DNA of 64,000 nt, taken from the NCBI RefSeq assembly GCF_009649785.1, contig NZ_WJOK01000013.1, positions 62,001 to 126,000 of the forward strand, read 5' to 3'. The DNA is from Agrobacterium tumefaciens (GTDB lineage Bacteria; Pseudomonadota; Alphaproteobacteria; Rhizobiales; Rhizobiaceae). Below are positions 1-64,000 of this stretch, piece after piece. Every line of letters starts with the position of its first letter. The stretch's first letter is position 1. The notes beneath the pieces are model-generated. The model was not told where the DNA came from. It saw only the letters and a list, made by a program, of their open reading frames with translations, and did no database searches. The position numbers and the translations under genes are program-made.

Positions 1-299
1 CCCCAATAGACCACGCCACCGCAGACGCCCATGCCGAGAATGCCAAGAACGAGCCAGAGCAGCGTTTTCTGGCGCACGAAGGCGAGGCAGTTCCGCCAGT
101 CGGCGATCATGAACGGAGCGATGATGAGGCTCGATCCGATCCAGCGAATGAAGGCGGCAATGAAGGGCGAGACCTCGCCGATGACGCCGCGGCCGAAAAT
201 GATGTTGCTGGAGAAAAAGAACGGTACCGCCAGAAAGATGAGCCAGTCCGTGAGGCGCGTTTGCTGAGAGGCTGGCTTGATCGACATTGTTCGCGACAT
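1..299 (-). CDS. EamA/DMT-family permease (partial, N-terminal part)
   Basis: This is the start of a membrane protein whose C-terminal part lies outside the left edge. About 99 codons are visible. After a short polar N-terminus (S-I-K-P-A-S-Q-Q-T-R) there is a hydrophobic segment with the motif FFFSSNIIFGR, then PFIAAFIRWIGSSLIIAPF, a polar loop, and the start of a third membrane segment with GILGMGVCGGVVYW. This order is typical of the first two to three helices of EamA (drug/metabolite transporter) permeases, which normally have ten helices. Two in-frame ATG codons (299 and 287) can serve as start and neither has a strong ribosome binding site. The substrate cannot be told. It lies downstream of the glnA terminator and reads in the same direction. 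Confidence 0.7.
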   Translation of the reverse strand, partial: MSRTMSIKPASQQTRLTDWLIFLAVPFFFSSNIIFGRGVIGEVSPFIAAFIRWIGSSLIIAPFMIADWRNCLAFVRQKTLLWLVLGILGMGVCGGVVYW

Positions 300-310
300 G
301 GCTGGGCATC

Positions 311-346
311 AAAAGAAAACGGCGGCTTTCCAGGGGAAAACCGCCG
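311..346 (-). terminator. Intrinsic terminator downstream of glnA
   Basis: Read on the minus strand, CGGCGG pairs with CCGCCG, with a second inner stem TTTCC/GGAAA, and is followed by TTTTCTTTTG. A second perfect 9-bp hairpin (GGGACGCCT/AGGCGTCCC, 355-376) sits between it and the glnA stop codon but has no T run. Confidence 0.8.
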
Positions 347-385
347 AGCGGGAAGGGACGCCTCTAAAGGCGTCCCAAATGCCGG

Positions 386-1795
386 TCAGGCAGAGTAGTA
401 CATGTCGAATTCGACCGGATGCGGGGTCATTTCGAAGCGCATGACTTCCTGCATTTTCAGCTCGATGAACGAGTCGATCTGGTCGTCGTCGAACACGCCG
501 CCGGCGGTCAGGAACTTGCGATCCTTGTCGAGGCTTTCCAGCGCTTCGCGCAGCGAGCCGCAGACGGTCGGGATCTTTTTCAGTTCCTTGGCAGGAAGGT
601 CGTAAAGGTCCTTGTCCATCGGCTTGCCGGGATGGATCTTGTTCTTGATGCCGTCGAGGCCGGCCATCAGCATGGCTGCAAAACCGAGATAGGGGTTCTG
701 GGTCGGGTCCGGGAAGCGGACTTCGACGCGCTTCGCCTTCGGGTTGGAGCCGAAGGGAATACGGCACGATGCGGAGCGGTTGCGGGCGGAATAGGCCAGC
801 AGAACAGGAGCTTCATAACCCGGTACCAGACGCTTGTAGGAGTTGGTGGTGGGGTTGGTAAAGGCGTTGATGGCCTTGGCATGCTTGATGATGCCGCCGA
901 TGTAGTACAGGCAGTTTTCAGACAGGCCGGCATATTCGTCGCCAGCAAAGGTCGGCTTGCCGCCCTTCCAGATCGACTGGTGCACGTGCATGCCCGAGCC
1001 GTTGTCGCCGAAGATCGGCTTCGGCATGAAGGTTGCCGTCTTGCCATAGGCATTGGCGACCTGGTGCACGACGTACTTGTAGATCTGCATCTTGTCGGCG
1101 CTGGATACCATGGTGTCGAACTTCACACCCAGCTCGTGCTGCGCGGAGGCGACTTCGTGGTGGTGCTTTTCGACGACGACGCCCATTTCAGCGAGAACCG
1201 TCAGCATTTCGGAACGCATGTCCTGCAGGCTGTCGATCGGGGGAACCGGGAAGTAACCGCCCTTGACGCGCGGACGGTGGCCGAGGTTACCGGTTTCGTA
1301 ATCCGTGTCGTCGTTGGACGGCAGTTCCGACGAGTCCAGCTTGAAGCCGGTGTTGTAAGGGTCTGCCTTGTACTTCACGTCGTCAAAGACGAAGAATTCC
1401 GGCTCGGGGCCAACGAAGATGGTGTCGCCGATACCGGAGGCCTTGAGGTAGGCTTCGGCCTTCTTGGCGGTGCCGCGCGGGTCGCGGTTATAGGCTTCGC
1501 CGGAAACCGGGTCGAGAATGTCGCAAAGGATGACGAGGGTCGACTGGGCGAAGAACGGATCGGTATGGGCAGTTGCCGGATCGGGCATCAGCACCATGTC
1601 GGATTCGTTGATGGCCTTCCAGCCGGCGATCGAGGAGCCGTCGAACATGACGCCATCGGCGAACATGTCTTCGTCTACGCAGACAACATCCATGGTGACA
1701 TGCTGCAGCTTGCCCTTGGGGTCGGTAAAGCGCAGGTCCACGAACTTGATGTCGTTATCCTTGATCTGCTTCAAGATATCGTTTGCGGTCGTCAT
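386..1795 (-). CDS. glnA: Type I glutamine synthetase GlnA
   Basis: It makes glutamine from glutamate, ammonia and ATP as a cytoplasmic dodecamer and is the main ammonia-assimilating enzyme. The 469-aa length is normal for GSI-beta. The N-terminal beta-grasp domain carries the Asp latch region DGSSIAGW; the catalytic domain shows the metal and ATP motifs [19 protein letters not shown] and [10 protein letters not shown], and the glutamate-binding region NRSASCRIP. The adenylylation tyrosine is about Tyr398 in the context KDLYDLP, so control by GlnE is expected. It lies 74 bp downstream of glnB on the same strand, the classic rhizobial glnB-glnA operon, so the sigma-54 promoter upstream of glnB probably serves both. 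Confidence 0.98.
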
Positions 1796-1869
1796 TTAAA
1801 CGTTTTCCTTGAGTGTGGTGGTGACGAGGTGAAAAACCTGAGCCTCCCCGGCTCAGGACCTGGTTCCGA

Positions 1870-2566
<697 letters not shown>

Positions 2567-4042
2567 ATGAAATCCCTATTGAATCTCTCTCTTATCGACG
2601 CTGCCGTGATGGCCCGCATCGATGCGGCCTCAGGCCAATCCGGCATTCCCCTATACGATCTTATGGAGCGGGCAGGGCAGGCGGTCGCTGCTTCGGCCCT
2701 TCGCTACTATCCGGACGCGCTGCGTTTCGTCGTGCTCTGCGGAGGCGGCAATAATGGCGGTGATGGTTACGTTGCGGCACGCTCGCTTGTGCAAAGCGGG
2801 GCGACAGTTGCGGTTCATCATCTTGGCCAAGTCACGGCCATGAAAGGCGATGCCCGCACGGCTTTCGAGGGCAGCGGCGTCACAGCCCTGCCGCTTGGCG
2901 ACTATGTACCCATGGCTGGAGACGTGGTGATTGACGCGGTGTTCGGTGCCGGATTGTCCCGCGAGATTCCGTCGGAGCTTCGGCGCGTGATCGATGCGGT
3001 GACGCAGGCAGCCGTGCCGGTTCTCGCCGTCGATCTGCCGTCTGGTCTTTGCGGCAGGAGGGGCGTGCCTCTGGGCGCATCGTTCAAGGCGGAGCGGACC
3101 GTAACCTTCATGGCGCGAAAACCCGGCCATCTGTTGATGCCGGGGCGGGAACTGTGCGGGACGCTTGAGGTGTTCGATATCGGTATCCCCTCCCGTATTC
3201 TAGCCGCTCATGCGGGATCGGTTGCGGAAAACGATCCACTTGTCTGGCGCGACGCCTTGCCCCGCTCCGAAATGGAAACGCATAAATTCCGCCGTGGGCA
3301 TCTGACCGTCTTTTCCGGACCGCCACATGCGACGGGAGCAAGCCGCATGACGGCAATTGCAGCGCTGAAGGCGGGGGCGGGCATCGTCACCATCGCCGCA
3401 CCGAAGCAGGCGCTCGACGTGCTTTCGGTGACATTGACGGCGGTGATGAGCTCCGGTCTGGATGATGCGGACGATCTGCGCCACTGGCTGGACGACAAAC
3501 GCCACGGCGCTTTCGTCCTCGGTCCCGGTTTCGGCGATCTCGAAAAGGCGCGGCAATTCGTGTCCCTGCTCGGGGACAAGGTGGTGGTGCTGGATGCCGA
3601 CGCGATCACCGCTTTCAAGGACTGCCCGGAAACCCTCTTCGACCGGGTGATTTCAGGCGCGGGGAAATTCGTATTGACGCCGCATGAGGGCGAGTTTGCC
3701 CGGCTCTTTCCCGATCTCGCCGCTGACACGTCACTGAGCAAGATCGAGAAGGCGCAGACCGCATCGGCGCGCAGCGGCGCAGTGCTGGTCTACAAGGGTG
3801 CGGATACGGTCATCGCCGCGCCGGACGGCCGCGCGCTGGTCAATACCAATGCGCCGTCGAGCCTTGCGACGGCGGGGTCAGGCGATGTGCTGGCTGGCAT
3901 CATCGGCGCATTGCTTGCGCAGGGAACGCCTGCCTTTGAGGCCGGCGCTGCCGGTGTCTGGCTGCATGGCGAGGCGGGCAGCAGGGCGGGTGCAGGTATG
4001 ACGGCAGAGGATCTCGCCTACGCGGTGCGGCCGTTTGCGTGA
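2567..4042 (+). CDS. nnr: Bifunctional NAD(P)HX epimerase / ADP-dependent NAD(P)HX dehydratase
   Basis: It repairs hydrated NADH and NADPH: the N-terminal YjeF domain (about residues 1-215, with GGGNNGGDGYVAAR) interconverts the epimers, and the C-terminal ribokinase-like domain (about 230-490, with GPGFGD and TAGSGDVLAG) dehydrates them using ADP. The 491-aa length matches the bacterial fusion. The start has an upstream GAAGGGA sequence. It stands alone, divergent from glnB, an arrangement also seen in other rhizobia. Confidence 0.95.
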   Translation: MKSLLNLSLIDAAVMARIDAASGQSGIPLYDLMERAGQAVAASALRYYPDALRFVVLCGGGNNGGDGYVAARSLVQSGATVAVHHLGQVTAMKGDARTAFEGSGVTALPLGDYVPMAGDVVIDAVFGAGLSREIPSELRRVIDAVTQAAVPVLAVDLPSGLCGRRGVPLGASFKAERTVTFMARKPGHLLMPGRELCGTLEVFDIGIPSRILAAHAGSVAENDPLVWRDALPRSEMETHKFRRGHLTVFSGPPHATGASRMTAIAALKAGAGIVTIAAPKQALDVLSVTLTAVMSSGLDDADDLRHWLDDKRHGAFVLGPGFGDLEKARQFVSLLGDKVVVLDADAITAFKDCPETLFDRVISGAGKFVLTPHEGEFARLFPDLAADTSLSKIEKAQTASARSGAVLVYKGADTVIAAPDGRALVNTNAPSSLATAGSGDVLAGIIGALLAQGTPAFEAGAAGVWLHGEAGSRAGAGMTAEDLAYAVRPFA

Positions 4043-4059
4043 CCTTGAGTTGTTGTCCA

Positions 4060-4150
4060 CTCCGGCACCCCGGACTTGATCGCAGGAGATACCTTTCGCT
4101 GCGCAGACGCGTCGTGGCTGGATGCCGGATCTAGTCCGGCATGACGGGGG
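4060..4150. repeat. Intergenic mosaic repeat, family B copy 1
   Basis: Non-coding block between nnr and the GlxA-type regulator. It ends in the palindrome ATGCCGGATCTAGTCCGGCAT followed by GACGGG and contains a GCGCAGACGC module. Related blocks sharing the -GCAGA-, -TGGCTGG- and CCGGNATGACGG modules occur at 14213-14335 and 31838-31930. This resembles the mosaic palindromic repeats known from Rhizobiaceae (RIME-like). Confidence 0.65.
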
Positions 4151-4204
4151 GAGGTTTTCATCACTGAGGCGAGGGCTTTTTCGCCCTAGAGGTTTAAAGC
4201 AGCG

Positions 4205-5242
4205 TCAGTGCGCGGCTTTGCCCTGGCTCGCGGTTGCCATCCGCGAAGCGCTGATCAGCAGCTTGCGTTCCGCCCGTTCCTGTTGCGGCGTGCGATTGTA
4301 GATTTCGCGATAACACTTGGAGAAATGCGAAGCGGAGACGAAACCGCAGGCAACGGCAACCTCGACCACCGGCATGGCCGATTGCACCAGCAGGTGGCGG
4401 GCGCGGTCCAGGCGGATTTCAAGATAGTAGCGGGCGGGTGAGCGGCCCATTTCCTGCCGGAAGAGACGCTCCACCTGTCGGCGCGACAGATCGGCCGCAT
4501 CGGCGATGTCGAGCAGCGACAGCGGCTCGGACAGATTGCCTTCCATCAATTCGATGATCGACAGGACCTTGCTATTCTGAACGCCGAGGCGCGCACGCAG
4601 CGGCAGGCGCTGGCGGTCGTTGGGGCTGCGCACCCGGTCCGTCAATTGCTGCTCGCAGACGCGGTTGACGAGATTTTCGCCGAAATCCTGACCGATCAGG
4701 CTCAGCATCATATCGAGCGATGCGGTGCCGCCGGCGCAGGTATAGATGTTGCTGTCCACCTCGAAGAGATCGGCATAGACTTCCACCTGCGGGAAGGCTT
4801 CGGAAAAACCAGGCAGGTTCTCCCAGTGGATCGCACAGCGTTTGCCGTTCAAGAGACCAGCCTGCGCGAGGATATGCGCGGCGGTACAGAGGCTGCCGAT
4901 GGCGATGCCGCGATTATAGGCTTCACGCAGCCAGGCATTGACGGATTTGTTGATGTGCTGGTCGACATCGATGCCCGAACAGATGATCGCCATTTCAACG
5001 CGGTTTTCGCCGCTGACATATCGGCGCTCATCGGCAAGACAGGTGTCGACCTCAAGACAGATGCCGCTTGATGACATGACCTTCTGGCCGTCGAGCGAGG
5101 CGAGGCGCCATTCGTAAGCCTGATACCCCAGCATGCGATTGGCGATGCGAAGCGTTTCAACCGCTGCGGCGAACGGCAGCATGGTAAATTGCGGAATGAG
5201 AAAAAAGACGATTGAGCGTTTCTTCTGGGAGTTCCTGCTCAT
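4205..5242 (-). CDS. GlxA-type AraC-family transcriptional regulator
   Basis: The protein has an N-terminal DJ-1/PfpI-like sensor domain (about residues 10-190) with a Cys in SLCTAAH at the nucleophile-elbow position, then a C-terminal AraC double helix-turn-helix (about 235-335, with LSRRQVERLFRQEMG and CGFVSASHFSKCYRE). This order defines the GlxA subfamily, whose members include GbdR and CdhR, regulators of glycine betaine and carnitine catabolism. I chose the ATG at 5242 because GGAG lies upstream and family members start near this point; an in-frame ATG at 5314 is possible. The one-carbon genes at 7-8.8 kb would fit a methylated-amine regulator, but the ligand is not shown by sequence. 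Confidence 0.9.
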   Translation of the reverse strand: MSRNSQKKRSIVFFLIPQFTMLPFAAAVETLRIANRMLGYQAYEWRLASLDGQKVMSSSGICLEVDTCLADERRYVSGENRVEMAIICSGIDVDQHINKSVNAWLREAYNRGIAIGSLCTAAHILAQAGLLNGKRCAIHWENLPGFSEAFPQVEVYADLFEVDSNIYTCAGGTASLDMMLSLIGQDFGENLVNRVCEQQLTDRVRSPNDRQRLPLRARLGVQNSKVLSIIELMEGNLSEPLSLLDIADAADLSRRQVERLFRQEMGRSPARYYLEIRLDRARHLLVQSAMPVVEVAVACGFVSASHFSKCYREIYNRTPQQERAERKLLISASRMATASQGKAAH

Positions 5243-5471
5243 TTGCCCGTGCTCCGTTGCGAATACGCAATTCCTCCCTTGGAATCGGTCTTCTGGATGT
5301 CCTGTTTCCGACATCTTTAACGAAAAATACGCCGTGAAATCCGGGCTGTCAAAAAATAGCTTTTGAAATATGCAAAATTTGCGACAAGCCTTTTTAAAGG
5401 GCGTCGTGTCGCATGTAAAACAGGCAGGTCATTTTACGCCTCTGCCGGCGCGTCTCGGGATTGACGGGGAT

Positions 5472-5501
5472 GGCTCGCAAGTCCTGGGACGGTTGCGAGC
5501 C
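5472..5501. other. Perfect 9-bp stem-loop downstream of the DUF1127 gene
   Basis: GGCTCGCAA (5472-5480) pairs perfectly with TTGCGAGCC (5493-5501) around a 12-base loop. It lies just 3' of the DUF1127 stop on the minus strand. There is no T run on either side, so it is more likely an RNA-stabilising or factor-dependent 3' structure than a simple terminator. Confidence 0.5.
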
Positions 5502-5514
5502 ATGGGGTTGCGCA

Positions 5515-5733
5515 TCATTTGCGGATGACCCTGATGCGGTTGCTGTCGGTTGTCGGCCATCCAATGTCCTTCAATGTTTCAGGCGGCAAACCTTCCAGCG
5601 CGCGGAGCATTCTTGCGCGCTTCCATGACGTATGGAGAGCGGAAATCTGGCCGGACAGGCGCTGGAGCCAGCTACCGGTCGAGGGGCGTTGCGATGAACG
5701 GCTCGCTGCGGGGTGATAATGTATCATGGCCAT
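5515..5733 (-). CDS. Small DUF1127 protein
   Basis: A 72-aa basic protein whose C-terminal part (RARMLRALEGLPPETLKDIGW) is the DUF1127 signature, a short helix-rich domain abundant in alphaproteobacteria. Small DUF1127 proteins have been linked to RNA metabolism and to phosphate and carbon physiology in Agrobacterium and Rhodobacter, but this copy is untested. The ATG at 5733 follows an AAAGGATCAAGAC ribosome binding site; the reading frame is open 22 codons further upstream but those codons lack a ribosome binding site. It is divergent from the LysR gene. Confidence 0.85.
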   Translation of the reverse strand: MAMIHYHPAASRSSQRPSTGSWLQRLSGQISALHTSWKRARMLRALEGLPPETLKDIGWPTTDSNRIRVIRK

Positions 5734-6014
5734 GTCTTGATCCTTTCGTGAACCACGATCCTGTTTACGACTTCGGTATGCGCTTACATATCTCATCAAA
5801 CAAGAGAATGAATTTTATGTCATTCATCAGTTTTCGGAATGACTCGCGCTCGCCGCCTGCCGGACTTTCTGTCGTTCCGTGATGGGCCAGCGCTTCATTC
5901 CGACAAGGTGTTAGTTGCCCTGTCATTCGATGTCCGGGATGGTGCGCCTGTGTTGACATTCAATCAAACGAAATGATATCCATCTATAAATCAAAATATT
6001 TGAAGGTTCGTGCC

Positions 6015-6911
6015 ATGACCGTAACTTTCCGCCAACCGTTGCCGCTGCTGGATAACGACATTCTGAGAACCTTCGTCGCGATTGCCGAGACCGGGAACTT
6101 CTCCACCGCTGCAGAGGTGGTGTTCAGAACGCCGTCCGCCGTTTCCATGCAGATAAAGAAGCTGGAGGAACAGCTGAAGACGACGTTGTTCCTGCGCGAT
6201 GCCCGCTCGGTGACTTTGACGGCGCATGGCGAAACGCTTCTGACCTATGCGCGCCGCATGATCGCGCTGTCTAACGAGGCCGTGTCGCGTTTCGTCATGC
6301 CTGAACTGTCTGGCGTCGTCAGGCTCGGTGCGCCGGAAGATATTGGCGAGCGCGGTTTGCTCCCGGGTATCCTCAAGCGTTTTGCCGAGGTTTTCCCCGG
6401 CATCATGATCGATGTCACGATCGATTCCAGTTCCAATCTCTACAAGCGCATGGATGAACGGCGGCTGGATCTGGCACTGGTCAACTGTGCGTCGCATCCG
6501 CTGCGGGATACGGGCGAGGTGCTGATGCGCGAACGTCTCGTCTGGGCAGGGGCAAAATGCGGTACGGCCTATCTGCGCGATCCGCTGCCCATATCGATCT
6601 GGGAAGAGGGCTGCATCTGGCGTTCGGAAGCGATCAACTCGCTTGAAAAGCGGGGTCGCAATTTCCGCGTGGCCTATCTCAGCGGCCATACCATGGCGCA
6701 GCGCGCAGCAATTGCCGCCGATCTCGCCATCGCGCCCCTGCCGCGCTCCTATGTGCAGAACGACATGGTCATTCTGAGCGACAAGGAAGGCCTGCCGGAA
6801 CTTGGTTATTTCGATATTCGCCTGATCACCGGCGAAAGACCCTCGCGCCCTATCCTTGCGGTCGCGGAAAGCATCCGCAACGCCTTTGTCGAGGTCGCCA
6901 AGGCGGCCTGA
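6015..6911 (+). CDS. LysR-family transcriptional regulator (LrhA/PecT-like)
   Basis: A 298-aa LysR-type regulator. The N-terminal winged helix-turn-helix (about residues 14-75; FVAIAETGNFSTAAEVVFRT and SAVSMQIKKLEEQL) is closest in style to the LrhA/PecT branch, and the rest is a periplasmic-binding-protein-like effector domain (about 100-290). The ATG at 6015 has AAGG upstream and places the HTH at the usual distance from the start. Three cysteines (158, 182, 200) cluster in the effector domain; whether they are redox-active is unknown. No neighbouring target operon is obvious. The divergent neighbour is the DUF1127 gene. Confidence 0.9.
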   Translation: MTVTFRQPLPLLDNDILRTFVAIAETGNFSTAAEVVFRTPSAVSMQIKKLEEQLKTTLFLRDARSVTLTAHGETLLTYARRMIALSNEAVSRFVMPELSGVVRLGAPEDIGERGLLPGILKRFAEVFPGIMIDVTIDSSSNLYKRMDERRLDLALVNCASHPLRDTGEVLMRERLVWAGAKCGTAYLRDPLPISIWEEGCIWRSEAINSLEKRGRNFRVAYLSGHTMAQRAAIAADLAIAPLPRSYVQNDMVILSDKEGLPELGYFDIRLITGERPSRPILAVAESIRNAFVEVAKAA

Positions 6912-6975
6912 GGTAGATCTTTATAACGGGAATGCGCGACGGCGAGCGTCCGTCGCGCCATAGGCAAAGGTGTGC

Positions 6976-7896
6976 CTAGATCGCTACCGTGCCCCGCTTT
7001 GCAGAAAAGTCCGCATCGCCGATTTGCCAACTTCCACGACCGGCCAGCCAGTCTGCCGAATTCTGTAGCCCACCAAAGGGGAAGACGTGGATTTGCCGGA
7101 TCGGTCCTGCCGGATTTGCCTGCCAGTGCCGTTCGATAGGGCCGACCACGCTTTCCGGTGAATGGCCCTTGGCCAGCGTCGTCAGGGAGAGCGCGTTCTT
7201 TTTCAGATAGGCGATGGAATTGCCGACGCCGCAGAGTGCTGCATATTTCAGCAGCGTCGTGATCCTGGCCGGACCGGAGACGCCGATATGCACCGGCAAG
7301 TCGATGCCGGAGGCGGCAAGTCCTTCCGCCCAGGCGATGAAGCGCGCGGGGTCGAAGCCGAACTGGGTGACGATGCGCATTGCCGCATCGCTTCTTTCGG
7401 AAAAATCATACTTCAACTTCAAGGCGGCCGTCGCCGTCTCATCGCTGAAATCGGGGCTGCCTTCGGGATGGCCGGCGATTGCAATCTGATTGATCCCGCA
7501 GCGATCGAAAATGCCGGTCGACAGCATATCCATGCTGGATGCGAAGGGACCAGCCGGCGTGGCGACGCCACCGCCGACTACCAGCACATCCGACACACCC
7601 GCTTCGCCTGCCAGCCGCTTCACCTGCTCCTCAAATTGCACGCGAAACGATATGCGCCGTGCCGCGAGATGCGGCACTGGTGTGTAGCCGAGATCGCGAA
7701 GATGTTTTGCAGCGTCGACCAGCCTGTCCTGCGAGGCCTGTCCGGTGTCTGTCAGATAAACACGCACGCCCTGTGGAAAGATACCGGCAAGACTTGCCGG
7801 GCCGAGCACCTGTGCGGGTGAGGCTTCAATGGAGGCGGCAATGGCGGGAGAGGTCGAGATATCGTGCAATTTGAATTTGGTCCTTTTCCTTATCAT
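6976..7896 (-). CDS. Methylenetetrahydrofolate reductase-like (MetF-family) protein
   Basis: A TIM-barrel flavoprotein of the MTHFR family, about 306 aa. Visible family features are the strand-1 region followed by GVRVYLTDTG, PHLAARRISF, DVLVVGGGVATPAGPF, IAIAGHPEGSPD and TQFGFDPARFIAWAE. It is divergent from the housekeeping MetF that supplies methionine synthase and resembles MTHFR paralogs seen beside methyl-group catabolic genes. It is downstream of a formyltransferase-like gene on the same strand, suggesting a folate one-carbon pair. The start is uncertain: ATG at 7896 has a weak GCGG site, an upstream ATG exists at 7935, and a TTG about 24 bases inside follows a purine-rich AGGAAAAGGA. 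Confidence 0.8.
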   Translation of the reverse strand: MIRKRTKFKLHDISTSPAIAASIEASPAQVLGPASLAGIFPQGVRVYLTDTGQASQDRLVDAAKHLRDLGYTPVPHLAARRISFRVQFEEQVKRLAGEAGVSDVLVVGGGVATPAGPFASSMDMLSTGIFDRCGINQIAIAGHPEGSPDFSDETATAALKLKYDFSERSDAAMRIVTQFGFDPARFIAWAEGLAASGIDLPVHIGVSGPARITTLLKYAALCGVGNSIAYLKKNALSLTTLAKGHSPESVVGPIERHWQANPAGPIRQIHVFPFGGLQNSADWLAGRGSWQIGDADFSAKRGTVAI

Positions 7897-8001
7897 GCAC
7901 CGCTTTTTTGCCCACGTCTTTGCCTGTTGCGGCAAGACAGCCCTGCATCTGCGACGAAGCTTGATTTCATGCGTTTGGCTGGCGGCAATGGCTGGTTGTT
8001 C

Positions 8002-8778
8002 TCACCAGACACGTTTGGTGAGGCCGTTCCACAGCCATGTCCAGATCGTCGGCGGAAACCGCAGCACCGATTTGCCAGGCAAGGGCGGTTGCGGCGCAAG
8101 GCTGCCGGAAAGGGCGTCCTCGATAGCGCTGACCGCAATATCGACCGAGGCGGCGGTCAGAAGCAGGGGGTAGGTGGCAATGGTATCGGAAGGCGAGGGC
8201 TTCAGCCGCTTTTCGTAAAGGGTTGCGCCGGTATCCACGGCCTTGTCGACCAGATGCACGGTCGCACCGAAATTACCCCGGTCCTTTTCCACCAGCGCCC
8301 AATAACCGCCCATCTGGCCGCGATAGGCGGGATTGATGCCGGCGTGGAAATTGATGACCGGGCAGCGCAGAGCTTGAAGGGTTGCCGGTGTCAGAAGGCG
8401 GCAGGAAATGGTGAAGATCGCCGCCGGTTGCAAGGTGTTGATGGCCTTGTGGCACTCTTCGTCGTTCAGGGAGGCAACATGTGTAACAGGAACTGCCTGG
8501 CCGAGATCGGCAGAGAGGCCATGTTCGGCAATGATCTCATTGGTGCGCCGAACAGTGAAGCGTTTGCCGAGCCGGGAGGCGATCATCGTCGCCATCTGGC
8601 CTGCGGCTGTCATCCAGCCGAGCCGCCGCGCCCGTCTTTTCAGAATGGCCGATTTGCTTTCCGCCTGCTCCACGATGACATGGATATCCGGAAACCGGGC
8701 GGCCAGCGCATTGATCATGACATTGGGGTTCAGCCCCCCCGCCGTCATCACCAGTAGCCGATTGTTTATCTCAGTCAT
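8002..8778 (-). CDS. Formyltransferase-family protein (Fmt/PurN-like fold)
   Basis: The C-terminal half carries the formyl-transferase catalytic triad pattern: Asn and His in VINFHAGINP, and the downstream Asp in VDTGATLY, in the spacing used by PurN, PurU and Fmt. The N-terminal part (TAGGLNPNVMINALA) forms a Rossmann-like start. At about 258 aa it lacks the C-terminal tRNA-binding domain of true Fmt, so it is not methionyl-tRNA formyltransferase; a 10-formyl-THF-dependent small-molecule formyltransferase or hydrolase is likelier. It is about 100 bp upstream of the MTHFR-like gene and probably cotranscribed. A GTG at 8787 is an alternative start. Confidence 0.8.
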   Translation of the reverse strand: MTEINNRLLVMTAGGLNPNVMINALAARFPDIHVIVEQAESKSAILKRRARRLGWMTAAGQMATMIASRLGKRFTVRRTNEIIAEHGLSADLGQAVPVTHVASLNDEECHKAINTLQPAAIFTISCRLLTPATLQALRCPVINFHAGINPAYRGQMGGYWALVEKDRGNFGATVHLVDKAVDTGATLYEKRLKPSPSDTIATYPLLLTAASVDIAVSAIEDALSGSLAPQPPLPGKSVLRFPPTIWTWLWNGLTKRVW

Positions 8779-8970
8779 GTCACCCACACGATTTTCCCGA
8801 TCATGATCCCTGCGCCCGAGTTTCCCTCGCGAAGTTCAAAACCATGTTAATTTTCACCGACGGGATTTTTTCAAACGCCGGTGGAACCGATTTCCAATGC
8901 TCACGTTATTGTGACGCATATCACATCGGCGCTTGCCTTTGGACGGCAAGTCATAGGGGAGTTATTTCAA

Positions 8971-9132
8971 ATGATCACACGTATTCTTTCGACAGTTTTC
9001 GTGGCTTTGTTGACCGTCGTGACCTTGAGTTCCTGCGGTAATACCATTCGCGGCGTTGGCCGGGATACGGCAAATGCAGTGGACGCCACGCAGGACGCAG
9101 GTCGTAGCGTAGACCGCGCCGCGCGTCGCTAA
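8971..9132 (+). CDS. Entericidin-like small lipoprotein
   Basis: A 53-aa lipoprotein precursor. The signal peptide ends in a lipobox TLSSC, and the mature part (CGNTIRGVGRDTANAVDATQ) is the entericidin EcnA/EcnB signature. The start at 8971 has GGGGAG a few bases upstream. These peptides are membrane-anchored and, in enterics, part of an antidote/toxin pair induced by stress; only one member is present here. It is followed directly by an intrinsic terminator, so it is a single-gene transcript. Confidence 0.9.
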   Translation: MITRILSTVFVALLTVVTLSSCGNTIRGVGRDTANAVDATQDAGRSVDRAARR

Positions 9133-9152
9133 GTCTCTCCCCTCCAAGGTCT

Positions 9153-9187
9153 GGCGTCTCCCTGAATGAAGGGGACGCCTTTTCTTT
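9153..9187 (+). terminator. Intrinsic terminator of the entericidin-like gene
   Basis: GGCGTC-T-CCC pairs with GGG-GACGCC around TGAATGAA and is followed by TTTTCTTT. Confidence 0.85.
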
Positions 9188-9266
9188 GACCTGATTTCAC
9201 CGTCACAGTTCATGTGTAAGAATCGCGCCGTACTAAGATGGGGCGAGAGGGCATGAGCGGGCGTTG

Positions 9267-10034
9267 ATGAAAAGACTGGTGACGAAAAGACTGATTAGCT
9301 TGCTGCTGCCATTGCTTTTGCCGTTTTCGGCTAAGGCGGGCGGACAGGTGGATTTCTGCAAAACCATGGAGCATGCGGGCGGACGTTACATCGTCTGCAG
9401 TTTCGATCCGGCGAAAAGCATGATCCGGATTTACGACCGCGATCATGTCTCGGGTGAGGGATATCGCTCCTTCTCCGATCTCTCCTCCGCCCTGTGGCGG
9501 CAGCACATGTTCAGCGTCTTCGCCATGAATGGCGGCATGTATCATTCCGACTATTCTCCCGTTGGCCTCTTTGTCGAAAACGGCGTCGAACGTTCGCCGA
9601 TTATTACCGGCGGCGGGTGGGGCAATTTCCATCTTCTGCCGAACGGCGTGTTTTATCTGAAGGGTGCAATGGCGGGCGTTCTGGAAACGCAGGCCTATGT
9701 CTCTGCCGGCTTGAAGCCGGATTTTGCCACCCAGTCCGGCCCGATGCTGGTGATCGATGGAAAGCTGCATCCGCGATTTCTGCCCGATAGCGACAGCCTG
9801 AAACGCCGCAACGGCGTCGGCGTGTCGCGCGACGGCATGGTGCATTTCGCGATTTCGGAAAACACCGTGCGTTTTTACGACTTCGCGACGTTGTTCAGGG
9901 ATGCGCTGGATGCGCCAAACGCGCTGTATCTCGACGGGACGATTTCCAGTGTCGACATTCCCGCGATGAAAAGGCGCGATTCCCTGTTTGCCATGGGGCC
10001 GATTATCGCTGTCGTCGACAGGGTGCCTGACTAA
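9267..10034 (+). CDS. Exported phosphodiester glycosidase (NAGPA/DUF2233) domain protein
   Basis: A 255-aa protein with a cleavable-looking signal peptide (LLLPLLLPFSAKAGG) followed by a phosphodiester glycosidase (PF09992, formerly DUF2233) domain. Family motifs seen are FAMNGGMYH, SPVGLFVENG, FATQSGPMLVIDGKLHP, RNGVGVSRDG and NALYLDGTIS. The family includes the enzyme that uncovers mannose-6-phosphate in animals and bacterial enzymes that split phosphodiester-linked sugars, so a role on wall or capsule polymers in the periplasm is plausible. It ends two bases before the convergent gene at 10036. Confidence 0.85.
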   Translation: MKRLVTKRLISLLLPLLLPFSAKAGGQVDFCKTMEHAGGRYIVCSFDPAKSMIRIYDRDHVSGEGYRSFSDLSSALWRQHMFSVFAMNGGMYHSDYSPVGLFVENGVERSPIITGGGWGNFHLLPNGVFYLKGAMAGVLETQAYVSAGLKPDFATQSGPMLVIDGKLHPRFLPDSDSLKRRNGVGVSRDGMVHFAISENTVRFYDFATLFRDALDAPNALYLDGTISSVDIPAMKRRDSLFAMGPIIAVVDRVPD

Positions 10035-10035
10035 G

Positions 10036-10386
10036 TCAGATCGGTGCCTTGGGGTAGGCTTTTTCGAGGCCTGCCGATGCCGTCAGTCCCTTGCGGAAGG
10101 CCAGATAGGCAGGATGCTGGCTGGCCTTGGCCGCTTCCGTGATGCGTATCTGCAGGCGGGCAGGGGCGTTACAGCCCAGCCATTCGCCTGATGTCTCCAG
10201 TTTCAGACTGTTGAGGAAGCGGGCATTGGCCTGTTGATCGAGATAGAGATTGAGGCCGGCCAGCAGGTTTTCATCCTGCAACACGTTTTCCATCAAAAGC
10301 AGCACCCACGCCTTGTCCTCGCTTGCAAGCGAGGCAAGTTTCGATGCGACCGTCTCGCGGTCCGGAAAAGATGATGCCTGCTGCAT
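10036..10386 (-). CDS. Conserved hypothetical protein
   Basis: A 116-aa soluble protein that I do not recognise. It has no signal peptide or membrane segment and appears mostly helical (ETVASKLASLASEDKAWVLL, NLLAGLNLYLDQQANARFL). It is convergent with, and nearly abuts, the phosphodiester glycosidase gene. The ATG has no clear ribosome binding site, so the start, and to a lesser degree the gene, is uncertain. Confidence 0.5.
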   Translation of the reverse strand: MQQASSFPDRETVASKLASLASEDKAWVLLLMENVLQDENLLAGLNLYLDQQANARFLNSLKLETSGEWLGCNAPARLQIRITEAAKASQHPAYLAFRKGLTASAGLEKAYPKAPI

Positions 10387-10762
10387 GTAATGACGAATCC
10401 CGTTGCCGTTTTCTGTCGATAAGGCAGAGCCGAAAGGCTTTCAAGGCACAACAGTCCGGACACTGAAATTCAACTCTGGAATGCCGATTGCCGCTGGCTT
10501 CAACAGGTGTTTGTGCGAAACCTTCATAAACCAGTTACACTTTGGTTCAAATTGAGGCGAACGGCAAAAATGGGTAACCCGAAAGCGCCGATCTAAAGCC
10601 TTGTTTTTTCACACACCTATGCAACTGACGAATGGCAGCCCGTCAAAAACGCCTTCATTTAGCCGCTTTTTGCATTTGCGTTCTGCGCCGGATTTTAATA
10701 AATGCTTCCCCCAACGGGCCCGGTCTTGAAGATCGCCCGGAGAGTGAATAGCTGGAGTAATC
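10387..10762. other. 376-bp intergenic region without a recognised gene
   Basis: It separates the hypothetical gene at 10036 (minus) from a 33-aa membrane peptide at 10763 (plus). It must contain both start regions. I see no strong hairpin, repeat or RNA gene; the stretch 10590-10710 is AT-rich and could hold the promoter for the peptide. Confidence 0.5.
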
Positions 10763-10864
10763 ATGGAAGAAACCGCTCAGAAATCCTGTTGGGCCGTCAC
10801 CTTGCGCGCGCTTGCAGGCTTTGCCGCATTTCTCGCATTGACGTACATTTTTGGCAGCCCATAA
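10763..10864 (+). CDS. 33-aa single-pass membrane peptide
   Basis: A very short frame with a good ribosome binding site (GGAGTAATC before ATG). The polar start MEETAQKSCWAV is followed by one hydrophobic helix LRALAGFAAFLALTYIF and a three-residue tail. An intrinsic terminator at 10897-10935 follows at once, so it looks like a complete monocistronic transcript. I know no family for it. The combination of ribosome binding site, transmembrane pattern and terminator supports a real gene. Confidence 0.6.
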   Translation: MEETAQKSCWAVTLRALAGFAAFLALTYIFGSP

Positions 10865-10894
10865 GCACTTCTCATGAATGACGGGTTTTGAAAC

Positions 10895-10935
10895 GGCGCG
10901 GTTTCCTCTGGAAACCGTGCTGTTTTCGTTTCTGC
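10895..10935 (+). terminator. Intrinsic terminator after the 33-aa peptide gene
   Basis: GCGCGGTTTC pairs with GAAACCGTGC (one G-U pair) around CTCTG and is followed by TGTTTTCGTTTC. Confidence 0.7.
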
Positions 10936-11041
10936 GGCCTGTATGTCGCAGCTGCAAAAGCCGGTGCCGCTCTTTTGTGGCGATCCGTCGCGGCTTTGGA
11001 TATGATGGCGGTGGAATCCATTCTTATTCAAGGTAAGCCTC

Positions 11042-12445
11042 ATGTTTCTTTCGGTCTTCGACGTCTTCAAGATCGGTATCGGTCCTTCCAGCTCGCATAC
11101 GATGGGGCCGATGACGGCGGCGAACCGCTTTCTTGCGCTTATCCTCGGTGATGAATGGCCGCGTCCGGCGGGTGCTTCCGTGTCGCGCCTGAAGGTCAGC
11201 CTGCACGGTTCGCTTGCTTTTACCGGCATTGGCCACGGCACCGGCCGTGCGGTCATCCTCGGCCTGACGGGCGAGCGGCCGGATCTCGTCGACCCCGACG
11301 CCATGGACCCGATCATCGAAAAGGTTGAAAAGGCCGGTACCGTGTCGCCACCCGGCCACCCCTCCTATGAGTTCAACCCAGCCGAGGATCTGGTCTTCGA
11401 CAAGAAGAACCCGCTGCCCGGCCATGCCAACGGCATGACCTTTTCCGCCTTCGACAATCAGGGCAGGCTGCTTCTCAAGCGCATCTATTATTCCGTCGGC
11501 GGCGGTTTCGTCGTGACCGATACGGAACTGGAGGCGATCAAGCAGCGCGGCAAGACCATCGATAATGGTCCGCGTGTGCCTTATCCGTTCGCCACGGCGC
11601 GGGAAATGCTTGAGATGGCGGGCCGCTCCGGCCGCACCATCGCCCAGATGAAGCGCGCAAACGAAGAAACGGTAATCTCCCGCGACGAGCTGAACGAGCG
11701 CCTCGACCAGATATGGGAGGCGATGAACGGCTGCATCGAGCGCGGGCTGAAGGTGGACGGCATCATGCCCGGTGGCCTGAAGGTGCGCCGTCGTGCCCGC
11801 TCCATCTACGAGAAGCTAAATGAGGAATGGCGCAGCAACCGGCTCAATCCTGTCATGGCGAATGACTGGTTGAGCGTCTATGCCATGGCCGTGAACGAGG
11901 AAAATGCTGCGGGCGGGCGCGTGGTGACAGCGCCGACCAACGGTGCTGCGGGCGTCGTTCCGGCCACGGTCCGGTATTTCCGGCATTTCCACGAGGATGC
12001 GACCGTTGACGATGTTCGCGATTTCCTGCTGACGGCGGCCGCAATCGGCGGCATCATCAAGCATAATGCATCTATTTCAGGTGCCGAGGTCGGCTGTCAG
12101 GGCGAGGTTGGGTCCGCTGCCGCCATGGCGGCCGCAGGCCTTGCCGCCGTCATGGGCGGTTCGCCAGAACAGGTGGAGAATGCCGCCGAAATCGCGCTCG
12201 AGCATCACCTCGGCATGACCTGCGACCCGATCGCCGGTCTGGTGCAGGTGCCCTGCATCGAGCGCAATGCGCTGGGTGCGGTGAAGGCGGTAACGGCGGC
12301 TTCCCTGGCGTTGAAGGGTGACGGCCAGCATTTCGTGCCGCTCGATGCCTGTATCGAAACCATGCGCCAGACCGGCAACGACATGAGCGACAAGTACAAG
12401 GAAACTTCCACCGGCGGTCTTGCCGTCAACGTTGTGGAATGCTGA
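11042..12445 (+). CDS. sdaA: L-serine ammonia-lyase (L-serine dehydratase), Fe-S type
   Basis: It deaminates L-serine to pyruvate and ammonia. The 467-aa single chain has an N-terminal beta domain (about 1-160, with [11 protein letters not shown]) and a C-terminal alpha domain (about 190-460). The [4Fe-4S] ligand cysteines are visible in GCQGEVG, in [18 protein letters not shown], and the C-terminal Cys of VVEC that acts as a tail ligand in the family. The start follows AAGGTAAGCCTC. It stands alone between two small genes, so no pathway partner is adjacent. Confidence 0.96.
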
Positions 12446-12510
12446 GCGGGCAGGGCGTCAGGCATGGTCCACATGCTTGACGCCCGACGCAAAAAGGCAT
12501 TGATAAGCAC

Positions 12511-12948
12511 ATGCCTCTACATCTTATAAAACTTTGCGTCGGCGCGGATTCACTCCAGGATTTGAGAGACTGGGTCGCGCATCGCTCGCTGACCGCGATC
12601 GCCGCTGGCCTTGAGCCGCACAGCGTCCACACCACGCGGATGATCCCGAAACGGCTTGAAGAATTGCTGGAAGGCGGTTCGCTCTATTGGGTCATCAAGG
12701 GCCAGGTGCAGGCACGGCAGAAACTTCTCGACATACGTTCCTTCAAGGGCGACGACGGGATTACCCGCTGCGATCTCATTCTCGGCCCCGAGGTGATCGA
12801 GACGTCGCCTGCGCCGAAGCGGCCGTTTCAGGGCTGGCGCTACCTCAAGGACAACGATGCCCCACGCGATCTCGGCGGCGGTGATTTCGGCGGCGAGGAG
12901 ATGCCCTCCGACCTCAAGCGGGAACTAGCCGAGCTAGGCCTGCTCTAA
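12511..12948 (+). CDS. DUF1489 family protein
   Basis: A 145-aa soluble protein with the DUF1489 pattern: LIKLCVGADSLQDLRDWV near the start, HTTRMIPKRLEELLEGGSLYWVIKG in the middle and RPFQGWRYLKDNDAPRDL near the end. The family is widespread in alphaproteobacteria; its function is not known to me. It is 65 bp downstream of sdaA on the same strand without an obvious terminator between them, so cotranscription is possible. Confidence 0.88.
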   Translation: MPLHLIKLCVGADSLQDLRDWVAHRSLTAIAAGLEPHSVHTTRMIPKRLEELLEGGSLYWVIKGQVQARQKLLDIRSFKGDDGITRCDLILGPEVIETSPAPKRPFQGWRYLKDNDAPRDLGGGDFGGEEMPSDLKRELAELGLL

Positions 12949-12971
12949 TCGTCAATGGATGTGATTGAAAT

Positions 12972-13006
12972 GAAAAAGCCTGCTTCCTTGCGGAGCCGGC
13001 TTTATC
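12972..13006 (-). terminator. Imperfect bidirectional terminator between DUF1489 and protease genes
   Basis: AAGCC/GGCTT closes a stem that continues with GC and TCC/GGA pairs around a TTGC loop. On the minus strand it is followed by TTTTTCATTT and on the plus strand by TTTATCATTT, so it can serve both convergent genes. Confidence 0.6.
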
Positions 13007-13043
13007 ATTTGGGGAGACGGTATTTGCGTGGGTTTGGATGGCT

Positions 13044-13652
13044 TCAGTTGATGCCGCCAACCGCAGTGGTGGCGCGGCCATCCTGTATTTTCACCCAGCG
13101 TCCGGGATTGGCGGTGTCCTGACGCTTCAGGTAGGTATATTCGGTCTCCGACCAGTTCATGACCTTGTTGCGCATGTTGTCGAGGACGAAATCACCGCGA
13201 TCGGTGCGAACGGTTAGAACTGCATGGCCTTCGCCATTCGGCTGCAGAACAACCGTGATCAGCAGGTTGTTGGCGGAGAAGCCCTTGTTCATCAGCATTT
13301 TGCGCTTCAGAAGCACGAAATCTTCGCAATCGCCGACCGTGGTGGGGTAGGCCCAGCGCTCTTCGACGCCGTAGATTTCCATGTCGGTCATCGGCGTGAT
13401 CGTGGTGTTGGCGGTATAGTTGACGTCCAGCATCGTCTTCCAGCGCTCTTCGGTCAGTTTCATCGGGCCGTTGTCCAGCGATGTCGGCTGGCATTCGCTC
13501 TGATAGGTCTGGCAGAACTCGTAGTGGCCGATCGGCGGGTTGGCCTTGCCAATCACGCGCATGGCGGCGGATGGCGAAGCGCTGGCCTGATGGGCGATGG
13601 CGCTGACGATGAATGCGATCAGAAAGAAACCGAAACGGTTGTTTTTGTTCAT
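13044..13652 (-). CDS. Periplasmic transglutaminase-like cysteine peptidase (BTLCP)
   Basis: A 202-aa exported protein with a signal peptide (FGFFLIAFIVSAIAHQASAS). The bacterial transglutaminase-like cysteine proteinase (PF06035) triad is visible: Cys109 in TVGDCEDFVLLK, His143 in GEGHAVLTV and Asp158 in FVLDNM. In other bacteria (LapG type) such proteases cleave surface adhesins under c-di-GMP control; this short rhizobial form has no LapD beside it, so that role is not shown. The ribosome binding site lies inside a hairpin (see 13657-13679). Confidence 0.9.
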   Translation of the reverse strand: MNKNNRFGFFLIAFIVSAIAHQASASPSAAMRVIGKANPPIGHYEFCQTYQSECQPTSLDNGPMKLTEERWKTMLDVNYTANTTITPMTDMEIYGVEERWAYPTTVGDCEDFVLLKRKMLMNKGFSANNLLITVVLQPNGEGHAVLTVRTDRGDFVLDNMRNKVMNWSETEYTYLKRQDTANPGRWVKIQDGRATTAVGGIN

Positions 13653-13656
13653 TGCT

Positions 13657-13679
13657 TGTCTCCCCGTGTTGAGGAGACA
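13657..13679 (-). promoter_or_regulatory. Hairpin enclosing the ribosome binding site of the BTLCP gene
   Basis: In the minus-strand RNA a perfect 7-bp stem UGUCUCC/GGAGACA closes a 9-base loop. The 3' arm contains GGAG of the only Shine-Dalgarno sequence (GGGGAGACAAGCA before AUG), four bases from the stem end to the start codon. Confidence 0.7.
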
Positions 13680-13977
13680 CTCGCATGTATATTTTGACCC
13701 CGCGGAAAGATGCGCGTGTCAATTTGAGCTTATATTTCAGCAAATTAGCGCTTGTTTTGAACTGTATTCGAGTTAGTTTTTACGCGTTTTTGAAGCAAAT
13801 TTTATTACAATTTTACGCATCTCGACCTTAAGTTTTTGGTAGCCATTTAGGCCGCTGTATTGAAAGCGATTTTCGCCACAGAGATATTTTTGCGATGCTG
13901 GGTAGTCAGGCCGCGGAGCGTATCGAAGACGCGCATTTCCCGTTTTGGGATTGGTGTTTCAAGTCGGGACAGGGCAA

Positions 13978-14032
13978 AAAGGCAGCGAAAAAAACTTCAA
14001 GAAAACTGTTTTTTTCTTGGAAAAAATGCCTG
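13978..14032. other. Structured non-coding block, possible small RNA or terminator
   Basis: AAGGCA (13979-) and TGCCT (about 14027) frame a second inverted repeat TTC-AAGAAAA / TTTTCTT-GGAA around CTGTTT, with runs of A and T on both sides. It is not next to any gene end, which is unusual for a terminator. Confidence 0.4.
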
Positions 14033-14212
14033 GAGCGGGATTTTCCAGTGCGGTTTTGCGCAAGAACTAACGCGAAATGGAGTGCGCCGGGCACTCTGAC
14101 CGGATAGCACGGAAGTCAGCTTCAACGGAATCCACAATGCGGGAAAGCAGTATTTTAAACTGTCAGCGCAAATGCACGAGCGGCATTTTTGTAGACGAAA
14201 GCAGTCTGCTCC

Positions 14213-14335
14213 CATCATTCCGGCCTTGAGCCGGAATCGGATCGATGTGCGCCTGCGTGGCGGGAAAAGCTCTTTAGGCGCAGAGACCTGTGCTGGCTGT
14301 ATTTCGGCTCACGGCCGGAGCGCCTGAAAGCGATA
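14213..14335. repeat. Intergenic mosaic repeat, family B copy 2
   Basis: Contains TTCCGGCCTTGAGCCGGAA and, further on, GGCGCAGAGACC-TG-TGCTGGCTG and a degenerate GGCTCACGGCCGGAG. The GCAGAGACC...GGCTGGCT and CCGGAA modules are shared with 31838-31930. Confidence 0.6.
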
Positions 14336-14407
14336 GCCGTGACAAGATCTGGCGAATGCCGCACTTGCCGCACGGACATACCGCTCCATGGTATTACGGG
14401 AAATGAC

Positions 14408-15025
14408 CTAGAGAAATTCGATCAGGGCGTCGGGCGACTGGACCCGGTCGAATTCGACCGCAACGCCTTCCATGAAGTGGCGTACGATCTTGCCGCTCAT
14501 GTTCTTGCCAAGCTGGACCCTGGTGCCGAGTGGAGGCCGGTTTTCGATCTCGATGGCTGCGCCCGACAAGGAAAGGTCGATCAGCCGGCAGGCGAGAAGC
14601 ACGCCGTCTTCCAGCATCAGATGTGCCCGGGTATTGCGTGGTGTCAGGCGGTCGTGGCGGCGGTCTTCCGGCAGGCCGAGCAGCTGGCGCTTGGCGATCC
14701 ATGCGAGCTGGGCGGCCAGCTTTTCCCGCTTGCGTTCGGGCGCATTGATGGCAATGACGAAGCCTGACGCGGTAAGCGCCGTAACCGTTCCTTCGATGCG
14801 ACCGATATGCTGCAGATAGGAGATGACGCGATCACCGTTGCGCGCAATGCCCGAGCAGGCGAACAGCGCTCTTTCGGCGGTCATCTCGGTTGCGGTGCAA
14901 TCATATTCCTGGTGATCGGGCAACATGAGGCGGCCGGTGAAGGACACACGGACGGGATCGTCGAAGTGAACCTCTTCAACCGGACGCAGGGTTTGGGCAG
15001 TGTTGACCGAACGTGATGAGAACAT
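14408..15025 (-). CDS. PilZ-domain protein
   Basis: A 205-aa soluble protein. The C-terminal PilZ domain (about residues 120-205) has the c-di-GMP binding signatures RRHDRLTPR and DLSLSGA, so binding to c-di-GMP is likely. The N-terminal half (DDPVRVSFTGRLMLPDHQEY, FACSGIARNGDRVISYL, GRIEGTV) has the look of a second, degenerate PilZ/YcgR-like barrel. The gene directly upstream on the same strand encodes a PAS_5 protein. Three palindromes lie in the 183-bp gap upstream (see findings). Confidence 0.88.
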   Translation of the reverse strand: MFSSRSVNTAQTLRPVEEVHFDDPVRVSFTGRLMLPDHQEYDCTATEMTAERALFACSGIARNGDRVISYLQHIGRIEGTVTALTASGFVIAINAPERKREKLAAQLAWIAKRQLLGLPEDRRHDRLTPRNTRAHLMLEDGVLLACRLIDLSLSGAAIEIENRPPLGTRVQLGKNMSGKIVRHFMEGVAVEFDRVQSPDALIEFL

Positions 15026-15072
15026 GGCAGCGCAATTGTAACCAGTGATGATGACAAATCTCTACGCCGCCC

Positions 15073-15099
15073 GGGTTAACAGACTGTATTGTTTAACCC
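15073..15099. promoter_or_regulatory. Inverted repeat GGGTTAA-N13-TTAACCC upstream of the PilZ gene
   Basis: Seven perfectly paired bases on each side, ending 48 bp from the PilZ start codon. It could be an operator or a leader hairpin. Confidence 0.45.
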
Positions 15100-15141
15100 T
15101 TACAATTTTTGCAATCGTCAAAATCGTTACAGCTTTGACGT

Positions 15142-15155
15142 ATTTCGTACGAAAT
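15142..15155. promoter_or_regulatory. Perfect 14-bp palindrome ATTTCGTACGAAAT
   Basis: It lies 117 bp upstream of the PilZ start codon, between that gene and the end of the PAS_5 gene, in a position suited to a dimeric repressor or activator. Confidence 0.5.
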
Positions 15156-15208
15156 TCCGGCGCGATCATACGCGATCCACCCTCACCATGCGGGGTGGGA
15201 TGCGGCAG

Positions 15209-15766
15209 TCAGCGGGTTACCGCATGCGGCATGACAGCGGTTCGCGCATTCGTAGAATACGTTGTCGGCGCGATATCCATGCGTAGCAGGCGGCTGCTTT
15301 TCATGACGAGGCAACTGATCGGTGCTGCGAATTCGTGACGGGGCCGTTCCGGCAGCAGCGCTCCGAGCAATCTCGGGGCTGTGTCATTATCCGAACTTAG
15401 TGGCAAGAGCAGCATTTCGAAAGCAAGCGGCGCCGCGCCATGGTCGTCCTCCGCTTCGATATCGAACACCACGGGCAATTGATGTTGCAGGATGCCGCGT
15501 GCGACACGGCAGGGGAAGGTGGCACTTGCCGCTGGCCACAGATCCGAGAACGGGCTGTCGCGCAATTCCCGGCCGAACAGGTCGCACAGGTGCGTGCCTG
15601 CAAGGCGGAAGAATGGCGTTCTTTCTCCCTTGTCCGTCAGGATAAAGAGGTCGCCGAGATGATGTTTCAGCTTTGCGGGATCGAAGTCTTCTCGGCGGGG
15701 CGCAGGTTTATTGCCGCGCAGCGTGTCCCAATAGGCATATATCTCCAGTCCGGCCATGCTCTTCAT
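15209..15766 (-). CDS. PAS_5-domain protein
   Basis: A 185-aa protein of the alphaproteobacterial PAS_5 family (PF07310): AYWDTLRGNKPAPRREDFDP, KLKHHLGDLFIL, FFRLAGTHLCDLFGREL and a basic C-terminal tail. Such proteins are single-domain sensors without output domain. The ATG at 15766 has GGAG nine bases upstream, which favours it over the more distal in-frame ATG codons at 15781 and 15895. The next gene downstream on the same strand is the PilZ protein. A perfect TTTGTTAA-GG-TTAACAAA palindrome lies 88 bp upstream. Confidence 0.85.
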   Translation of the reverse strand: MKSMAGLEIYAYWDTLRGNKPAPRREDFDPAKLKHHLGDLFILTDKGERTPFFRLAGTHLCDLFGRELRDSPFSDLWPAASATFPCRVARGILQHQLPVVFDIEAEDDHGAAPLAFEMLLLPLSSDNDTAPRLLGALLPERPRHEFAAPISCLVMKSSRLLRMDIAPTTYSTNARTAVMPHAVTR

Positions 15767-16125
15767 AGCATCGTTCTCCATGTTCGTTTTTGGGACATCA
15801 TGTCCATCCGAACGTCTGATACTTGTGGTGTAGCGAATTTCATGCCAACCGATTTTGTTAAGGTTAACAAATGGTTGAGATTGCGCGGCGACCAAGGTCG
15901 TGGCATCGCTGCGGCCATGTCGGGGACATGCTCCCAGTCAGCACAATTGATGCTTTCGCCCGTAACTTTACGGCGGGCGCGCAGGCCGGACTGCCCCTGG
16001 GTACAGGCGCTTGAACCGATTGCGGTTTTTGCGTCGTGGCTCGAAAGGCAGGACGGCTTTTTTTTCGCCTGGGCTTCCTATATTGCTCGGGGGACGCAAA
16101 TTTCCACAAAAACAGGGATGGAATC
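15767..16125. other. Divergent PAS_5/rhomboid intergenic region
   Basis: 359 bases between divergent genes. The only clear element is the palindrome at 15854-15871. No gene or RNA is recognised in the remainder. Confidence 0.55.
15854..15871. promoter_or_regulatory. Perfect operator-like palindrome TTTGTTAA-GG-TTAACAAA
   Basis: An 8+2+8 perfect inverted repeat 88 bp upstream of the PAS_5 start. The TTAAC half-site recurs in the repeat upstream of the PilZ gene at 15073-15099. Confidence 0.55.
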
Positions 16126-16899
16126 ATGTCCAACGGCGACGGCGAACAGCCGCCGGTTTCGGAAAGTCAGGAACTGAAAGAGGACGCACATAATCCCGTC
16201 TTCAACCTGCCGCCGCTTCTGGTCGGCATATTGGCGGCGCTGCTCTTGGCCTTCGTGGTTCCGGCCTATCTTCTTTCGGAGGATGGCAACGGCTGGTTCA
16301 TCTTCACCTTCGGCTTCATTCCGCTGCGTTACGCGGTGCCATTATCCCAGCAGGGGCTGGAATGGCTCTGGACGCCAGTGACATATTCTTTTTTGCACGG
16401 CGGCATCGAGCATATTCTTTTTAACGGATTGTGGTTGATGGCCTTTGGCGCGCCGGTTCTGCGCCGGATCGGAACGCTTCGCTTCGTGCTGTTATGGTGC
16501 ATATCCGCCGCCGTTTCAGCTTTTGGCCACGCGGCGCTGAACTGGGGCGATGTGACGGTTCTGATCGGAGCATCTGGTGTCGTTTCGGCCCTGATGGGAG
16601 CCGCATGCCGTTTCGCTTTCCCGTCGCGCGGCGGCTACAGCGCCTCTTTCGGCCATCTGATGCCGAGGCAGAGCATTGTCGCGGCGCTTTCGAACAGGAC
16701 CGTGCTGATCTTCACGCTGATGTGGCTTTTCGGCAATGTCCTGATCGCGGTCGGCGTGCCGCTGTTTGGCGATGTCGGCGGCGAAGTCGCCTGGGATGCC
16801 CATGTCTTCGGCTTTCTGCTCGGCTTCCTGTTCTTCGGCCTGTTTGATCGCCCGATCCGCGGGAACCTTTCCAGTGGAAGTGTGGAACACCCGCTCTAG
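16126..16899 (+). CDS. Rhomboid-family intramembrane serine protease
   Basis: A 257-aa membrane protein with six or more hydrophobic segments. Catalytic Ser150 is in GASGVVSALMG and catalytic His226 in WDAHVFGFLLG; the HGGIEHILFNG segment supplies the conserved His-Asn of the second helix. A polar N-terminus of about 28 residues precedes the first helix. The start at 16126 has GGGATGGAATC upstream. The substrate is unknown. Confidence 0.92.
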   Translation: MSNGDGEQPPVSESQELKEDAHNPVFNLPPLLVGILAALLLAFVVPAYLLSEDGNGWFIFTFGFIPLRYAVPLSQQGLEWLWTPVTYSFLHGGIEHILFNGLWLMAFGAPVLRRIGTLRFVLLWCISAAVSAFGHAALNWGDVTVLIGASGVVSALMGAACRFAFPSRGGYSASFGHLMPRQSIVAALSNRTVLIFTLMWLFGNVLIAVGVPLFGDVGGEVAWDAHVFGFLLGFLFFGLFDRPIRGNLSSGSVEHPL

Positions 16900-17053
16900 G
16901 GCGATCACGCTCCTTGTCGGCCGTGGCGCAAATTTGCTTGTGCAGGTCCCATCCGGGATTGCATTCGCATAGGCCTCAGCGCACCATGTTCCATGATTTG
17001 CAACCGCGGAGAGACTTCGCCGCGTTGCAGATTGCTGACAGGAGGAGGAAGGC

Positions 17054-17488
17054 ATGGCAACATTCGTAAAAGATCTTCTCGACCGCAAGGGCCGGAATGT
17101 CGTGACTGTGGGACCGAGCGTAAGCATCGGCGAGGCGGCAGCAACGCTGAATGCGCACAAGATCGGCGCACTCGTCGTGACCGATGCCGACGGCGTTGTT
17201 CTCGGTATTTTCACGGAACGCGATCTGGTGAAGGTCGTGGCAGGCGAGGGCGCTGCCTCCCTTCTGCAATCCGTTTCGGTGGCCATGACGAAGAACGTCA
17301 TCCGCTGTCATCACAATTCCACCACCGACGAATTGATGGAAATCATGACCGGAGGGCGGTTCCGCCATATTCCGGTTGAGGACGACGGTCGTCTGGCCGG
17401 CATCATCTCCATCGGTGACGTGGTAAAGGCGCGGATCGGCGAGATCGAGGCGGAAGCCGAACATATCAAGGCCTATATCGCCGGATGA
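17054..17488 (+). CDS. CBS-domain pair protein
   Basis: A 144-aa protein made of two CBS repeats (about residues 8-65 and 75-135; GALVVTDADGVVLGIFTERDLVKV and FRHIPVEDDGRLAGIISIGDVVKA). CBS pairs bind adenosine nucleotides and act as energy sensors. It is a stand-alone module with no catalytic domain. A strong GGAGGAGGAAGGC precedes the ATG. The partner is not evident from its neighbours. Confidence 0.92.
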   Translation: MATFVKDLLDRKGRNVVTVGPSVSIGEAAATLNAHKIGALVVTDADGVVLGIFTERDLVKVVAGEGAASLLQSVSVAMTKNVIRCHHNSTTDELMEIMTGGRFRHIPVEDDGRLAGIISIGDVVKARIGEIEAEAEHIKAYIAG

Positions 17489-17533
17489 GGTTTCGTTTCC
17501 GGCGCGTCCGCAATAGTCATTTCGAAACGACTC

Positions 17534-17566
17534 CGTCATTCCTGTGACACGCGCAGGAATGACGGA
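17534..17566. repeat. Short palindromic repeat, family C copy 1
   Basis: CCGTCATTCCTG-TGACACG-CGCAGGAATGACGG forms a near-perfect stem. A degenerate second copy is at 53980-54014. Confidence 0.7.
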
Positions 17567-17624
17567 CTAGGAGGCTGCGGCTACCGCAAGCTGGAATGCT
17601 CAGCACGAATATTTGTAGTGTACG

Positions 17625-18551
17625 TTAGCGTCGGAACGCCTGCTGCATGCGCTCCAGCTCGGGAACGCGGGCGCGTGTTTCCTCGTATCCCCTGTCGATG
17701 GCTTCGCTGGCGCGATGGAATTCTGACAGGCCGATATCGTTGATACGGGGATGCAGCATAAGGTCGGGCGGGTCGCCCGCCAGACGCGAGCGCGAAATCC
17801 GGTCCTGAATGATATTGAAGGCCTGCACCATGACACCCGGCAGGCCGGGGCGCGGCGGACCTTCCAGGGAAGGTGCTGCGCCATTCGGGGGCGAAGAGGA
17901 ATGTTTGACCACGGCAGAGCGGCCGAACAGATCGTAATTGAGATTGACGGCGACGACGAGCGCCTGCTCATAGGCCCTGCAGACCGAAACCGGCACGGGG
18001 TTGACGAGAGCGCCGTCGATCAGGGTGCGGCCGTTGCATTGCACGGGCTCGAAAATGCCCGGCAACGCATAGGATGAGCGCAGTGCGGTGACGAGGTCGC
18101 CCTGGTGAATCCAGACCTCGTGTCCGGTGCGCAATTCCGTGGCGACGGCGATGAAAGGGTGCTCGAGGTTTTCGACGCGCAAGCCTTCGAGATGCTCCTG
18201 CATGCGCTTGGTCAGCCGCATGCCGCCGAAGAGACCGCCGCCGCCAATCGTTAGATCGAGCAGGCCGGCAATGCGCCGCATCGTCAGCGAACGGGCAAAT
18301 TCCTCCAGCTCGTCGAGCTTTCCGGCGAGATAACAACCGCCGACCAGCGCGCCTATCGAGGTTCCGGCAATCATGCCGATTTTTACACCGGCTTCGTCTA
18401 GTGCCCTCAGGACGCCGATATGTGCCCAGCCGCGCGCAGCGCCACCGCCGAGCGCAAGCGCAATCCGGCGCGTATCAACGATCTCGTTGACGATTGTTTC
18501 GGTGCTGCCAGCCGCAAGAGCACTATGACGATTGCTTCCCCAGCCCAACAT
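17625..18551 (-). CDS. Patatin-like phospholipase (RssA/NTE family)
   Basis: A 308-aa lipid acyl hydrolase. The oxyanion loop GGGAARGWAHIGVL (about 35-48), nucleophile elbow GTSIG with Ser65, and the DGA motif with Asp179 (LIDGALVNPVP) give the complete patatin Ser-Asp dyad. No signal peptide or transmembrane helix is apparent, so it is probably cytoplasmic or peripheral. It is followed upstream by hisI and folE on the same strand with about 100-bp gaps. Confidence 0.93.
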   Translation of the reverse strand: MLGWGSNRHSALAAGSTETIVNEIVDTRRIALALGGGAARGWAHIGVLRALDEAGVKIGMIAGTSIGALVGGCYLAGKLDELEEFARSLTMRRIAGLLDLTIGGGGLFGGMRLTKRMQEHLEGLRVENLEHPFIAVATELRTGHEVWIHQGDLVTALRSSYALPGIFEPVQCNGRTLIDGALVNPVPVSVCRAYEQALVVAVNLNYDLFGRSAVVKHSSSPPNGAAPSLEGPPRPGLPGVMVQAFNIIQDRISRSRLAGDPPDLMLHPRINDIGLSEFHRASEAIDRGYEETRARVPELERMQQAFRR

Positions 18552-18649
18552 GACCGTACACTCCCTGCCTGCTCCCAGGACCCGGTCTGTTCCTCCCCGA
18601 ATCCTGAATTATTGGTAGCAAATTGGTGCGGCGGATGGAAGGTGGCCGT

Positions 18650-19102
18650 TCACGTGCCTGAATAGGTAGTCGCCGGGTCGAAATGGCGGGTATCGTCGGT
18701 GATTCTGGTGACGGCATTGCCATCGGCCAACTCGACCGTGCGGTAGAAGCAGGAGCGGCGGCCGGTATGGCAGGTTGCGTCATGACCGGCGACGGAGACC
18801 TTCAGCCATACGGCGTCCTGATCGCAATCGGTGCGGAATTCCTTCACCGTCTGCAGGTTGCCGGAGGTTTCACCCTTTTTCCAGATCTTGTCGCGCGAGC
18901 GGCTGTAATAGTGGGCGATGCCCGTTTCCAGCGTCAGCGACAGGGCTTGCGCATTCATATGGGCGACCATCAGCAATTCACCATCACGCGCATCGGTGAC
19001 CACGGCGGTGACAAGGCCGTGGGCATCGAATTTCGGTGAGAAGAGACCTGAATTTTCAAGCACTTCCTTGTCCGCAGGCGCAGACGGAAACGAAATGGAC
19101 AT
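18650..19102 (-). CDS. hisI: Phosphoribosyl-AMP cyclohydrolase HisI
   Basis: It opens the purine ring of PR-AMP in histidine biosynthesis. The 150-aa single-domain form lacks the fused HisE part. Zinc and magnesium ligands are in [25 protein letters not shown], and the [13 protein letters not shown] segment is the family signature. It sits apart from other his genes, between folE and a patatin gene, as often seen in rhizobia. Confidence 0.96.
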
Positions 19103-19129
19103 TGCTACCCCGGGGAAAAAGCGGAACCG

Positions 19130-19756
19130 TCAGCGGTTCCGCACCATGGTCATGAAGCGCACCTGCTCCGCCGGGTCGTTCTTGAAGGTGCCGGTGAAGC
19201 TGGTGGTGAGGGTCGTGGACCCCTGCTTGTTTACGCCGCGCATGGACATGCACATATGTTCGGCGTCGATCATGACGGCCACGCCGCGCGGCTTCAGGGT
19301 TTCCTCGATGGATCTTGCGATCTGCGCGGTCATGTTTTCCTGCGTCTGCAGGCGGCGGCCAAAGATTTCAACGACGCGGGCGATCTTCGACAGGCCGAGC
19401 ACGCGCCCAGCCGGAAGATAGGCGACATGCGCCTTGCCGACGATCGGAACCATGTGGTGTTCGCAATGGGAGAAGAAGGGGATGTCGCGCACCAGCACCA
19501 CATCGTCATAACCGCCAACTTCCTCGAAGGTCGTGCCGAGAACGTCCTGGACGTTCAGCTCGTAACCGGCGAAGAGTTCGCGATAGGCCTTGGCAACCCG
19601 CTTCGGCGTGTCCAGGAGTCCTTCGCGGGCGGGATTTTCTCCTGCCCAGCGCAGAAGAACGCGCACTGCTTCTTCCGCTTCCGTCTGGCTTGGGCGAGCC
19701 TCTGCCACATCGGGTTTTGCGCCAGCGCCGGGGAAATTCTTCACGATCGCATCCAT
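19130..19756 (-). CDS. folE: GTP cyclohydrolase I FolE
   Basis: First enzyme of folate synthesis, turning GTP into dihydroneopterin triphosphate. About 208 aa. Zinc ligands are the Cys and His of [11 protein letters not shown] and the Cys of EHMCMSMRG; the [19 protein letters not shown] segment is the core signature. I chose ATG 19756 because GGGAGAGACGGA precedes it; the frame stays open for 70 further codons upstream, but that stretch is compositionally unlike the protein. It is 27 bp upstream of hisI. Confidence 0.96.
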
Positions 19757-20036
19757 TCCGTCTCTCCCGATGCGGGTCAAGGCCGCACCTGAACTTTGTT
19801 TTTCGTAGCGGGGACTTCGTCCACCGTTGCTGCTATCTGGTTGTTTTACAGCATTTTGGCAAGGCCGATGCTGATATTTCGGTATCGGAGCCGTTAATTT
19901 CATATCGGCTTGATGTCCAGAAAGCTCGTTAGCATATAATGGGAATGAAGGGCAGGAAAGCTCCACTGCGACAAACGCTGTGTTTGAAAAAAATATCCTG
20001 TCCCGTTTTTGGGCATTCTTGAACGCCGGATACCTG

Positions 20037-20486
20037 ATGATGGACGATATCTACAACAACCGAATTCTGGAATTTGCCGGAAATATTCCGCTGACCGGCG
20101 TGCTTGATGATGCCGATGCCAGCGCTGAAAAACACTCGCGGCTGTGCGGCTCCAAACTCAAGGTCTATCTGAAGGTGGAAGGCGGCATTGTCACGGCTTT
20201 TTCACATGAGGTTCGCGCGTGCGCGCTCGGCCAGGCATCCGCCTCGATCATGGCGCATCATGTCGTCGGCGCTTCCAGCGGTGAGATCCGGCAGGCGCGG
20301 GAAGACATGCTTGCCATGCTGAAACAGGGCGGCGAGGGGCCGACAGGCCGTTTCGAGGATATGCGGGTGCTTTCACCCGTCCGGGATTTCAAGGCACGCC
20401 ACGCCTCGACCATGCTGACCTTCGAAGCGGTCGTCGATGCTCTCGACCAGATCGAAGCCCGGCCGGTTCTGAACGCTGCGGGTTAG
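20037..20486 (+). CDS. IscU/NifU-like iron-sulfur scaffold protein with only two of three cysteines
   Basis: A 149-aa member of the NifU N-terminal fold. The first two ligand positions are Cys (HSRLCGSK and RACALGQAS), but the third, which is Cys in IscU (a V-K-C-S type motif), is His in [10 protein letters not shown]. Its role is thus likely Fe-S related but not a classic IscU. It is divergent from folE and followed after 3 bases by yidD, so they are cotranscribed. Two adjacent ATG codons (20037, 20040) can start it. Confidence 0.85.
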
Positions 20487-20489
20487 GCG

Positions 20490-20849
20490 ATGTGCGGTGA
20501 ACCGGACTGCGGACATCAGAAGACGGGGGATAAGGTCGGGCGATCCCGCAACTGGGGGGGAGTGTTTGCGAAGACCCCAGGCCGTCTTTTCGGCGTTGGC
20601 TTCATCCGGCTCTATCAGCTGACTTTGTCGGGTTTCGTCGGCAATTCCTGCCGCCACATTCCTACCTGTTCCGAATATGGGTATGAGGCGATCGCCCGCC
20701 ACGGCCTTTGGCCGGGCGGGTGGATGACGCTATTTCGCGTCGCGCGTTGCGGTCCGGGCGGCACCAGCGGGCTGGACCCCGTGCCGGAAACGCTGGCCGC
20801 TGACAAGCACTGGTGGACGCCCTGGCGGTATTGGATGCTGCATCGATGA
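20490..20849 (+). CDS. yidD: Membrane protein insertion efficiency factor YidD
   Basis: The 119-aa protein carries the YidD signature: RLYQLTLSGFVGNSCRHIPTCSEYGYEAI, followed by ARHGLWPGGWMTLFRVARCGPGGTSGLDPVP. YidD works with YidC in inner-membrane protein insertion. In many bacteria it is next to rnpA-yidC; here it is between a Fe-S scaffold and a DUF1697 gene, overlapping the latter by four bases (ATGA). The first 25 residues are extra compared with short YidD forms, so an internal start is possible. Confidence 0.93.
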   Translation: MCGEPDCGHQKTGDKVGRSRNWGGVFAKTPGRLFGVGFIRLYQLTLSGFVGNSCRHIPTCSEYGYEAIARHGLWPGGWMTLFRVARCGPGGTSGLDPVPETLAADKHWWTPWRYWMLHR

Positions 20850-21367
20850 CCTATGTCGCTCTTCTGCACAGCATCGTGCTCGGGGCGGGCAAGCGGCTCA
20901 TCATGGCCGATCTGCGTGAAATGGCGCAGGAGCTGGGCTTTGAGGAATGCAGGACGCTGGTTGCGACCGGAAATCTGGTCTTCCGTGCACCGGAGGCGCC
21001 TGTCTGCGAAATCGAGGAGGCGTTGGAGCGTGCCTTTGAAAAACGGTTCGGCAAACACGTCGATATTCTCGTTCGCTCAGCGTCTGATTGGCTGGCCCTG
21101 ACTGCCACAAACCCGTTTCCGGATGGCAATCCACCGGATGTCTGCGTAAGGGTGATGCGCAAGCCGCTTGCCGGGGATTATCTTGGACTCTTGGAGAAGT
21201 ACCGCCAGAAGGAAAAGATCGCCATTGTCGGCGGTGACCTGTGGATCGACTTTTGCGGCAAGCCAAGCGAAAGCCGGCTTCTCTCTGCGTTGACCACGAA
21301 GAAGCTCGGCATCGGCACGACCCGCAACGCCAATACCGTCAATGGAATTGCCGAAATGCTTCGCTGA
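20846..21367 (+). CDS. DUF1697 family protein
   Basis: A 173-aa soluble protein with the DUF1697 layout: [20 protein letters not shown] at the start, VATGNLVF, then [11 protein letters not shown] and a C-terminal [23 protein letters not shown]. The last motif is the best conserved part of the family. Function unknown. Its ATG overlaps the yidD stop codon (ATGA), so translation is coupled. Confidence 0.88.
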
Positions 21368-21370
21368 GCC

Positions 21371-21395
21371 GCCGTTCACCTTTGACTGGAACGGC
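21371..21395 (+). other. Stem-loop in the gap before thrS
   Basis: GCCGTTC pairs with GAACGGC around an 11-base loop, followed by AAAATTCTTTAT. It begins three bases after the DUF1697 stop. It may be a weak terminator or the start of the thrS leader. Confidence 0.4.
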
Positions 21396-21498
21396 AAAAT
21401 TCTTTATCAGCCTGCCTGCCCATCTGCGAAAGAGGGCGTTCTTTTTATTCCAACACCACCCGCATTCGTTGGCGGGACTGGATCAGGAGCATTCGACG

Positions 21499-23502
21499 AT
21501 GTCACAAACCGTTTCCCTTACATTTCCCGATGGTTCCGTACGCAGCTATCCCGCCGGCACGACCGGCCGCGAGGTCGCCGAATCCATCTCCAAATCGCTT
21601 GCGAAGAAGGCTGTCGCCATTGCGCTTGATGGCACCGTGCGCGATTTGTCCGAGCCAATCACCGATGGCAAGATAGAAATCGTCACGCGTGAGGACAGCC
21701 GCGCGCTGGAACTCATCCGCCACGATGCCGCCCACATCATGGCCGAGGCCGTGCAGGAGTTGTGGCCCGGCACGCAGGTGACGATCGGCCCTGTCATCGA
21801 GAATGGCTTCTATTACGACTTTGCCAAGAACGAACCTTTTACGCCGGAAGATCTGCCGAAGATCGAAAAGCGGATGAAGGAGATCATTCAGCGCAACAAG
21901 CCGTTTACCCGCGAAGTCTGGTCGCGCGAGAAGGCCAAGGAAGTGTTTGCCGCAAAGGGCGAAAACTACAAGGTTGAGCTGGTCGATGCCATTCCCGAAG
22001 GTCAGGATCTGAAGATCTATTATCAGGGCGACTGGTTCGATCTTTGCCGCGGCCCGCATATGGCGTCCACGGGTCAGGTCGGTACGGCCTTTAAGCTGAT
22101 GAAGGTAGCCGGCGCCTATTGGCGTGGTGACAGCAACAATGCGATGCTGTCGCGCATCTACGGCACCGCCTGGGCGACGCAGGAAGAGCTGGACAATTAC
22201 CTGCACGTTCTGGCCGAAGCCGAAAAGCGCGACCACCGCCGTCTTGGCCGGGAAATGGACCTGTTCCATTTCCAGGAAGAAGGTCCGGGCGTGGTCTTCT
22301 GGCACGGCAAGGGCTGGCGCATGTTCCAGACGCTGACGGCCTATATGCGCCGTCGGCTTGCCAATACCTATCAGGAAGTCAACGCGCCGCAGGTGCTGGA
22401 CAAGTCGTTGTGGGAAACCTCCGGTCACTGGGGTTGGTATCAGGAAAACATGTTCGCGGTGAAATCCGCCCATGCCTTTACCCATCCCGATGACGAGGAT
22501 GCGGACCAGCGCGTCTTTGCCTTGAAGCCGATGAACTGCCCCGGCCACGTGCAGATCTTCAAGCATGGCTTGAAGTCTTACCGCGAAATGCCCGTTCGCC
22601 TTGCTGAATTTGGCAATGTCCATCGCTACGAGGCTTCAGGTGCACTGCATGGCCTGATGCGCGTTCGCGGCTTCACGCAGGACGATGCGCATGTCTTCTG
22701 CACGGAAGAGCAGATGGCTGCGGAATGCCTGCGCATCAACGACCTGATCCTCTCGGTCTATGAGGATTTCGGTTTCAGCGAGATCGTCGTCAAGCTTTCG
22801 ACCCGCCCGGAAAAGCGTGTCGGTTCCGACGATCTCTGGGACCGTGCCGAAAGCGTCATGATGGAGGTTCTGAAGACCATCGAGGAACAGTCCGGCGGCC
22901 GCATCAAGACCGGCATTCTGCCGGGCGAGGGCGCTTTCTACGGGCCAAAGTTCGAATATACGCTGAAGGATGCCATCGGTCGTGAATGGCAGTGCGGCAC
23001 GACGCAGGTGGACTTCAACCTGCCGGAACGTTTCGGCGCCTTCTATATCGACCAGAACTCCGAAAAGACGCAGCCGGTGATGATCCATCGCGCCATCTGC
23101 GGCTCGATGGAGCGCTTCCTTGGTATCCTGATCGAGAACTTTGCCGGTCACATGCCATTGTGGTTCGCGCCGCTTCAGGTCGTGGTCGCGACGATCACTT
23201 CGGATGCGGACGATTATGGCCGCGAGGTTGCCGAAGCACTGCGCGAGGCGGGCATGGCTGTCGAAACCGACTTCCGCAACGAGAAGATCAACTACAAGGT
23301 CCGCGAGCACTCGGTGACCAAGGTGCCGGTCATCATCGTCTGCGGACGCAAGGAAGCGGAAGAGCGCACTGTCAACATCCGCCGTCTCGGTTCCCAGAAC
23401 CAGACGCCGATGTCGCTCGAAGACGCGATTACAAGCCTCGTGGAAGAGGCGACGCCGCCGGATGTAAAGCGCAAGCTTGCGGCGAAGAAGCAGGTTGCGT
23501 GA
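21499..23502 (+). CDS. thrS: Threonyl-tRNA synthetase ThrS
   Basis: Class II synthetase charging tRNA-Thr. At 667 aa the domains are complete: TGS (about 1-62), the editing domain with the [11 protein letters not shown] motif and a Cys in [11 protein letters not shown], the catalytic core with the zinc ligand Cys in [10 protein letters not shown] and motif 2/3 [17 protein letters not shown] and [11 protein letters not shown], and the anticodon-binding domain at the C-terminus. The ATG at 21499 follows CAGGAGC. A perfect terminator follows at 23511. Confidence 0.98.
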
Positions 23503-23510
23503 CAAAAGAC

Positions 23511-23537
23511 AACGGCCCCTTCGGGGGCCGTTTTCGT
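23511..23537 (+). terminator. Intrinsic terminator of thrS
   Basis: AACGGCCCC and GGGGCCGTT form a perfect 9-bp stem with a short loop, then TTTTCGTT. Confidence 0.9.
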
Positions 23538-23559
23538 TACTGGCTGAGGGTAGTGAGGC

Positions 23560-24540
23560 CTATTCGAAATCGCCGGTCATGTCTTCCGGCGCCTGATCCT
23601 TCATCAGCACTTCCACATCGGCGTCCCGGCCGGACGTGACCTTGAAGTTGCGCTGGTAGACCTTGTCCTTGTTTCGGGCCATGGCGGTATATTCGCCTTC
23701 CGCCAGAACCATGGTCGAAAACGCGCTGACGCTTTCGTTCACAACGTCGCCGCCGCCGTTCAACACTGACCAGGCCGTATCGGCAATTGCTTCGCCGCCC
23801 TGTTCAGAGACGAGCTTGAGCGTGATCTGTGCCGCCTGATGCTGCAGGGTCGCTTCGGTCAGCTTGCCTGCCTCCACCTGAATATCGGCGCGCACCACCG
23901 CATTGACGTTGCCGTATTCGGAAACGACATGATAGGTGCCGGCATTGAGGCGAACGACGGTGTTGGGCTTGATGTCGGCCATGACAAGGCCGCGCTCGCC
24001 ATCCGGTCGGGCGTCGGAGGAATAGACGGAAAATTTGAGCTGGTTAGCGGAGATCTGTTTGTCGGAACCCGCGATCGCATTCAGAACGAAACCGCCAGCA
24101 TCGAGAATCAGCACCTGTTTCTGGACATTACCGGAGCTCGGAACATTGAGTTTCTTGGTAACACCTGCGCGCCCGAAGGCAACGTTGACGAAATATTCGC
24201 CGGGTACCAGATGGAACTGCGCCGAACCACCCTCGGAGCTTGCCAGCATCGGCAATTTGCCGTCAGCGCCCGGAATGGGGCTGAAGACGCGCCAGGAAAG
24301 GCCTTCCTTCACCGCTTCGCCTTCACTCGTCAGTTTCGCTTCCATGTCGATATCACGGGCGGTGCTTGCGGGGGCATTCGGGGCAGTAGGAGCGGTGAAA
24401 GCATTGAGTTTCGGCATTTTAGGCGTGCCGCCAAGCTGCTTGAAGTCCTTGAAAGCGTCTTGCGAAAAGGCTGCCTGTGATAAAACGCCGATCGCGGCGA
24501 ACGCAATGGCCAGACGTGCCGCGATTTTGATTGCCGACAT
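23560..24540 (-). CDS. Exported protein of unknown function with beta-sandwich-like repeats
   Basis: A 326-aa secreted protein: signal peptide (AIAFAAIGVLSQAAFSQDA), a Pro/Ala-rich linker (LNAFTAPTAPNAPASTA), then two or three similar segments in which an acidic or glycine-rich strand is followed by a GEY or GTYHV turn (VPGEYFVNVAFG, NAGTYHVVSEYG, AEGEYTAMARNK). This spacing suggests tandem carboxypeptidase-regulatory-like or Ig-like beta modules. I do not recognise a named family. Convergent with thrS. Confidence 0.75.
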   Translation of the reverse strand: MSAIKIAARLAIAFAAIGVLSQAAFSQDAFKDFKQLGGTPKMPKLNAFTAPTAPNAPASTARDIDMEAKLTSEGEAVKEGLSWRVFSPIPGADGKLPMLASSEGGSAQFHLVPGEYFVNVAFGRAGVTKKLNVPSSGNVQKQVLILDAGGFVLNAIAGSDKQISANQLKFSVYSSDARPDGERGLVMADIKPNTVVRLNAGTYHVVSEYGNVNAVVRADIQVEAGKLTEATLQHQAAQITLKLVSEQGGEAIADTAWSVLNGGGDVVNESVSAFSTMVLAEGEYTAMARNKDKVYQRNFKVTSGRDADVEVLMKDQAPEDMTGDFE

Positions 24541-24650
24541 TTTCGATACCGATTGACTTCTTGATTTTCCCGCATCACTTCAAAACCAATGCCGTGGCTA
24601 TTTCAAGGCCCATAATTTCGCGATGACAGCACAATGGAAGAATTTTGATC

Positions 24651-25232
24651 ATGACAAGTGACATCAAGCTCCTCGACTATCTCAAGGTTCGCCGCTCCAC
24701 CCCCGCCCTGCAACTTGCTGAGCCGGGTCCATCGAAAGCGGAAATCGAGGAAATCCTGCGCCTTGCCGTGCGCGTGCCTGACCATGGCAAACTGGCGCCG
24801 TGGCGCTTCATCGTTTATCGCGGCGAAGACCGCGTGCGTCTGGGGGAAGAAGCGCTCCGGATCGCGCTTGAGAAGAACCCGGAACTGGACCTGCAGCAGC
24901 AGGACGCGGAGCGCACCCGCTTCACGCGCGCTCCCGTCGTCATCGCCGTCATCAGCACCGCCAAGCCGCATTTCAAGATTCCGGAATGGGAACAGATCAT
25001 GTCCGCCGGTGCGGTGTGCCTCAATCTCATCTTCGCCGCCAACGCCAATGGTTATGCGGCGAACTGGCTGACGGAATGGCTTGCCTTCGACCCGGCCTTC
25101 CTGTCGGAACTGGGGATTGCCGCAGACGAGAAGGTCGCCGGATATATTCACATCGGCTCAACGACATTCCCGCTTGTGGAGCGGCCGCGGCCGGAGCTTG
25201 CGGATGTGGTAACCTGGGTTGGGGACGTCTGA
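24651..25232 (+). CDS. Nitroreductase-family flavoprotein (YdjA-like)
   Basis: A 193-aa FMN-dependent oxidoreductase. The N-terminal motif [13 protein letters not shown], the FMN-binding region [16 protein letters not shown] and the C-terminal part [27 protein letters not shown] match the short YdjA type of nitroreductase. The physiological substrate is unknown. Its stop codon overlaps the start of the flavin reductase gene (TGATG), so the two are translationally coupled and may work together. Confidence 0.9.
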
Positions 25233-25843
25233 TGTTCTATACCACCGACACCAACCAGCACGGCCTGCCGCATGATCCGTTCAAGGCTATCGTCGCGCCC
25301 CGGCCGATCGGCTGGATTGGTTCTAAAGGCCGGGACGGCTCTTTCAACCTGTCGCCCTATTCGTTTTTCAACGCGATTTCGGACCGGCCGAAGCTGGTGA
25401 TGTTTTCCTCCAGCGGGCGCAAGGACAGCCTTCGCAATGTCGAGGAGACCGGTGTCTTCACCGCCAACCTCGTCAGCCGCCACCTCGTCGACCGGATGAA
25501 CGCGTCTTCTGCGCCGGTGAACTATGATGTCGACGAGTTCCGGCTTGCCGGTCTGACTGCCGTTGACGGGCGGGTGGTGGATGCGCCCTTCGTGGGGGAG
25601 GCGCTGGCCGTTCTGGAATGCCGCGTGACCGAGATCATCCAGCTGAAGGACATCGACGGCACGCCGGCGGACTCGTGGATGGTGATAGGGCAGGTCATGG
25701 CTATTCACATCGACGATACGATCATTCGTGATGGTCGCATCGATATGGGACTGGCACGTCCGGTGGCCCGTATGGGTTACATGGACTACTGCGACGGCGG
25801 CAGCGACGTGTTTCAGTTGAAGCGTCCGTCTACTGCGCCGTAG
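25232..25843 (+). CDS. Flavin reductase-like domain protein
   Basis: A 203-aa FMN-binding split-barrel protein of the flavin reductase (DIM6/NTAB) family: DPFKAIVAPRPIGWIGSKGRDG, NLSPYSFFNAISDRPKLVMF and KDSLRNVEETGVFTANLV. Relatives supply reduced flavin or act as oxidoreductases. It overlaps the upstream nitroreductase by one base. Confidence 0.9.
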   Translation: MFYTTDTNQHGLPHDPFKAIVAPRPIGWIGSKGRDGSFNLSPYSFFNAISDRPKLVMFSSSGRKDSLRNVEETGVFTANLVSRHLVDRMNASSAPVNYDVDEFRLAGLTAVDGRVVDAPFVGEALAVLECRVTEIIQLKDIDGTPADSWMVIGQVMAIHIDDTIIRDGRIDMGLARPVARMGYMDYCDGGSDVFQLKRPSTAP

Positions 25844-25970
25844 AACTTCTTCGCCGGCAACTGTTAAATTTTATGGTGAACCAAACGTAAACTATTTGCG
25901 CCTAGAGTTTTATACATGGCGGCGGCAATGATGCCGTCGTCCATTGTTGCGAATGTGTTTCGAGGCTCAG

Positions 25971-27107
25971 GTGATCGTACAGGCATTTCTTCGCTGGTCT
26001 GAAAAGGCTGGATCGACCGAGCGGGCGAAGGCCGCCAATGCGCTTGGCCGTGCCTATCTGCATTCAGACATGGCGCGGGAGAACCGTGACGCCGCCTATA
26101 TGGCGATGACCTATCTTCTCGACGACCCTTCTCCGCGCGTGCGGCTGGCACTTGCCGAGGCGCTGGCGGATGATCCCGATGCGCCGCGCGCCATTCTCGT
26201 TTCGCTTGCCGAAGACCAGCCGGAGATTGCCTGCACCGTGATTGCCCGCTCGCCGGTTCTTGGCGAGGCCGATCTGGTCGATCTTGCCGGGCGCGGCGAG
26301 AGCCTGACACGCGCCTTCATTGCGGCAAGGCGGGGCCTGCCGCGCGGTGTCTGCGCAGCACTTGCCGAAGTCGGTGATCTGCCGGAAACGATGATCCTTC
26401 TAGAGAACGACGACGCCTTCATCACACCGTTTTCGCTGCGCCGCATTGCCGAGCGGCATGGCTGCAACGCCGACATTCGCGACCTGCTGCTGTGCCGAGA
26501 GGTGCTGCCCGCCGATACCCGCCATCTTCTGATGGCGCGCGTCAGCGAGGCCCTGGCAGGTTCGGCGCTGGTTCATGCCCTGATCGCGCGCAACCGCGCC
26601 GACAGTATTTTCCGCGAAGCGGAAGATTCCGCCACCATCCTCATCGCCGCCAATGTTTCGTCGCCGGAGTTGCCGGCGCTGGTGGAGCATCTGCGGCAAA
26701 GGCTGGAACTGACACCGGCGCTTCTCATCCATGCCGTCTGTTCGGGCAGGCTGGAGTTTTTCACGGCGGCGATGGTCAATCTCTCAGGTCTCGATGACAG
26801 CAAGGTGCGCGCCATTCTGGCGACCGGACGGCCGCACGCGCTGAAGGCGCTGTTCCAGTCCGTCGGTCTTTTGGGCGATGTGGTTGATGTCTTCATTGAG
26901 GCGACGCTGATGTGGCGCCGTGCCGCCCGATCGCATCTGTCGCAGGCCGCAGCCTCTGTATCGGCAGAACTGCTTGCGCATTTCCGCAACGTCGATGGTT
27001 CCGAAACGCTTTTCGAACTCTTGCACGCCGTGCGTAAACTGACCATTGCCGAGGAACGGCAGAAAGCGCGGCACTATGCGGAAGCGCTGACGGTCGAGGC
27101 GGCCTGA
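25971..27107 (+). CDS. DUF2336 domain protein (HEAT-like)
   Basis: A 378-aa all-helical protein with an N-terminal HEAT-like stretch (SPRVRLALAEALADDPDAPRAIL, QPEIACTVIARSPVLGEADLV) that is characteristic of DUF2336 proteins of alphaproteobacteria. Function unknown; some are associated with signalling. I favour the GTG at 25971 because GAGG is correctly placed before it, over an ATG at 25950. It ends three bases before the convergent gene at 27111. Confidence 0.85.
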   Translation: MIVQAFLRWSEKAGSTERAKAANALGRAYLHSDMARENRDAAYMAMTYLLDDPSPRVRLALAEALADDPDAPRAILVSLAEDQPEIACTVIARSPVLGEADLVDLAGRGESLTRAFIAARRGLPRGVCAALAEVGDLPETMILLENDDAFITPFSLRRIAERHGCNADIRDLLLCREVLPADTRHLLMARVSEALAGSALVHALIARNRADSIFREAEDSATILIAANVSSPELPALVEHLRQRLELTPALLIHAVCSGRLEFFTAAMVNLSGLDDSKVRAILATGRPHALKALFQSVGLLGDVVDVFIEATLMWRRAARSHLSQAAASVSAELLAHFRNVDGSETLFELLHAVRKLTIAEERQKARHYAEALTVEAA

Positions 27108-27110
27108 GGC

Positions 27111-27545
27111 TTACTTCTCGAACCGCTTGGCAATCCACGAATAGCTGTTTTCCACCATTCTGACCGGCGTTCCGAGCAGGTGCTTCACGCCTTCAGTGGA
27201 AGGCAGGATGCGGCTGACGCGGCTGATCGCCTGTTTTGTCAGGCTTTCTTCCTCCTTTTGCGTGACCTGTGCCGGTGGCTCCTCTGTTCCGGCCGGGGCC
27301 GTTGCGGCGGGAGGCTGCGTTGCGGGCGCGTTGCCCGCAGTCTGGGGCGTCTGCTCGCCCGGTGTCTGGCACACGGCCACCACGACCGGGTAGGACGCAT
27401 TTGCGAAACGTTCCAGCTCTTTCTCCGACACGGCGTCGCATAGTTCGATGCTCGTCCAGCGCTGCTGCGAGGTGGCGAGGTAATGGCAATCGGTGGCGGT
27501 GTCGTCACAGCCTAGGAAGGTCATGAGAACGAGGGCTGTTTTCAT
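27111..27545 (-). CDS. Conserved exported hypothetical protein
   Basis: A 144-aa protein. The N-terminus MKTALVLMTFLGCDDTATDCHYLAT resembles a short secretion or anchor segment; cysteines at C13, C20 and later in ELCDAV and AVCQTPG may form disulfides. A Pro/Ala/Thr-rich linker (residues about 62-95) leads to a basic, helical C-terminus (SRVSRILPSTEGVKHLLGTP). I do not recognise a family. The ATG follows GAGG. Confidence 0.7.
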   Translation of the reverse strand: MKTALVLMTFLGCDDTATDCHYLATSQQRWTSIELCDAVSEKELERFANASYPVVVAVCQTPGEQTPQTAGNAPATQPPAATAPAGTEEPPAQVTQKEEESLTKQAISRVSRILPSTEGVKHLLGTPVRMVENSYSWIAKRFEK

Positions 27546-27652
27546 GGTGTGTGTTGCCTCTGTCGGGAATTATGCTCTAGAAACTCATCTATCCCGATTG
27601 CAGTGACATTACGACGAAATACGCATTTTTTTGAGAGAAAGCAGGCATCGCA

Positions 27653-28108
27653 TTGGCCCCCGAAATCAAGCTTGAAACACCCCGGCAGGAAGCGGTTCTG
27701 CGCCTTATCGATCTGTCTAACGTCTATATGGCGTCGCTTTATCCCGCCGAAAGCAATCATCTGGTCGATATCGGCCAGCTGGAAAAGGACAATGTCTCCT
27801 TTTTCGTGGCGCGGCATGATGGCCGTGTCGTTGGCTGCGGCGCGCTGGTGGAGGCGGGTGACGGTACGGCGGAGGTCAAGCGCATGTTTGTCGATCCGGA
27901 GGCGAGGGGATTGCGGATCGGCAAGCTGATCATGGATACGCTCATTGCGCGCGGCGCCGAGCTCGGGCTTACCGCCATCCGGCTTGAAACCGGCATCAGC
28001 CAGCCGGAGGCGATTGGTCTTTACCGCAAGGCGGGGTTTGTCGAGATTGAGGCGTTTGCGCCCTATAAGCCGGACCCGCTCAGCCTGTTCATGGAGAAGA
28101 CGCTTTAA
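27653..28108 (+). CDS. GNAT-family N-acetyltransferase
   Basis: A 151-aa acetyl-CoA-dependent transferase. The core has motif A (EVKRMFVDPEARGLRIGKLIMDTL, with the RGxGxG/A-type loop as RGLRIGK) and motif B (IRLETGISQPEAIGLYRKAGF). The acceptor is unknown. It appears to start at a TTG codon with GCAGG upstream, since no ATG exists near the conserved N-terminus. Confidence 0.88.
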   Translation: MAPEIKLETPRQEAVLRLIDLSNVYMASLYPAESNHLVDIGQLEKDNVSFFVARHDGRVVGCGALVEAGDGTAEVKRMFVDPEARGLRIGKLIMDTLIARGAELGLTAIRLETGISQPEAIGLYRKAGFVEIEAFAPYKPDPLSLFMEKTL

Positions 28109-28159
28109 AGGCGAGGCGGGCGCTATCGGCGCGCTTTGCAGAACACTCGATGCCGCCCT

Positions 28160-28252
28160 TGGCCATGTCATCCTCGGCCTCGTGCCGGGGATCTGCCGAC
28201 GTCTGGTAACATCGTTGGGTTGCAGATGCCAGGGACAGGCCCGAGCATGACG
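28160..28252. repeat. Intergenic mosaic repeat, family A copy 1
   Basis: About 90 bp with GTCATCCTCGGCC at one end and GGCCCGAGCATGACG at the other, and GGATCTGCC...GGTTGCAGATGC in the middle. The order and spacing match 60827-60915. It fills the gap between the GNAT gene and the AI-2E permease gene. Confidence 0.8.
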
Positions 28253-28262
28253 AAGACGAGGT

Positions 28263-29501
28263 TTAAGACGCTGCTTTTCGGAACGCCGTCGCTTCGTTGC
28301 TATCCTCTTCACGCGCAACGATGTCGTCGAGCGGGTCATTTTCAGCTGTAGGGGTCGGCGGAACGTCGACGGTGGCGCCAGTGGAGATTTCCACCTCTCG
28401 CACCCATTCCCGCCAGATTGCCACCAGCAGCGCCATCAGCACCGGGCCGATGAAGAGGCCGAGGAAGCCCATGGTCTTGACGCCGCCGACGAGGCCGAAA
28501 AAGGTCGGCAGGAAAGGCAGCTTGATCGGGCCGCCAACGAGTTTCGGACGGATGGTCTTGTCGACGATGAAAAGCTCTACCGAACCCCAGATGAATAGCC
28601 CCAGGCCATAAGCGGGAGAGCCGCTGGCGACCAGATAGATCGATACGAGAGTGAAAGAGAGCGGCGCGCCGCCCGGGATGAGCGCCATGACACCGGTGAG
28701 CACGCCGAGTGTGACGGGCGAGGGGACGCCGGCAATCCAGTAGGCGATGCCGAGGATTATGCCTTCGCCGATGGCGATCAATGTCATGCCGGTGACGGTG
28801 GAGCTGATGGTGGCTGGCACGACGCGGGAAATGCGCTCCCACCGCGTCGGCAGTATGCGTTCTCCCACAAGATCGACCTGATGGGAGAAGCCGGCACCGT
28901 TGCGATAGACAAAGAACAGCGCGATCAACATGAACAGCAGGGTCAGCACCAGGTGGAACGCGCCGTTGCCCGCGGCGAGGATCGCCCGGTAGATATTGCC
29001 GATATTGGCACCGCTGACGAGCTGGATCACTTCGCCGATCGCACCCGGTGTGCCGATATATTTCACCCACTGCTCGCCGAGCCAGGAGCCTACGCCGGGG
29101 AGCGCCGCGATCCAGTCTGGCACGGGTGCGCCCACCTTGTTGACATGCACCGCCCAGCCGAACCATTCGCGGATTTCGCTGGCCGTATAGGAAGCGGCGA
29201 TGAAGATAGGCACCACGAGGAAGGTGAGGATGAGGATGATGGCGATGGAGGCGCCGAGCGTGGTGTTGCCGCCCACCTGCCGCAGAAGCCGCGTATAGAC
29301 CGGCCAGCTGGCGAAGCCGATGACAAGGGCCGCCAGAACCGGAACGAGAAAGCCGTGGAAGAAGTAGATGCCCGCAAGGGCGACGAGAACCAGCAGCCAG
29401 CGCGCAGCCGATATTGGCGGGATCAGAGCGATCCGCGTCGGGCTTGCAGGACCAAGCCATCTCGGTTCGCCACTGGGCTTACGGCTGTCAATATTACTCA
29501 C
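28263..29501 (-). CDS. AI-2E family transporter (TqsA/YdiK-type permease)
   Basis: A 412-aa polytopic membrane protein of PF01594. It has about eight hydrophobic helices: LLVLVALAGIYFFHGFLVPV, the second segment with FASWPVYTRL, and a C-terminal half with LTGVMALIPGGAPLSFTLVSIYL and TFFGLVGGVKTMGFLGLFIGPVLMAL. The name comes from one E. coli member; other members export ions or unknown solutes, so AI-2 export is not implied. The start is GTG. Divergent from an ABC exporter. Confidence 0.92.
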   Translation of the reverse strand: MSNIDSRKPSGEPRWLGPASPTRIALIPPISAARWLLVLVALAGIYFFHGFLVPVLAALVIGFASWPVYTRLLRQVGGNTTLGASIAIILILTFLVVPIFIAASYTASEIREWFGWAVHVNKVGAPVPDWIAALPGVGSWLGEQWVKYIGTPGAIGEVIQLVSGANIGNIYRAILAAGNGAFHLVLTLLFMLIALFFVYRNGAGFSHQVDLVGERILPTRWERISRVVPATISSTVTGMTLIAIGEGIILGIAYWIAGVPSPVTLGVLTGVMALIPGGAPLSFTLVSIYLVASGSPAYGLGLFIWGSVELFIVDKTIRPKLVGGPIKLPFLPTFFGLVGGVKTMGFLGLFIGPVLMALLVAIWREWVREVEISTGATVDVPPTPTAENDPLDDIVAREEDSNEATAFRKAAS

Positions 29502-29730
29502 GGCAGGCTCTTTCTCGCATTCTCCCCGAAGGGTGCATTCACTCTGTCACACCAATACATATAAGTGCAATATAGCCGTATCACATTACCGTTGTGTGTT
29601 TATCGCTCAGCCTATTGAACGATTTTGGTAAAAATAGAACATCGGTCTTGGCGCGCGCATTGAAATATGACAATTGAACTCCGTTTTTATTGCGGCCTCC
29701 GCTTGCCGCGCCCGCTCTTCAGGTCACGCC

Positions 29731-31464
29731 ATGCTGCGCCGTTTCTTCGCCTATTACCGTCCCTATCGCGGTCTGTTCATTCTCGATTTTTCCTGCGCGG
29801 TTCTGTCGGGCGTGCTCGAACTCGGCTTTCCGATGGCGGTGAAGGCCTTTGTGGACGTGCTGTTGCCGGGTGGCGAATGGGGCATCATCCTCGCCGCATC
29901 GGTCGGGCTGCTCGTCATCTATGTCCTGAATACGGGTCTGATGGCGACCGTCACCTACTGGGGACATATGCTCGGCATCAATATCGAGACCGACATGCGG
30001 CGGCTTGCTTTCGACCACCTGCAGAAGCTCTCCTTCCGCTATTTCGACAACCAGAAGACCGGTCATCTGGTTGGCCGGCTGACGAAGGATCTGGAAGAGA
30101 TCGGTGAGGTGGCCCATCACGGCCCCGAGGATCTGTTCATCGCCATCATGACCTTCATCGGCGCTTTCCTGCTGATGCTGTCGGTCAATGTGCCGCTGGC
30201 GCTTGTCACCGCTGCCGTCGTGCCTGTCACCGCCTGGGTGACGAGCCGTTACGGTGGCCGTATGACGCAGAACTTTCGCGCGCTCTACGGTCGGGTAGGC
30301 GATTTCAACGCCCGTATCGAGGAAAATGTCGGTGGCATGCGGGTGGTGCAGGCCTTTGCCAATGAGGACCACGAACGCGCGCTGTTTGAGAAGGACAACC
30401 AGAAATACCGCCGCACGAAGCTGGATGCCTACAAGATCATGGCTGCCAGCACTTCGCTCAGCTACATGAGCATGCGGCTGACGCAGATGATCGTGATGAT
30501 CTGCGGCGCCTGGTTCGTGCTGCATGGCGGCCTGACGGAAGGGGGCTTCGTTGGCTTCCTGCTTCTGGTCGGCGTGTTTTTCCGCCCGGTGGAAAAGATC
30601 AACTCGGTCATCGAGACCTATCCGAAGGGCATTGCCGGTTTTCGCCGCTTTACCGAGCTTCTGGACACGGCGCCGGATATCACCGACGCACCGGATGCGA
30701 TCGAGGCACCGGCGCTTTCCGGCGCCATTGAATATCGCCATGTCGGTTTCGGTTATGCCGAGGGCAAGCAGGTTCTCGACAATATCGACCTGAAGATCAA
30801 TGCGGGCGAGACGGTGGCTTTCGTCGGGCCTTCGGGGGCGGGCAAAACGACGCTTTGCTCGCTGCTGCCGCGCTTTTATGATGTCACCAGCGGTTCGATC
30901 ACCATTGACGGCATCGATATCCGCAAGATGAAGCTTGCCTCGCTGCGCAACCAGATCGGAATCGTGCAGCAGGATGTGTTCCTGTTTGGCGGCACGATCC
31001 GCGAGAATATCGAATATGGCCGGCTCGGCGCTTCCGATGTCGAGATCATGGATGCGGCTCGGCGTGCCCGGCTCGATGGCGTCATCGAAGCGATGCCGAT
31101 GGGACTCGACACCGTCATCGGTGAGCGTGGCGTGAAACTTTCCGGTGGACAGAAACAGCGTCTTGCCATCGCCCGCATGTTCCTCAAGAACCCGCCTATC
31201 CTCATTCTCGACGAGGCGACCTCGGCGCTGGATACCGAAACCGAGCGGGCCATCCAGCAATCGCTGACGGAGCTTGCCAAGGGCCGCACAACGCTCGTCA
31301 TCGCTCACCGGCTGGCAACGATCCGCGATGCGTCACGCATCGTGGTAGTAGACCAGACGGGTATTGCCGAAACCGGCGCGCATGCCGAGCTTCTGGCCGC
31401 CAAGGGCCATTACAGCCGCCTGCATGAGGCGCAGTTCAGCGGGCATCTTCAGGGTCTGAGTTAA
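29731..31464 (+). CDS. ABC exporter, fused membrane and ATPase domains (MsbA-like)
   Basis: A 577-aa half-transporter. The N-terminal domain (about 1-305) has six helices; the C-terminal ATPase has Walker A GPSGAGKTT, Q-loop IGIVQQDVFLFGGTIREN, signature LSGGQKQR and Walker B ILILDEATSALD followed by the His switch IAHRLATI. It should act as a homodimer in the inner membrane. The substrate is unknown; lipids or drugs are typical. The ATG at 29731 is used because the membrane domain begins right after it. Confidence 0.93.
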   Translation: MLRRFFAYYRPYRGLFILDFSCAVLSGVLELGFPMAVKAFVDVLLPGGEWGIILAASVGLLVIYVLNTGLMATVTYWGHMLGINIETDMRRLAFDHLQKLSFRYFDNQKTGHLVGRLTKDLEEIGEVAHHGPEDLFIAIMTFIGAFLLMLSVNVPLALVTAAVVPVTAWVTSRYGGRMTQNFRALYGRVGDFNARIEENVGGMRVVQAFANEDHERALFEKDNQKYRRTKLDAYKIMAASTSLSYMSMRLTQMIVMICGAWFVLHGGLTEGGFVGFLLLVGVFFRPVEKINSVIETYPKGIAGFRRFTELLDTAPDITDAPDAIEAPALSGAIEYRHVGFGYAEGKQVLDNIDLKINAGETVAFVGPSGAGKTTLCSLLPRFYDVTSGSITIDGIDIRKMKLASLRNQIGIVQQDVFLFGGTIRENIEYGRLGASDVEIMDAARRARLDGVIEAMPMGLDTVIGERGVKLSGGQKQRLAIARMFLKNPPILILDEATSALDTETERAIQQSLTELAKGRTTLVIAHRLATIRDASRIVVVDQTGIAETGAHAELLAAKGHYSRLHEAQFSGHLQGLS

Positions 31465-31486
31465 GCGGCGCATCTTGCGCCGCATA

Positions 31487-31711
31487 TCAGGCGTTCTCCG
31501 CTGCGTTTTCCTCGATGATGCCGGTATTCGGCTCGGGCTTGCCGGGATGGCTGGTGACGAGATAACCCATGGCGACAGCGGCGGCGACGATGACCAGCAG
31601 CACCACGCCGCTGATGGTCATCAGCCAGTCGCGCGGCCTTCGCTGCGCCATGATATATTTCGGCCACCGGTAAGGCTGGTTCGCCACGCTGAATTTATTG
31701 CCGTCTCGCAT
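31487..31711 (-). CDS. Small single-pass membrane protein
   Basis: A 74-aa protein: polar, aromatic-rich N-terminus (SVANQPYRWPKYIMAQRRPRDW), one transmembrane helix (MTISGVVLLVIVAAAVAMGYLV) and a short acidic tail. GGGGAAG precedes the ATG at 31711. I do not recognise a family. It is convergent with the ABC exporter gene. Confidence 0.7.
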   Translation of the reverse strand: MRDGNKFSVANQPYRWPKYIMAQRRPRDWLMTISGVVLLVIVAAAVAMGYLVTSHPGKPEPNTGIIEENAAENA

Positions 31712-31837
31712 GAACTTCCCCGGACTATCGTTGCTTCGTGACAGACAAACGCGGGCATGCACGCGGCTGTTCCGCAATGGCGGGGCAGAGCGATGACAAC
31801 GCCGTGAGGTTTCGCGGTAGGATTGGCCGTGGGTTGC

Positions 31838-31930
31838 CGTTGTTTACTGGCTACTACGCCGCGTAGAAGAGTCTTTTCAGCCCAGAGACCTTGGCTGGCT
31901 GGCTTCCGGCTTAAGGCTGGAATGACGGAG
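31838..31930. repeat. Intergenic mosaic repeat, family B copy 3
   Basis: CAGCCCAGAGACCTTGGCTGG followed by CTTCCGGCTTAAGGCTGGAATGACGG. The same modules in the same order occur, degenerate, at 14213-14335, and the end module at 4060-4150. Confidence 0.65.
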
Positions 31931-32070
31931 GAGGGGTCTCATTTCATTAAATCCATGACGCGCTGCGCCGATGGTTGCGTTCAGGCCGAATGTTACTGCG
32001 GCCTCTCGCGCCGGCACACAGCTTCGAAACTCCGCTTGCCAGTCCACACCCTTTTATGCGAATGATTTGC

Positions 32071-32088
32071 AATTGCATTAATTCAATT
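32071..32088. promoter_or_regulatory. Operator-like palindrome before mntH (candidate Mur/Fur-family box)
   Basis: AATTGCATTAATTCAATT is an 18-bp inverted repeat with a single mismatched pair, ending 20 bases before the mntH ATG. It is preceded by TTTGC. TGCAA/AATTGC-rich palindromes are bound by the manganese-responsive regulator Mur in rhizobia; the assignment is by resemblance. Confidence 0.5.
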
Positions 32089-32108
32089 TCCATTTGAAAG
32101 TTCGCAAG

Positions 32109-33434
32109 ATGGACAAGCCTGTCTTTGGATGGCGGCGGAATGGCGACGATCTCTCGCTGTCCGACGTTCACAGCTCGATCAAGATAAGCCCGAATGCCGG
32201 TACGTTTCGCCGGGCGATGGCGTTCTTCGGACCCGGATATCTCGTCGCGGTCGGTTACATGGACCCCGGCAACTGGGCAACGTCGCTCGCCGGTGGCTCC
32301 AAGTTCGGCTACACGCTGCTGACGGTGGCACTGATATCGAACATCATGGCCGTCGTTCTACAGGCGCTCTGTGCCCGTCTGGCGATTGCTTCCGGGCGCG
32401 ATCTGGCGCAGGCCTGTCGCGATGCCTATCCGAAACCGGTGGCGATTGTGCTCTGGCTGCTGGCCGAAATCGCAATCATCGCGACTGATATCGCCGAGGT
32501 CATCGGCACGGCGATCGGCCTCAACCTGATTTTCGGCATTCCGCTCGAACTCGGCGTCCTCATCACGGCGCTTGACGTGTTCCTGATCCTTTATCTGCAA
32601 AGGCTTGGCTTCCGCTGGGTGGAGGCGCTTGTCATCACGCTTCTCGGCGTCATCGCGGTGTGTTTCGCCATTCAGCTGGCGCTGGCCGATCCCGACTGGA
32701 GCCAGGTGATTCGTGGTTTTGCGCCGACGACGGAGATCGTCACCAACCCCGAGATGCTCTATCTGGCGCTTGGCATTCTGGGCGCGACGGTGATGCCGCA
32801 TAATCTCTATCTGCATTCAGGGATCGTGCAGACGCGCGCCATCGGCGAGACGCTGGCCGAAAAACGCGAGGCGCTCAAATTCGCGACACTCGATTCAACC
32901 ATCGCCCTGACGTTTGCTCTCGTCATCAATGCCGCGATCCTCATCCTCGCAGCGGCGACCTTCAACAAAACGGGTCAGACGAATGTTGCCGAACTGGGTG
33001 AAGCGCATAGTCTGCTCGCGCCGCTGCTCGGCCTTGCGATTGCGCCGACGCTGTTCGGGGTGGCGCTTTTGTGCTGTGGCATCAACTCCACTGTTACGGC
33101 AACGCTTGCGGGCCAGATCGTGATGGAAGGTTTCCTCAAGATGCGGCTTGCCCCGTGGCTGCGCCGCCTTATCACCCGCGGCATCGCCATCATCCCCGCC
33201 GCCGGCGTCACCATCGCCTTCGGCGAAAGCGGCACGTCTCAACTGCTGATACTGACGCAGGTGGTCTTAAGCCTGCAACTTTCCTTCGCCGTCTTCCCGC
33301 TGGTCATGTTCACCGCCGACCGCGCCAAGATGGGCGAACTGTGCGCCCCGCGATGGCTCTCGGCGTTTGCATGGCTTATCGCGGTGGTAATTGCGGCGCT
33401 GAATGTGAAGCTGCTGTTTGATTTTGTGGGGTGA
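32109..33434 (+). CDS. mntH: Nramp-family Mn(II)/divalent metal transporter MntH
   Basis: A proton-coupled metal importer of 441 aa with eleven predicted helices. The metal-binding motifs are DPGN in [14 protein letters not shown] (helix 1) and [10 protein letters not shown] (helix 6). It imports Mn2+ and possibly Fe2+, which matters under oxidative stress. The ATG at 32109 is preceded by an AT-rich palindrome likely to be a metal-responsive operator. The HTH gene downstream is convergent, with only nine bases between stop codons. Confidence 0.94.
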
Positions 33435-33443
33435 GGGAAGGAG

Positions 33444-33785
33444 TCAGGCCGCGCCTCTACGGAGCGCGGCTGCCGTTCCCTCGGGATCGACGGCGATGGC
33501 TTTCAGATAGGCGCGGGCCGGTTGATCCGGCTCGCTGCGGCCCTGTTCCCAATCACGCAAGGTGCCAAGCGGAATATGATAACGGGCGGAAAACTCTTCC
33601 TGCGTCAGTTTCAGTGCTCGGCGGATTATCTTGATGCGGAGCATTCTCGAGGCGGAGGCGAGCTGTTCGGCGGAAAGCGGTGGATTGTCGGGGTCAGCAA
33701 GCGCGTTGGTTTCCGCTTCTTCGTCGGTCATTGCGTGAAGACGCGCCCAGTCGGTTTGATCGGTTTTACCAGCCATTGTCGTCAT
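33444..33785 (-). CDS. HTH protein resembling BrnT-associated antitoxins (orphan)
   Basis: A 113-aa DNA-binding protein. An acidic N-terminal part (DWARLHAMTDEEAETNALADPDNPPLS) precedes a Cro/C1-type helix-turn-helix (IKIIRRALKLTQEEFSARYH, PLGTLRDWEQGRSEPDQPARAYL). This layout is that of HTH antitoxins normally found just after a BrnT (DUF497) toxin gene. No BrnT gene is present; instead the upstream gene encodes a DUF4145 protein that ends 37 bases away. An AAGGAAT ribosome binding site precedes the ATG. The second frame over its start encodes what looks like the last residues of a BrnT toxin. Confidence 0.85.
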   Translation of the reverse strand: MTTMAGKTDQTDWARLHAMTDEEAETNALADPDNPPLSAEQLASASRMLRIKIIRRALKLTQEEFSARYHIPLGTLRDWEQGRSEPDQPARAYLKAIAVDPEGTAAALRRGAA

Positions 33786-33822
33786 ATTCCTTGCGCTCTG
33801 CGCGCGTCGAATGTGTTGACTG
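33776..33822 (-). pseudogene. Possible C-terminal remnant of a BrnT-type toxin gene
   Basis: In the frame +1 relative to the HTH start, the minus strand reads ST-RAERKEY-DDNGW then TAA, the stop falling inside the HTH gene. R-x-x-R-x-x-Y endings and a short overlap with the antitoxin start are typical for brnT. Everything upstream of these codons is missing; the frame opens right after the DUF4145 stop. Only about 15 codons remain, so this is a suggestion, not a firm call. Confidence 0.35.
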
Positions 33823-34452
33823 CTACTTCGATGGTGGCTTTCCTGCTGCTGCCAATTTTGCGTCCAACGCGGCTTTTTTCTGAGCTGCGATTGCGGGACG
33901 TTCGTAAAAGTGTTCGAACAGCTCTTCTAATATTTCAAGGCACCATTCGGCTTCTTCTGCCTCAACATCAATCACTTGCAAGGTTGTTTTTTCATCTATT
34001 GGATGAGCTGAGAAGTTTCCAAAATTACGGATAGCATCGACCGTTTCGTGTAATCCAATCGGTAACGCTTTTTTGGGATCCGTCTCATTAATTAATGCGT
34101 CGATCTGTTTTGCTAAATCCGTCGCCTTGTAATCTAGGCTGTTTAGAATGTTTTGCAGGCATCTCCGGGAAAGAGCTGCTGAAGCTTTGGCGCTAATGGG
34201 AAGAACATCGCACGCTTCTAGGTAATCTCGAGTAATGTCATCTGGAACAAATTGCGAAATTGAGCCGCGGTTGGGACTCATTGGTTCAACCATCCGTGCG
34301 TTACCGGATGGGCTTTCGATAACAATAGTCAATTTTTTGCAGCTTGGACATACAGCCGTTTCGTAGGACCAGTTTGTAACATAACCGTTGCGGCTAAAGC
34401 TGCCAGGAACCCAATTTTCATGGAAATTAATATTGCAATGTGGGCAGCGCAT
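33823..34452 (-). CDS. DUF4145 protein with N-terminal zinc ribbon (HEPN-like), AT-rich
   Basis: A 209-aa protein. Residues 1-45 hold a zinc ribbon (CPHC and CPSC pairs); the helical remainder contains the DUF4145 hallmark RNFGNFSAHP (about 155-165), in which an Arg-Asn and a His are spaced much like the HEPN ribonuclease motif. DUF4145 modules are often attached to restriction and other defence proteins. Codon use (AAT, TTT, TTA, ACT) is clearly AT-richer than all neighbours, a sign of recent transfer. GGAGG precedes ATG 34452, directly after the T run of the nrdJ terminator, leaving no space for an independent promoter upstream apart from that hairpin. It probably forms a unit with the HTH gene downstream. 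Confidence 0.85.
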   Translation of the reverse strand: MRCPHCNINFHENWVPGSFSRNGYVTNWSYETAVCPSCKKLTIVIESPSGNARMVEPMSPNRGSISQFVPDDITRDYLEACDVLPISAKASAALSRRCLQNILNSLDYKATDLAKQIDALINETDPKKALPIGLHETVDAIRNFGNFSAHPIDEKTTLQVIDVEAEEAEWCLEILEELFEHFYERPAIAAQKKAALDAKLAAAGKPPSK

Positions 34453-34462
34453 ATATGCCTCC

Positions 34463-34501
34463 AATAAAAAGTCCCGCAGTGAACCTTAATCACTGCGGGA
34501 C
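34463..34501 (-). terminator. Intrinsic terminator of nrdJ
   Basis: GTCCCGCAGTGA pairs perfectly with TCACTGCGGGAC (12 bp) around a 7-base loop; on the minus strand TTTTTATT follows. It lies 58 bp after the nrdJ stop and immediately before the DUF4145 ribosome binding site. Confidence 0.92.
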
Positions 34502-34558
34502 ATATTCACTTCACCTTCCAAGACTGGAAAGTGGATTCACCACTTATCCATGTATTTC

Positions 34559-37500
34559 TTAAGAGCAACCGCTCGTCGCACCGCAAGTATCGCACTTCTC
34601 GCAGGTGCCGTTGCGCACCATCGTGAAGTTCTGGCATTCCGAGCACATGTTGCCGGTATAGCCTTGCGCGATCGAGCGCATGCGGCGTTCGTTTTCCTTC
34701 TTCTTGGCTTCCGCCTTGGCCGATGCCGCGTCGGCGGCGGCCTTGTCGGAGAAGAGGGCGGTGGCGGTCTGCTTGGCTTCCTGAACCACGTCGTCGATTA
34801 CCTCTTCGGCAATCTCTTCCGCCAGTTCCTTGGCGCGTTCTTCATAATCGCGCTTGAAGGAGACGATTTCCGAGGTGGAGATCGCGACTGTCGGTTCCAG
34901 CTTGCGGGCGGCTGAGCCTGCAAAGGAAGTGACGTTGGCCGAGGCGCGGGCGGGGGCTGCCGTTGCCGAGCCCTTGGGTTCGGAAGCAGCACGTTCGCCT
35001 TCGTTGTTGGAAACCAGCGTCGGCTTGTAACCGCGTGTCCAGCCGGTGGAGAGCAGATTGGTCTTGCCTTCCTGGATACCCTTGCCGAGTGCGGTATTGG
35101 AGAAGTCAGACGTATCGACATGAGCAAGGTCGTGGCGGCCGAGATAGGAGACGGCGAGTTCGCGGAACACGTAGTCAAGGATTGACGTGGCGTTCTTTAT
35201 CGCGTCGTTGCCCTGCACCATGCCGGCCGGCTCGAACTTGGTAAAGGTGAAGGCCTCCACATATTCTTCCAGCGGCACGCCATATTGCAGGCCAAGCGAA
35301 ATGGCGATGGCGAAGTTGTTCATCATCGCACGGAAGGCAGCGCCTTCCTTGTGCATGTCGATGAAGATTTCGCCGATGCGGCCGTCACCGAATTCGCCGG
35401 TGCGCAGATAGACCTTGTGACCGCCGACCGTTGCCTTCTGGGTGTAACCCTGACGGCGGTTCGGCAGCTTTTCACGCTCGCGCGATACCCGCTCGATGAC
35501 GCGCTCGACGATCTTTTCGGTGATCGTCACGGCCTGCTGGGCGAGCGGCTGCTGGATCAGTTCTTCAACGAAGTCTTCGTCGTCCTCATCTTCCACCAGC
35601 GAAGCGTTGAGCGGCTGGGAAAGCTTGGAGCCATCGCGGTAAAGGGCGTTGGCCTTGAGCGCCAGCTTCCAGGACAGCATGTAGGCTGCGCCGCAATCTT
35701 CCACGGTTGCATCATTCGGCATGTTGATCGTCTTGGAGATCGCACCCGAAATGAACGGCTGTGCTGCCGCCATCATGCGGATATGCGATTCGACCGAGAG
35801 ATAACGCTTGCCGATCTTGCCGCAGGGGTTGGCGCAATCGAATACGGCCAAGTGCTCGTTCTTGAGGAACGGTGCGCCTTCCAGTGTCATCGCACCGCAG
35901 ACGTGCACGTTGGCCGCTTCGATGTCCTTTTTGCTGAAGCCGAGGTGCTCCAGCAGGTTGAAGCTCATGTCGGACAACTGCTCATCGGAAACCTTGAGCG
36001 TGCCTTTGAGGAAATCGGCGCCCAGCGTCCACTGGTTGAAGACGAACTTGATGTCGAAGGCGCTTTTCAGTGCGCCGTTGACGGCTTCGATCTTCTCATC
36101 GGTGAAGCCCTTGGCCTTCAGCGACGAGGGATTGATGGCAGGTGCCTGGTTGAGATTGCCGTGGCCAACGGCATAGGCTTCGATTTCGGCGATCTGGCTT
36201 TCCGAATAACCGAGCGAACGCAGGGATTCCGGCACGGCGCGGTTGATGATCTTGAAGTAGCCGCCGCCGGCGAGCTTCTTGAATTTCACCAGCGCGAAGT
36301 CCGGCTCGATGCCGGTCGTGTCGCAATCCATCACAAGGCCGATCGTACCTGTCGGCGCGATAACGGTGGTCTGGGCGTTGCGGTAGCCGTGCTTTTCGCC
36401 AAGCTCCAGCGCCTTGTCCCAGGCGGCGGTAGCGTGGGCCACAAGGTCCTGATCCGTGCAATCGGAATGGATGAGGGCAACCGGGTTCACCGACAGGCCT
36501 TCATAACCGTAGGAAAGGCCATGGGCGGCGCGGCGGTGGTTGCGGATGACGCGCAGCATGTTGTCGCGGTTCGGCGCGAAGCCCGGGAAGGGGCCAAGCT
36601 CGCCTGCCATTTCAGCCGAGGTGGCATAGGAAACGCCGGTCATGATGGCGGTCAGCGCACCGGCAATGGCGCGGCCTTCGTCGCTGTCATAGGGAATGCC
36701 CGAGGACATCAGCAGGCCGCCGATATTGGCGTAACCGAGGCCGAGCGTGCGGTATTCGTAGGAGCGTTCGGCAATCTGGCGCGAGGGGAACTGCGCCATC
36801 ATGACCGAGACTTCGAGAACGACGGTCCACAGGCGAACCGCATGTTCGTAATCGGCGATGTCGATGCGCTTCGTTGCCTGATCCTTGAACTGAAGCAGGT
36901 TCAGCGAAGCAAGGTTGCAGGCCGTGTCGTCGAGGAACATATATTCCGAGCACGGGTTGGAAGCACGGATAGGGCCTTCGGCCGGCGAGGTGTGCCAGTC
37001 GTTCATGGTGGTGTTGAAGTGCAGGCCGGGGTCGGCCGATGCCCAGGCGGCGTGGGAGATCTTTTCCCAGAGGTCGCGGGCCTTCAGCGTCTTCATGACC
37101 TTGCCGTCCTTGCGGGCGGTCAGGTTCCAGTCACCGTCGTTTTCAACAGCGCGCAGGAAGTCATCCTTCAGCGATACGGAGTTGTTGGAATTCTGGCCTG
37201 AAACCGTGAGGTAGGCTTCGGAATCCCAATCCGTGTCGTAGGTTTTGAACTGGATGTCCTTGTAACCCTGCTGCGCGAACTGGATGACGCGCTTGACGTA
37301 GTTTTCCGGCACCATGTCCTTCTTGGCAGCGCGGATTTCGCGCTTCAGGGCAGGGTTCTTGGCCGGGTCGAAGCAATCGCCGTTATCTGCCTCGCAATTG
37401 ACGCAGGCCTTCATGATTGCCTTGAGATGCTTGGCAACGATCTTGGAACCGGTGACGAGAGCGGCAACCTTCTGCTCCTCGTTCACCTTCCAGTCGATAT

Positions 37501-38377
37501 AGGCTTCAATATCGGGATGGTCGGCATCAACGACGACCATCTTGGCCGCACGGCGGGTGGTGCCGCCAGACTTGATTGCGCCGGCTGCCCGGTCGCCGAT
37601 CTTGAGGAAGCTCATCAGGCCGGAGGACTTGCCGCCGCCGGAAAGCTTTTCGCCTTCGCCGCGCAGGTAGGAGAAGTTGGAGCCGGTACCGGAACCGTAT
37701 TTGAACAGGCGCGCTTCACGCACCCACAGGTCCATGATGCCGCCTTCGTTGACCAGATCGTCTTCGACAGACTGGATGAAGCAGGCATGCGGCTGCGGAT
37801 GTTCGTAAGAGGACTTGGACTTGGTCAGCTTGCCGGTGAAGGGGTCGACGTAGAAGTGGCCCTGGCCCGGGCCGTCGATGCCATAGGCCCAGTGCAGGCC
37901 GGTGTTGAACCACTGCGGGCTGTTGGGGGCTACACGCTGGGTCGCCAGCATATAGGCAAGCTCGTCGCGGAAGGCGAGTGCGTCTTCCTCGGTGGAGAAA
38001 TATTTGCCCTTCCAGCCCCAGTAGGTCCAGGTGCCAGCCAGGCGGTCGAAAACCTGACGCGCATCGGTTTCGGAGCCATAACGCTCACCCTCGGGGAGGT
38101 CCTTCATGGCCTTCTCATCGGCAACCGAACGCCACAGGAAGGAAGGAACATCGTTTTCCTCAACCTTCTTAAGCACCTTCGGCACGCCGGCCTTGCGGAA
38201 GTATTTCTGCGCCAGAACGTCGGTCGCGACCTGGCTGAACTGCGCGGGAACGTCGATATCCGCCAGACGGAACACGATGGAACCGTCCGGGTTCTTGATT
38301 TCACTGACGGCCTTGCGGAATTCGATTTCCGCATAAGACGATTGGCCGGGCTTCGTGAAGCGGCGTTCGATGCGCAT
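34559..38377 (-). CDS. nrdJ: Vitamin B12-dependent ribonucleoside-diphosphate reductase (class II)
   Basis: Makes deoxynucleotides from ribonucleotides using adenosylcobalamin instead of a tyrosyl radical, so it works with or without oxygen and is the main RNR of many rhizobia. At 1272 aa it is the long class II form. The catalytic region has the [21 protein letters not shown]-type segment (ASNPCSEY then NLASLN) and the radical-bearing P-loop-like stretch [19 protein letters not shown]. The C-terminus is cysteine-rich ([23 protein letters not shown]), serving as the redox tail. GAGGACACGAAACC precedes the ATG. A NrdR-box-like palindrome lies 166 bp upstream. I see no cobalamin riboswitch. Confidence 0.97.
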
Positions 38378-38475
38378 GGTTTCGTGTCCTCGTCCATTGG
38401 GCGCCCGGCAAAGGGCGCAAAAATTCGTTCCAGCCGTGCGAACTATGCGCGCAGCCGGTTTTTGCCGATCTGTAA

Positions 38476-38502
38476 GGGATGTTCATCCTTGGATGTGATC
38501 CC
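38476..38502 (-). other. Leader hairpin in the presumed nrdJ 5' UTR
   Basis: GGGAT/ATCCC and CATCC/GGATG form two stacked 5-bp stems around a TT loop, about 100 bases upstream of the nrdJ start codon. Confidence 0.5.
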
Positions 38503-38541
38503 TGTATCTCGTGGCTTATTTGGCTGCAAGAGTCATGTGAG

Positions 38542-38555
38542 TACTAAATATAGTA
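38542..38555. promoter_or_regulatory. NrdR-box-like palindrome
   Basis: TACTAAATATAGTA is a 14-bp inverted repeat with one mismatched pair and fits the NrdR consensus ACWATATATWGT at 11 of 12 positions. NrdR represses ribonucleotide reductase genes. A second box at the usual spacing was not found. Confidence 0.55.
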
Positions 38556-38992
38556 TCAACAGCTTCCTGCCGCCAGTCCCCGCGTCATGTTTTTGGCGGT
38601 ATCCGCAAGGCACGCAAAATCCACCGGCGAACCGCCCCCTGATGGTCGGGACGCCCCTTCTGGACTTGCGAACTGAGATTGAAAGGAACCGGCCTCGTTA
38701 CTTTCCGGTCCGTTGCCGCCGCAACATAACTGTCACTTTCCTCCTGCGGCATAGATTCGTCAAGCCATAGATTGAAACCGTTTTTTAACCACAAGATATT
38801 GTGTGCAGCGCCTGTGGAAAACGGGGATAGCAAAAGCGTTCAAAAAAATCAGTGACTTGGCGCGAGACTTTGAAGCTTGCGCGAGGCTGGTTTCCGCAGC
38901 GGAAAGCGAAAACCCCGCATTTCCGGGGTGCGGCATAAAGGCGACACTGCGGTTTTTCCGTGTTTTTTTGCCGTTACCAAAAAAGCATTTCC

Positions 38993-39021
38993 ACACAAAA
39001 AAACCGCCCCGAAGGGACGGC
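38993..39021 (-). terminator. Intrinsic terminator after the purine phosphoribosyltransferase gene
   Basis: On the minus strand GCCGTCCC pairs with GGGGCGG (one mismatch) around TTC and is followed by seven T. Confidence 0.85.
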
Positions 39022-39054
39022 TTTTCAGGCATGGTTTTGGGTTGCGACAGGCGA

Positions 39055-39552
39055 TCAGCCGCGCGATCCCTTGGCGATCGGTTCCTGATAGGTGAAGCCC
39101 ATGTCCCAGGGAAAATAAATCCAGGTGTCCTGGCTGACCTCGGTGACAAAGGTGTCAATGGTGGGCACGCCCTTCGGCTTGGCGTAAACGCAGGCAAAAT
39201 GCGCCTTCGGTAACATTTCGCGCACTTCCAGTGCGGTCTTGCCGGTGTCGGTCAGATCGTCAACGACGAGCACGCCTTCGCCGCCGTCGGACATCAGCTC
39301 CGGCGCCACGCCCTTCAGGAGAACCGTGTCGCCCTGGTTGACGTAATCGTGGCGGGTGGCGATGCAGACCGTATCGATCAGGCGGATGTTCAGCTCGCGG
39401 GAAATGATCGCTGCCGGCACGAGACCGCCGCGGGTGATACAGACGATCGCCCGGAACTCCCGGCCAAGGCCGGCAAGACGCCACGCAAGCGCGCGGGCGT
39501 CGCGGTGAAACTGATCCCAGGTTACGGGAAAGGCTTTATCGGGAAGGGACAT
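39055..39552 (-). CDS. gpt: Xanthine(-guanine) phosphoribosyltransferase
   Basis: A purine salvage enzyme that joins xanthine or guanine to PRPP. About 165 aa. The PRPP loop is [14 protein letters not shown], preceded by the hood region and [18 protein letters not shown]; the C-terminal WIYFPWDMG is typical of bacterial Gpt. The ATG 39552 (SLPDKAFPV start) suits family length, though its ribosome binding site is weak; the frame is open 24 codons further upstream. Confidence 0.92.
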
Positions 39553-39665
39553 GTCGTCTACCATCTGGTCAAAATTGTCGATGGCTTTGGCTAATAGCCG
39601 CAAGACCCGCAAAAAGGCAAGCATTGCGCGCAGGCTCTTGCGGCTTCATCCACGGCTACCGGTGT

Positions 39666-40511
39666 TTAACGCGACAAAAGCGTCATCGCCGTCATGGAAT
39701 CGAGCAGCGTGCGCGTCACGCCGCCGAACAGCAGTTCCCACCAACGGGAATGGCCGTAGGCGCCCATGACCAGAAGGTCGATGCTGTGGTCTGACAGCCG
39801 GTTTTCGATAGCCGCCTGCGGCGAGATGCCGGCGATTTTTTCCTGCGAGGTTACCGTGACGTTGACGCCGTGGCGGGCGAGTGTTGCGGCCAGTTCGGTT
39901 CCGGCAAGTCCAGACGATTGCGTTTCGCTCTCGGCCTGATCGACGGAGAAGATCTCGACGCTCTCGGCTGCAATCAGGAAGGGCAGGGCATCGAAGGTGG
40001 CGCGTGTTGCCTCGCGGGAGCCGTTCCAGGCGATCAGTACACGCTTGACCGGTTTGGCAACCGTCAGCACATGCGGAACGAGAAGAACAGGGCGGCCGCT
40101 TTCATGGAGAAAGCCGTCTATATCCGAGCGGCTGTCGGAGAGTGCGGAGGAGTTGCTCTGGCGGGCGACGATGAGATCGGCGCAGCGCGCGCTATCGATT
40201 GCCGATGACGAGGCGTAACCCACCGAGGTTACAAAGCTGCGCCACTCATGCGAGATGCCATTGGCAGACAGCGTGTGTTCGAAGAGGTTTCCAACATCCG
40301 TGGTTTCTTTGTGCGCCACGTCCTGAAGCACCTGAACGGTAGCGGGGTCGGGAATTTCCATCGGCGCGACGAGCGGAACGGCGGCCAGCGTTTCCATGTG
40401 CAGGCCAATCACATGCGAGGAAAACTGGTTGGCAAGACTTACCACGAAATCGCCGAGCTTTTGCGTGTTCTCCACATTGTCGATCACTGCCAGTATCGTT
40501 TTGTAACCCAT
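39666..40511 (-). CDS. Universal stress protein, tandem UspA domains
   Basis: A 281-aa protein made of two Usp-fold halves (about 1-145 and 146-281). The C-terminal half keeps the ATP-binding pattern (VMGAYGHSRWWELLFGGVTRTLL, G-x2-G-x9-G type). The N-terminal half lacks it. A role in stress survival is expected from the family. GAGGAGCTAAAAA precedes the ATG. Confidence 0.9.
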   Translation of the reverse strand: MGYKTILAVIDNVENTQKLGDFVVSLANQFSSHVIGLHMETLAAVPLVAPMEIPDPATVQVLQDVAHKETTDVGNLFEHTLSANGISHEWRSFVTSVGYASSSAIDSARCADLIVARQSNSSALSDSRSDIDGFLHESGRPVLLVPHVLTVAKPVKRVLIAWNGSREATRATFDALPFLIAAESVEIFSVDQAESETQSSGLAGTELAATLARHGVNVTVTSQEKIAGISPQAAIENRLSDHSIDLLVMGAYGHSRWWELLFGGVTRTLLDSMTAMTLLSR

Positions 40512-40598
40512 TTTTTAGCTCCTCGGTGACGCGTCGTTTTGGGGAGAGTGGCTGCCTTTGCCGGGTACCACCTTGATTTTGGTCAATCCGCTTCCGTC

Positions 40599-41390
40599 TC
40601 AGGCGGTTGCATCGCCCTTGCTGGCCGACAGTGTTTTTTCCTGACCAATGGTTTCGATCATCGTCGCCACTGCATCCGCCGCCGCTTTCAGCACGGTGGC
40701 ATCACGGGCGCGCACGACGATCTCCGTCGAAAAGCGTTGTCCGTCATATTTCGGGTAGGAGCCGATGCTGGTTTCCGGGTGCGCTTTCTGGATTGCGGTC
40801 AGCGGCGTGCCGATGTCACCTTCGCCATAGGGAGAGCGCACCGACTGCGACATGACTTTCGCGCCGGTGCGCAGCGTTGGCATGACATTGTCCAGCATGG
40901 CCTGAAACACCTGCGGAACGCCGGCCATGACGTGGACGTTGCCGATGACGAAGCCGGGGGCGACCGAGACGGGATTGGCGATGTGGCTTGCCCCCCTTGG
41001 CATGCGGGCCATGCGCTTGCGCGCTTCGGTGAATTCCATCTCGCGTACACGGTACATGTCACCCAATATCCGCAAAGCCTCGGCATCGTGCTCGCAGGGC
41101 AGGCCGAAAGCCACGGATACCGCATCAGCGGTGATGTCGTCATGGGTCGGGCCGATGCCGCCGGAGGTGAAGACATAATCATAGCGGGCGCGTAGCGCAT
41201 TCAGCGCTTCGACGATTGCGTGCTCCTCGTCGGCGACGATGCGCACTTCCTTCAAGTCTATTCCGGACATGGTGAGCACATCCGCGAGGTGCCCGATATT
41301 CTTGTCCTTGGTGCGTCCCGACAGCAATTCGTCGCCGATGGCGAGCATGGCGGCGGTCACGACGGATGGGGTGGGTGAGGGATTGGACAT
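40599..41390 (-). CDS. Molybdopterin-binding (MoaB/MogA-like, CinA N-terminal) domain protein
   Basis: A 263-aa protein with the MoCF-biosynthesis fold: AMLAIGDELLSGRTKDKNI, the loop FTSGGIGPTHDDITADAV and MPRGASHIANPV. This equals the N-terminal half of CinA without the C-terminal amidase-like pyridine-nucleotide deamidase domain. Likely a nucleotide pyrophosphatase-type or molybdopterin-binding activity; the exact role is uncertain. Confidence 0.9.
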   Translation of the reverse strand: MSNPSPTPSVVTAAMLAIGDELLSGRTKDKNIGHLADVLTMSGIDLKEVRIVADEEHAIVEALNALRARYDYVFTSGGIGPTHDDITADAVSVAFGLPCEHDAEALRILGDMYRVREMEFTEARKRMARMPRGASHIANPVSVAPGFVIGNVHVMAGVPQVFQAMLDNVMPTLRTGAKVMSQSVRSPYGEGDIGTPLTAIQKAHPETSIGSYPKYDGQRFSTEIVVRARDATVLKAAADAVATMIETIGQEKTLSASKGDATA

Positions 41391-41667
41391 GGGGGTACTC
41401 GTCAGCTGTTTTGTCCGACGTTAGTCCGCCGCCCGGTGAATGCAAAGCGGTTTTGAAAAAATGTCTATCTGTGAAAGGTTGACGTTCCGGCGTTTCGTTC
41501 ACTGATTGCGAACAGTGCGTATGCGGATGCACCGCTGGTGTGGGACCGGCCTCTGGGCTACCTTTGCATCACATGCTTGTAACTGGTCACCACTAATGAT
41601 CATCGCGTTCTTAAAAAGGCTTCTGGCTGGTACGCCTGAGACGATTAACCCTAAGGATACAAAGAAA

Positions 41668-42267
41668 ATGACAAAAGTTCTGGTGCTTTATTATTCATCT
41701 TACGGCCATATCGAGACGATGGCATATGCCGTTGCCGAAGGCGTGAAGTCTGCCGGCGCGGAAGTTGTCGTCAAGCGCGTTCCGGAACTGGTTCCTGAGG
41801 AAGTCGCCAAATCCTCGCACTTCAAGCTCGATCAGGCTGCCCCCATCGCGACTGTTGACGAACTGGCAGAATACGATGCCATCATCGTCGGCGCCGGCAC
41901 CCGCTTCGGCACGGTTGCCTCACAGATGCGCAATTTCTGGGACCAGACCGGCGGTCTGTGGTTCGGCGGCAAGCTTGTCGGCAAGGTCGGCTCTGCCTTC
42001 ACCTCGTCGGCCACGCAGCACGGCGGTCAGGAATCGACCATCCTTGGTTTCCTCCCCACCTTCCTGCACCACGGCATGGCCGTTGTCGGTCTGCCCTATG
42101 CCTTCCAGGGCCAGATGGGCGTCGATGAAATCAAGGGCGGCTCGCCTTATGGCGCCTCCACCATCACCGATGGCGACGGCTCGCGTCAGCCTTCCGCTAT
42201 CGAACTGGAAGCCGCACGCTACCAAGGCGCACATGTAGCCAAGCTGGCCGCCAAGCTTTCTGCTTGA
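41668..42267 (+). CDS. wrbA: NAD(P)H:quinone oxidoreductase WrbA
   Basis: A 199-aa flavodoxin-like FMN enzyme reducing quinones by two electrons, protecting against redox cycling. It shows [13 protein letters not shown] (phosphate-binding loop), [24 protein letters not shown] and the [14 protein letters not shown] segment that defines WrbA. The ATG at 41668 follows AAGGATACAAAGAAA. A perfect terminator follows. Confidence 0.96.
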
Positions 42268-42287
42268 GCCTGCATTGCTGGAAAAAG

Positions 42288-42316
42288 AAATGCGGCCCGA
42301 AAGGCCGCATTTTCTT
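42288..42316 (+). terminator. Intrinsic terminator of wrbA
   Basis: AAATGCGGCC and GGCCGCATTT form a perfect 10-bp stem with a five-base loop and a TTTTCTT tail. Confidence 0.9.
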
Positions 42317-42367
42317 ACTCCGGCATCTAACGTCGCCGGTACCGCAGGGAATGATTTTTAAGGCGGG

Positions 42368-42457
42368 TCAGATCGGCAGGTTGACCATGAAAAGGCAGCT
42401 TGCAATCACGACGCCGAGCATGGAAATTTCGAGAAAACCATTCAATCCGTCACGCAT
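42368..42457 (-). CDS. 29-aa hydrophobic peptide 1
   Basis: The start codon is preceded by AAGGAGGATTGAA, the strongest ribosome binding site in this part of the window. The peptide MRDGLNGFLEISMLGVVIAS continues with CLFMVNLPI and stops; nearly all of it is one membrane helix. No family known to me. Length and helix pattern resemble known bacterial small membrane proteins that bind larger partners. Confidence 0.65.
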   Translation of the reverse strand: MRDGLNGFLEISMLGVVIASCLFMVNLPI

Positions 42458-42584
42458 TTCAATCCTCCTTGTTGATCGAAGAGAGAACGGAAAAGATTTA
42501 TCGCGGTTCCATAACAGCAGAATGAAATTTAGGAAATTTTAATGCCCTGCCGCTCCGTCACAATACGGAGTGGACATCGGTGCT

Positions 42585-42674
42585 TCAGCCGGTAACGACG
42601 AAGGCGACCACGAGGTGACCGAGAAGGCCGATGGCGAGGCAGGAGAGGAGAAATATGAACAGGGCTTTTTTCAT
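42585..42674 (-). CDS. 29-aa hydrophobic peptide 2
   Basis: Exactly the same length as peptide 1 and upstream of it on the same strand. MKKALFIFLLSCLAIGLLGH continues with LVVAFVVTG. It is one transmembrane helix with a basic N-terminus, or a bare signal peptide. TGGAAAC precedes the ATG, a modest ribosome binding site. Frame ends in a clear TGA. Confidence 0.55.
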   Translation of the reverse strand: MKKALFIFLLSCLAIGLLGHLVVAFVVTG

Positions 42675-42776
42675 GTTTCCAGAAGCTTCCATCTGTTTTT
42701 ACCCTTTAAACCTGTTGTCCTGACTTGTTTCGCCTCAGGACGCCATTTTAATTCTCGACCATGGGTCTTGATGCCG

Positions 42777-43022
42777 TCAGGCCTTGATGTCGAGGCCAGC
42801 CTCGATTGCGGCGGCGATGAAGGCCTTGCGCGCATCCTCCGGCTTTTTCCTGCCGGCATCGACGGCGGCGCAGACCAGCAACGCCGCGTCCAACGCATCG
42901 CCGTCCTCTATCGGCCAATCCTCGATCATGGCCCAGGACGCCGCCTGCGTGGTCTCGATGCTCGTATAGTCGCCCGGCGTTTCGAACGCGATCAGGACGG
43001 GTTTTTGCCAGCGCGTGTTCAT
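42777..43022 (-). CDS. DUF982 domain protein
   Basis: An 81-aa soluble protein. The pattern TTQAASWAMIEDWPIEDGDA...AARKAFIAAAIEAG is that of DUF982, a short domain abundant in rhizobia, often near regulators. Function unknown. The start is preceded by GGATGAGCG. Confidence 0.85.
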   Translation of the reverse strand: MNTRWQKPVLIAFETPGDYTSIETTQAASWAMIEDWPIEDGDALDAALLVCAAVDAGRKKPEDARKAFIAAAIEAGLDIKA

Positions 43023-43105
43023 CGCTCATCCGTGTTGGTTATCGTGCCCGGCTCTAAACCAAGCGGGCAGGATGCGCAATTGGTTTCGGTTGGCTCGCGG
43101 TGCGG

Positions 43106-43387
43106 TCAGTCGTCGCGTCCGAACAGCCAATCGCGAATGATGCGGCGGTCTATGAGTTCGAGCGAGCGATCGGGCGCAATGCGATAGGTTTCCACCGCCC
43201 TCGTGCTGCCGTCGATGCGGAACTCGTGGCTGAAGGTGCTGCCGATCGGCGATTTCGTCAGCTTGGTGCGCGGCTGGCCCTTATAGGTGATGCTGCCGGG
43301 GATCGGTTCGACATAAGCGGCCGGGCCTGAGGTCGTGCAGCCCGCAAGCGTAAGCGCGATTGCGGCCAATGATACGAGCGTTTTCAT
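43106..43387 (-). CDS. Small lipoprotein
   Basis: A 93-aa lipoprotein precursor: signal peptide with lipobox LAGC (cleavage before Cys17), then about 76 mature residues with PGSITYKGQPRTKLTKSPIGS and a C-terminal acidic end. No family recognised. GGAGGACAGG precedes the ATG. Confidence 0.8.
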   Translation of the reverse strand: MKTLVSLAAIALTLAGCTTSGPAAYVEPIPGSITYKGQPRTKLTKSPIGSTFSHEFRIDGSTRAVETYRIAPDRSLELIDRRIIRDWLFGRDD

Positions 43388-43473
43388 CCTGTCCTCCGAA
43401 GTGCGTCTGCGAAAACGATATGGAGGCGCAACGGTTCCCCGCGAGTGATAAAGGGCAGAGCTATTCGCAACTG

Positions 43474-43578
43474 CTACTTGCGTCTCGGATTTTGAGTGTC
43501 GCGCGCGACCCAGCGGAAGAAAGCGTAGACGAGCAGGCCGAAGATGAAAAGCGGGATGAGGTTCGCAAAACCGGACAT
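43474..43578 (-). CDS. 34-aa single-pass membrane peptide
   Basis: MSGFANLIPLFIFGLLVYAF followed by FRWVARDTQNPRRK: one hydrophobic helix then a basic tail, a typical positive-inside arrangement. GGGAGGGAG lies about 16 bases upstream, with GAGAATC nearer. A strong RNA hairpin (43734-43767) lies in its presumed leader. Confidence 0.6.
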   Translation of the reverse strand: MSGFANLIPLFIFGLLVYAFFRWVARDTQNPRRK

Positions 43579-44083
43579 ATGATTCTCATTTCTCCCTCCC
43601 GATCCGGGGTCTAACCGGAGAGAAAGAGGCAAGGCAAGCGTGGCGTGCAGCGCCGCAGGTAAAATGTCCGTGTGCCTGTTTGGGGAACGGTTTGCGTGCG
43701 GCGGGAAGATCGCCGGAGAAGAAGGAAACAGGTGAGACCTGGCGCACTGCCAGTGATACCAGGTCTCCCAGTCCCCCGCCAGTTTCAGGGAACGGGTGAC
43801 TTGATTTAGTATGACGAACGGCATGCGATATACATAGACCGAGAAATTACCTCGAATAAATCGCTACCTTGGTCGATCACCCCGGGGCCTGGGCGTGGTG
43901 CGTAGCTAATTGCTGCCGCCATGCGCGCACGACCCGCCGCGTTGTCCGCAAATGCCGTTTAACCCGTTGAATCGGCTGGAGATGCATTCTCGGCCCACGC
44001 CATAAGCGGATGAAGTAAACGGAACTTTTTGCGTGTTTGATCATTAAATACAGCGCATACCTATTATTCATGGAGGGCTAAAC
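43579..44083. other. 505-bp non-coding region with a strong hairpin
   Basis: Between the 34-aa peptide (minus) and the DUF3309 gene (plus). The only marked element is the hairpin at 43734-43767. AT content rises from 44020, fitting a DUF3309 promoter. Confidence 0.6.
43734..43767. ncRNA. Strong two-tier hairpin, candidate small RNA or leader element
   Basis: GAGACCTGG (43734-43742) and CCAGGTCTC (43759-43767) pair perfectly; inside, CACT and AGTG form a second 4-bp stem with a three-base loop. No T run follows on either strand, so it is not a simple terminator. On the minus strand it would be in the leader of the 34-aa peptide gene. Confidence 0.45.
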
Positions 44084-44236
44084 ATGATCGGCACCATTCT
44101 CGTTATCCTCATCATTCTTTTCCTGATCGGTGCTTTGCCAAGCTGGGGTTACCACAATTACGGTTATGGTCCCTCGGGTGGCCTCGGACTGGTTCTGGTT
44201 ATCGTCCTCGTTCTTGTTCTGCTGGGTCGCATCTGA
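44084..44236 (+). CDS. DUF3309 small membrane protein
   Basis: A 50-aa protein with two membrane helices (GTILVILIILFLIGALPSWG and [18 protein letters not shown]) joined by a short loop HNYGYGPSGG. This is the DUF3309 pattern, common in proteobacteria and of unknown role. GGAGGGCTAAAC precedes the ATG. A terminator follows within 70 bases. Confidence 0.85.
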   Translation: MIGTILVILIILFLIGALPSWGYHNYGYGPSGGLGLVLVIVLVLVLLGRI

Positions 44237-44262
44237 TCGATCCGCATTGAAGATGCAGCGAC

Positions 44263-44306
44263 TGCCCGCACCCGCGCAAAAGCGCCGGTCGCGGGCATTG
44301 TTTCTT
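44263..44306 (+). terminator. Intrinsic terminator of the DUF3309 gene
   Basis: TGCCCGC (44263-44269) pairs with GCGGGCA (44291-44297), with GCGC pairs inside, and is followed by TTGTTTCTT. Confidence 0.7.
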
Positions 44307-44477
44307 CTGGAATATGAGTGAGATACAAAAAATGACGGAATCCGAAGGGCTTAGGACGTGGACTATTGCCCTTTGCCCATCGGATCGGAAAAAACAGCAC
44401 ATTCGGAACGAACCCTCTTGCGCGCATAATGGATTCGTTCTAAATGCCCGCCATCGCTCGAATTCATGAGCGTGTGA

Positions 44478-44551
44478 GGCCTCGTGGCGGAGTGGTGACG
44501 CAGAGGACTGCAAATCCTTGTACCCCGGTTCAATTCCGGGCGAGGCCTCCA
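44478..44551 (+). tRNA. tRNA-Cys (GCA)
   Basis: A 74-nt cloverleaf. The acceptor stem is GGCCTCG with CGAGGCC, then T and an encoded CCA. The anticodon arm is AGGACTGCAAATCCT with anticodon GCA; the T arm is CCCGG-TTCAATT-CCGGG. It is single-copy in the window and stands alone. Confidence 0.97.
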
Positions 44552-44796
44552 AAAACTTCACCGAATAGAACCTGTTTTTTTGAACCTTTGGCTCACCTTG
44601 CGGTCATCGGCTGCCCTTGCTGTTCTAAAAAATCCCGGCCATTTCGCTTTTTCCAGCACTTAGGGCTCACCGCGCTTGAAAGCGCAGGCTTGGGCAATTA
44701 TGAGATTGTTTAAAGGCGAGGGGAGACCCGTGCCGTTTTGAGCTTTTGGGGCCGAGGCTTCCCGACCGGCATCCGCGAAATTGAGGCGATAACGAT

Positions 44797-45468
44797 ATGA
44801 TGGATTTCGAAACCGCACGCGCCAACATGGTCGACAGCCAGTTGCGCACGACCGACGTGACGTCGCATTCTGTGCTGAAGGCGTTTTTGAGCGTGCCGCG
44901 CGAAGCTTTCGTGCCGGCGGGTGTGCGGCAGATTGCCTATGTGGACGAGGATCTGCAGATCTGTCCCGCCCGGGATGGTCGCCCGGCCCGTTACGTCATG
45001 AAGGCCTCGCCGCTGGCGAAGCTTTTGCAGCTTGCGGCAGTGACCAAGGAAGACGTGGTGCTGGAAGTCGGTGGCGGCGCCGGTTATACCGCGGCCATCC
45101 TGTCCCAGCTCGCCGGTTCGGTGGTTTCGCTCGAATGCGACGAAACGCTGGCGGCTGAGGCGACTGAGACGCTGGCCTCACTCGGATATGACAATGTTGC
45201 TGTTGTCACCGGCGATCTCGAAAAGGGTTATGCGGGCGAAGCACCCTATGACCTGATTTTCATCAACGGCTCTGTAGAGGAAGTGCCGGCGGCACTGACC
45301 GACCAGCTGCGCGATGGCGGACGTCTGGTCGTCGTTGTCGGATACGGTAACGCTGCCAAGGCAACCGTTTACCGTCGCGATGGCAACAGCACATCGGCTG
45401 CAACCTCTTTCAACGCGTCGATCAAGCCTCTGCCCGGTTTTGCCAAGGCGGCCGAATTCGTTTTCTGA
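44797..45468 (+). CDS. Protein-L-isoaspartate methyltransferase family protein (Pcm-like)
   Basis: A 223-aa SAM-dependent methyltransferase. The SAM motif is VVLEVGGGAGYTAAIL (about residues 88-103) and the N-terminal NMVDSQLRTTDV is typical of the alphaproteobacterial Pcm-like group. The canonical Ser/Thr region of true Pcm is changed, so isoaspartate repair is not certain. In related genomes this gene often lies beside tolC; here popZ follows after a terminator and a 300-bp gap. Two adjacent ATG codons can start it. Confidence 0.85.
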   Translation: MMDFETARANMVDSQLRTTDVTSHSVLKAFLSVPREAFVPAGVRQIAYVDEDLQICPARDGRPARYVMKASPLAKLLQLAAVTKEDVVLEVGGGAGYTAAILSQLAGSVVSLECDETLAAEATETLASLGYDNVAVVTGDLEKGYAGEAPYDLIFINGSVEEVPAALTDQLRDGGRLVVVVGYGNAAKATVYRRDGNSTSAATSFNASIKPLPGFAKAAEFVF

Positions 45469-45824
45469 TCTTTAAAAGCGATCATTGTTTTGGACGCCGG
45501 GGTGGACTTTCCGCCCCGGCGTTTGTTTTTTACGGGTGCCGCACCGGCAGACCCGCTTCGCCCACCCAATTGCCCAAAAAGACCATTCTCACAAAGCTGT
45601 GCATCACGGCGAAACTTGTCGAATCAGTGATTTAGTTCCTGACTATGCTGCCCTAGACTAAGGGTGATTCGGGGTGTGCGTATTTCTACCCCTTTTCAGG
45701 CCATCGGCCCGAAAACCGGAAGCGATTTTCGACAGGGACGGTGTGCAGATTTAAAATGTTGGAGCGTCCTTTGGGCGTCCGTATGGACGCAAGGCGGTCT
45801 AGAGAGTGGAAACCGGGGATTGAT
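45469..45824. other. 356-bp gap between the Pcm-like gene and popZ
   Basis: Holds the terminator of the Pcm-like gene (45494-45531) and presumably the popZ promoter. No gene is recognised. Confidence 0.6.
45494..45531 (+). terminator. Intrinsic terminator of the Pcm-like gene
   Basis: CGCCGGGG (45495-45502) pairs perfectly with CCCCGGCG (45514-45521), then TTTGTTTTTT. Confidence 0.9.
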
Positions 45825-46784
45825 ATGGCTCAGCCAAGCGTAGCGCGTGAACCGTCCATGGAAGAGATCTTGGCGTCCATACGCCGGATCATCGAAAGCA
45901 ACGAGACCGGGCCTACCGGCGCGTTTTCCGGGCAGTTGCCGCCTGTCTATGACGACGAAGACGATGGCGCAGGCGAAGCGTCCTTCGTGACGGAGGCCAT
46001 CAGCCCGCCGGCGCGCGTTCCCCCAGCCGCAAACCAGGCATTTGGCGCAAGGCCGGTGCAGGATTTTTCCGCGGCCTCCGAAAAGCAGACGCCAGAACAG
46101 CAGGAAATCTCGGCCGAGAAAAGCATGTCGCTTGCCGATGTCGCCGCGCGCGTTCGCGCTGCCGCCGACCGCAACGCTGCCATGGGGCCGCAGGCATTTG
46201 CTGCCCAGGCGCAGCGTGAGCCCGCGCAGGCGGCCCCGGCCGCTCATTCCTCCAGCGTACCGCAGCCTTCGGCTGCGCAACAGGTTGAACGCCCTGCGCC
46301 GCAGCGCCCGACGGATGTGCGGCCGCTGCTGGCGGCCGCTGCCGCGAGCACCAGTGAACAGCCGGCAGCTTTTGCCGCCGAGGATCGTGCTGCTGCTGCC
46401 GCTGTCGAGAGCGCAGCTTTCGAGAACCGCTTCGACCAGCTGACGCTGCGTGGCGCCATCGAAACGCCTGTAGCCCAGGATCATTTCGAGATTTCGGTGC
46501 AGGAACCTGCTGTCCAGATGCCGTCATTCGATCTGGCCGAACCCAAGGAAGAGGGCGGTTTGTCGCTCAACCTCATTTCCGAGGCTGCCGGTGCGCAGAT
46601 CGCCCGTTCCTTCAGCGAACTTGCGGAAATTTTCGATGGCGTCGAACGACGCTCAATCGAGGATATGGCCGCCGAAATGCTGCGTCCGATGCTGCAGGAC
46701 TGGCTGGAAGACAATCTGCCGACGCTGGTGGAGCGTCTCGTGCGTGAGGAAATCGAACGTGTGGCGCGGGGCTCGCGCCGCTAG
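45825..46784 (+). CDS. popZ: Polar organizing protein PopZ (DUF2497)
   Basis: A 319-aa self-assembling pole scaffold. The N-terminal helix REPSMEEILASIRRIIESNE (about 8-27) is the DUF2497 signature and partner-binding region; residues about 35-190 are Ala/Pro/Gln-rich and disordered; the C-terminal helices (SFSELAEIFDGVERRSIEDM, PMLQDWLEDNLPTLVERLVR) drive oligomerisation. In Agrobacterium PopZ marks the growth pole and is needed for proper division and chromosome segregation. The ATG at 45825 follows GGGGATTGAT. It is followed by its own terminator and valS. Confidence 0.93.
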   Translation: MAQPSVAREPSMEEILASIRRIIESNETGPTGAFSGQLPPVYDDEDDGAGEASFVTEAISPPARVPPAANQAFGARPVQDFSAASEKQTPEQQEISAEKSMSLADVAARVRAAADRNAAMGPQAFAAQAQREPAQAAPAAHSSSVPQPSAAQQVERPAPQRPTDVRPLLAAAAASTSEQPAAFAAEDRAAAAAVESAAFENRFDQLTLRGAIETPVAQDHFEISVQEPAVQMPSFDLAEPKEEGGLSLNLISEAAGAQIARSFSELAEIFDGVERRSIEDMAAEMLRPMLQDWLEDNLPTLVERLVREEIERVARGSRR

Positions 46785-46830
46785 GCTCTGTTCGTCCGCA
46801 TCTTGTAACATGCGCAAGATAATGAAACAG

Positions 46831-46861
46831 AGGCCGCTCCGGCACCGGGGCGGCTTTTTTG
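46831..46861 (+). terminator. Intrinsic terminator of popZ
   Basis: GCCGCTCCGG pairs with CCGGGGCGGC (one mismatch) around CA, followed by six T. Confidence 0.88.
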
Positions 46862-46977
46862 TTGAAGATGAAGGCGCTATGGGGTCATAGTCGCTGACGG
46901 GTCGGTTTCTGTTGACTCTCGACCATCCATCCTTATTTAAAAAATCCACACAAGAACTCTAAAATTCAGGTCAGGAA

Positions 46978-49821
46978 ATGCTCGAAAAGACCTACGATTC
47001 CGCATCCGTCGAACCGAAAATCGCCAAAGCCTGGGACGAGGCGAACGCTTTTCGTGCCGGCGCCAACGCCAAACCGGGCGCGGAAACCTTCACCATCGTC
47101 ATCCCGCCGCCGAATGTCACCGGCTCACTGCATATGGGCCATGCGCTCAACAACACGCTTCAGGACATATTGGTCCGCTTCGAGCGCATGCGCGGCAAGG
47201 ACGTGTTGTGGCAGCCGGGCATGGACCATGCGGGCATCGCCACGCAGATGGTCGTCGAGCGCAAGCTGATGGAACAGCAGCTTCCGGGCCGCCGCGAAAT
47301 GGGTCGTGAGGCCTTCGTGGACAAGGTCTGGGAATGGAAAGCCGAATCCGGCGGCTTGATCTTCAACCAGCTGAAGCGTCTCGGCGCGTCCTGCGACTGG
47401 TCGCGTGAGCGCTTCACCATGGATGAGGGGCTGTCCGAGGCCGTTCTCGAGGTGTTCGTCACCCTTTACAAGCAGAACCTGATCTACAAGGACAAGCGCC
47501 TCGTCAACTGGGACCCGAAGCTGCAGACCGCGATTTCCGACATGGAAGTCGAACAGCTGGAAGTGAAGGGCAACCTTTGGCACTTCCGTTATCCGCTGGA
47601 AAAGGGTGTGAGCTATCAGCACCCGACCGCATTTGACGAGGAGGGCAAGCCGACCGAGTTCGAAACGCGCGATTACATCGTTGTTGCTACCACGCGGCCA
47701 GAGACCATGCTCGGCGATACCGGTGTTGCGGTGAACCCGGAAGACGAGCGTTACAAGGGCATCATTGGCAAGCATGTCATCCTGCCGATCGTTGGCCGCA
47801 AGATCCCGATCGTTGCCGATGACTATGCCGATCCGACGGCCGGAACTGGCGCCGTGAAGATCACGCCTGCGCACGACTTCAACGATTTCGAGGTCGGCAA
47901 GCGTTGCGGTCTGCGCGCCATCAACGTCATGAATATCGATGGCACGATCTCCATCAAGGAAAACGAGGATTTCCTCGAGGGCCTCAATCATCCGGCGGCG
48001 CTGCACGGCGCATGGGACCGCCTGGAAGGACAGGATCGTTTCTTCGCCCGCAAGGTCATCGTCGAAATCTTCGAGGAAGCCGGCCTGCTCGACAAGATCG
48101 AGCCGCACAAGCACGTCGTGCCGCATGGCGACCGTGGCGGCGTGCCGATCGAGCCGCGCCTCACCGACCAGTGGTGGGTGGACAACAAGACGCTGGCTCA
48201 ACCGGCCATTGCCTCGGTTCGCGAAGGCCGCACCAATTTCGTGCCTAAGAACTGGGAAAACACCTATTTTCAGTGGATGGAGAACATCCAGCCCTGGTGT
48301 ATCTCGCGGCAATTGTGGTGGGGACACCAGATTCCGGCATGGTACGGCCCTGACGGGCAGGTCTTCGTTGAAAAGACCGAGGAAGAGGCGCTTCAGGCCG
48401 CTATCCAGCATTATATTGCCCATGAAGGTCCGTGGAAGGCCTGGGTCGAGGAGAAGCTTGAAAACTTCAAGCCGGGTGAAATTCTGACCCGTGACGAAGA
48501 CGTTCTCGATACTTGGTTCTCATCGGCGCTGTGGCCGTTCTCGACGCTCGGCTGGCCGGAAAAGACACCGGAACTGGCGCGGTATTATCCAACCAATGTG
48601 CTTGTCACCGGTTTCGACATCATCCCGTTCTGGGTCGTCCGCATGATGCAGATGGGTCTGCATTTCATGAAGGACGATGCCGGCAATCCGGTCGAGCCGT
48701 TCAGCACCGTCTACATCCATGCGCTCGTTCGCGACAAGAACGGCCAGAAGATGTCCAAGTCCAAGGGCAACGTCATCGATCCCCTGGAACTGATCGACGA
48801 ATACGGTGCGGATGCGCTGCGCTTCACGCTCGCCATCATGGCGGCGCAGGGTCGTGACGTGAAACTCGATCCGGCACGTATCGCCGGTTATCGCAACTTC
48901 GGCACGAAGCTATGGAACGCCACGCGTTTTGCCGAAATGAACGGTGTAAAGCGCGATCCACATTTCCTGGCCGAAACCGCATCGCTGACGATCAACCGGT
49001 GGATCCTTACCGAGCTTGCCAACACCGCGCGCGATGTGACGGCGGCTCTTGAGAACTTCCGGTTCAACGATGCATCCGGTATCCTCTACCGTTTCGTCTG
49101 GAACCAGTTCTGCGACTGGTACCTGGAACTGCTCAAGCCCGTGTTCGGTGGCGAGGATGAGGCGGCAAAGGCGGAATCGCAGGTCTGCGCGGCCTATGTT
49201 CTGGATGAGATCTACAAGCTCCTGCATCCCTTCATGCCTTTCATGACGGAAGAGCTGTGGGCGCATACGGCGGGCGAGGGCGAGGAGCGGGCTGATCTTC
49301 TCTGCCTTACCGACTGGCCGACTCCGGAATTCCGCGACGATGCCGCGGCTGCGGAAATCAACTGGCTGATCGATCTGGTTTCGGGCATCCGCTCTACGCG
49401 TGCCGAGATGAACGTGCCGCCGGGCGCCACCGCATCGCTGGTGGTGGTCGGTGCCAATACCTCGACAGAAGCGCGGCTGGACCGCCATGCCGCCGCCATC
49501 CGGCGCCTGGCGCGTGCCGATGAAATCCGTGGTGCCGATGTGGCGCCAAAAGGTTCCGCGCAGATCATCATCGGTGAGGCCACGGTCTGCCTGCCGCTCG
49601 GTAACCTCGTCGATCTCGCGGCCGAAAAGGCCCGTCTCGAAAAGGCGATCGGCAAGGTGGATGCGGAGATGGAACGCATCGACAAGAAGCTGTCGAACGA
49701 AAAATTCGTGGCCAATGCCGATCCGGAGGTTGTGGCCGCCGAGCGCGAGCGTAAGGCGGAACTGGAAGTTCAGCTGACAAGTCTTCGAACCGCCCTGCAG
49801 CGGGTCAGCGAAGCAGGATAA
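46978..49821 (+). CDS. valS: Valyl-tRNA synthetase ValS
   Basis: Class I synthetase charging tRNA-Val. The 947-aa chain has HMGHAL (HIGH motif) near residue 45, the CP1 editing domain (TTRPETMLGDTGVAV), KMSKSKGNV, the anticodon-binding domain and a C-terminal coiled coil (KARLEKAIGKVDAEMERIDK). A clear terminator follows. Confidence 0.98.
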   Translation: MLEKTYDSASVEPKIAKAWDEANAFRAGANAKPGAETFTIVIPPPNVTGSLHMGHALNNTLQDILVRFERMRGKDVLWQPGMDHAGIATQMVVERKLMEQQLPGRREMGREAFVDKVWEWKAESGGLIFNQLKRLGASCDWSRERFTMDEGLSEAVLEVFVTLYKQNLIYKDKRLVNWDPKLQTAISDMEVEQLEVKGNLWHFRYPLEKGVSYQHPTAFDEEGKPTEFETRDYIVVATTRPETMLGDTGVAVNPEDERYKGIIGKHVILPIVGRKIPIVADDYADPTAGTGAVKITPAHDFNDFEVGKRCGLRAINVMNIDGTISIKENEDFLEGLNHPAALHGAWDRLEGQDRFFARKVIVEIFEEAGLLDKIEPHKHVVPHGDRGGVPIEPRLTDQWWVDNKTLAQPAIASVREGRTNFVPKNWENTYFQWMENIQPWCISRQLWWGHQIPAWYGPDGQVFVEKTEEEALQAAIQHYIAHEGPWKAWVEEKLENFKPGEILTRDEDVLDTWFSSALWPFSTLGWPEKTPELARYYPTNVLVTGFDIIPFWVVRMMQMGLHFMKDDAGNPVEPFSTVYIHALVRDKNGQKMSKSKGNVIDPLELIDEYGADALRFTLAIMAAQGRDVKLDPARIAGYRNFGTKLWNATRFAEMNGVKRDPHFLAETASLTINRWILTELANTARDVTAALENFRFNDASGILYRFVWNQFCDWYLELLKPVFGGEDEAAKAESQVCAAYVLDEIYKLLHPFMPFMTEELWAHTAGEGEERADLLCLTDWPTPEFRDDAAAAEINWLIDLVSGIRSTRAEMNVPPGATASLVVVGANTSTEARLDRHAAAIRRLARADEIRGADVAPKGSAQIIIGEATVCLPLGNLVDLAAEKARLEKAIGKVDAEMERIDKKLSNEKFVANADPEVVAAERERKAELEVQLTSLRTALQRVSEAG

Positions 49822-49843
49822 GGTTCCTGTTGCGTGTAAAATC

Positions 49844-49876
49844 AAAACGCCCCGTGAAAACGGGGCGTTTTGCGTT
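49844..49876 (+). terminator. Intrinsic terminator of valS
   Basis: AAACGCCCC and GGGGCGTTT form a perfect 9-bp stem with loop GTGAAAAC, followed by TGCGTT. Confidence 0.88.
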
Positions 49877-50097
49877 CTGTCAGGGCCGGCTCAATTCATT
49901 GCTGCGTTGCAATGGCGAATCATGCACTGCGTGATAGCGCGATTATTTCTGCCGCGAGGCGCACAAAACCGCGCGGGAAGACGAAAAAGATCAATAAAAA
50001 CGGCCTGATAAGCGATTTTCTTCGGAAACGTCCAACTGTGGTTATTTGGCGACATTTCCGGTGTGGATTGGGAGTTTGTTTCGTTTTGTGTCGTTTT

Positions 50098-50114
50098 TTC
50101 TAATTGGATTAGAA
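50098..50114. promoter_or_regulatory. Perfect operator-like palindrome TTCTAAT-TGG-ATTAGAA
   Basis: A 7+3+7 perfect inverted repeat 157 bp upstream of the FadL-like gene, within an AT-rich promoter-like stretch. Confidence 0.55.
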
Positions 50115-50270
50115 TAATAGCCTAAAATGATTATGTAAGATGCCAAACATCAAAAACTTACGTAAAAAAATGGCCATCCGGTGGCAACCGCGCCGCGCCA
50201 CGGCAGATTGTCATTTGCCGCAAAGCATTTCACTCTCTCAATGATCACATTGCCTTGATTGGGGAGAGAG

Positions 50271-51560
50271 ATGGCAAAAACTGCATTTTTTCGCGGCGCA
50301 GTATGTTTCGTAGCCAGCATCGCGGCGGTCACGCCTTCACTGGCGGGCGGCCTCGAGCGCGGTGGCTACAATATCGACCTGCTGTTCGACCCGTCGGACT
50401 ATGTTCTCGACAGTTCCGCTACATTCGTTGCGCCACAGCGCAAGGTTGAGAATGCGCGTGACAATCCGCTGAAGAGCGGTCCGCTGCCTGCGACTTGGTC
50501 AAGGAGCGCAGATGACTCTGAAAACTTCTGGTCGACCCGCATCGGCGCCAAGGCGGCAATCGGCGATTTCGGCGACTGCATGTTCGATTATTCGCAGCCT
50601 TGGGGCGCGCACCTCAATCCGGGCATCTGGCAGGGATCGAGCTACAATATCGAAACCAAGGTAAAGTCGCACAATTACGCCACCACCTGCCGTGTGAAGT
50701 TTGATCTTGGCAAGGGCGACTTCTCGATTATTGGCGGCGGCTTTTACCAGGAGATCAGCGGTTATAAATACCGTCAGGTTCTTGGCCCAGCTGTTCTTGG
50801 CCTCAATCCGGCCTGGTCCAGCTTCAGCGGCGTCGGCAAACTTGAGATGGAAGGTGACGGTTGGGGTTGGCGCGCCGGCGTTGCCTACGAAATCCCCGAG
50901 GTCGCCTTCCGGGCGAGCCTTGTTTATAACAGCGCCGTCGATCATGACCTGACCGGTTTCGCCGACGTCAGAGGAGTTCCGCAGACGCCGCCGTCCATCT
51001 CTCCGACGCTGGCGAAATACGGCGGCAAGCTGGTGCCGATCTATGGCTCCGTTTCGATGCCAGACAGCATCGAACTCAAGGTGCAATCCGGCATAGCGCC
51101 GGACTGGCTGGCTTTCGGTTCGGTGAAGTGGACTGACTGGAGCCAGATTCAGGTCATTCCTTTCTGCGCGGTAGGGACGTCTCCCTGCGTTCCGAGCGGT
51201 GCTGACACGCTGAACACGCTAGACCTGTTTTATCGTGATGGCTGGACGATTTCCGGCGGCGTTGGTCACAAGTTCAACGAGCAGTGGAGCGGTGCTGTGA
51301 GCCTGACCTGGGATCGCGGTACATCGACTGTTATCGGCACCCAGACCGACACCTGGACGCTGGGCACGCAGATCGTCTACTCGCCGAACAAGAATATCGA
51401 GTTCAAGGTTGCCGGTGCTCTCGGCCTCCTGACCTCCGGTAGCTCATCCATCAACGGTGGACCTTGCGGTGCGGGCTTCACCTGCGGCAACGAGGCGGGC
51501 TACGACTTCGGCAACGATCTCGTGGCTGCGATCTCTACGGGCGTCAAGGTCAAATTCTGA
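50271..51560 (+). CDS. FadL/OmpP1-family outer membrane protein
   Basis: A 429-aa outer membrane barrel. The signal peptide AKTAFFRGAVCFVASIAAVTPSLAG is cut to give GLERGGYNIDLLFD; the barrel has the alternating strand pattern and ends in a C-terminal Phe (VKVKF), needed for assembly. The FadL family takes up long-chain fatty acids and other hydrophobic compounds. GGGGAGAGAG precedes the ATG directly. A terminator follows. Confidence 0.88.
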   Translation: MAKTAFFRGAVCFVASIAAVTPSLAGGLERGGYNIDLLFDPSDYVLDSSATFVAPQRKVENARDNPLKSGPLPATWSRSADDSENFWSTRIGAKAAIGDFGDCMFDYSQPWGAHLNPGIWQGSSYNIETKVKSHNYATTCRVKFDLGKGDFSIIGGGFYQEISGYKYRQVLGPAVLGLNPAWSSFSGVGKLEMEGDGWGWRAGVAYEIPEVAFRASLVYNSAVDHDLTGFADVRGVPQTPPSISPTLAKYGGKLVPIYGSVSMPDSIELKVQSGIAPDWLAFGSVKWTDWSQIQVIPFCAVGTSPCVPSGADTLNTLDLFYRDGWTISGGVGHKFNEQWSGAVSLTWDRGTSTVIGTQTDTWTLGTQIVYSPNKNIEFKVAGALGLLTSGSSSINGGPCGAGFTCGNEAGYDFGNDLVAAISTGVKVKF

Positions 51561-52124
51561 CACCATTCGCCACACCTGAACGAAAAGAAAGGTCCGGTTT
51601 ACCAACCGGACCTTTTTTCATTCCCGACTATGATTCCTGCTCGATAAAAATTTCTAGCCCGAAAGTTTTGTGACGATTTGGCAACACTTTTCTGCAAGCG
51701 TGGTGCCGCGTTGGAATGTGGGCATATCTGTCCATTTCCCGCCACAAACAAGGTGCTTGGCTTCTGTTTATGGACGCGGGGATGGAAGAACATGCAGGCG
51801 TTTGATGTGGGCCTGCGGAGTTGCGAAGAGTGAAAACGGGTTTGGATTCAGGGTTTAAGCAAGTAATACGGGAATTTGATCCGGGTTTCTTGTTTGGCGC
51901 TGACCGGCAGGCGGTCAAACGCCGTTATATTGCCGGAAATTATGCCTATATCTGTCTCACTGAAAATTTGGAGCAATTACCGCATATGACCACCGGCAGT
52001 GCGCTGGAAAGTGCTGCCGGAAAGACGCAGTGTGTTCGAAAAATCGCGACCCGGCGGGGTTCAGCTTTGCAGTATTCCGCAAGTATTGGCTATATGCCGG
52101 GAAGAGTGAGAGAAGTTCGCCTAA
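51561..52124. other. 564-bp region between the porin gene and exoR
   Basis: Holds the porin terminator (51588-51618) and the exoR upstream region. Frames found here lack ribosome binding sites and protein-like composition. Confidence 0.6.
51588..51618 (+). terminator. Intrinsic terminator of the FadL-like gene
   Basis: AAGGTCCGGTT and AACCGGACCTT form an 11-bp perfect stem around TACC, then TTTTCATT. Confidence 0.92.
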
Positions 52125-52919
52125 ATGCTGAAATGTGAAGCACATGTTCTAAAGCCGCTCATCATGAGCCTTTTGCTTGCGTCGCTCGCAATGCCGGTGC
52201 TGGCTTTTGACATCAACGCAGGCGTTACCAAGGAATCCGGGCCCTTCGACCTGTTCAAGTTCGGCTTCAAGGCCTACAAGAACGGTAACAAGGACGAAGC
52301 CGTCGAGGCCTATCGCTATGCGGCCGAAAAGGGCCATACCGGCTCGCGCTGGGCGCTTGCCAATATGTATGCCTTCGGCGATGGCGTTGCCAAGAACGAC
52401 TTCGAAGCTTTCAAGATTTACAGCGAAATTGCCAGCCAGGGCGTCGAGCCGGGCTCCGAGGATACCGGCTTCTTCGTCAACGCGCTGCTTTCTCTTGCCG
52501 ATTATTACCGCCACGGCATTCCCGGCACTCCGGTAAAGATGGACCTGTCGCAGGCCCGCCAGCTCTATTTTCAGGTGGCTTCCACCTTTGGCGTGGCTGA
52601 GGCCCAGTTCCGTCTGGCGGAAATGATCCTTGCGGGTGAGGGCGGCCGGGCGGATGTGCAGCAGGCCAAGAAGTGGCTCAATCAGGCACGCAAGCACGGC
52701 CATGCCGGCGCCATGTCGATTTTCGGTAATCTGCTTTTCCAGGAAGGCCAGACGACGCAGGGGCTCGCCTTCATGACGGCCGCGCTCGACAAGTGCACGG
52801 CGGTGGATTGCACCTGGATACAGACCCTTCAGGAACAGGCTTTTTCGCTCGCGGGTGAAAACGATCGCCGCGCGGCCATCGCGCTGGCGCAGAACATGCA
52901 GATCGACGATCCGAACTGA
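52125..52919 (+). CDS. exoR: Periplasmic exopolysaccharide/acid-response regulator ExoR
   Basis: A 264-aa exported protein. The signal peptide (LIMSLLLASLAMPVLA) precedes mature FDINAGVTKESGPFDLFKFG, which is the ExoR signature, followed by Sel1-like repeats (AAEKGHTGSRWALANMYAFG, KKWLNQARKHGHAGAMSIFG). In rhizobia ExoR binds and restrains the sensor ExoS/ChvG; acid triggers ExoR breakdown, freeing ChvG-ChvI to activate succinoglycan and, in Agrobacterium, virulence and type VI genes. It is a single-gene unit ending near a hairpin. Confidence 0.95.
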   Translation: MLKCEAHVLKPLIMSLLLASLAMPVLAFDINAGVTKESGPFDLFKFGFKAYKNGNKDEAVEAYRYAAEKGHTGSRWALANMYAFGDGVAKNDFEAFKIYSEIASQGVEPGSEDTGFFVNALLSLADYYRHGIPGTPVKMDLSQARQLYFQVASTFGVAEAQFRLAEMILAGEGGRADVQQAKKWLNQARKHGHAGAMSIFGNLLFQEGQTTQGLAFMTAALDKCTAVDCTWIQTLQEQAFSLAGENDRRAAIALAQNMQIDDPN

Positions 52920-52938
52920 CAATTTTGGCTGAGGCGAC

Positions 52939-52980
52939 TAGAGCACGTCCTGTTTAAACGGAATCGTTTGACGTGCTCTA
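52939..52980. repeat. Nested palindrome after exoR (rhizobial repeat, may act as terminator)
   Basis: TAGAGCACGTC and GACGTGCTCTA pair perfectly (11 bp); inside, AAACG and CGTTT form a second stem around GAAT. The AACGGAATCGTTT core is reminiscent of small dispersed repeats in rhizobial genomes. Confidence 0.7.
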
Positions 52981-53038
52981 ACTCTTTGTTTCGGCGCACT
53001 TTTACCGGAAATTCTCTAACTCGCCCGGCGAGCGCCGT

Positions 53039-53836
53039 TCAATTGATCGGCGTAAAATTGAAATAACCGCAGACCGGTACGTGGTCGGACGGTTTTTCCC
53101 AGGCCCGCACATGTTTTTCGATGCTCACCGATTCCAGCCTGTCGGCCGCTTCCGCCGACAGCATCAGGTGATCGATGCGGATGCCGTTATTCTTAGGCCA
53201 TGCGCCAGCCTGATAATCCCAGAAGGAATAAAGTCCGGGTTCATCCGTCGTCGCGCGTGCGGCATCGGTAAAGCCGAGATTTTCCAGCCTGCGGAATGCC
53301 GAGCGCGTCTTGGGCAGGAACAGCGCATCGCCAGCCCAGACCCGCGGATCGTGGCAATCGAAGGGTTCGGGGATGACGTTGTAGTCACCCGCCAGAATAA
53401 GCGGCTCCTCAAGCGCAAGGCGATCTTCGGCAAAGCGGCGCAGCCGCTCCATCCATGCGAGCTTGTAGGGATATTTGACAGGATCGTCAGGCGGATTGCC
53501 GTTCGGCAGGTAGAGCGAGCAGACCCGGATCACACCGCCATCAACGGAGAACACGCCCTCGATGAAGCGCGCCTGTTCATCGGCATCGTCGCCCGGCAGG
53601 CCGCGATTGATCTCGTCGGGCTTCATCTTCGACAGAAGGGCGACGCCGTTGAAGCCCTTCTGGCCATGGGTCTCGACGTGATAGCCGAGCGCTTCCAGCT
53701 CAAGGCGGGGAAAGCCTTCGTCAACCGACTTGATTTCCTGAAGGCAAACGATGTCGGGCGATGAATCCTTCAACCACTGGCAGAGGTTTTCGATACGCGC
53801 CTTGACGCCGTTGATGTTCCAGGTGGCAATCTTCAT
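53039..53836 (-). CDS. xthA: Exodeoxyribonuclease III XthA
   Basis: An AP endonuclease and 3'-5' exonuclease for base-excision repair. 265 aa of the endonuclease/exonuclease/phosphatase fold: ATWNINGVKAR at the start, CLQEIKSVD, GDYNVIPEPFDCHDP, and the C-terminal RIDHLMLS and SDHVPVCGYF motifs with catalytic Asp-His. AAGGGAAACTCCG precedes the ATG. Convergent with exoR. Confidence 0.96.
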   Translation of the reverse strand: MKIATWNINGVKARIENLCQWLKDSSPDIVCLQEIKSVDEGFPRLELEALGYHVETHGQKGFNGVALLSKMKPDEINRGLPGDDADEQARFIEGVFSVDGGVIRVCSLYLPNGNPPDDPVKYPYKLAWMERLRRFAEDRLALEEPLILAGDYNVIPEPFDCHDPRVWAGDALFLPKTRSAFRRLENLGFTDAARATTDEPGLYSFWDYQAGAWPKNNGIRIDHLMLSAEAADRLESVSIEKHVRAWEKPSDHVPVCGYFNFTPIN

Positions 53837-53979
53837 CGGAGTTTCCCTTTTGTGAGGTTACTTTTACCCGATGCAAAAGCGATTGCCACCGTTTTTGGAA
53901 ACGGCTGGTGAGGATGTGGTGGATAGAAGCCGGGGCAGGGTAGATCAACAGCTATGGATGCACCGCAGCTCCCCAAACC

Positions 53980-54014
53980 CTCATTCCTGTGACGAGCGCA
54001 GGAACGAGGGCGGA
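53980..54014. repeat. Short palindromic repeat, family C copy 2
   Basis: CCCTCATTCCTGTGACGAGCGCAGGAACGAGGG is a degenerate inverted repeat sharing ATTCCTGTGACNNGCGCAGGAA with the copy at 17534-17566. Confidence 0.65.
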
Positions 54015-54058
54015 GAGAAAGGCGTGAATGATCTCAAGCTTGGCGCTTGATATCACCA

Positions 54059-54391
54059 TCAAATAGAAAAGCTGGTGCCGCAGCCGCAACTTGCGACCGC
54101 GTTCGGGTTCTTGATCTGGAAGGACTGGCCGAGCAGATTGTCGACGAAGTCGATTTCAGAGCCGGCCATATAGACAACCGACAGGCTGTCGATCAGCACC
54201 TTGGCGTCGCCACGCGCAATCACGATGTCGTCATCGGCGGGGTCTTCCGCCAGATCGAACTTGTAGGAGAAGCCCGAGCAGCCGCCGCCTTCCACCGAAA
54301 CGCGCAGAGCCTGCTTGCCCGCATCCGCTGCGACGATCTGGGCGATTCGCTTCGCTGCGGCTTCCGAAAGTGTAATGTCGCTGTTTTCCAT
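54059..54391 (-). CDS. erpA: A-type iron-sulfur cluster insertion protein (ErpA/IscA family)
   Basis: A 110-aa carrier that passes Fe-S clusters to target enzymes. The three ligand cysteines are present: GGGCSGFSY and the C-terminal CGCGTSFS. GAGGAACGAC precedes the ATG. The name erpA is used by many rhizobial annotations; IscA/SufA identity cannot be excluded. Divergent from dgt. Confidence 0.93.
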   Translation of the reverse strand: MENSDITLSEAAAKRIAQIVAADAGKQALRVSVEGGGCSGFSYKFDLAEDPADDDIVIARGDAKVLIDSLSVVYMAGSEIDFVDNLLGQSFQIKNPNAVASCGCGTSFSI

Positions 54392-54620
54392 GTCGTTCCT
54401 CGTGCCGGGGTCAAGAACCGGAGAGCAATAGATTTGTCGCCACCATTATAAACCAGTCAAATAAACGGTCTATAGCGATGTCCGCAACGGCCTTTGCAGC
54501 GATGATGCTTTGCGCCGACCTTTGCGATAGGTATGAAGGGTGGATGAAAAGGTCAATGGTCAAAGGCCATGGACTTCGGGTCAAAGGAAGTCCCGGCCAG
54601 AGAACAGTACAGGTGGATGA

Positions 54621-55838
54621 ATGATTATAGACCAGCGCGCATTGGGTTTCGGAAGTGGCGAGAGGGCGGTTTTCGCCTCTGATCCATGGACCACGCGCGG
54701 GCGTCTTTTTGCCGAGGAGGGGAGCCTGACGCGCTCGGAGTTCCAGCGCGACCGGGACCGCATCGTCCACACCACGGCCTTTCGCCGGCTTAAACACAAG
54801 ACGCAGGTTTTCATCAGCCCTGACGGCGACCATTACCGCACCCGGCTCACCCACACGATTGAGGTTGCGCAGATTGCCCGCGCACTCGCACGTGCTCTGA
54901 AGCTGGACGAGGATCTGGCCGAGGGCGTGGCTCTGGTGCATGATTTCGGCCACACGCCGTTCGGCCATACTGGTGAGGATGCGCTGGATGCGGTGTTGTT
55001 GCCCTATGGCGGCTTCGATCACAACGCGCAGTCGCTGCGCATCGTCACCAAGCTGGAGCGCCGCTACGCCGAATATGACGGCATCAACCTGACATGGGAG
55101 ACGCTGGAGGGGCTGGTGAAGCACAATGGCCCGCTGGTCAATGCCGAGGGCGAGGGCGTGAAGGGCCCGGTTCCGCTGCCCATCCTCGAATATTGCGAGC
55201 TGCAGGATCTGGAAATCGGCAGCTATGCCAGCCTTGAGGCACAGATGGCGGCTATTGCCGACGACATCGCCTATAATACCCATGATATCGATGACGGCCT
55301 GCGTGCCGGTTATCTGAGCTTCGAGATGCTGGAAGAGGTGCCTTTCCTCAGCAAGCTGATGGCTGAGGTACGTGCGAAATATCCCGTGCTCGACAAGGAA
55401 CGCTTCGCCAATGAAATCATGCGCCGCCAGATCACCCATATGGTCGAGGATGTAATCGGGGTCGCGCAGCAGAATCTTTCCCGGCTGAAACCGGAGAGTG
55501 CGGCCGATATCCGCGCCGCTGATTTTACCGTCGCGACTTTCTCGCCGGAAATGGCTGAAACCGACAGGCAGATCAAGAAACTGCTGTTTGCCCATATCTA
55601 CCGGCATCCGGAAATCATGCGCATCCGCGCCGGCGCTACGCAGATCGTTACCGACCTTTTCCACCGTTATATGGAAGTGCCGGCAGAGATGCAGAGTCAC
55701 TACTGGGTGGACAGCATTTCCGGTATGAGCAAGGCCGCAAAAGCCCGCCATGTGGGGGATTATCTGGCCGGTATGACCGACAGTTATGCACTGCGCGCCC
55801 ACCAGCGGCTGTTTGACCACACCCCCGATTTGCGATAG
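54621..55838 (+). CDS. dgt: dGTPase-like HD-domain triphosphohydrolase
   Basis: It hydrolyses deoxynucleoside triphosphates, tuning dNTP pools. The 405-aa protein begins with YNHSST-like conserved region ([20 protein letters not shown]) and has the HD metal site: His of [32 protein letters not shown] and a distant Asp. AGGTGGATGA precedes the ATG. It is followed 76 bp later by argS on the same strand. Confidence 0.95.
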
Positions 55839-55914
55839 GGCAGCGGGCGATCGCGAAGCCAACCCGGTTATGATGGCCGGACATGAACAGAAGCCCTTCG
55901 CGCAGGTTGGAACG

Positions 55915-57672
55915 ATGAACATTTTTGCCGATTTCGATACCAGGATCAAAAACGCGCTCGAGACTCTCGATCTCGTGAAAGAGAACCGCGAAAAGGTCGA
56001 TTTCAGTCGAATTACGGTCGAATCCCCGCGCGATCTCAGCCATGGCGATGTCGCAACCAATGCCGCTATGGTTTTGGCGAAGCCGCTCGGCACCAATCCG
56101 CGGGCGCTGGCCGAACTCATCGTGCCAGCACTTCAGGCCGATGGCGATGTCGATAGCGTCAACGTCGCCGGTCCCGGCTTCATCAATCTCAAGGTCTCTG
56201 TCGGTTACTGGCAGCGTCTTCTTGCCGACATGATCGGGCAGGGCATCGATTTCGGCCGCTCGAAGATCGGCGCGGGCCAGAAGATCAACGTCGAATATGT
56301 CTCCGCCAACCCCACCGGTCCTATGCATGTCGGCCATTGCCGTGGTGCTGTCGTGGGTGACACGCTGGCGAACCTGCTCGCCTTCGCCGGTTATGGCGTG
56401 ACCAAGGAATATTACATCAACGACGCCGGCTCGCAGATCGACGTGCTCGCGCGTTCGGTCTTCCTGCGTTACCGCGAGGCGCTTGGCGAAGATATCGGCG
56501 CCATTCCGTCGGGCTTCTACCCCGGTGACTATCTCGTTCCAGTCGGCCAGGCGCTGGCGGATGAATATGGCATCAAGCTGCGCGCCATGCCCGAGGAAAA
56601 GTGGCTACCTATCGTCAAGGACAAGGCGATCGCCGCAATGATGGTGATGATCCGTGAGGATCTGGAGACGCTGAACGTCAAGCACGACGTGTTCTTCTCG
56701 GAGCGCACGCTGCATGAGGGCAATGGCGGACCCATTCTCTCGGCCATCAACGATCTCACCTTCAAGGGCCACGTCTACAAGGGCACCCTGCCGCCGCCGA
56801 AGGGCGAGTTGCCGGAAGACTGGGAAGACCGCGAGCAGACGCTGTTCCGGTCCACCGAGGTGGGCGACGACATGGACCGCGCGCTGATGAAGTCGGACGG
56901 TTCCTACACCTATTTTGCCGCCGACGTTGCCTATTTCAAGAACAAGTTCGATCGCGGTTTTTCCGAGATGATCTATGTGCTCGGCGCCGACCACGGCGGC
57001 TATGTGAAGCGGCTTGAAGCGGTTGCGCGCGCCGTCTCGGAAGGCAAGTCGAAGCTGACGGTTCTTCTGTGCCAGCTCGTGAAGCTGTATCGCGATGGCG
57101 AGCCGGTGAAGATGTCGAAACGCTCAGGCGATTTCGTCACGCTGCGCGATGTGGTGGACGAAGTAGGTCGCGATCCCGTGCGATTCATGATGCTCTATCG
57201 GAAGAATTCCGAGCCGCTGGACTTCGATTTTGCGAAAGTGACCGAACAATCGAAGGATAATCCGGTCTTTTACGTGCAATATGCGCATGCCCGTTGCATG
57301 TCCATCTTCCGCCAGGCGCAGGAAGCGTTTCCGGGTCTTGCGCTCTCGCAGGACGACATGTCGTCTTCCGTTGCTTTGATTAGCGATATCAACGAGTTGC
57401 AGCTGGTTGCAAAGCTTGCTGAGTACCCGCGCCTGATCGAATCCGCAGCCCTTGCACACGAGCCGCACAGGCTTGCTTTTTACCTCTATGATCTCGCCAG
57501 TTCCTTCCATGGACACTGGAACAAAGGTAAAGACCATCAGGAATTACGTTTTATTAACGATAAAAACCGAGAATTGAGCATTGCCAGACTCGGGCTGGTG
57601 AATGCTGTCGCGAATGTTTTGAAGTCTGGTCTTACGCTTTTAGGAGCGGACGCGCCTGACGAGATGCGATAA
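55915..57672 (+). CDS. argS: Arginyl-tRNA synthetase ArgS
   Basis: Class I synthetase charging tRNA-Arg. 585 aa: the N-terminal additional domain (about 1-115), catalytic domain with [18 protein letters not shown] (HIGH-like HVGH), [11 protein letters not shown] (KMSKS-like), and the C-terminal helical anticodon domain. The ATG at 55915 has AGGTTGGAAC upstream. Next gene encodes the SPOR protein, 66 bp further. Confidence 0.98.
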
Positions 57673-57738
57673 CATATCACCATTATTTGCTCACAATACG
57701 CTGGCAAGAGCTGCAATGCGTAGATGGTGGAACACGTA

Positions 57739-60700
57739 ATGGTCGAAAAAAATGTCGCGTATAACCGGGACGCCCGGTCTGAAGGGTTCGCTGACAACGA
57801 TCCTCTGGCAGAACTGGCGCGTATCGTCGGTTTCGATGAGCGTCCTTCGCATGCGGGTTCCGAAGCTGCGCCACGCGCCGGCTCTGCGGCAACCCGCCGC
57901 GAACCCGAATTCAATCTCGAAGACGAGCTGCTTCGAGAGTTCGAGGTTTACGATGCGCCGCATGCCGATCCGGTCGTTCTTGACCCGGCAAACGATGTGC
58001 GTGCGGGCATCCACCCCAGCGACTTCATGCAGCGCGTCGAATCGGTTTTCGCCCGGCGCGAGCCTGAGCTTGCGCCAGCGGACGAACCCGTGTTCGAGGC
58101 AAGCCCCGCACCCGAAGTGAGCCAGGAGCCACTTCCCGAGGCCGATCAGGCCTACATTCACAATTACGTCGAGACGTCGACGCAGGACATCCGCGCGGAT
58201 TTCCGTGACGATGCCGGTGCGGTTGCCGAGGTTTTCGATGTGCATTCGCGCCAGTCGCGCCCTGCCGAGCCGGTGGTTTACCAGCAGGCTGCATGGGAAG
58301 AGCCGCAGGCTGTCGAGCCGGCTCAAAGCACCTGGCACGCCATGCCTGAGCTTCCGGCCGATGTTTCGAGCAATATTGCGCATTCCGATCAGAGCCATGC
58401 GCCTGAGCCGCAGTCTTTCGATCTTGCCGATGAGGTAGAGATCGCCGTCGCCGAAGCGCCGGCGCCGATTTCCGTGCGTCCGCCTTTGCATGGTGGCCGT
58501 TCTTCGCTGGAATTTTCCAGCCTGCGTCTGCCGCTTGCCAATTTCGGCGCGCGCCGCGATGTTGCGGCAGGTGATCCCAAGCGGATCGAGCCGAGGGCCG
58601 AAGCGCTGCCTGCAGCCCGGATCGAGCCACAGGCCGAACCAGTTCCGGCGCCTGAGCCCGTCTTCGTTCAGGCGGAAGAAACTGCACCTACCTTTGCTCC
58701 TTCGGTTGCAGAGAAGCCGGTTGAAACAAATCTTTCGCCGATGGACGAGCTGATCTACGGCGTTGCGAAATATTCCATTCCCGGACGCGGCGAAGAGCCT
58801 GTCGTTCAGGATGCCCCCATCGCACAGGCTGCGCCTATCGTTCCGGCTGCAAGAGTGGAGCCGCCTTTGGTTGCCACGGCGCCGGTTGCCGCAGCCCCTG
58901 TAAAAGCAGCCCCGGTCGTAGCAGCGCCGCCCGTTCAGGAGCCGGACTTTGGGGATTTCGCAGGTTTCAACGACGATGATTTCGAGCTTGCGCTTGATGA
59001 TCTCGATCTTGACCTCGACCTTTCCGAAATCGCTGCAGCGGAAGTCGCACCTGCGCCTGTGCCGCAGCCCGTTCGCCAGCAGCCGGTCGCTCCGGTAGCG
59101 GTTGCTGCCGCCGCGCCGCAGCCGGTGCGGGAACAGCCAGCACCTCAGCCGCGCCCGGCCCCGGTTGCTGCAATTCCGGTAGCCGCGCCTCCGGTTCAGC
59201 CGCGTCCGGTCGCAGCCGCACCGCAGCCGGTTGCACCACAAACGCTTGAAAGCCTGCCTTTCGATCCCTCGCAGATCGGTGAGACGGAAGAACATCCGGA
59301 AAATATTACCGAGATGGACGTGCCGGAATTGCCGGTCGGCGTTTTCGAACCCAAGCCTGTCGCCCGTCGTCACGAAGAAGACCTCGATATCGACACCGAG
59401 CTCGCAACGCTGTTTGCCCCGGCGGTTGCCGGTGGTCTTGACCGTCACAAACATGCGGAAAACCGGGCTGCTGCCCCGCAGGCGCGTCCTCAGGCACAGG
59501 GTCCGGAGGAGGTCGACGAATTTGAGCGGGCGCTGGAAGAAGATTTCCGCCGCTCTATGCAGGAGGCTGCTGCCTCGCGTGGCAATGCGCCGCGCGATGC
59601 CGAGAATACCTATGTCGACCATCAGCCGGCCTATCGCGAAGAAGAACGCGGCGGTCGCCGCTGGATCATGCCGGTTGCCGCAGCAATCGGTCTGGTGCTT
59701 GTCGGTGGTGGTGTTTACGCGCTGATGTCGGGCGGTTCGTCCGGAGCGGGCTCCAATGGCGCGCCGGTCATCATTTCCGCCGATAACGACCCGATGAAGG
59801 TGGTGCCGGAAAATCCGGGTGGCCGCGTCGTGCCCAACCAGGACAAGGCGGTTTACGACCGCGTGGCCGGTGGTAGCGCTGCCGATCCGAAGCAACCGGC
59901 GCTGATCTCCAGCAACGAAAAGCCTGTCGATGTGGTCCAGCGTACGCTGATACCCGAACAGCTGCCGCTGGAAGGTGAAAACGACGCGGACATGGAAGCC
60001 ACCGGCACGCCGGTTGGCGAGACTGAAGATCCGCGCCTGCTTTCGCCGGAAGAAAAGGCCAGCCAGAACGAAGGTGCCGGTGCGACGGGCGTTTCGCCGC
60101 GCAAGGTCCGCACCATGATCGTCAAGCCTGATGGTACGCTGGTTGCACAGGAAGTCGATGCGCCTGCTGCCCAGCCACCGAAGGCCGACAAGGTCGCGGA
60201 GCTTGCTGCACCGCAGGCAGCCAAGCCGGGTGAGGGCGCTCCCGCCGTCATCGCCGCTTCGCGTGTTCCGGTTGCGCCTGAACACCCGCAGGCCAATACG
60301 CCAGCCGCTTCCTCCACACCGGCCTCGCAGTCGGCTGCGCCCGTTCCTTCGGCGCGTCCGTCTGCACAGCCTTCCAATGTGGTGGCAACGGTGACCAATC
60401 AGGGCAACGTCCGTCCTGCTGCAACTGCTCCGGCCCAGCCGCAGGCTGCACAGCAGCAGACAGCCGCCGCCATGCCCGCAGCAACGAGCGCGCCGTCTTC
60501 GGGTGGTTATTACATCCAGATCGCGTCCCTGCCGAGCCAGGCGGAGGCCCAGAAGTCCTACCAGAACATGTCGGCCAAGTTCGGTTCGGTCATTTCTGGT
60601 CGGGGCGTCGACATCAAGGCCGCTGAGATCGCCGGCAAGGGCACGTTCTACCGCGTCCGCATCCCGGCGGGGGACAAGAACGAAGCCGTGGCGCTGTGCG

Positions 60701-60744
60701 AAAAGTTCCGCGCAGCTGGCGGCAGCTGCCTGGTGGCGCGCTGA
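57739..60744 (+). CDS. Large SPOR-domain membrane protein
   Basis: About 1001 aa. Residues 1-640 are acidic, Ala/Pro-rich and without folded-domain signatures (many VAAAPQPV-type segments), so this long part is disordered and cytoplasmic. One membrane helix (WIMPVAAAIGLVLVGGGVYAL, about 644-665) is followed by a periplasmic linker and a C-terminal SPOR domain (GGYYIQIASLPSQAEAQKSY to CLVAR, about 922-1001), which binds denuded peptidoglycan at the septum. A role in division is expected. The start ATG 57739 resembles those of relatives; 57724 is an alternative. Confidence 0.9.
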   Translation: MVEKNVAYNRDARSEGFADNDPLAELARIVGFDERPSHAGSEAAPRAGSAATRREPEFNLEDELLREFEVYDAPHADPVVLDPANDVRAGIHPSDFMQRVESVFARREPELAPADEPVFEASPAPEVSQEPLPEADQAYIHNYVETSTQDIRADFRDDAGAVAEVFDVHSRQSRPAEPVVYQQAAWEEPQAVEPAQSTWHAMPELPADVSSNIAHSDQSHAPEPQSFDLADEVEIAVAEAPAPISVRPPLHGGRSSLEFSSLRLPLANFGARRDVAAGDPKRIEPRAEALPAARIEPQAEPVPAPEPVFVQAEETAPTFAPSVAEKPVETNLSPMDELIYGVAKYSIPGRGEEPVVQDAPIAQAAPIVPAARVEPPLVATAPVAAAPVKAAPVVAAPPVQEPDFGDFAGFNDDDFELALDDLDLDLDLSEIAAAEVAPAPVPQPVRQQPVAPVAVAAAAPQPVREQPAPQPRPAPVAAIPVAAPPVQPRPVAAAPQPVAPQTLESLPFDPSQIGETEEHPENITEMDVPELPVGVFEPKPVARRHEEDLDIDTELATLFAPAVAGGLDRHKHAENRAAAPQARPQAQGPEEVDEFERALEEDFRRSMQEAAASRGNAPRDAENTYVDHQPAYREEERGGRRWIMPVAAAIGLVLVGGGVYALMSGGSSGAGSNGAPVIISADNDPMKVVPENPGGRVVPNQDKAVYDRVAGGSAADPKQPALISSNEKPVDVVQRTLIPEQLPLEGENDADMEATGTPVGETEDPRLLSPEEKASQNEGAGATGVSPRKVRTMIVKPDGTLVAQEVDAPAAQPPKADKVAELAAPQAAKPGEGAPAVIAASRVPVAPEHPQANTPAASSTPASQSAAPVPSARPSAQPSNVVATVTNQGNVRPAATAPAQPQAAQQQTAAAMPAATSAPSSGGYYIQIASLPSQAEAQKSYQNMSAKFGSVISGRGVDIKAAEIAGKGTFYRVRIPAGDKNEAVALCEKFRAAGGSCLVAR

Positions 60745-60826
60745 TCGCGGCTGATCCGGTTGAGTGAAGATTGGGGCTGCCGTCTAAGGCAGCCCTCGCA
60801 GTGGGGAAAGGCTTTCCTCACATTCG

Positions 60827-60915
60827 ACGTCATCCTCGGCCCCGTGGCGAGGATCTGCCAACGTTTCGCCAACCGTTCGGTTGCAGATGCTCGGGAAAGG
60901 CCCGAGCATGACGGC
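60827..60915. repeat. Intergenic mosaic repeat, family A copy 2
   Basis: CGTCATCCTCGGCCCCGTGGC, GAGGATCTGCCAACG, GGTTGCAGATGCTCGGGAAAG and GGCCCGAGCATGACGG occur in this order, closely matching 28160-28252. It occupies the space between the SPOR and nagZ genes. Confidence 0.82.
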
Positions 60916-60986
60916 GGAGGGGTTGTCGACTTATCCCCGACGCCTTGCGGTATAAGGCCATTTCCCCATTCTGTGAGCGTGACATC

Positions 60987-62003
60987 ATGACCGATTGCAA
61001 AGCTATGATCCTCGGATGCGGCGGGCTTACGCTTTCCGCTGACGAGATTGCCCTTTACCGCAATGAGCGGCCCTGGGGTTTCATCCTGTTCGGGCGCAAT
61101 ATCGGTGATGCGCAACAGATTACCGATCTCGTCGCCTCAATGCGCGATGCCGTCGCGCGGCCGGATGCGCCGGTTCTGATCGATCAGGAAGGCGGGCGCG
61201 TTCAGCGCATCAAGCCGCCGCTTTTGCAAGCCTATCCGAATGCCCGCATTCTTGGCGAGATATACGAGCGTGACCGCGAGGAAGGCCTGCGCGCGGCGTG
61301 GTTGATGTCGCGTCTGCATGCCTTCGATCTCATGAAATTCGGCATCAATATCGACTGCCTGCCGGTGCTCGACGTGCCGGTGGAAGGCGCCAGTAACGTC
61401 ATTGGCAACCGGGCCTATGGCTACAGCCCGACCATGGTGGCGGAGATGGGGCAGGCGGCGGCTGACGGTCTCAAGGCGGGCGGCATGTTGCCTGTCATGA
61501 AACACATGCCGGGCCACGGTCGCGGCATGGTGGATTCGCACCATGAATTGCCTGTTGTCGATGTGCCGCTGGACGAGCTGGACGCCCATGATTTTGTGCC
61601 ATTCCGCGCGCTGAACCGTGAATTGATGGCGATGAGCGCGCATCTGGTGTTCAATGCCGTCGATCGGGAGCGTCCGGCAACGACCTCGCCAAAGGTGATC
61701 GAGGAGATCATTCGTGGGCGAATCGGCTTTGACGGTCTGTTGATGTCCGACGACAGTTCCATGAATGCGCTGAAGGGCACGCTTGGCCAGCGTGCCGCGA
61801 ATATTGTTGCGGGTGGCTGCGATATAGTCTTGCATTGCAACGGCGTGATGGGTGAAATGCTTGAGGTCGTGAAGGAGGTTCCCGTTCTTTCCGGCCGTTC
61901 GCTGGAGCGGGTGCGGGCCGTGGAAGCGGGTTTTCCCGCCACTGATGCCTCCGACGAAGCTGAACTGAGAGCCGAATTCAACGCCATGTGGGCCGTTTCC
62001 TGA
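60987..62003 (+). CDS. nagZ: Beta-N-acetylhexosaminidase NagZ
   Basis: A glycoside hydrolase family 3 enzyme that removes N-acetylglucosamine from anhydromuropeptides during wall recycling. 338 aa. The NagZ signature KHMPGHGRGMVDSHHELPVV supplies the His of the Asp-His dyad; the nucleophile Asp lies in LLMSDDSSMNAL. The N-terminus has WGFILFGRNIGD and LIDQEGGRVQRI. The ATG at 60987 is in the position of family starts. Confidence 0.95.
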   Translation: MTDCKAMILGCGGLTLSADEIALYRNERPWGFILFGRNIGDAQQITDLVASMRDAVARPDAPVLIDQEGGRVQRIKPPLLQAYPNARILGEIYERDREEGLRAAWLMSRLHAFDLMKFGINIDCLPVLDVPVEGASNVIGNRAYGYSPTMVAEMGQAAADGLKAGGMLPVMKHMPGHGRGMVDSHHELPVVDVPLDELDAHDFVPFRALNRELMAMSAHLVFNAVDRERPATTSPKVIEEIIRGRIGFDGLLMSDDSSMNALKGTLGQRAANIVAGGCDIVLHCNGVMGEMLEVVKEVPVLSGRSLERVRAVEAGFPATDASDEAELRAEFNAMWAVS

Positions 62004-62061
62004 CAATCGGGCGGCGGCCCGGTACTCGGGACGACAGGCCGGACGCCCGGCGGATGGAACA

Positions 62062-62910
62062 ATGGCAGCAGACAAGTCTCGCACTTCAACGCCTATGGAC
62101 AAGCTCTGGCAGGATGTGACGCCGGAGCGGTTGACGGGCGAGGCCGGGCTGGTGATCGATGTCGCGGGTTTCGAAGGCCCGCTCGATCTGTTGCTACACC
62201 TTGCTCGCACGCAGAAGGTCGATCTTTCGCGCATTTCGGTGCTGGCGCTTGCCGAGCAATATCTGCAATTCGTGGAAACAGCCCGCCGCGTGCGCATCGA
62301 GCTTGCTGCCGACTATCTGGTGATGGCGGCCTGGCTTGCCTTCCTCAAGTCCAAGCTTCTCATTCCGCAGCAGGCGAAGGATGACGGCCCCTCCGGCGAA
62401 GAAATGGCCGCGACGCTGGCCTTCCGGCTGAAGCGTCTGGAGGCGATGCGGGAGGCGGCTGAACGCCTCGTCAACCGCGCCCAGCTTGGCCGCGATATTT
62501 TCGCCCGTGGCGCGCCGGAGCATATTCCGCATATCAACCGCTCGGCTTACGAGGCGAACCTCTACGATCTCCTGAGTGCGTATGCCAATCTGCGGCAAAG
62601 GCAGGCCATCACCCAGGTCACGATTGAAAAGCGGCAGGTCTGGTCGCTTGTGGAAGCCCGGGAACTTCTGACCAGTCTGCTCGGGGATGTCGGCGAGTGG
62701 ACGGTGCTCGACCAATATCTGCTGCAATATGTGCCTGACCCCGCGATGCGCGTGACGGCAATCGCCAGCGCTTTCGCCGCCTCGCTGGAGCTCGTGCGCG
62801 AGGGATCGCTGCAAATCCGGCAGGAGGGCGCGTTCCAGCCCATCTATATGCGCAGGAGCGAGCGAGATGACCGCGCGCCGAATGCGGAAAGGACTGATAA
62901 TGACGCATGA
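62062..62910 (+). CDS. scpA: Chromosome segregation/condensation protein ScpA
   Basis: The kleisin subunit of the SMC-ScpAB condensin. 282 aa with the N-terminal FEGPLDLLLHLARTQKVDLSRISV motif and a C-terminal winged-helix part (VEARELLTSLLGDVGEWTVL). The gene overlaps scpB by 11 bases, so the two are translationally coupled. nagZ, 58 bp upstream on the same strand, is probably in the same operon, an arrangement common in alphaproteobacteria. Confidence 0.96.
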   Translation: MAADKSRTSTPMDKLWQDVTPERLTGEAGLVIDVAGFEGPLDLLLHLARTQKVDLSRISVLALAEQYLQFVETARRVRIELAADYLVMAAWLAFLKSKLLIPQQAKDDGPSGEEMAATLAFRLKRLEAMREAAERLVNRAQLGRDIFARGAPEHIPHINRSAYEANLYDLLSAYANLRQRQAITQVTIEKRQVWSLVEARELLTSLLGDVGEWTVLDQYLLQYVPDPAMRVTAIASAFAASLELVREGSLQIRQEGAFQPIYMRRSERDDRAPNAERTDNDA

Positions 62911-63646
62911 CGACGAGACCGGCGAAGCCGCCATCGTGGCAGATGGGGCGGCGGATGTGGTTGGGGCCGAGCCCGCGGTATTTTCCGAGCGTCAGCTGAA
63001 GGAAGCCGAGCGCATTGCCGAGGCGCTGGTCTTTGCCTCGGCCGAACCGGTTTCAGTTGCCTTCATTGCCGAGCGGCTGCCGCGCGGCATGGATGTCGTT
63101 GCCATACTCCACGGGCTGAAGGCCGCTTATGGCGAGCGGGGTGTCAATCTGGTGCAGGTGGGCGGGCAATGGGCGTTCCGCACGGCCGGCGATCTCTCCT
63201 TCGTCGTCCATTCTGAGGAAAAGGAACCTAAGAAGCTATCGCGTGCGGCGCTGGAGGTTCTGGCGATTGTGGCGTATCATCAGCCGGTGACACGCGCCGA
63301 AATCGAGGAAATCCGTGGCGTGCAAACCTCACGCGGTACCCTCGATGTGCTGATGGAAGCGGGTTGGGTGCGTTTCAGGGGCCGCAGGCGCACGCCGGGC
63401 AGGCCGGTGACGATCGGCACCACGGTGGAGTTTCTCGACCATTTCGGCCTTGAGGAATTGCGGGACTTGCCGGGCCTTGAGGAACTGAAGGGTGCGGGCC
63501 TGCTTTCGGGCCGTATTCCTTCCAATTTCGGCGTGCCTTTGCCGATGATGAGCGACGAATTGCGCGAAGACGAAGACCCGATCACGCAGCTCGATCTGGA
63601 AGAGTTGGGCCTGCTTGCACCTGGTGGCGGCGATGGCGACGATTGA
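62900..63646 (+). CDS. scpB: Segregation and condensation protein ScpB
   Basis: The winged-helix partner of ScpA in the SMC complex. 248 aa with the ScpB core LSRAALEVLAIVAYHQPVTRAEIEEIRG and GVQTSRGTLDVLMEAGW, and an acidic C-terminal tail (EDEDPITQLDLEELGLL). GGAAAGGACTGATA precedes the ATG within scpA. Confidence 0.96.
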   Translation: MTHDDETGEAAIVADGAADVVGAEPAVFSERQLKEAERIAEALVFASAEPVSVAFIAERLPRGMDVVAILHGLKAAYGERGVNLVQVGGQWAFRTAGDLSFVVHSEEKEPKKLSRAALEVLAIVAYHQPVTRAEIEEIRGVQTSRGTLDVLMEAGWVRFRGRRRTPGRPVTIGTTVEFLDHFGLEELRDLPGLEELKGAGLLSGRIPSNFGVPLPMMSDELREDEDPITQLDLEELGLLAPGGGDGDD

Positions 63647-63776
63647 TATCGTCTTCATGCGGATGACAAGGCACGAAAACTTTATGCCCACAGCCTGTTG
63701 AAGCAACGATTTGTTGTTTGAAAAAGCCTTTCAAACGTCTTACATCGTCTGAAAGCGAAATTCAGGAGTTTCAGTT

Positions 63777-63983
63777 ATGGGTTCTTTTAGTGTGTGGCAT
63801 TGGCTGATCGTGCTGGTGATCGTTCTCGTTCTCTTCGGACGCGGAAAGATCCCGGAACTGATGGGCGATGTCGCCAAGGGCATCAAGAGCTTCAAGAAGG
63901 GCATGGCTGACGAAGATCAGACTCCGCCGCCGGCCGATGTCAACGCGAAGACTGTTGACCACAAGGCTGACGAGATCAAGTAA
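63777..63983 (+). CDS. tatA: Sec-independent translocase component TatA
   Basis: A 68-aa pore-forming subunit of the twin-arginine export system: one N-terminal membrane helix ([20 protein letters not shown], with the FGRGKIPEL hinge), an amphipathic helix ([13 protein letters not shown]) and a polar tail. CAGGAGTTTCAGTT precedes the ATG. tatB and tatC are expected just past the right edge. Confidence 0.96.
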
Positions 63984-64000
63984 GCGGCTTGAACCTGCTT

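Follow-up and report, generated by a model that had tools for sequence, protein, structure and literature searches.

What purpose is served by a cluster of very short, hydrophobic peptides encoded beside a DUF982 protein and a predicted lipoprotein in Agrobacterium, and are the shortest of them genes at all? The cluster lies at positions 42368–44236 of the window, the 64-kb stretch of DNA that was analysed. An initial annotation had placed six small frames there and described them as a stress-induced envelope module; all six are present (Table 1), as is the near-ideal AAGGAGG that it had assigned to the first 29-aa frame, here called sA. A GGAGG-like site precedes sA in most relatives. The second 29-aa frame, sB, has in the window an alternative ATG further upstream, from which it would be 35 aa long; that ATG is absent in many relatives and the 29-aa start is kept.

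Table 1. Features of the island, in coordinates of the window.
Feature	Position	Strand	Remarks
sA, 29-aa peptide MRDGLNGFLEISMLGVVIASCLFMVNLPI, predicted single span	42368..42457	-	apparent founding member of the MxDG..ExS family
sB, second 29-aa peptide MKKALFIFLLSCLAIGLLGHLVVAFVVTG, unrelated to sA	42585..42674	-	
DUF982 protein, 81 aa	42777..43022	-	PF06169, E 4.8e-17; in 38/38 loci
Predicted lipoprotein, 93 aa, no known family	43106..43387	-	lipobox L-A-G-C
sC, 34-aa hydrophobic peptide	43474..43578	-	lineage-limited, without EcfG element
DUF3309 protein, 50 aa, hydrophobic	44084..44236	+	PF11752, E 3.9e-18; pN/pS 0.067
Ribosome binding site of sA, AAGGAGG	42464..42470	-	6 bases 5' of ATG
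EcfG-type element of sA, GGAAC-N16-CGTT	42486..42510	-	
EcfG-type element of lipoprotein gene	43413..43438	-	by putative read-through also DUF982–sB–sA
EcfG-type element of DUF3309 gene	44021..44045	+	
Intrinsic-terminator-like hairpin 3' of sA	42288..42312	-	between convergent sA and wrbA

We compared the window with 37 other loci of the genus Agrobacterium (L039–L075), 38 loci that, coming from related genomes, are non-independent samples. The genes for sA, sB, the DUF982 protein and the lipoprotein keep identical order and strand in all of them, and the lipoprotein gene was found in 38 of the 39 genomes of the genus. The ATG, the stop and the 29-aa length of sA are kept in 38/38 loci. By a script count sB has 29 aa in 28 loci and 28 aa in the other 10, among which L044 was read one codon short. 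The ratio pN/pS is 0.249 for sA, 0.229 for sB and 0.249 for sC, and shifted-frame controls gave 0.94–6.1. Frames arising by chance are ruled out by this conservation together with the silent-site bias, and we conclude from these comparisons that sA and sB are almost certainly real, conserved coding genes. The other two hydrophobic peptides are less uniformly kept: sC is intact in only 22 of the 38 loci and degenerate in one more, and the ATG of DUF3309 is lost in one locus of 37 (L051).

The alternative that the transcripts act as regulatory RNAs, with the peptides as by-products, is extremely unlikely. In S. meliloti, RpoE2-type motifs have been predicted before 23 sRNAs (PMC3616915), but changes in sA and sB are concentrated at third codon positions (variable columns per codon position, of 28: sA 14/7/25, sB 16/4/27), which counts against an RNA-only reading. 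A structured RNA at the island was also rejected, as only tRNA-Cys passes the Rfam cut-offs over 41000–45500; the same interval holds no Rfam antitoxin RNA of a type I toxin–antitoxin pair, a search to which undescribed antisense RNAs are invisible.

We scored GGAAC-N18/19-TT as the EcfG/RpoE2-type promoter element. It lies upstream of sA in 38/38 loci (53–56 nt 5' of the ATG), of the lipoprotein gene in 38/38 and of the DUF3309 gene in 37/37 (52–76 nt 5' of the start), and is absent upstream of sB (0/38), sC (0/23), pcm (0/35) and cinA (0/38); the DUF982 gene has none of its own. Distances for the lipoprotein gene are approximate in 11 loci, because its residue-1 codon is ATG in only 27 of the 38. 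Shuffle controls yielded means of 0.41/38 (sA), 0.35/38 (lipoprotein) and 0.35/37 (DUF3309), at most 4, and among ORFs of at least 150 aa the element preceded 1/41 in the window and 1/204 in the 37 other loci. The element is fixed and its spacer variable (mean pairwise identity of the spacer, 0.53–0.63). Counted over all 64 kb of the window, the motif occurs no more often than in shuffled sequence (9 versus 7.1), so that the weight of the element rests on its position and conservation.

The promoter of the EcfG/RpoE2 general stress regulon (R. etli EcfG1, S. meliloti RpoE2) is like that of the island, and the GGAAC-N16-CGTT motif described for R. etli EcfG1 is identical to the island element (PMC3892343). 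The source genome encodes NepR (PF18557, over the cut-off) with an EcfG-type element 57 nt 5' of its ATG, and a PhyR-like frame, read by eye, adjoins the NepR gene and also has such an element upstream. Given the consensus matches and established knowledge of this regulon, the island promoters are very probably under EcfG control. ‘Stress-induced’ is borne out only at the level of promoters, for sA, the lipoprotein and DUF3309; sC, sB and DUF982 lack elements of their own.

A perfect-stem scan of the 38 loci revealed no terminator-like hairpin between the lipoprotein, DUF982, sB and sA genes, and DUF982 and sB would therefore be readable from the lipoprotein promoter. On the strength of these missing hairpins the four genes look like one operon. 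A hairpin with a T-run follows sA in 36/38 loci, and cinA flanks the sA side of the island in all 38. We rejected wrbA as a member, since the element precedes it in 0/28 loci and the gene was not found in 10/38 in which sA stays beside cinA. ‘Module’ fits in part only: sC is missing or broken in 16/38 loci and has no element, the orientation of DUF3309 varies (+ in 23/37, - in 14/37), and relatives of sA lie elsewhere in other genera. The ‘envelope’ part of the description agrees with one predicted lipoprotein and four hydrophobic peptides.

Database searches placed two of the six proteins: DUF982 passes PF06169 (62.1 bits against a cut-off of 22.2) and DUF3309 passes PF11752 (65.7 against 22.3). 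For sA, sB, sC and the lipoprotein there was no significant match in Pfam and none above cut-off in NCBIfam. In PADLOC no anti-phage defence family was found, the sole match being DUF3309 at a chance-level E of 0.15. An AlphaFold model of the lipoprotein (mean pLDDT 68, pTM 0.50) contains beta strands only; Foldseek found no PDB structure similar to it at E ≤ 0.001 (best 0.41), and the best PDB sequence matches of the lipoprotein (E 0.011) and of the sA peptide family (E 0.084) were judged to be chance. By prediction sA and sB fit the criterion of fewer than 50 aa and one membrane span, with best 19-residue Kyte–Doolittle means of 2.17 and 2.58. Six peptide fragments did not occur in the literature searched, whose reach leaves aside preprints and most subscription papers. 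In the same literature DUF3309 appears in one paper, in a list of released proteins, and DUF982 together with Agrobacterium likewise in one.

Outside Agrobacterium, sA apparently founds a new family of hydrophobic peptides of 23–29 aa, recognizable in sequence by an acidic N-terminal signature, M-x-D-G-(F/L)-x-E-(L/I)-S, and usually by an EcfG-type element 53–58 nt upstream. Members occur in two further genera, making 3 of the 109 genera in the family set, and in those genera they sit at other genomic places than the Agrobacterium island. A first sA profile matched 8 of 297 genomes of the bacterial family: six of the genus, G065 and G301, the last inside a 575-aa frame and judged to be chance. 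Promoter plus MRDG as a pattern occurred at 43 places in 36/297 genomes, and of the 31 places translated none gave a member except those in Agrobacterium and G065; a stricter pattern hit 4/297 genomes, of which only G065 holds a member, the other three being judged from the listed bases. The widest profile matched 20/297 genomes at E ≤ 0.1, with members in the Agrobacterium genus, G065 and four genomes of a genus designated g70. Its matches in G132, G226 and G155 (E ∼0.01) lie in 368-aa frames; these and the remaining, weaker matches were judged to be chance, a verdict for which one of the three and three of the others were inspected. For sB there was no convincing match in 291 genomes of the family outside the genus, matches in seven of them (E 0.002–0.045) being judged chance. 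Two family peptides searched against a plasmid collection, and one against a phage collection, gave no match.

In genus g70 a coding-only pattern recovered 11 copies, 10 of them with a strict element 54–58 nt 5' of the ATG; applied to 71 genomes from across the order, that pattern gave nine matches, with no small hydrophobic peptide and no strict element among them. Four of the 11 copies are flanked on one or both sides by phage tail and endolysin genes, with a strict promoter in three and one mismatch in the fourth, and one of these is also present in an IMG/VR viral contig. A pattern scan of viral contigs gave 10 matches, one of them a true member, and a protein scan found only that contig again. 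These copies might suggest that the peptide is derived from mobile elements or prophages, as a moron or as part of a lysis or toxin system, and was domesticated in Agrobacterium. We consider this very unlikely, as sA holds one fixed place beside cinA in 38/38 Agrobacterium loci, the six island proteins (scanned without their flanks) have no PHROG match at E ≤ 0.001, and seven of the 11 g70 copies lie in other, non-prophage contexts. None of the four prophage-like copies shares a strand with the tail and endolysin genes, which makes a lysis role unlikely and led us to reject a holin or other phage lysis gene. Around chromosomal g70 copies, stress-type neighbours within ∼2.5 kb include a catalase (L257) and DUF892 with an HWE kinase (L258).

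In common with phage morons, each of the four prophage-like copies is a lone gene that has its own promoter and is read against the phage modules which it adjoins or separates; what differs is a promoter of the type used by the host for general stress, and the fixed non-phage place of the family in Agrobacterium. We suggest, tentatively, that peptides with the signature are mobile one-gene stress microproteins with a built-in host EcfG promoter, which would move between chromosome and prophages in Rhizobiaceae, place a helix of variable sequence in the inner membrane and offer one conserved host membrane partner an acidic motif that is the same throughout.

How would sA act? We believe, with moderate confidence, that the island is a locus of the EcfG/PhyR general stress response and that sA is a stress-induced inner-membrane adaptor whose N-terminal motif docks on a partner. 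Under stress, PhyR would free EcfG, and the lipoprotein–DUF982–sB–sA operon would be transcribed from the promoter before the lipoprotein gene and from the second before sA, as far as the terminator that it shares with wrbA, and DUF3309 would be read from an EcfG-type promoter of its own. Translated from a message with a short leader and a strong ribosome site, sA would, as we infer from established knowledge, insert into the inner membrane as a single span. Its conserved acidic tail may then dock on a membrane partner (a transporter, respiratory enzyme, sensor or envelope protease) and change the activity or stability of that partner, the variable helix serving mainly as anchor. We propose docking because, in 17 representatives, the last six residues of the tail are more alike than the first 13 of the helix (0.71 versus 0.35) and all 17 carry a net charge of -1 or -2. 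Whereas the frames, the selection on them, the conserved promoter elements, the operon layout and the family can be read from the sequences themselves, docking is our inference and perhaps correct; the conserved tail could instead serve insertion.

Two other modes of action can be weighed against such an adaptor. E. coli YohP, a 27-aa membrane peptide that is up on starvation and stress, lowers membrane potential and protects the cell (PMC12719787), and sA and sB, which are of its size and likewise hydrophobic, sA with a stress-type promoter, might need no specific partner and dampen metabolism in stressed cells directly, by reducing membrane potential or fluidity. This is unlikely, as the part kept in the sA family is the N-terminal motif and all representatives are net negative; the likeness to YohP is one of size and type, and the sA family is set apart by its promoter of EcfG type and by an acidic N-terminal motif that does not vary.

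Small accessory subunits of respiratory and transport complexes include CydX and KdpF, and sA might be such a subunit, supplied under stress. Of 19 family members, two gave a match to Pfam COX4_pro_2 (PF07835; best E 0.052). A copy in g70 (L256, peptide at 9221) precedes a COX2-like gene by ∼1.4 kb and COX1 by ∼2.6 kb on the same strand, and another (L258) lies ∼0.5 kb from an iron-permease-like gene. The COX4_pro_2 match is, however, below the Pfam cut-off (13.4 versus 22 bits for one member), and no oxidase or transporter is common to the remaining neighbourhoods that were read (FAA hydrolase, catalase, prophage, cinA/pcm), in which part of the neighbouring frames was searched. We therefore regard this role as distinctly improbable.

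The operation of the EcfG/RpoE2 regulon at the Agrobacterium island is predicted here, and a literature search found no report of these peptides of 23–29 aa. Similar in kind are SEP1–SEP20 and further small proteins of S. meliloti, found by ribosome profiling and encoded by short, often unannotated frames in a related genus; a product was seen from two of three tested that were below 30 aa (PMC10117765). RpoE2 is not mentioned in the text of that study, and, distant sA relatives aside, our profile searches found neither the close form of sA nor sB outside Agrobacterium.

For many targets of the general stress response in Alphaproteobacteria no function is predicted, as for 150 of 202 rpoE2-induced protein genes in S. 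meliloti (PMC3616915), and gene calling is difficult below 30 codons. With a signature that combines promoter and motif, such genes can be found in chromosomes and in prophages and counted directly. If the mobile microproteins that we tentatively propose exist, those in prophages would serve as morons, making the lysogen more robust at precisely the time of host stress. Two conserved peptides of such short length, in an organism amenable to laboratory work, open the role of stress-induced microproteins to direct test.

The island was read in the 38 of 39 Agrobacterium-genus genomes that carry the lipoprotein gene (the window and stretches L039-L075). In the window, the order is cinA (-), wrbA (+), sA (-), sB (-), DUF982 (-), lipoprotein (-), sC (-), DUF3309 (+), tRNA-Cys (+) and pcm (+), the first gene being one that we take, from its sequence, to be cinA. 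The initial annotation was right to single out the small frames here: sA, sB, DUF982 and the lipoprotein keep identical order and strand in all 38 stretches. wrbA was found in 28 loci. The DUF3309 gene (50 aa), at 44084-44236 in the window, is in + orientation relative to the lipoprotein in 23/37 loci and in - orientation in 14/37.

The first 29-aa frame, sA, starts with ATG and runs for 29 codons to a stop in 38/38 loci. Our script gave sB 29 aa in 28 loci and 28 aa in 10; in one of these ten, L044, the script start is one codon late, with an ATG directly preceding it. Over 28 codons, variable columns at codon positions 1/2/3 numbered 14/7/25 for sA and 16/4/27 for sB, mostly third positions (unique rows of the commonest length only). 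pN/pS was 0.249 for sA and 0.229 for sB, compared with 0.94-6.1 in shifted frames, using pairs of equal length and excluding ATG-less rows (one each for sB, sC and DUF3309). The proposed conservation of start, stop and silent-site pattern holds for sA and sB. The 34-aa sC is intact in 22 of 38 loci and degenerate in one (L048); it was not found in 15. sB is conserved within the genus, with M1, K2, K3, C12, L13, G19 and H20 invariant in 12 representatives; a profile search found no convincing relatives outside it.

We then consider the EcfG-type (general-stress) promoter motif, GGAAC-N18/19-TT. It lies 5' of sA in 38/38 loci (distance 53-56 nt), of the lipoprotein in 38/38 (51-91 nt, approximate in the 11 loci where the residue-1 codon is not ATG) and of DUF3309 in 37/37 (52-76 nt), whatever the orientation of the last. 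In L051 (genome G044) the DUF3309 frame has no ATG; a 12-base deletion at its start appears to be the cause. The motif is retained. Scanning N17-19 over 220 nt upstream or N18-19 over 120 nt gave unchanged counts, and none was found upstream of wrbA (28 loci), sB (38), sC (23), pcm (35) or cinA (38). The 81-aa DUF982 gene has the element upstream in 13/38 loci, at 127-149 nt, within the 3' end of the lipoprotein coding region. Shuffled 120-nt stretches gave 0.35-0.41 expected elements, with a maximum of 4, and only 1/41 ORFs of at least 150 aa in the window and 1/204 in the other 37 loci have the element within 110 nt. Because the motif is not enriched over the whole window (9 versus 7.1 in shuffles; N19 form, 10 versus 7.0), its weight rests on position and conservation. 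The spacer is variable (mean pairwise identity 0.53-0.63).

Two further motif occurrences in the window precede a 53-aa entericidin-domain lipoprotein (NF052367, E 4.4e-18), by 88 nt, and a 150-aa frame, by 38 nt; the latter frame, presumably HisI-like, is the single window ORF counted above.

Passages of published work give the EcfG1 motif of R. etli as GGAAC-N16-CGTT (PMC3892343) and the Sphingomonas EcfG motif as GGAAC-N17-20-GTT (PMC6599016). The window's genome encodes NepR, with the element 57 nt 5' of the nepR ATG; a PhyR-like frame adjoins this gene and also has the element upstream. From established knowledge we infer that EcfG would control the island genes. The suggestion that the island is stress-induced finds genuine, if indirect, backing in the conserved elements at sA, the lipoprotein and DUF3309.

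A simple perfect-stem scan of 38 loci found no terminator-like hairpin in the lipoprotein/DUF982, DUF982/sB and sB/sA gaps, whereas a hairpin follows sA in 36/38. All four genes can thus be read from the lipoprotein promoter, sA having an additional stress-type promoter of its own. Each of the 38 lipoprotein-bearing genomes (38/39) has a second lipoprotein copy elsewhere; in the 20 of 39 such places read (L221-L240), a strict element (no mismatch) lies within 200 nt in 11, the starts being uncertain. The lipoprotein's predicted model matched no fold in a structure search.

Positions of individual features (window coordinates unless a locus is named)
Feature	Position	Strand
sA	42368-42457	-
sB	42585-42674	-
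sC	43474-43578	-
Hairpin 3' of sA	42288-42312	
EcfG-type motif	8883-8907	+
Entericidin-domain lipoprotein	8971-9132	+
EcfG-type motif	19116-19140	-
150-aa frame	18650-19102	-
sA-like copy	L256:9221	+

An sA-profile scan of named genomes returned 24 loci: 15 labelled Agrobacterium, six labelled Rhizobium (nepotum, rhizogenes twice, skierniewicense and two further species) and three from other Rhizobiales isolates. G013, the 39th genus genome, which lacks the lipoprotein, encodes a 26-aa relative, MRDSLIEVSMFGAVILTCLYITVPLI, just 5' of a frame resembling pcm; the element precedes the ATG of this relative by 65 nt. G065, of genus g28, encodes MRDGFVEMSMLGLVLLACLLIYAPPI, likewise with the element. 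Refined profiles recovered members in a third genus, g70, where a coding-only DNA pattern (query without promoter) matched 11 places in 6/7 genomes. Each of these places encodes a hydrophobic peptide, 23-26 aa long. A strict element lies 54-58 nt upstream in 10, the eleventh having GGGAC there by eye; shuffles predict 0.075 of 11, with a maximum of 2. A 27-aa member in G260, the seventh genome, escapes the pattern; it too has the element. Applied order-wide to 71 genomes, this pattern matched 9 places in 8 of them, with no small hydrophobic peptide and no strict element at these places. M1, D3, E10 and S12 (sA numbering) are invariant over 19 representatives and G4 nearly so. The members tested fall in no Pfam or NCBIfam family, and no PHROG matches sA. 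Among 297 family genomes (109 genera), members were found only in Agrobacterium, g28 and g70, so the family is either patchy or diverged beyond detection, profiles of 24-29 residues having little detection power.

Four of the 11 g70 copies (L252-L255) adjoin phage genes on the opposite strand, in prophage-like loci, with PHROG matches to endolysin in all four and to tail fibre in L252, L253 and L254; the L252 peptide also occurs in an IMG/VR contig (L251). These sA-like genes are possibly morons under host stress control. Four other copies (L202, L206, L207, L209) have an FAA-hydrolase gene as a common neighbour; near the L257 copy are PRC-barrel and catalase genes, and near that of L258 iron-permease-like, DUF892 and HWE-kinase genes. 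The L256 copy has a glgA-like gene on one side and COX2/COX1 genes on the other; it lies about 1.4 kb before the COX2-like gene and 2.6 kb before COX1 on the same strand.

Coding, selection, promoter conservation, operon layout and family are read from the sequences themselves. From established knowledge, sA would insert as a single membrane span. We further propose that its tail may dock on a partner. The tail end is the best-kept part of the family (identity 0.71 versus 0.35) and members carry a net negative charge, both of which favour a partner over membrane disruption, the latter being what PMC12719787 describes for YohP. Given the oxidase genes near the L256 copy, the partner may be respiratory. 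Stress-induced small membrane proteins are a known kind; within the searches made, the sA family appears to be new, as do its promoter signature and the copies in prophages.
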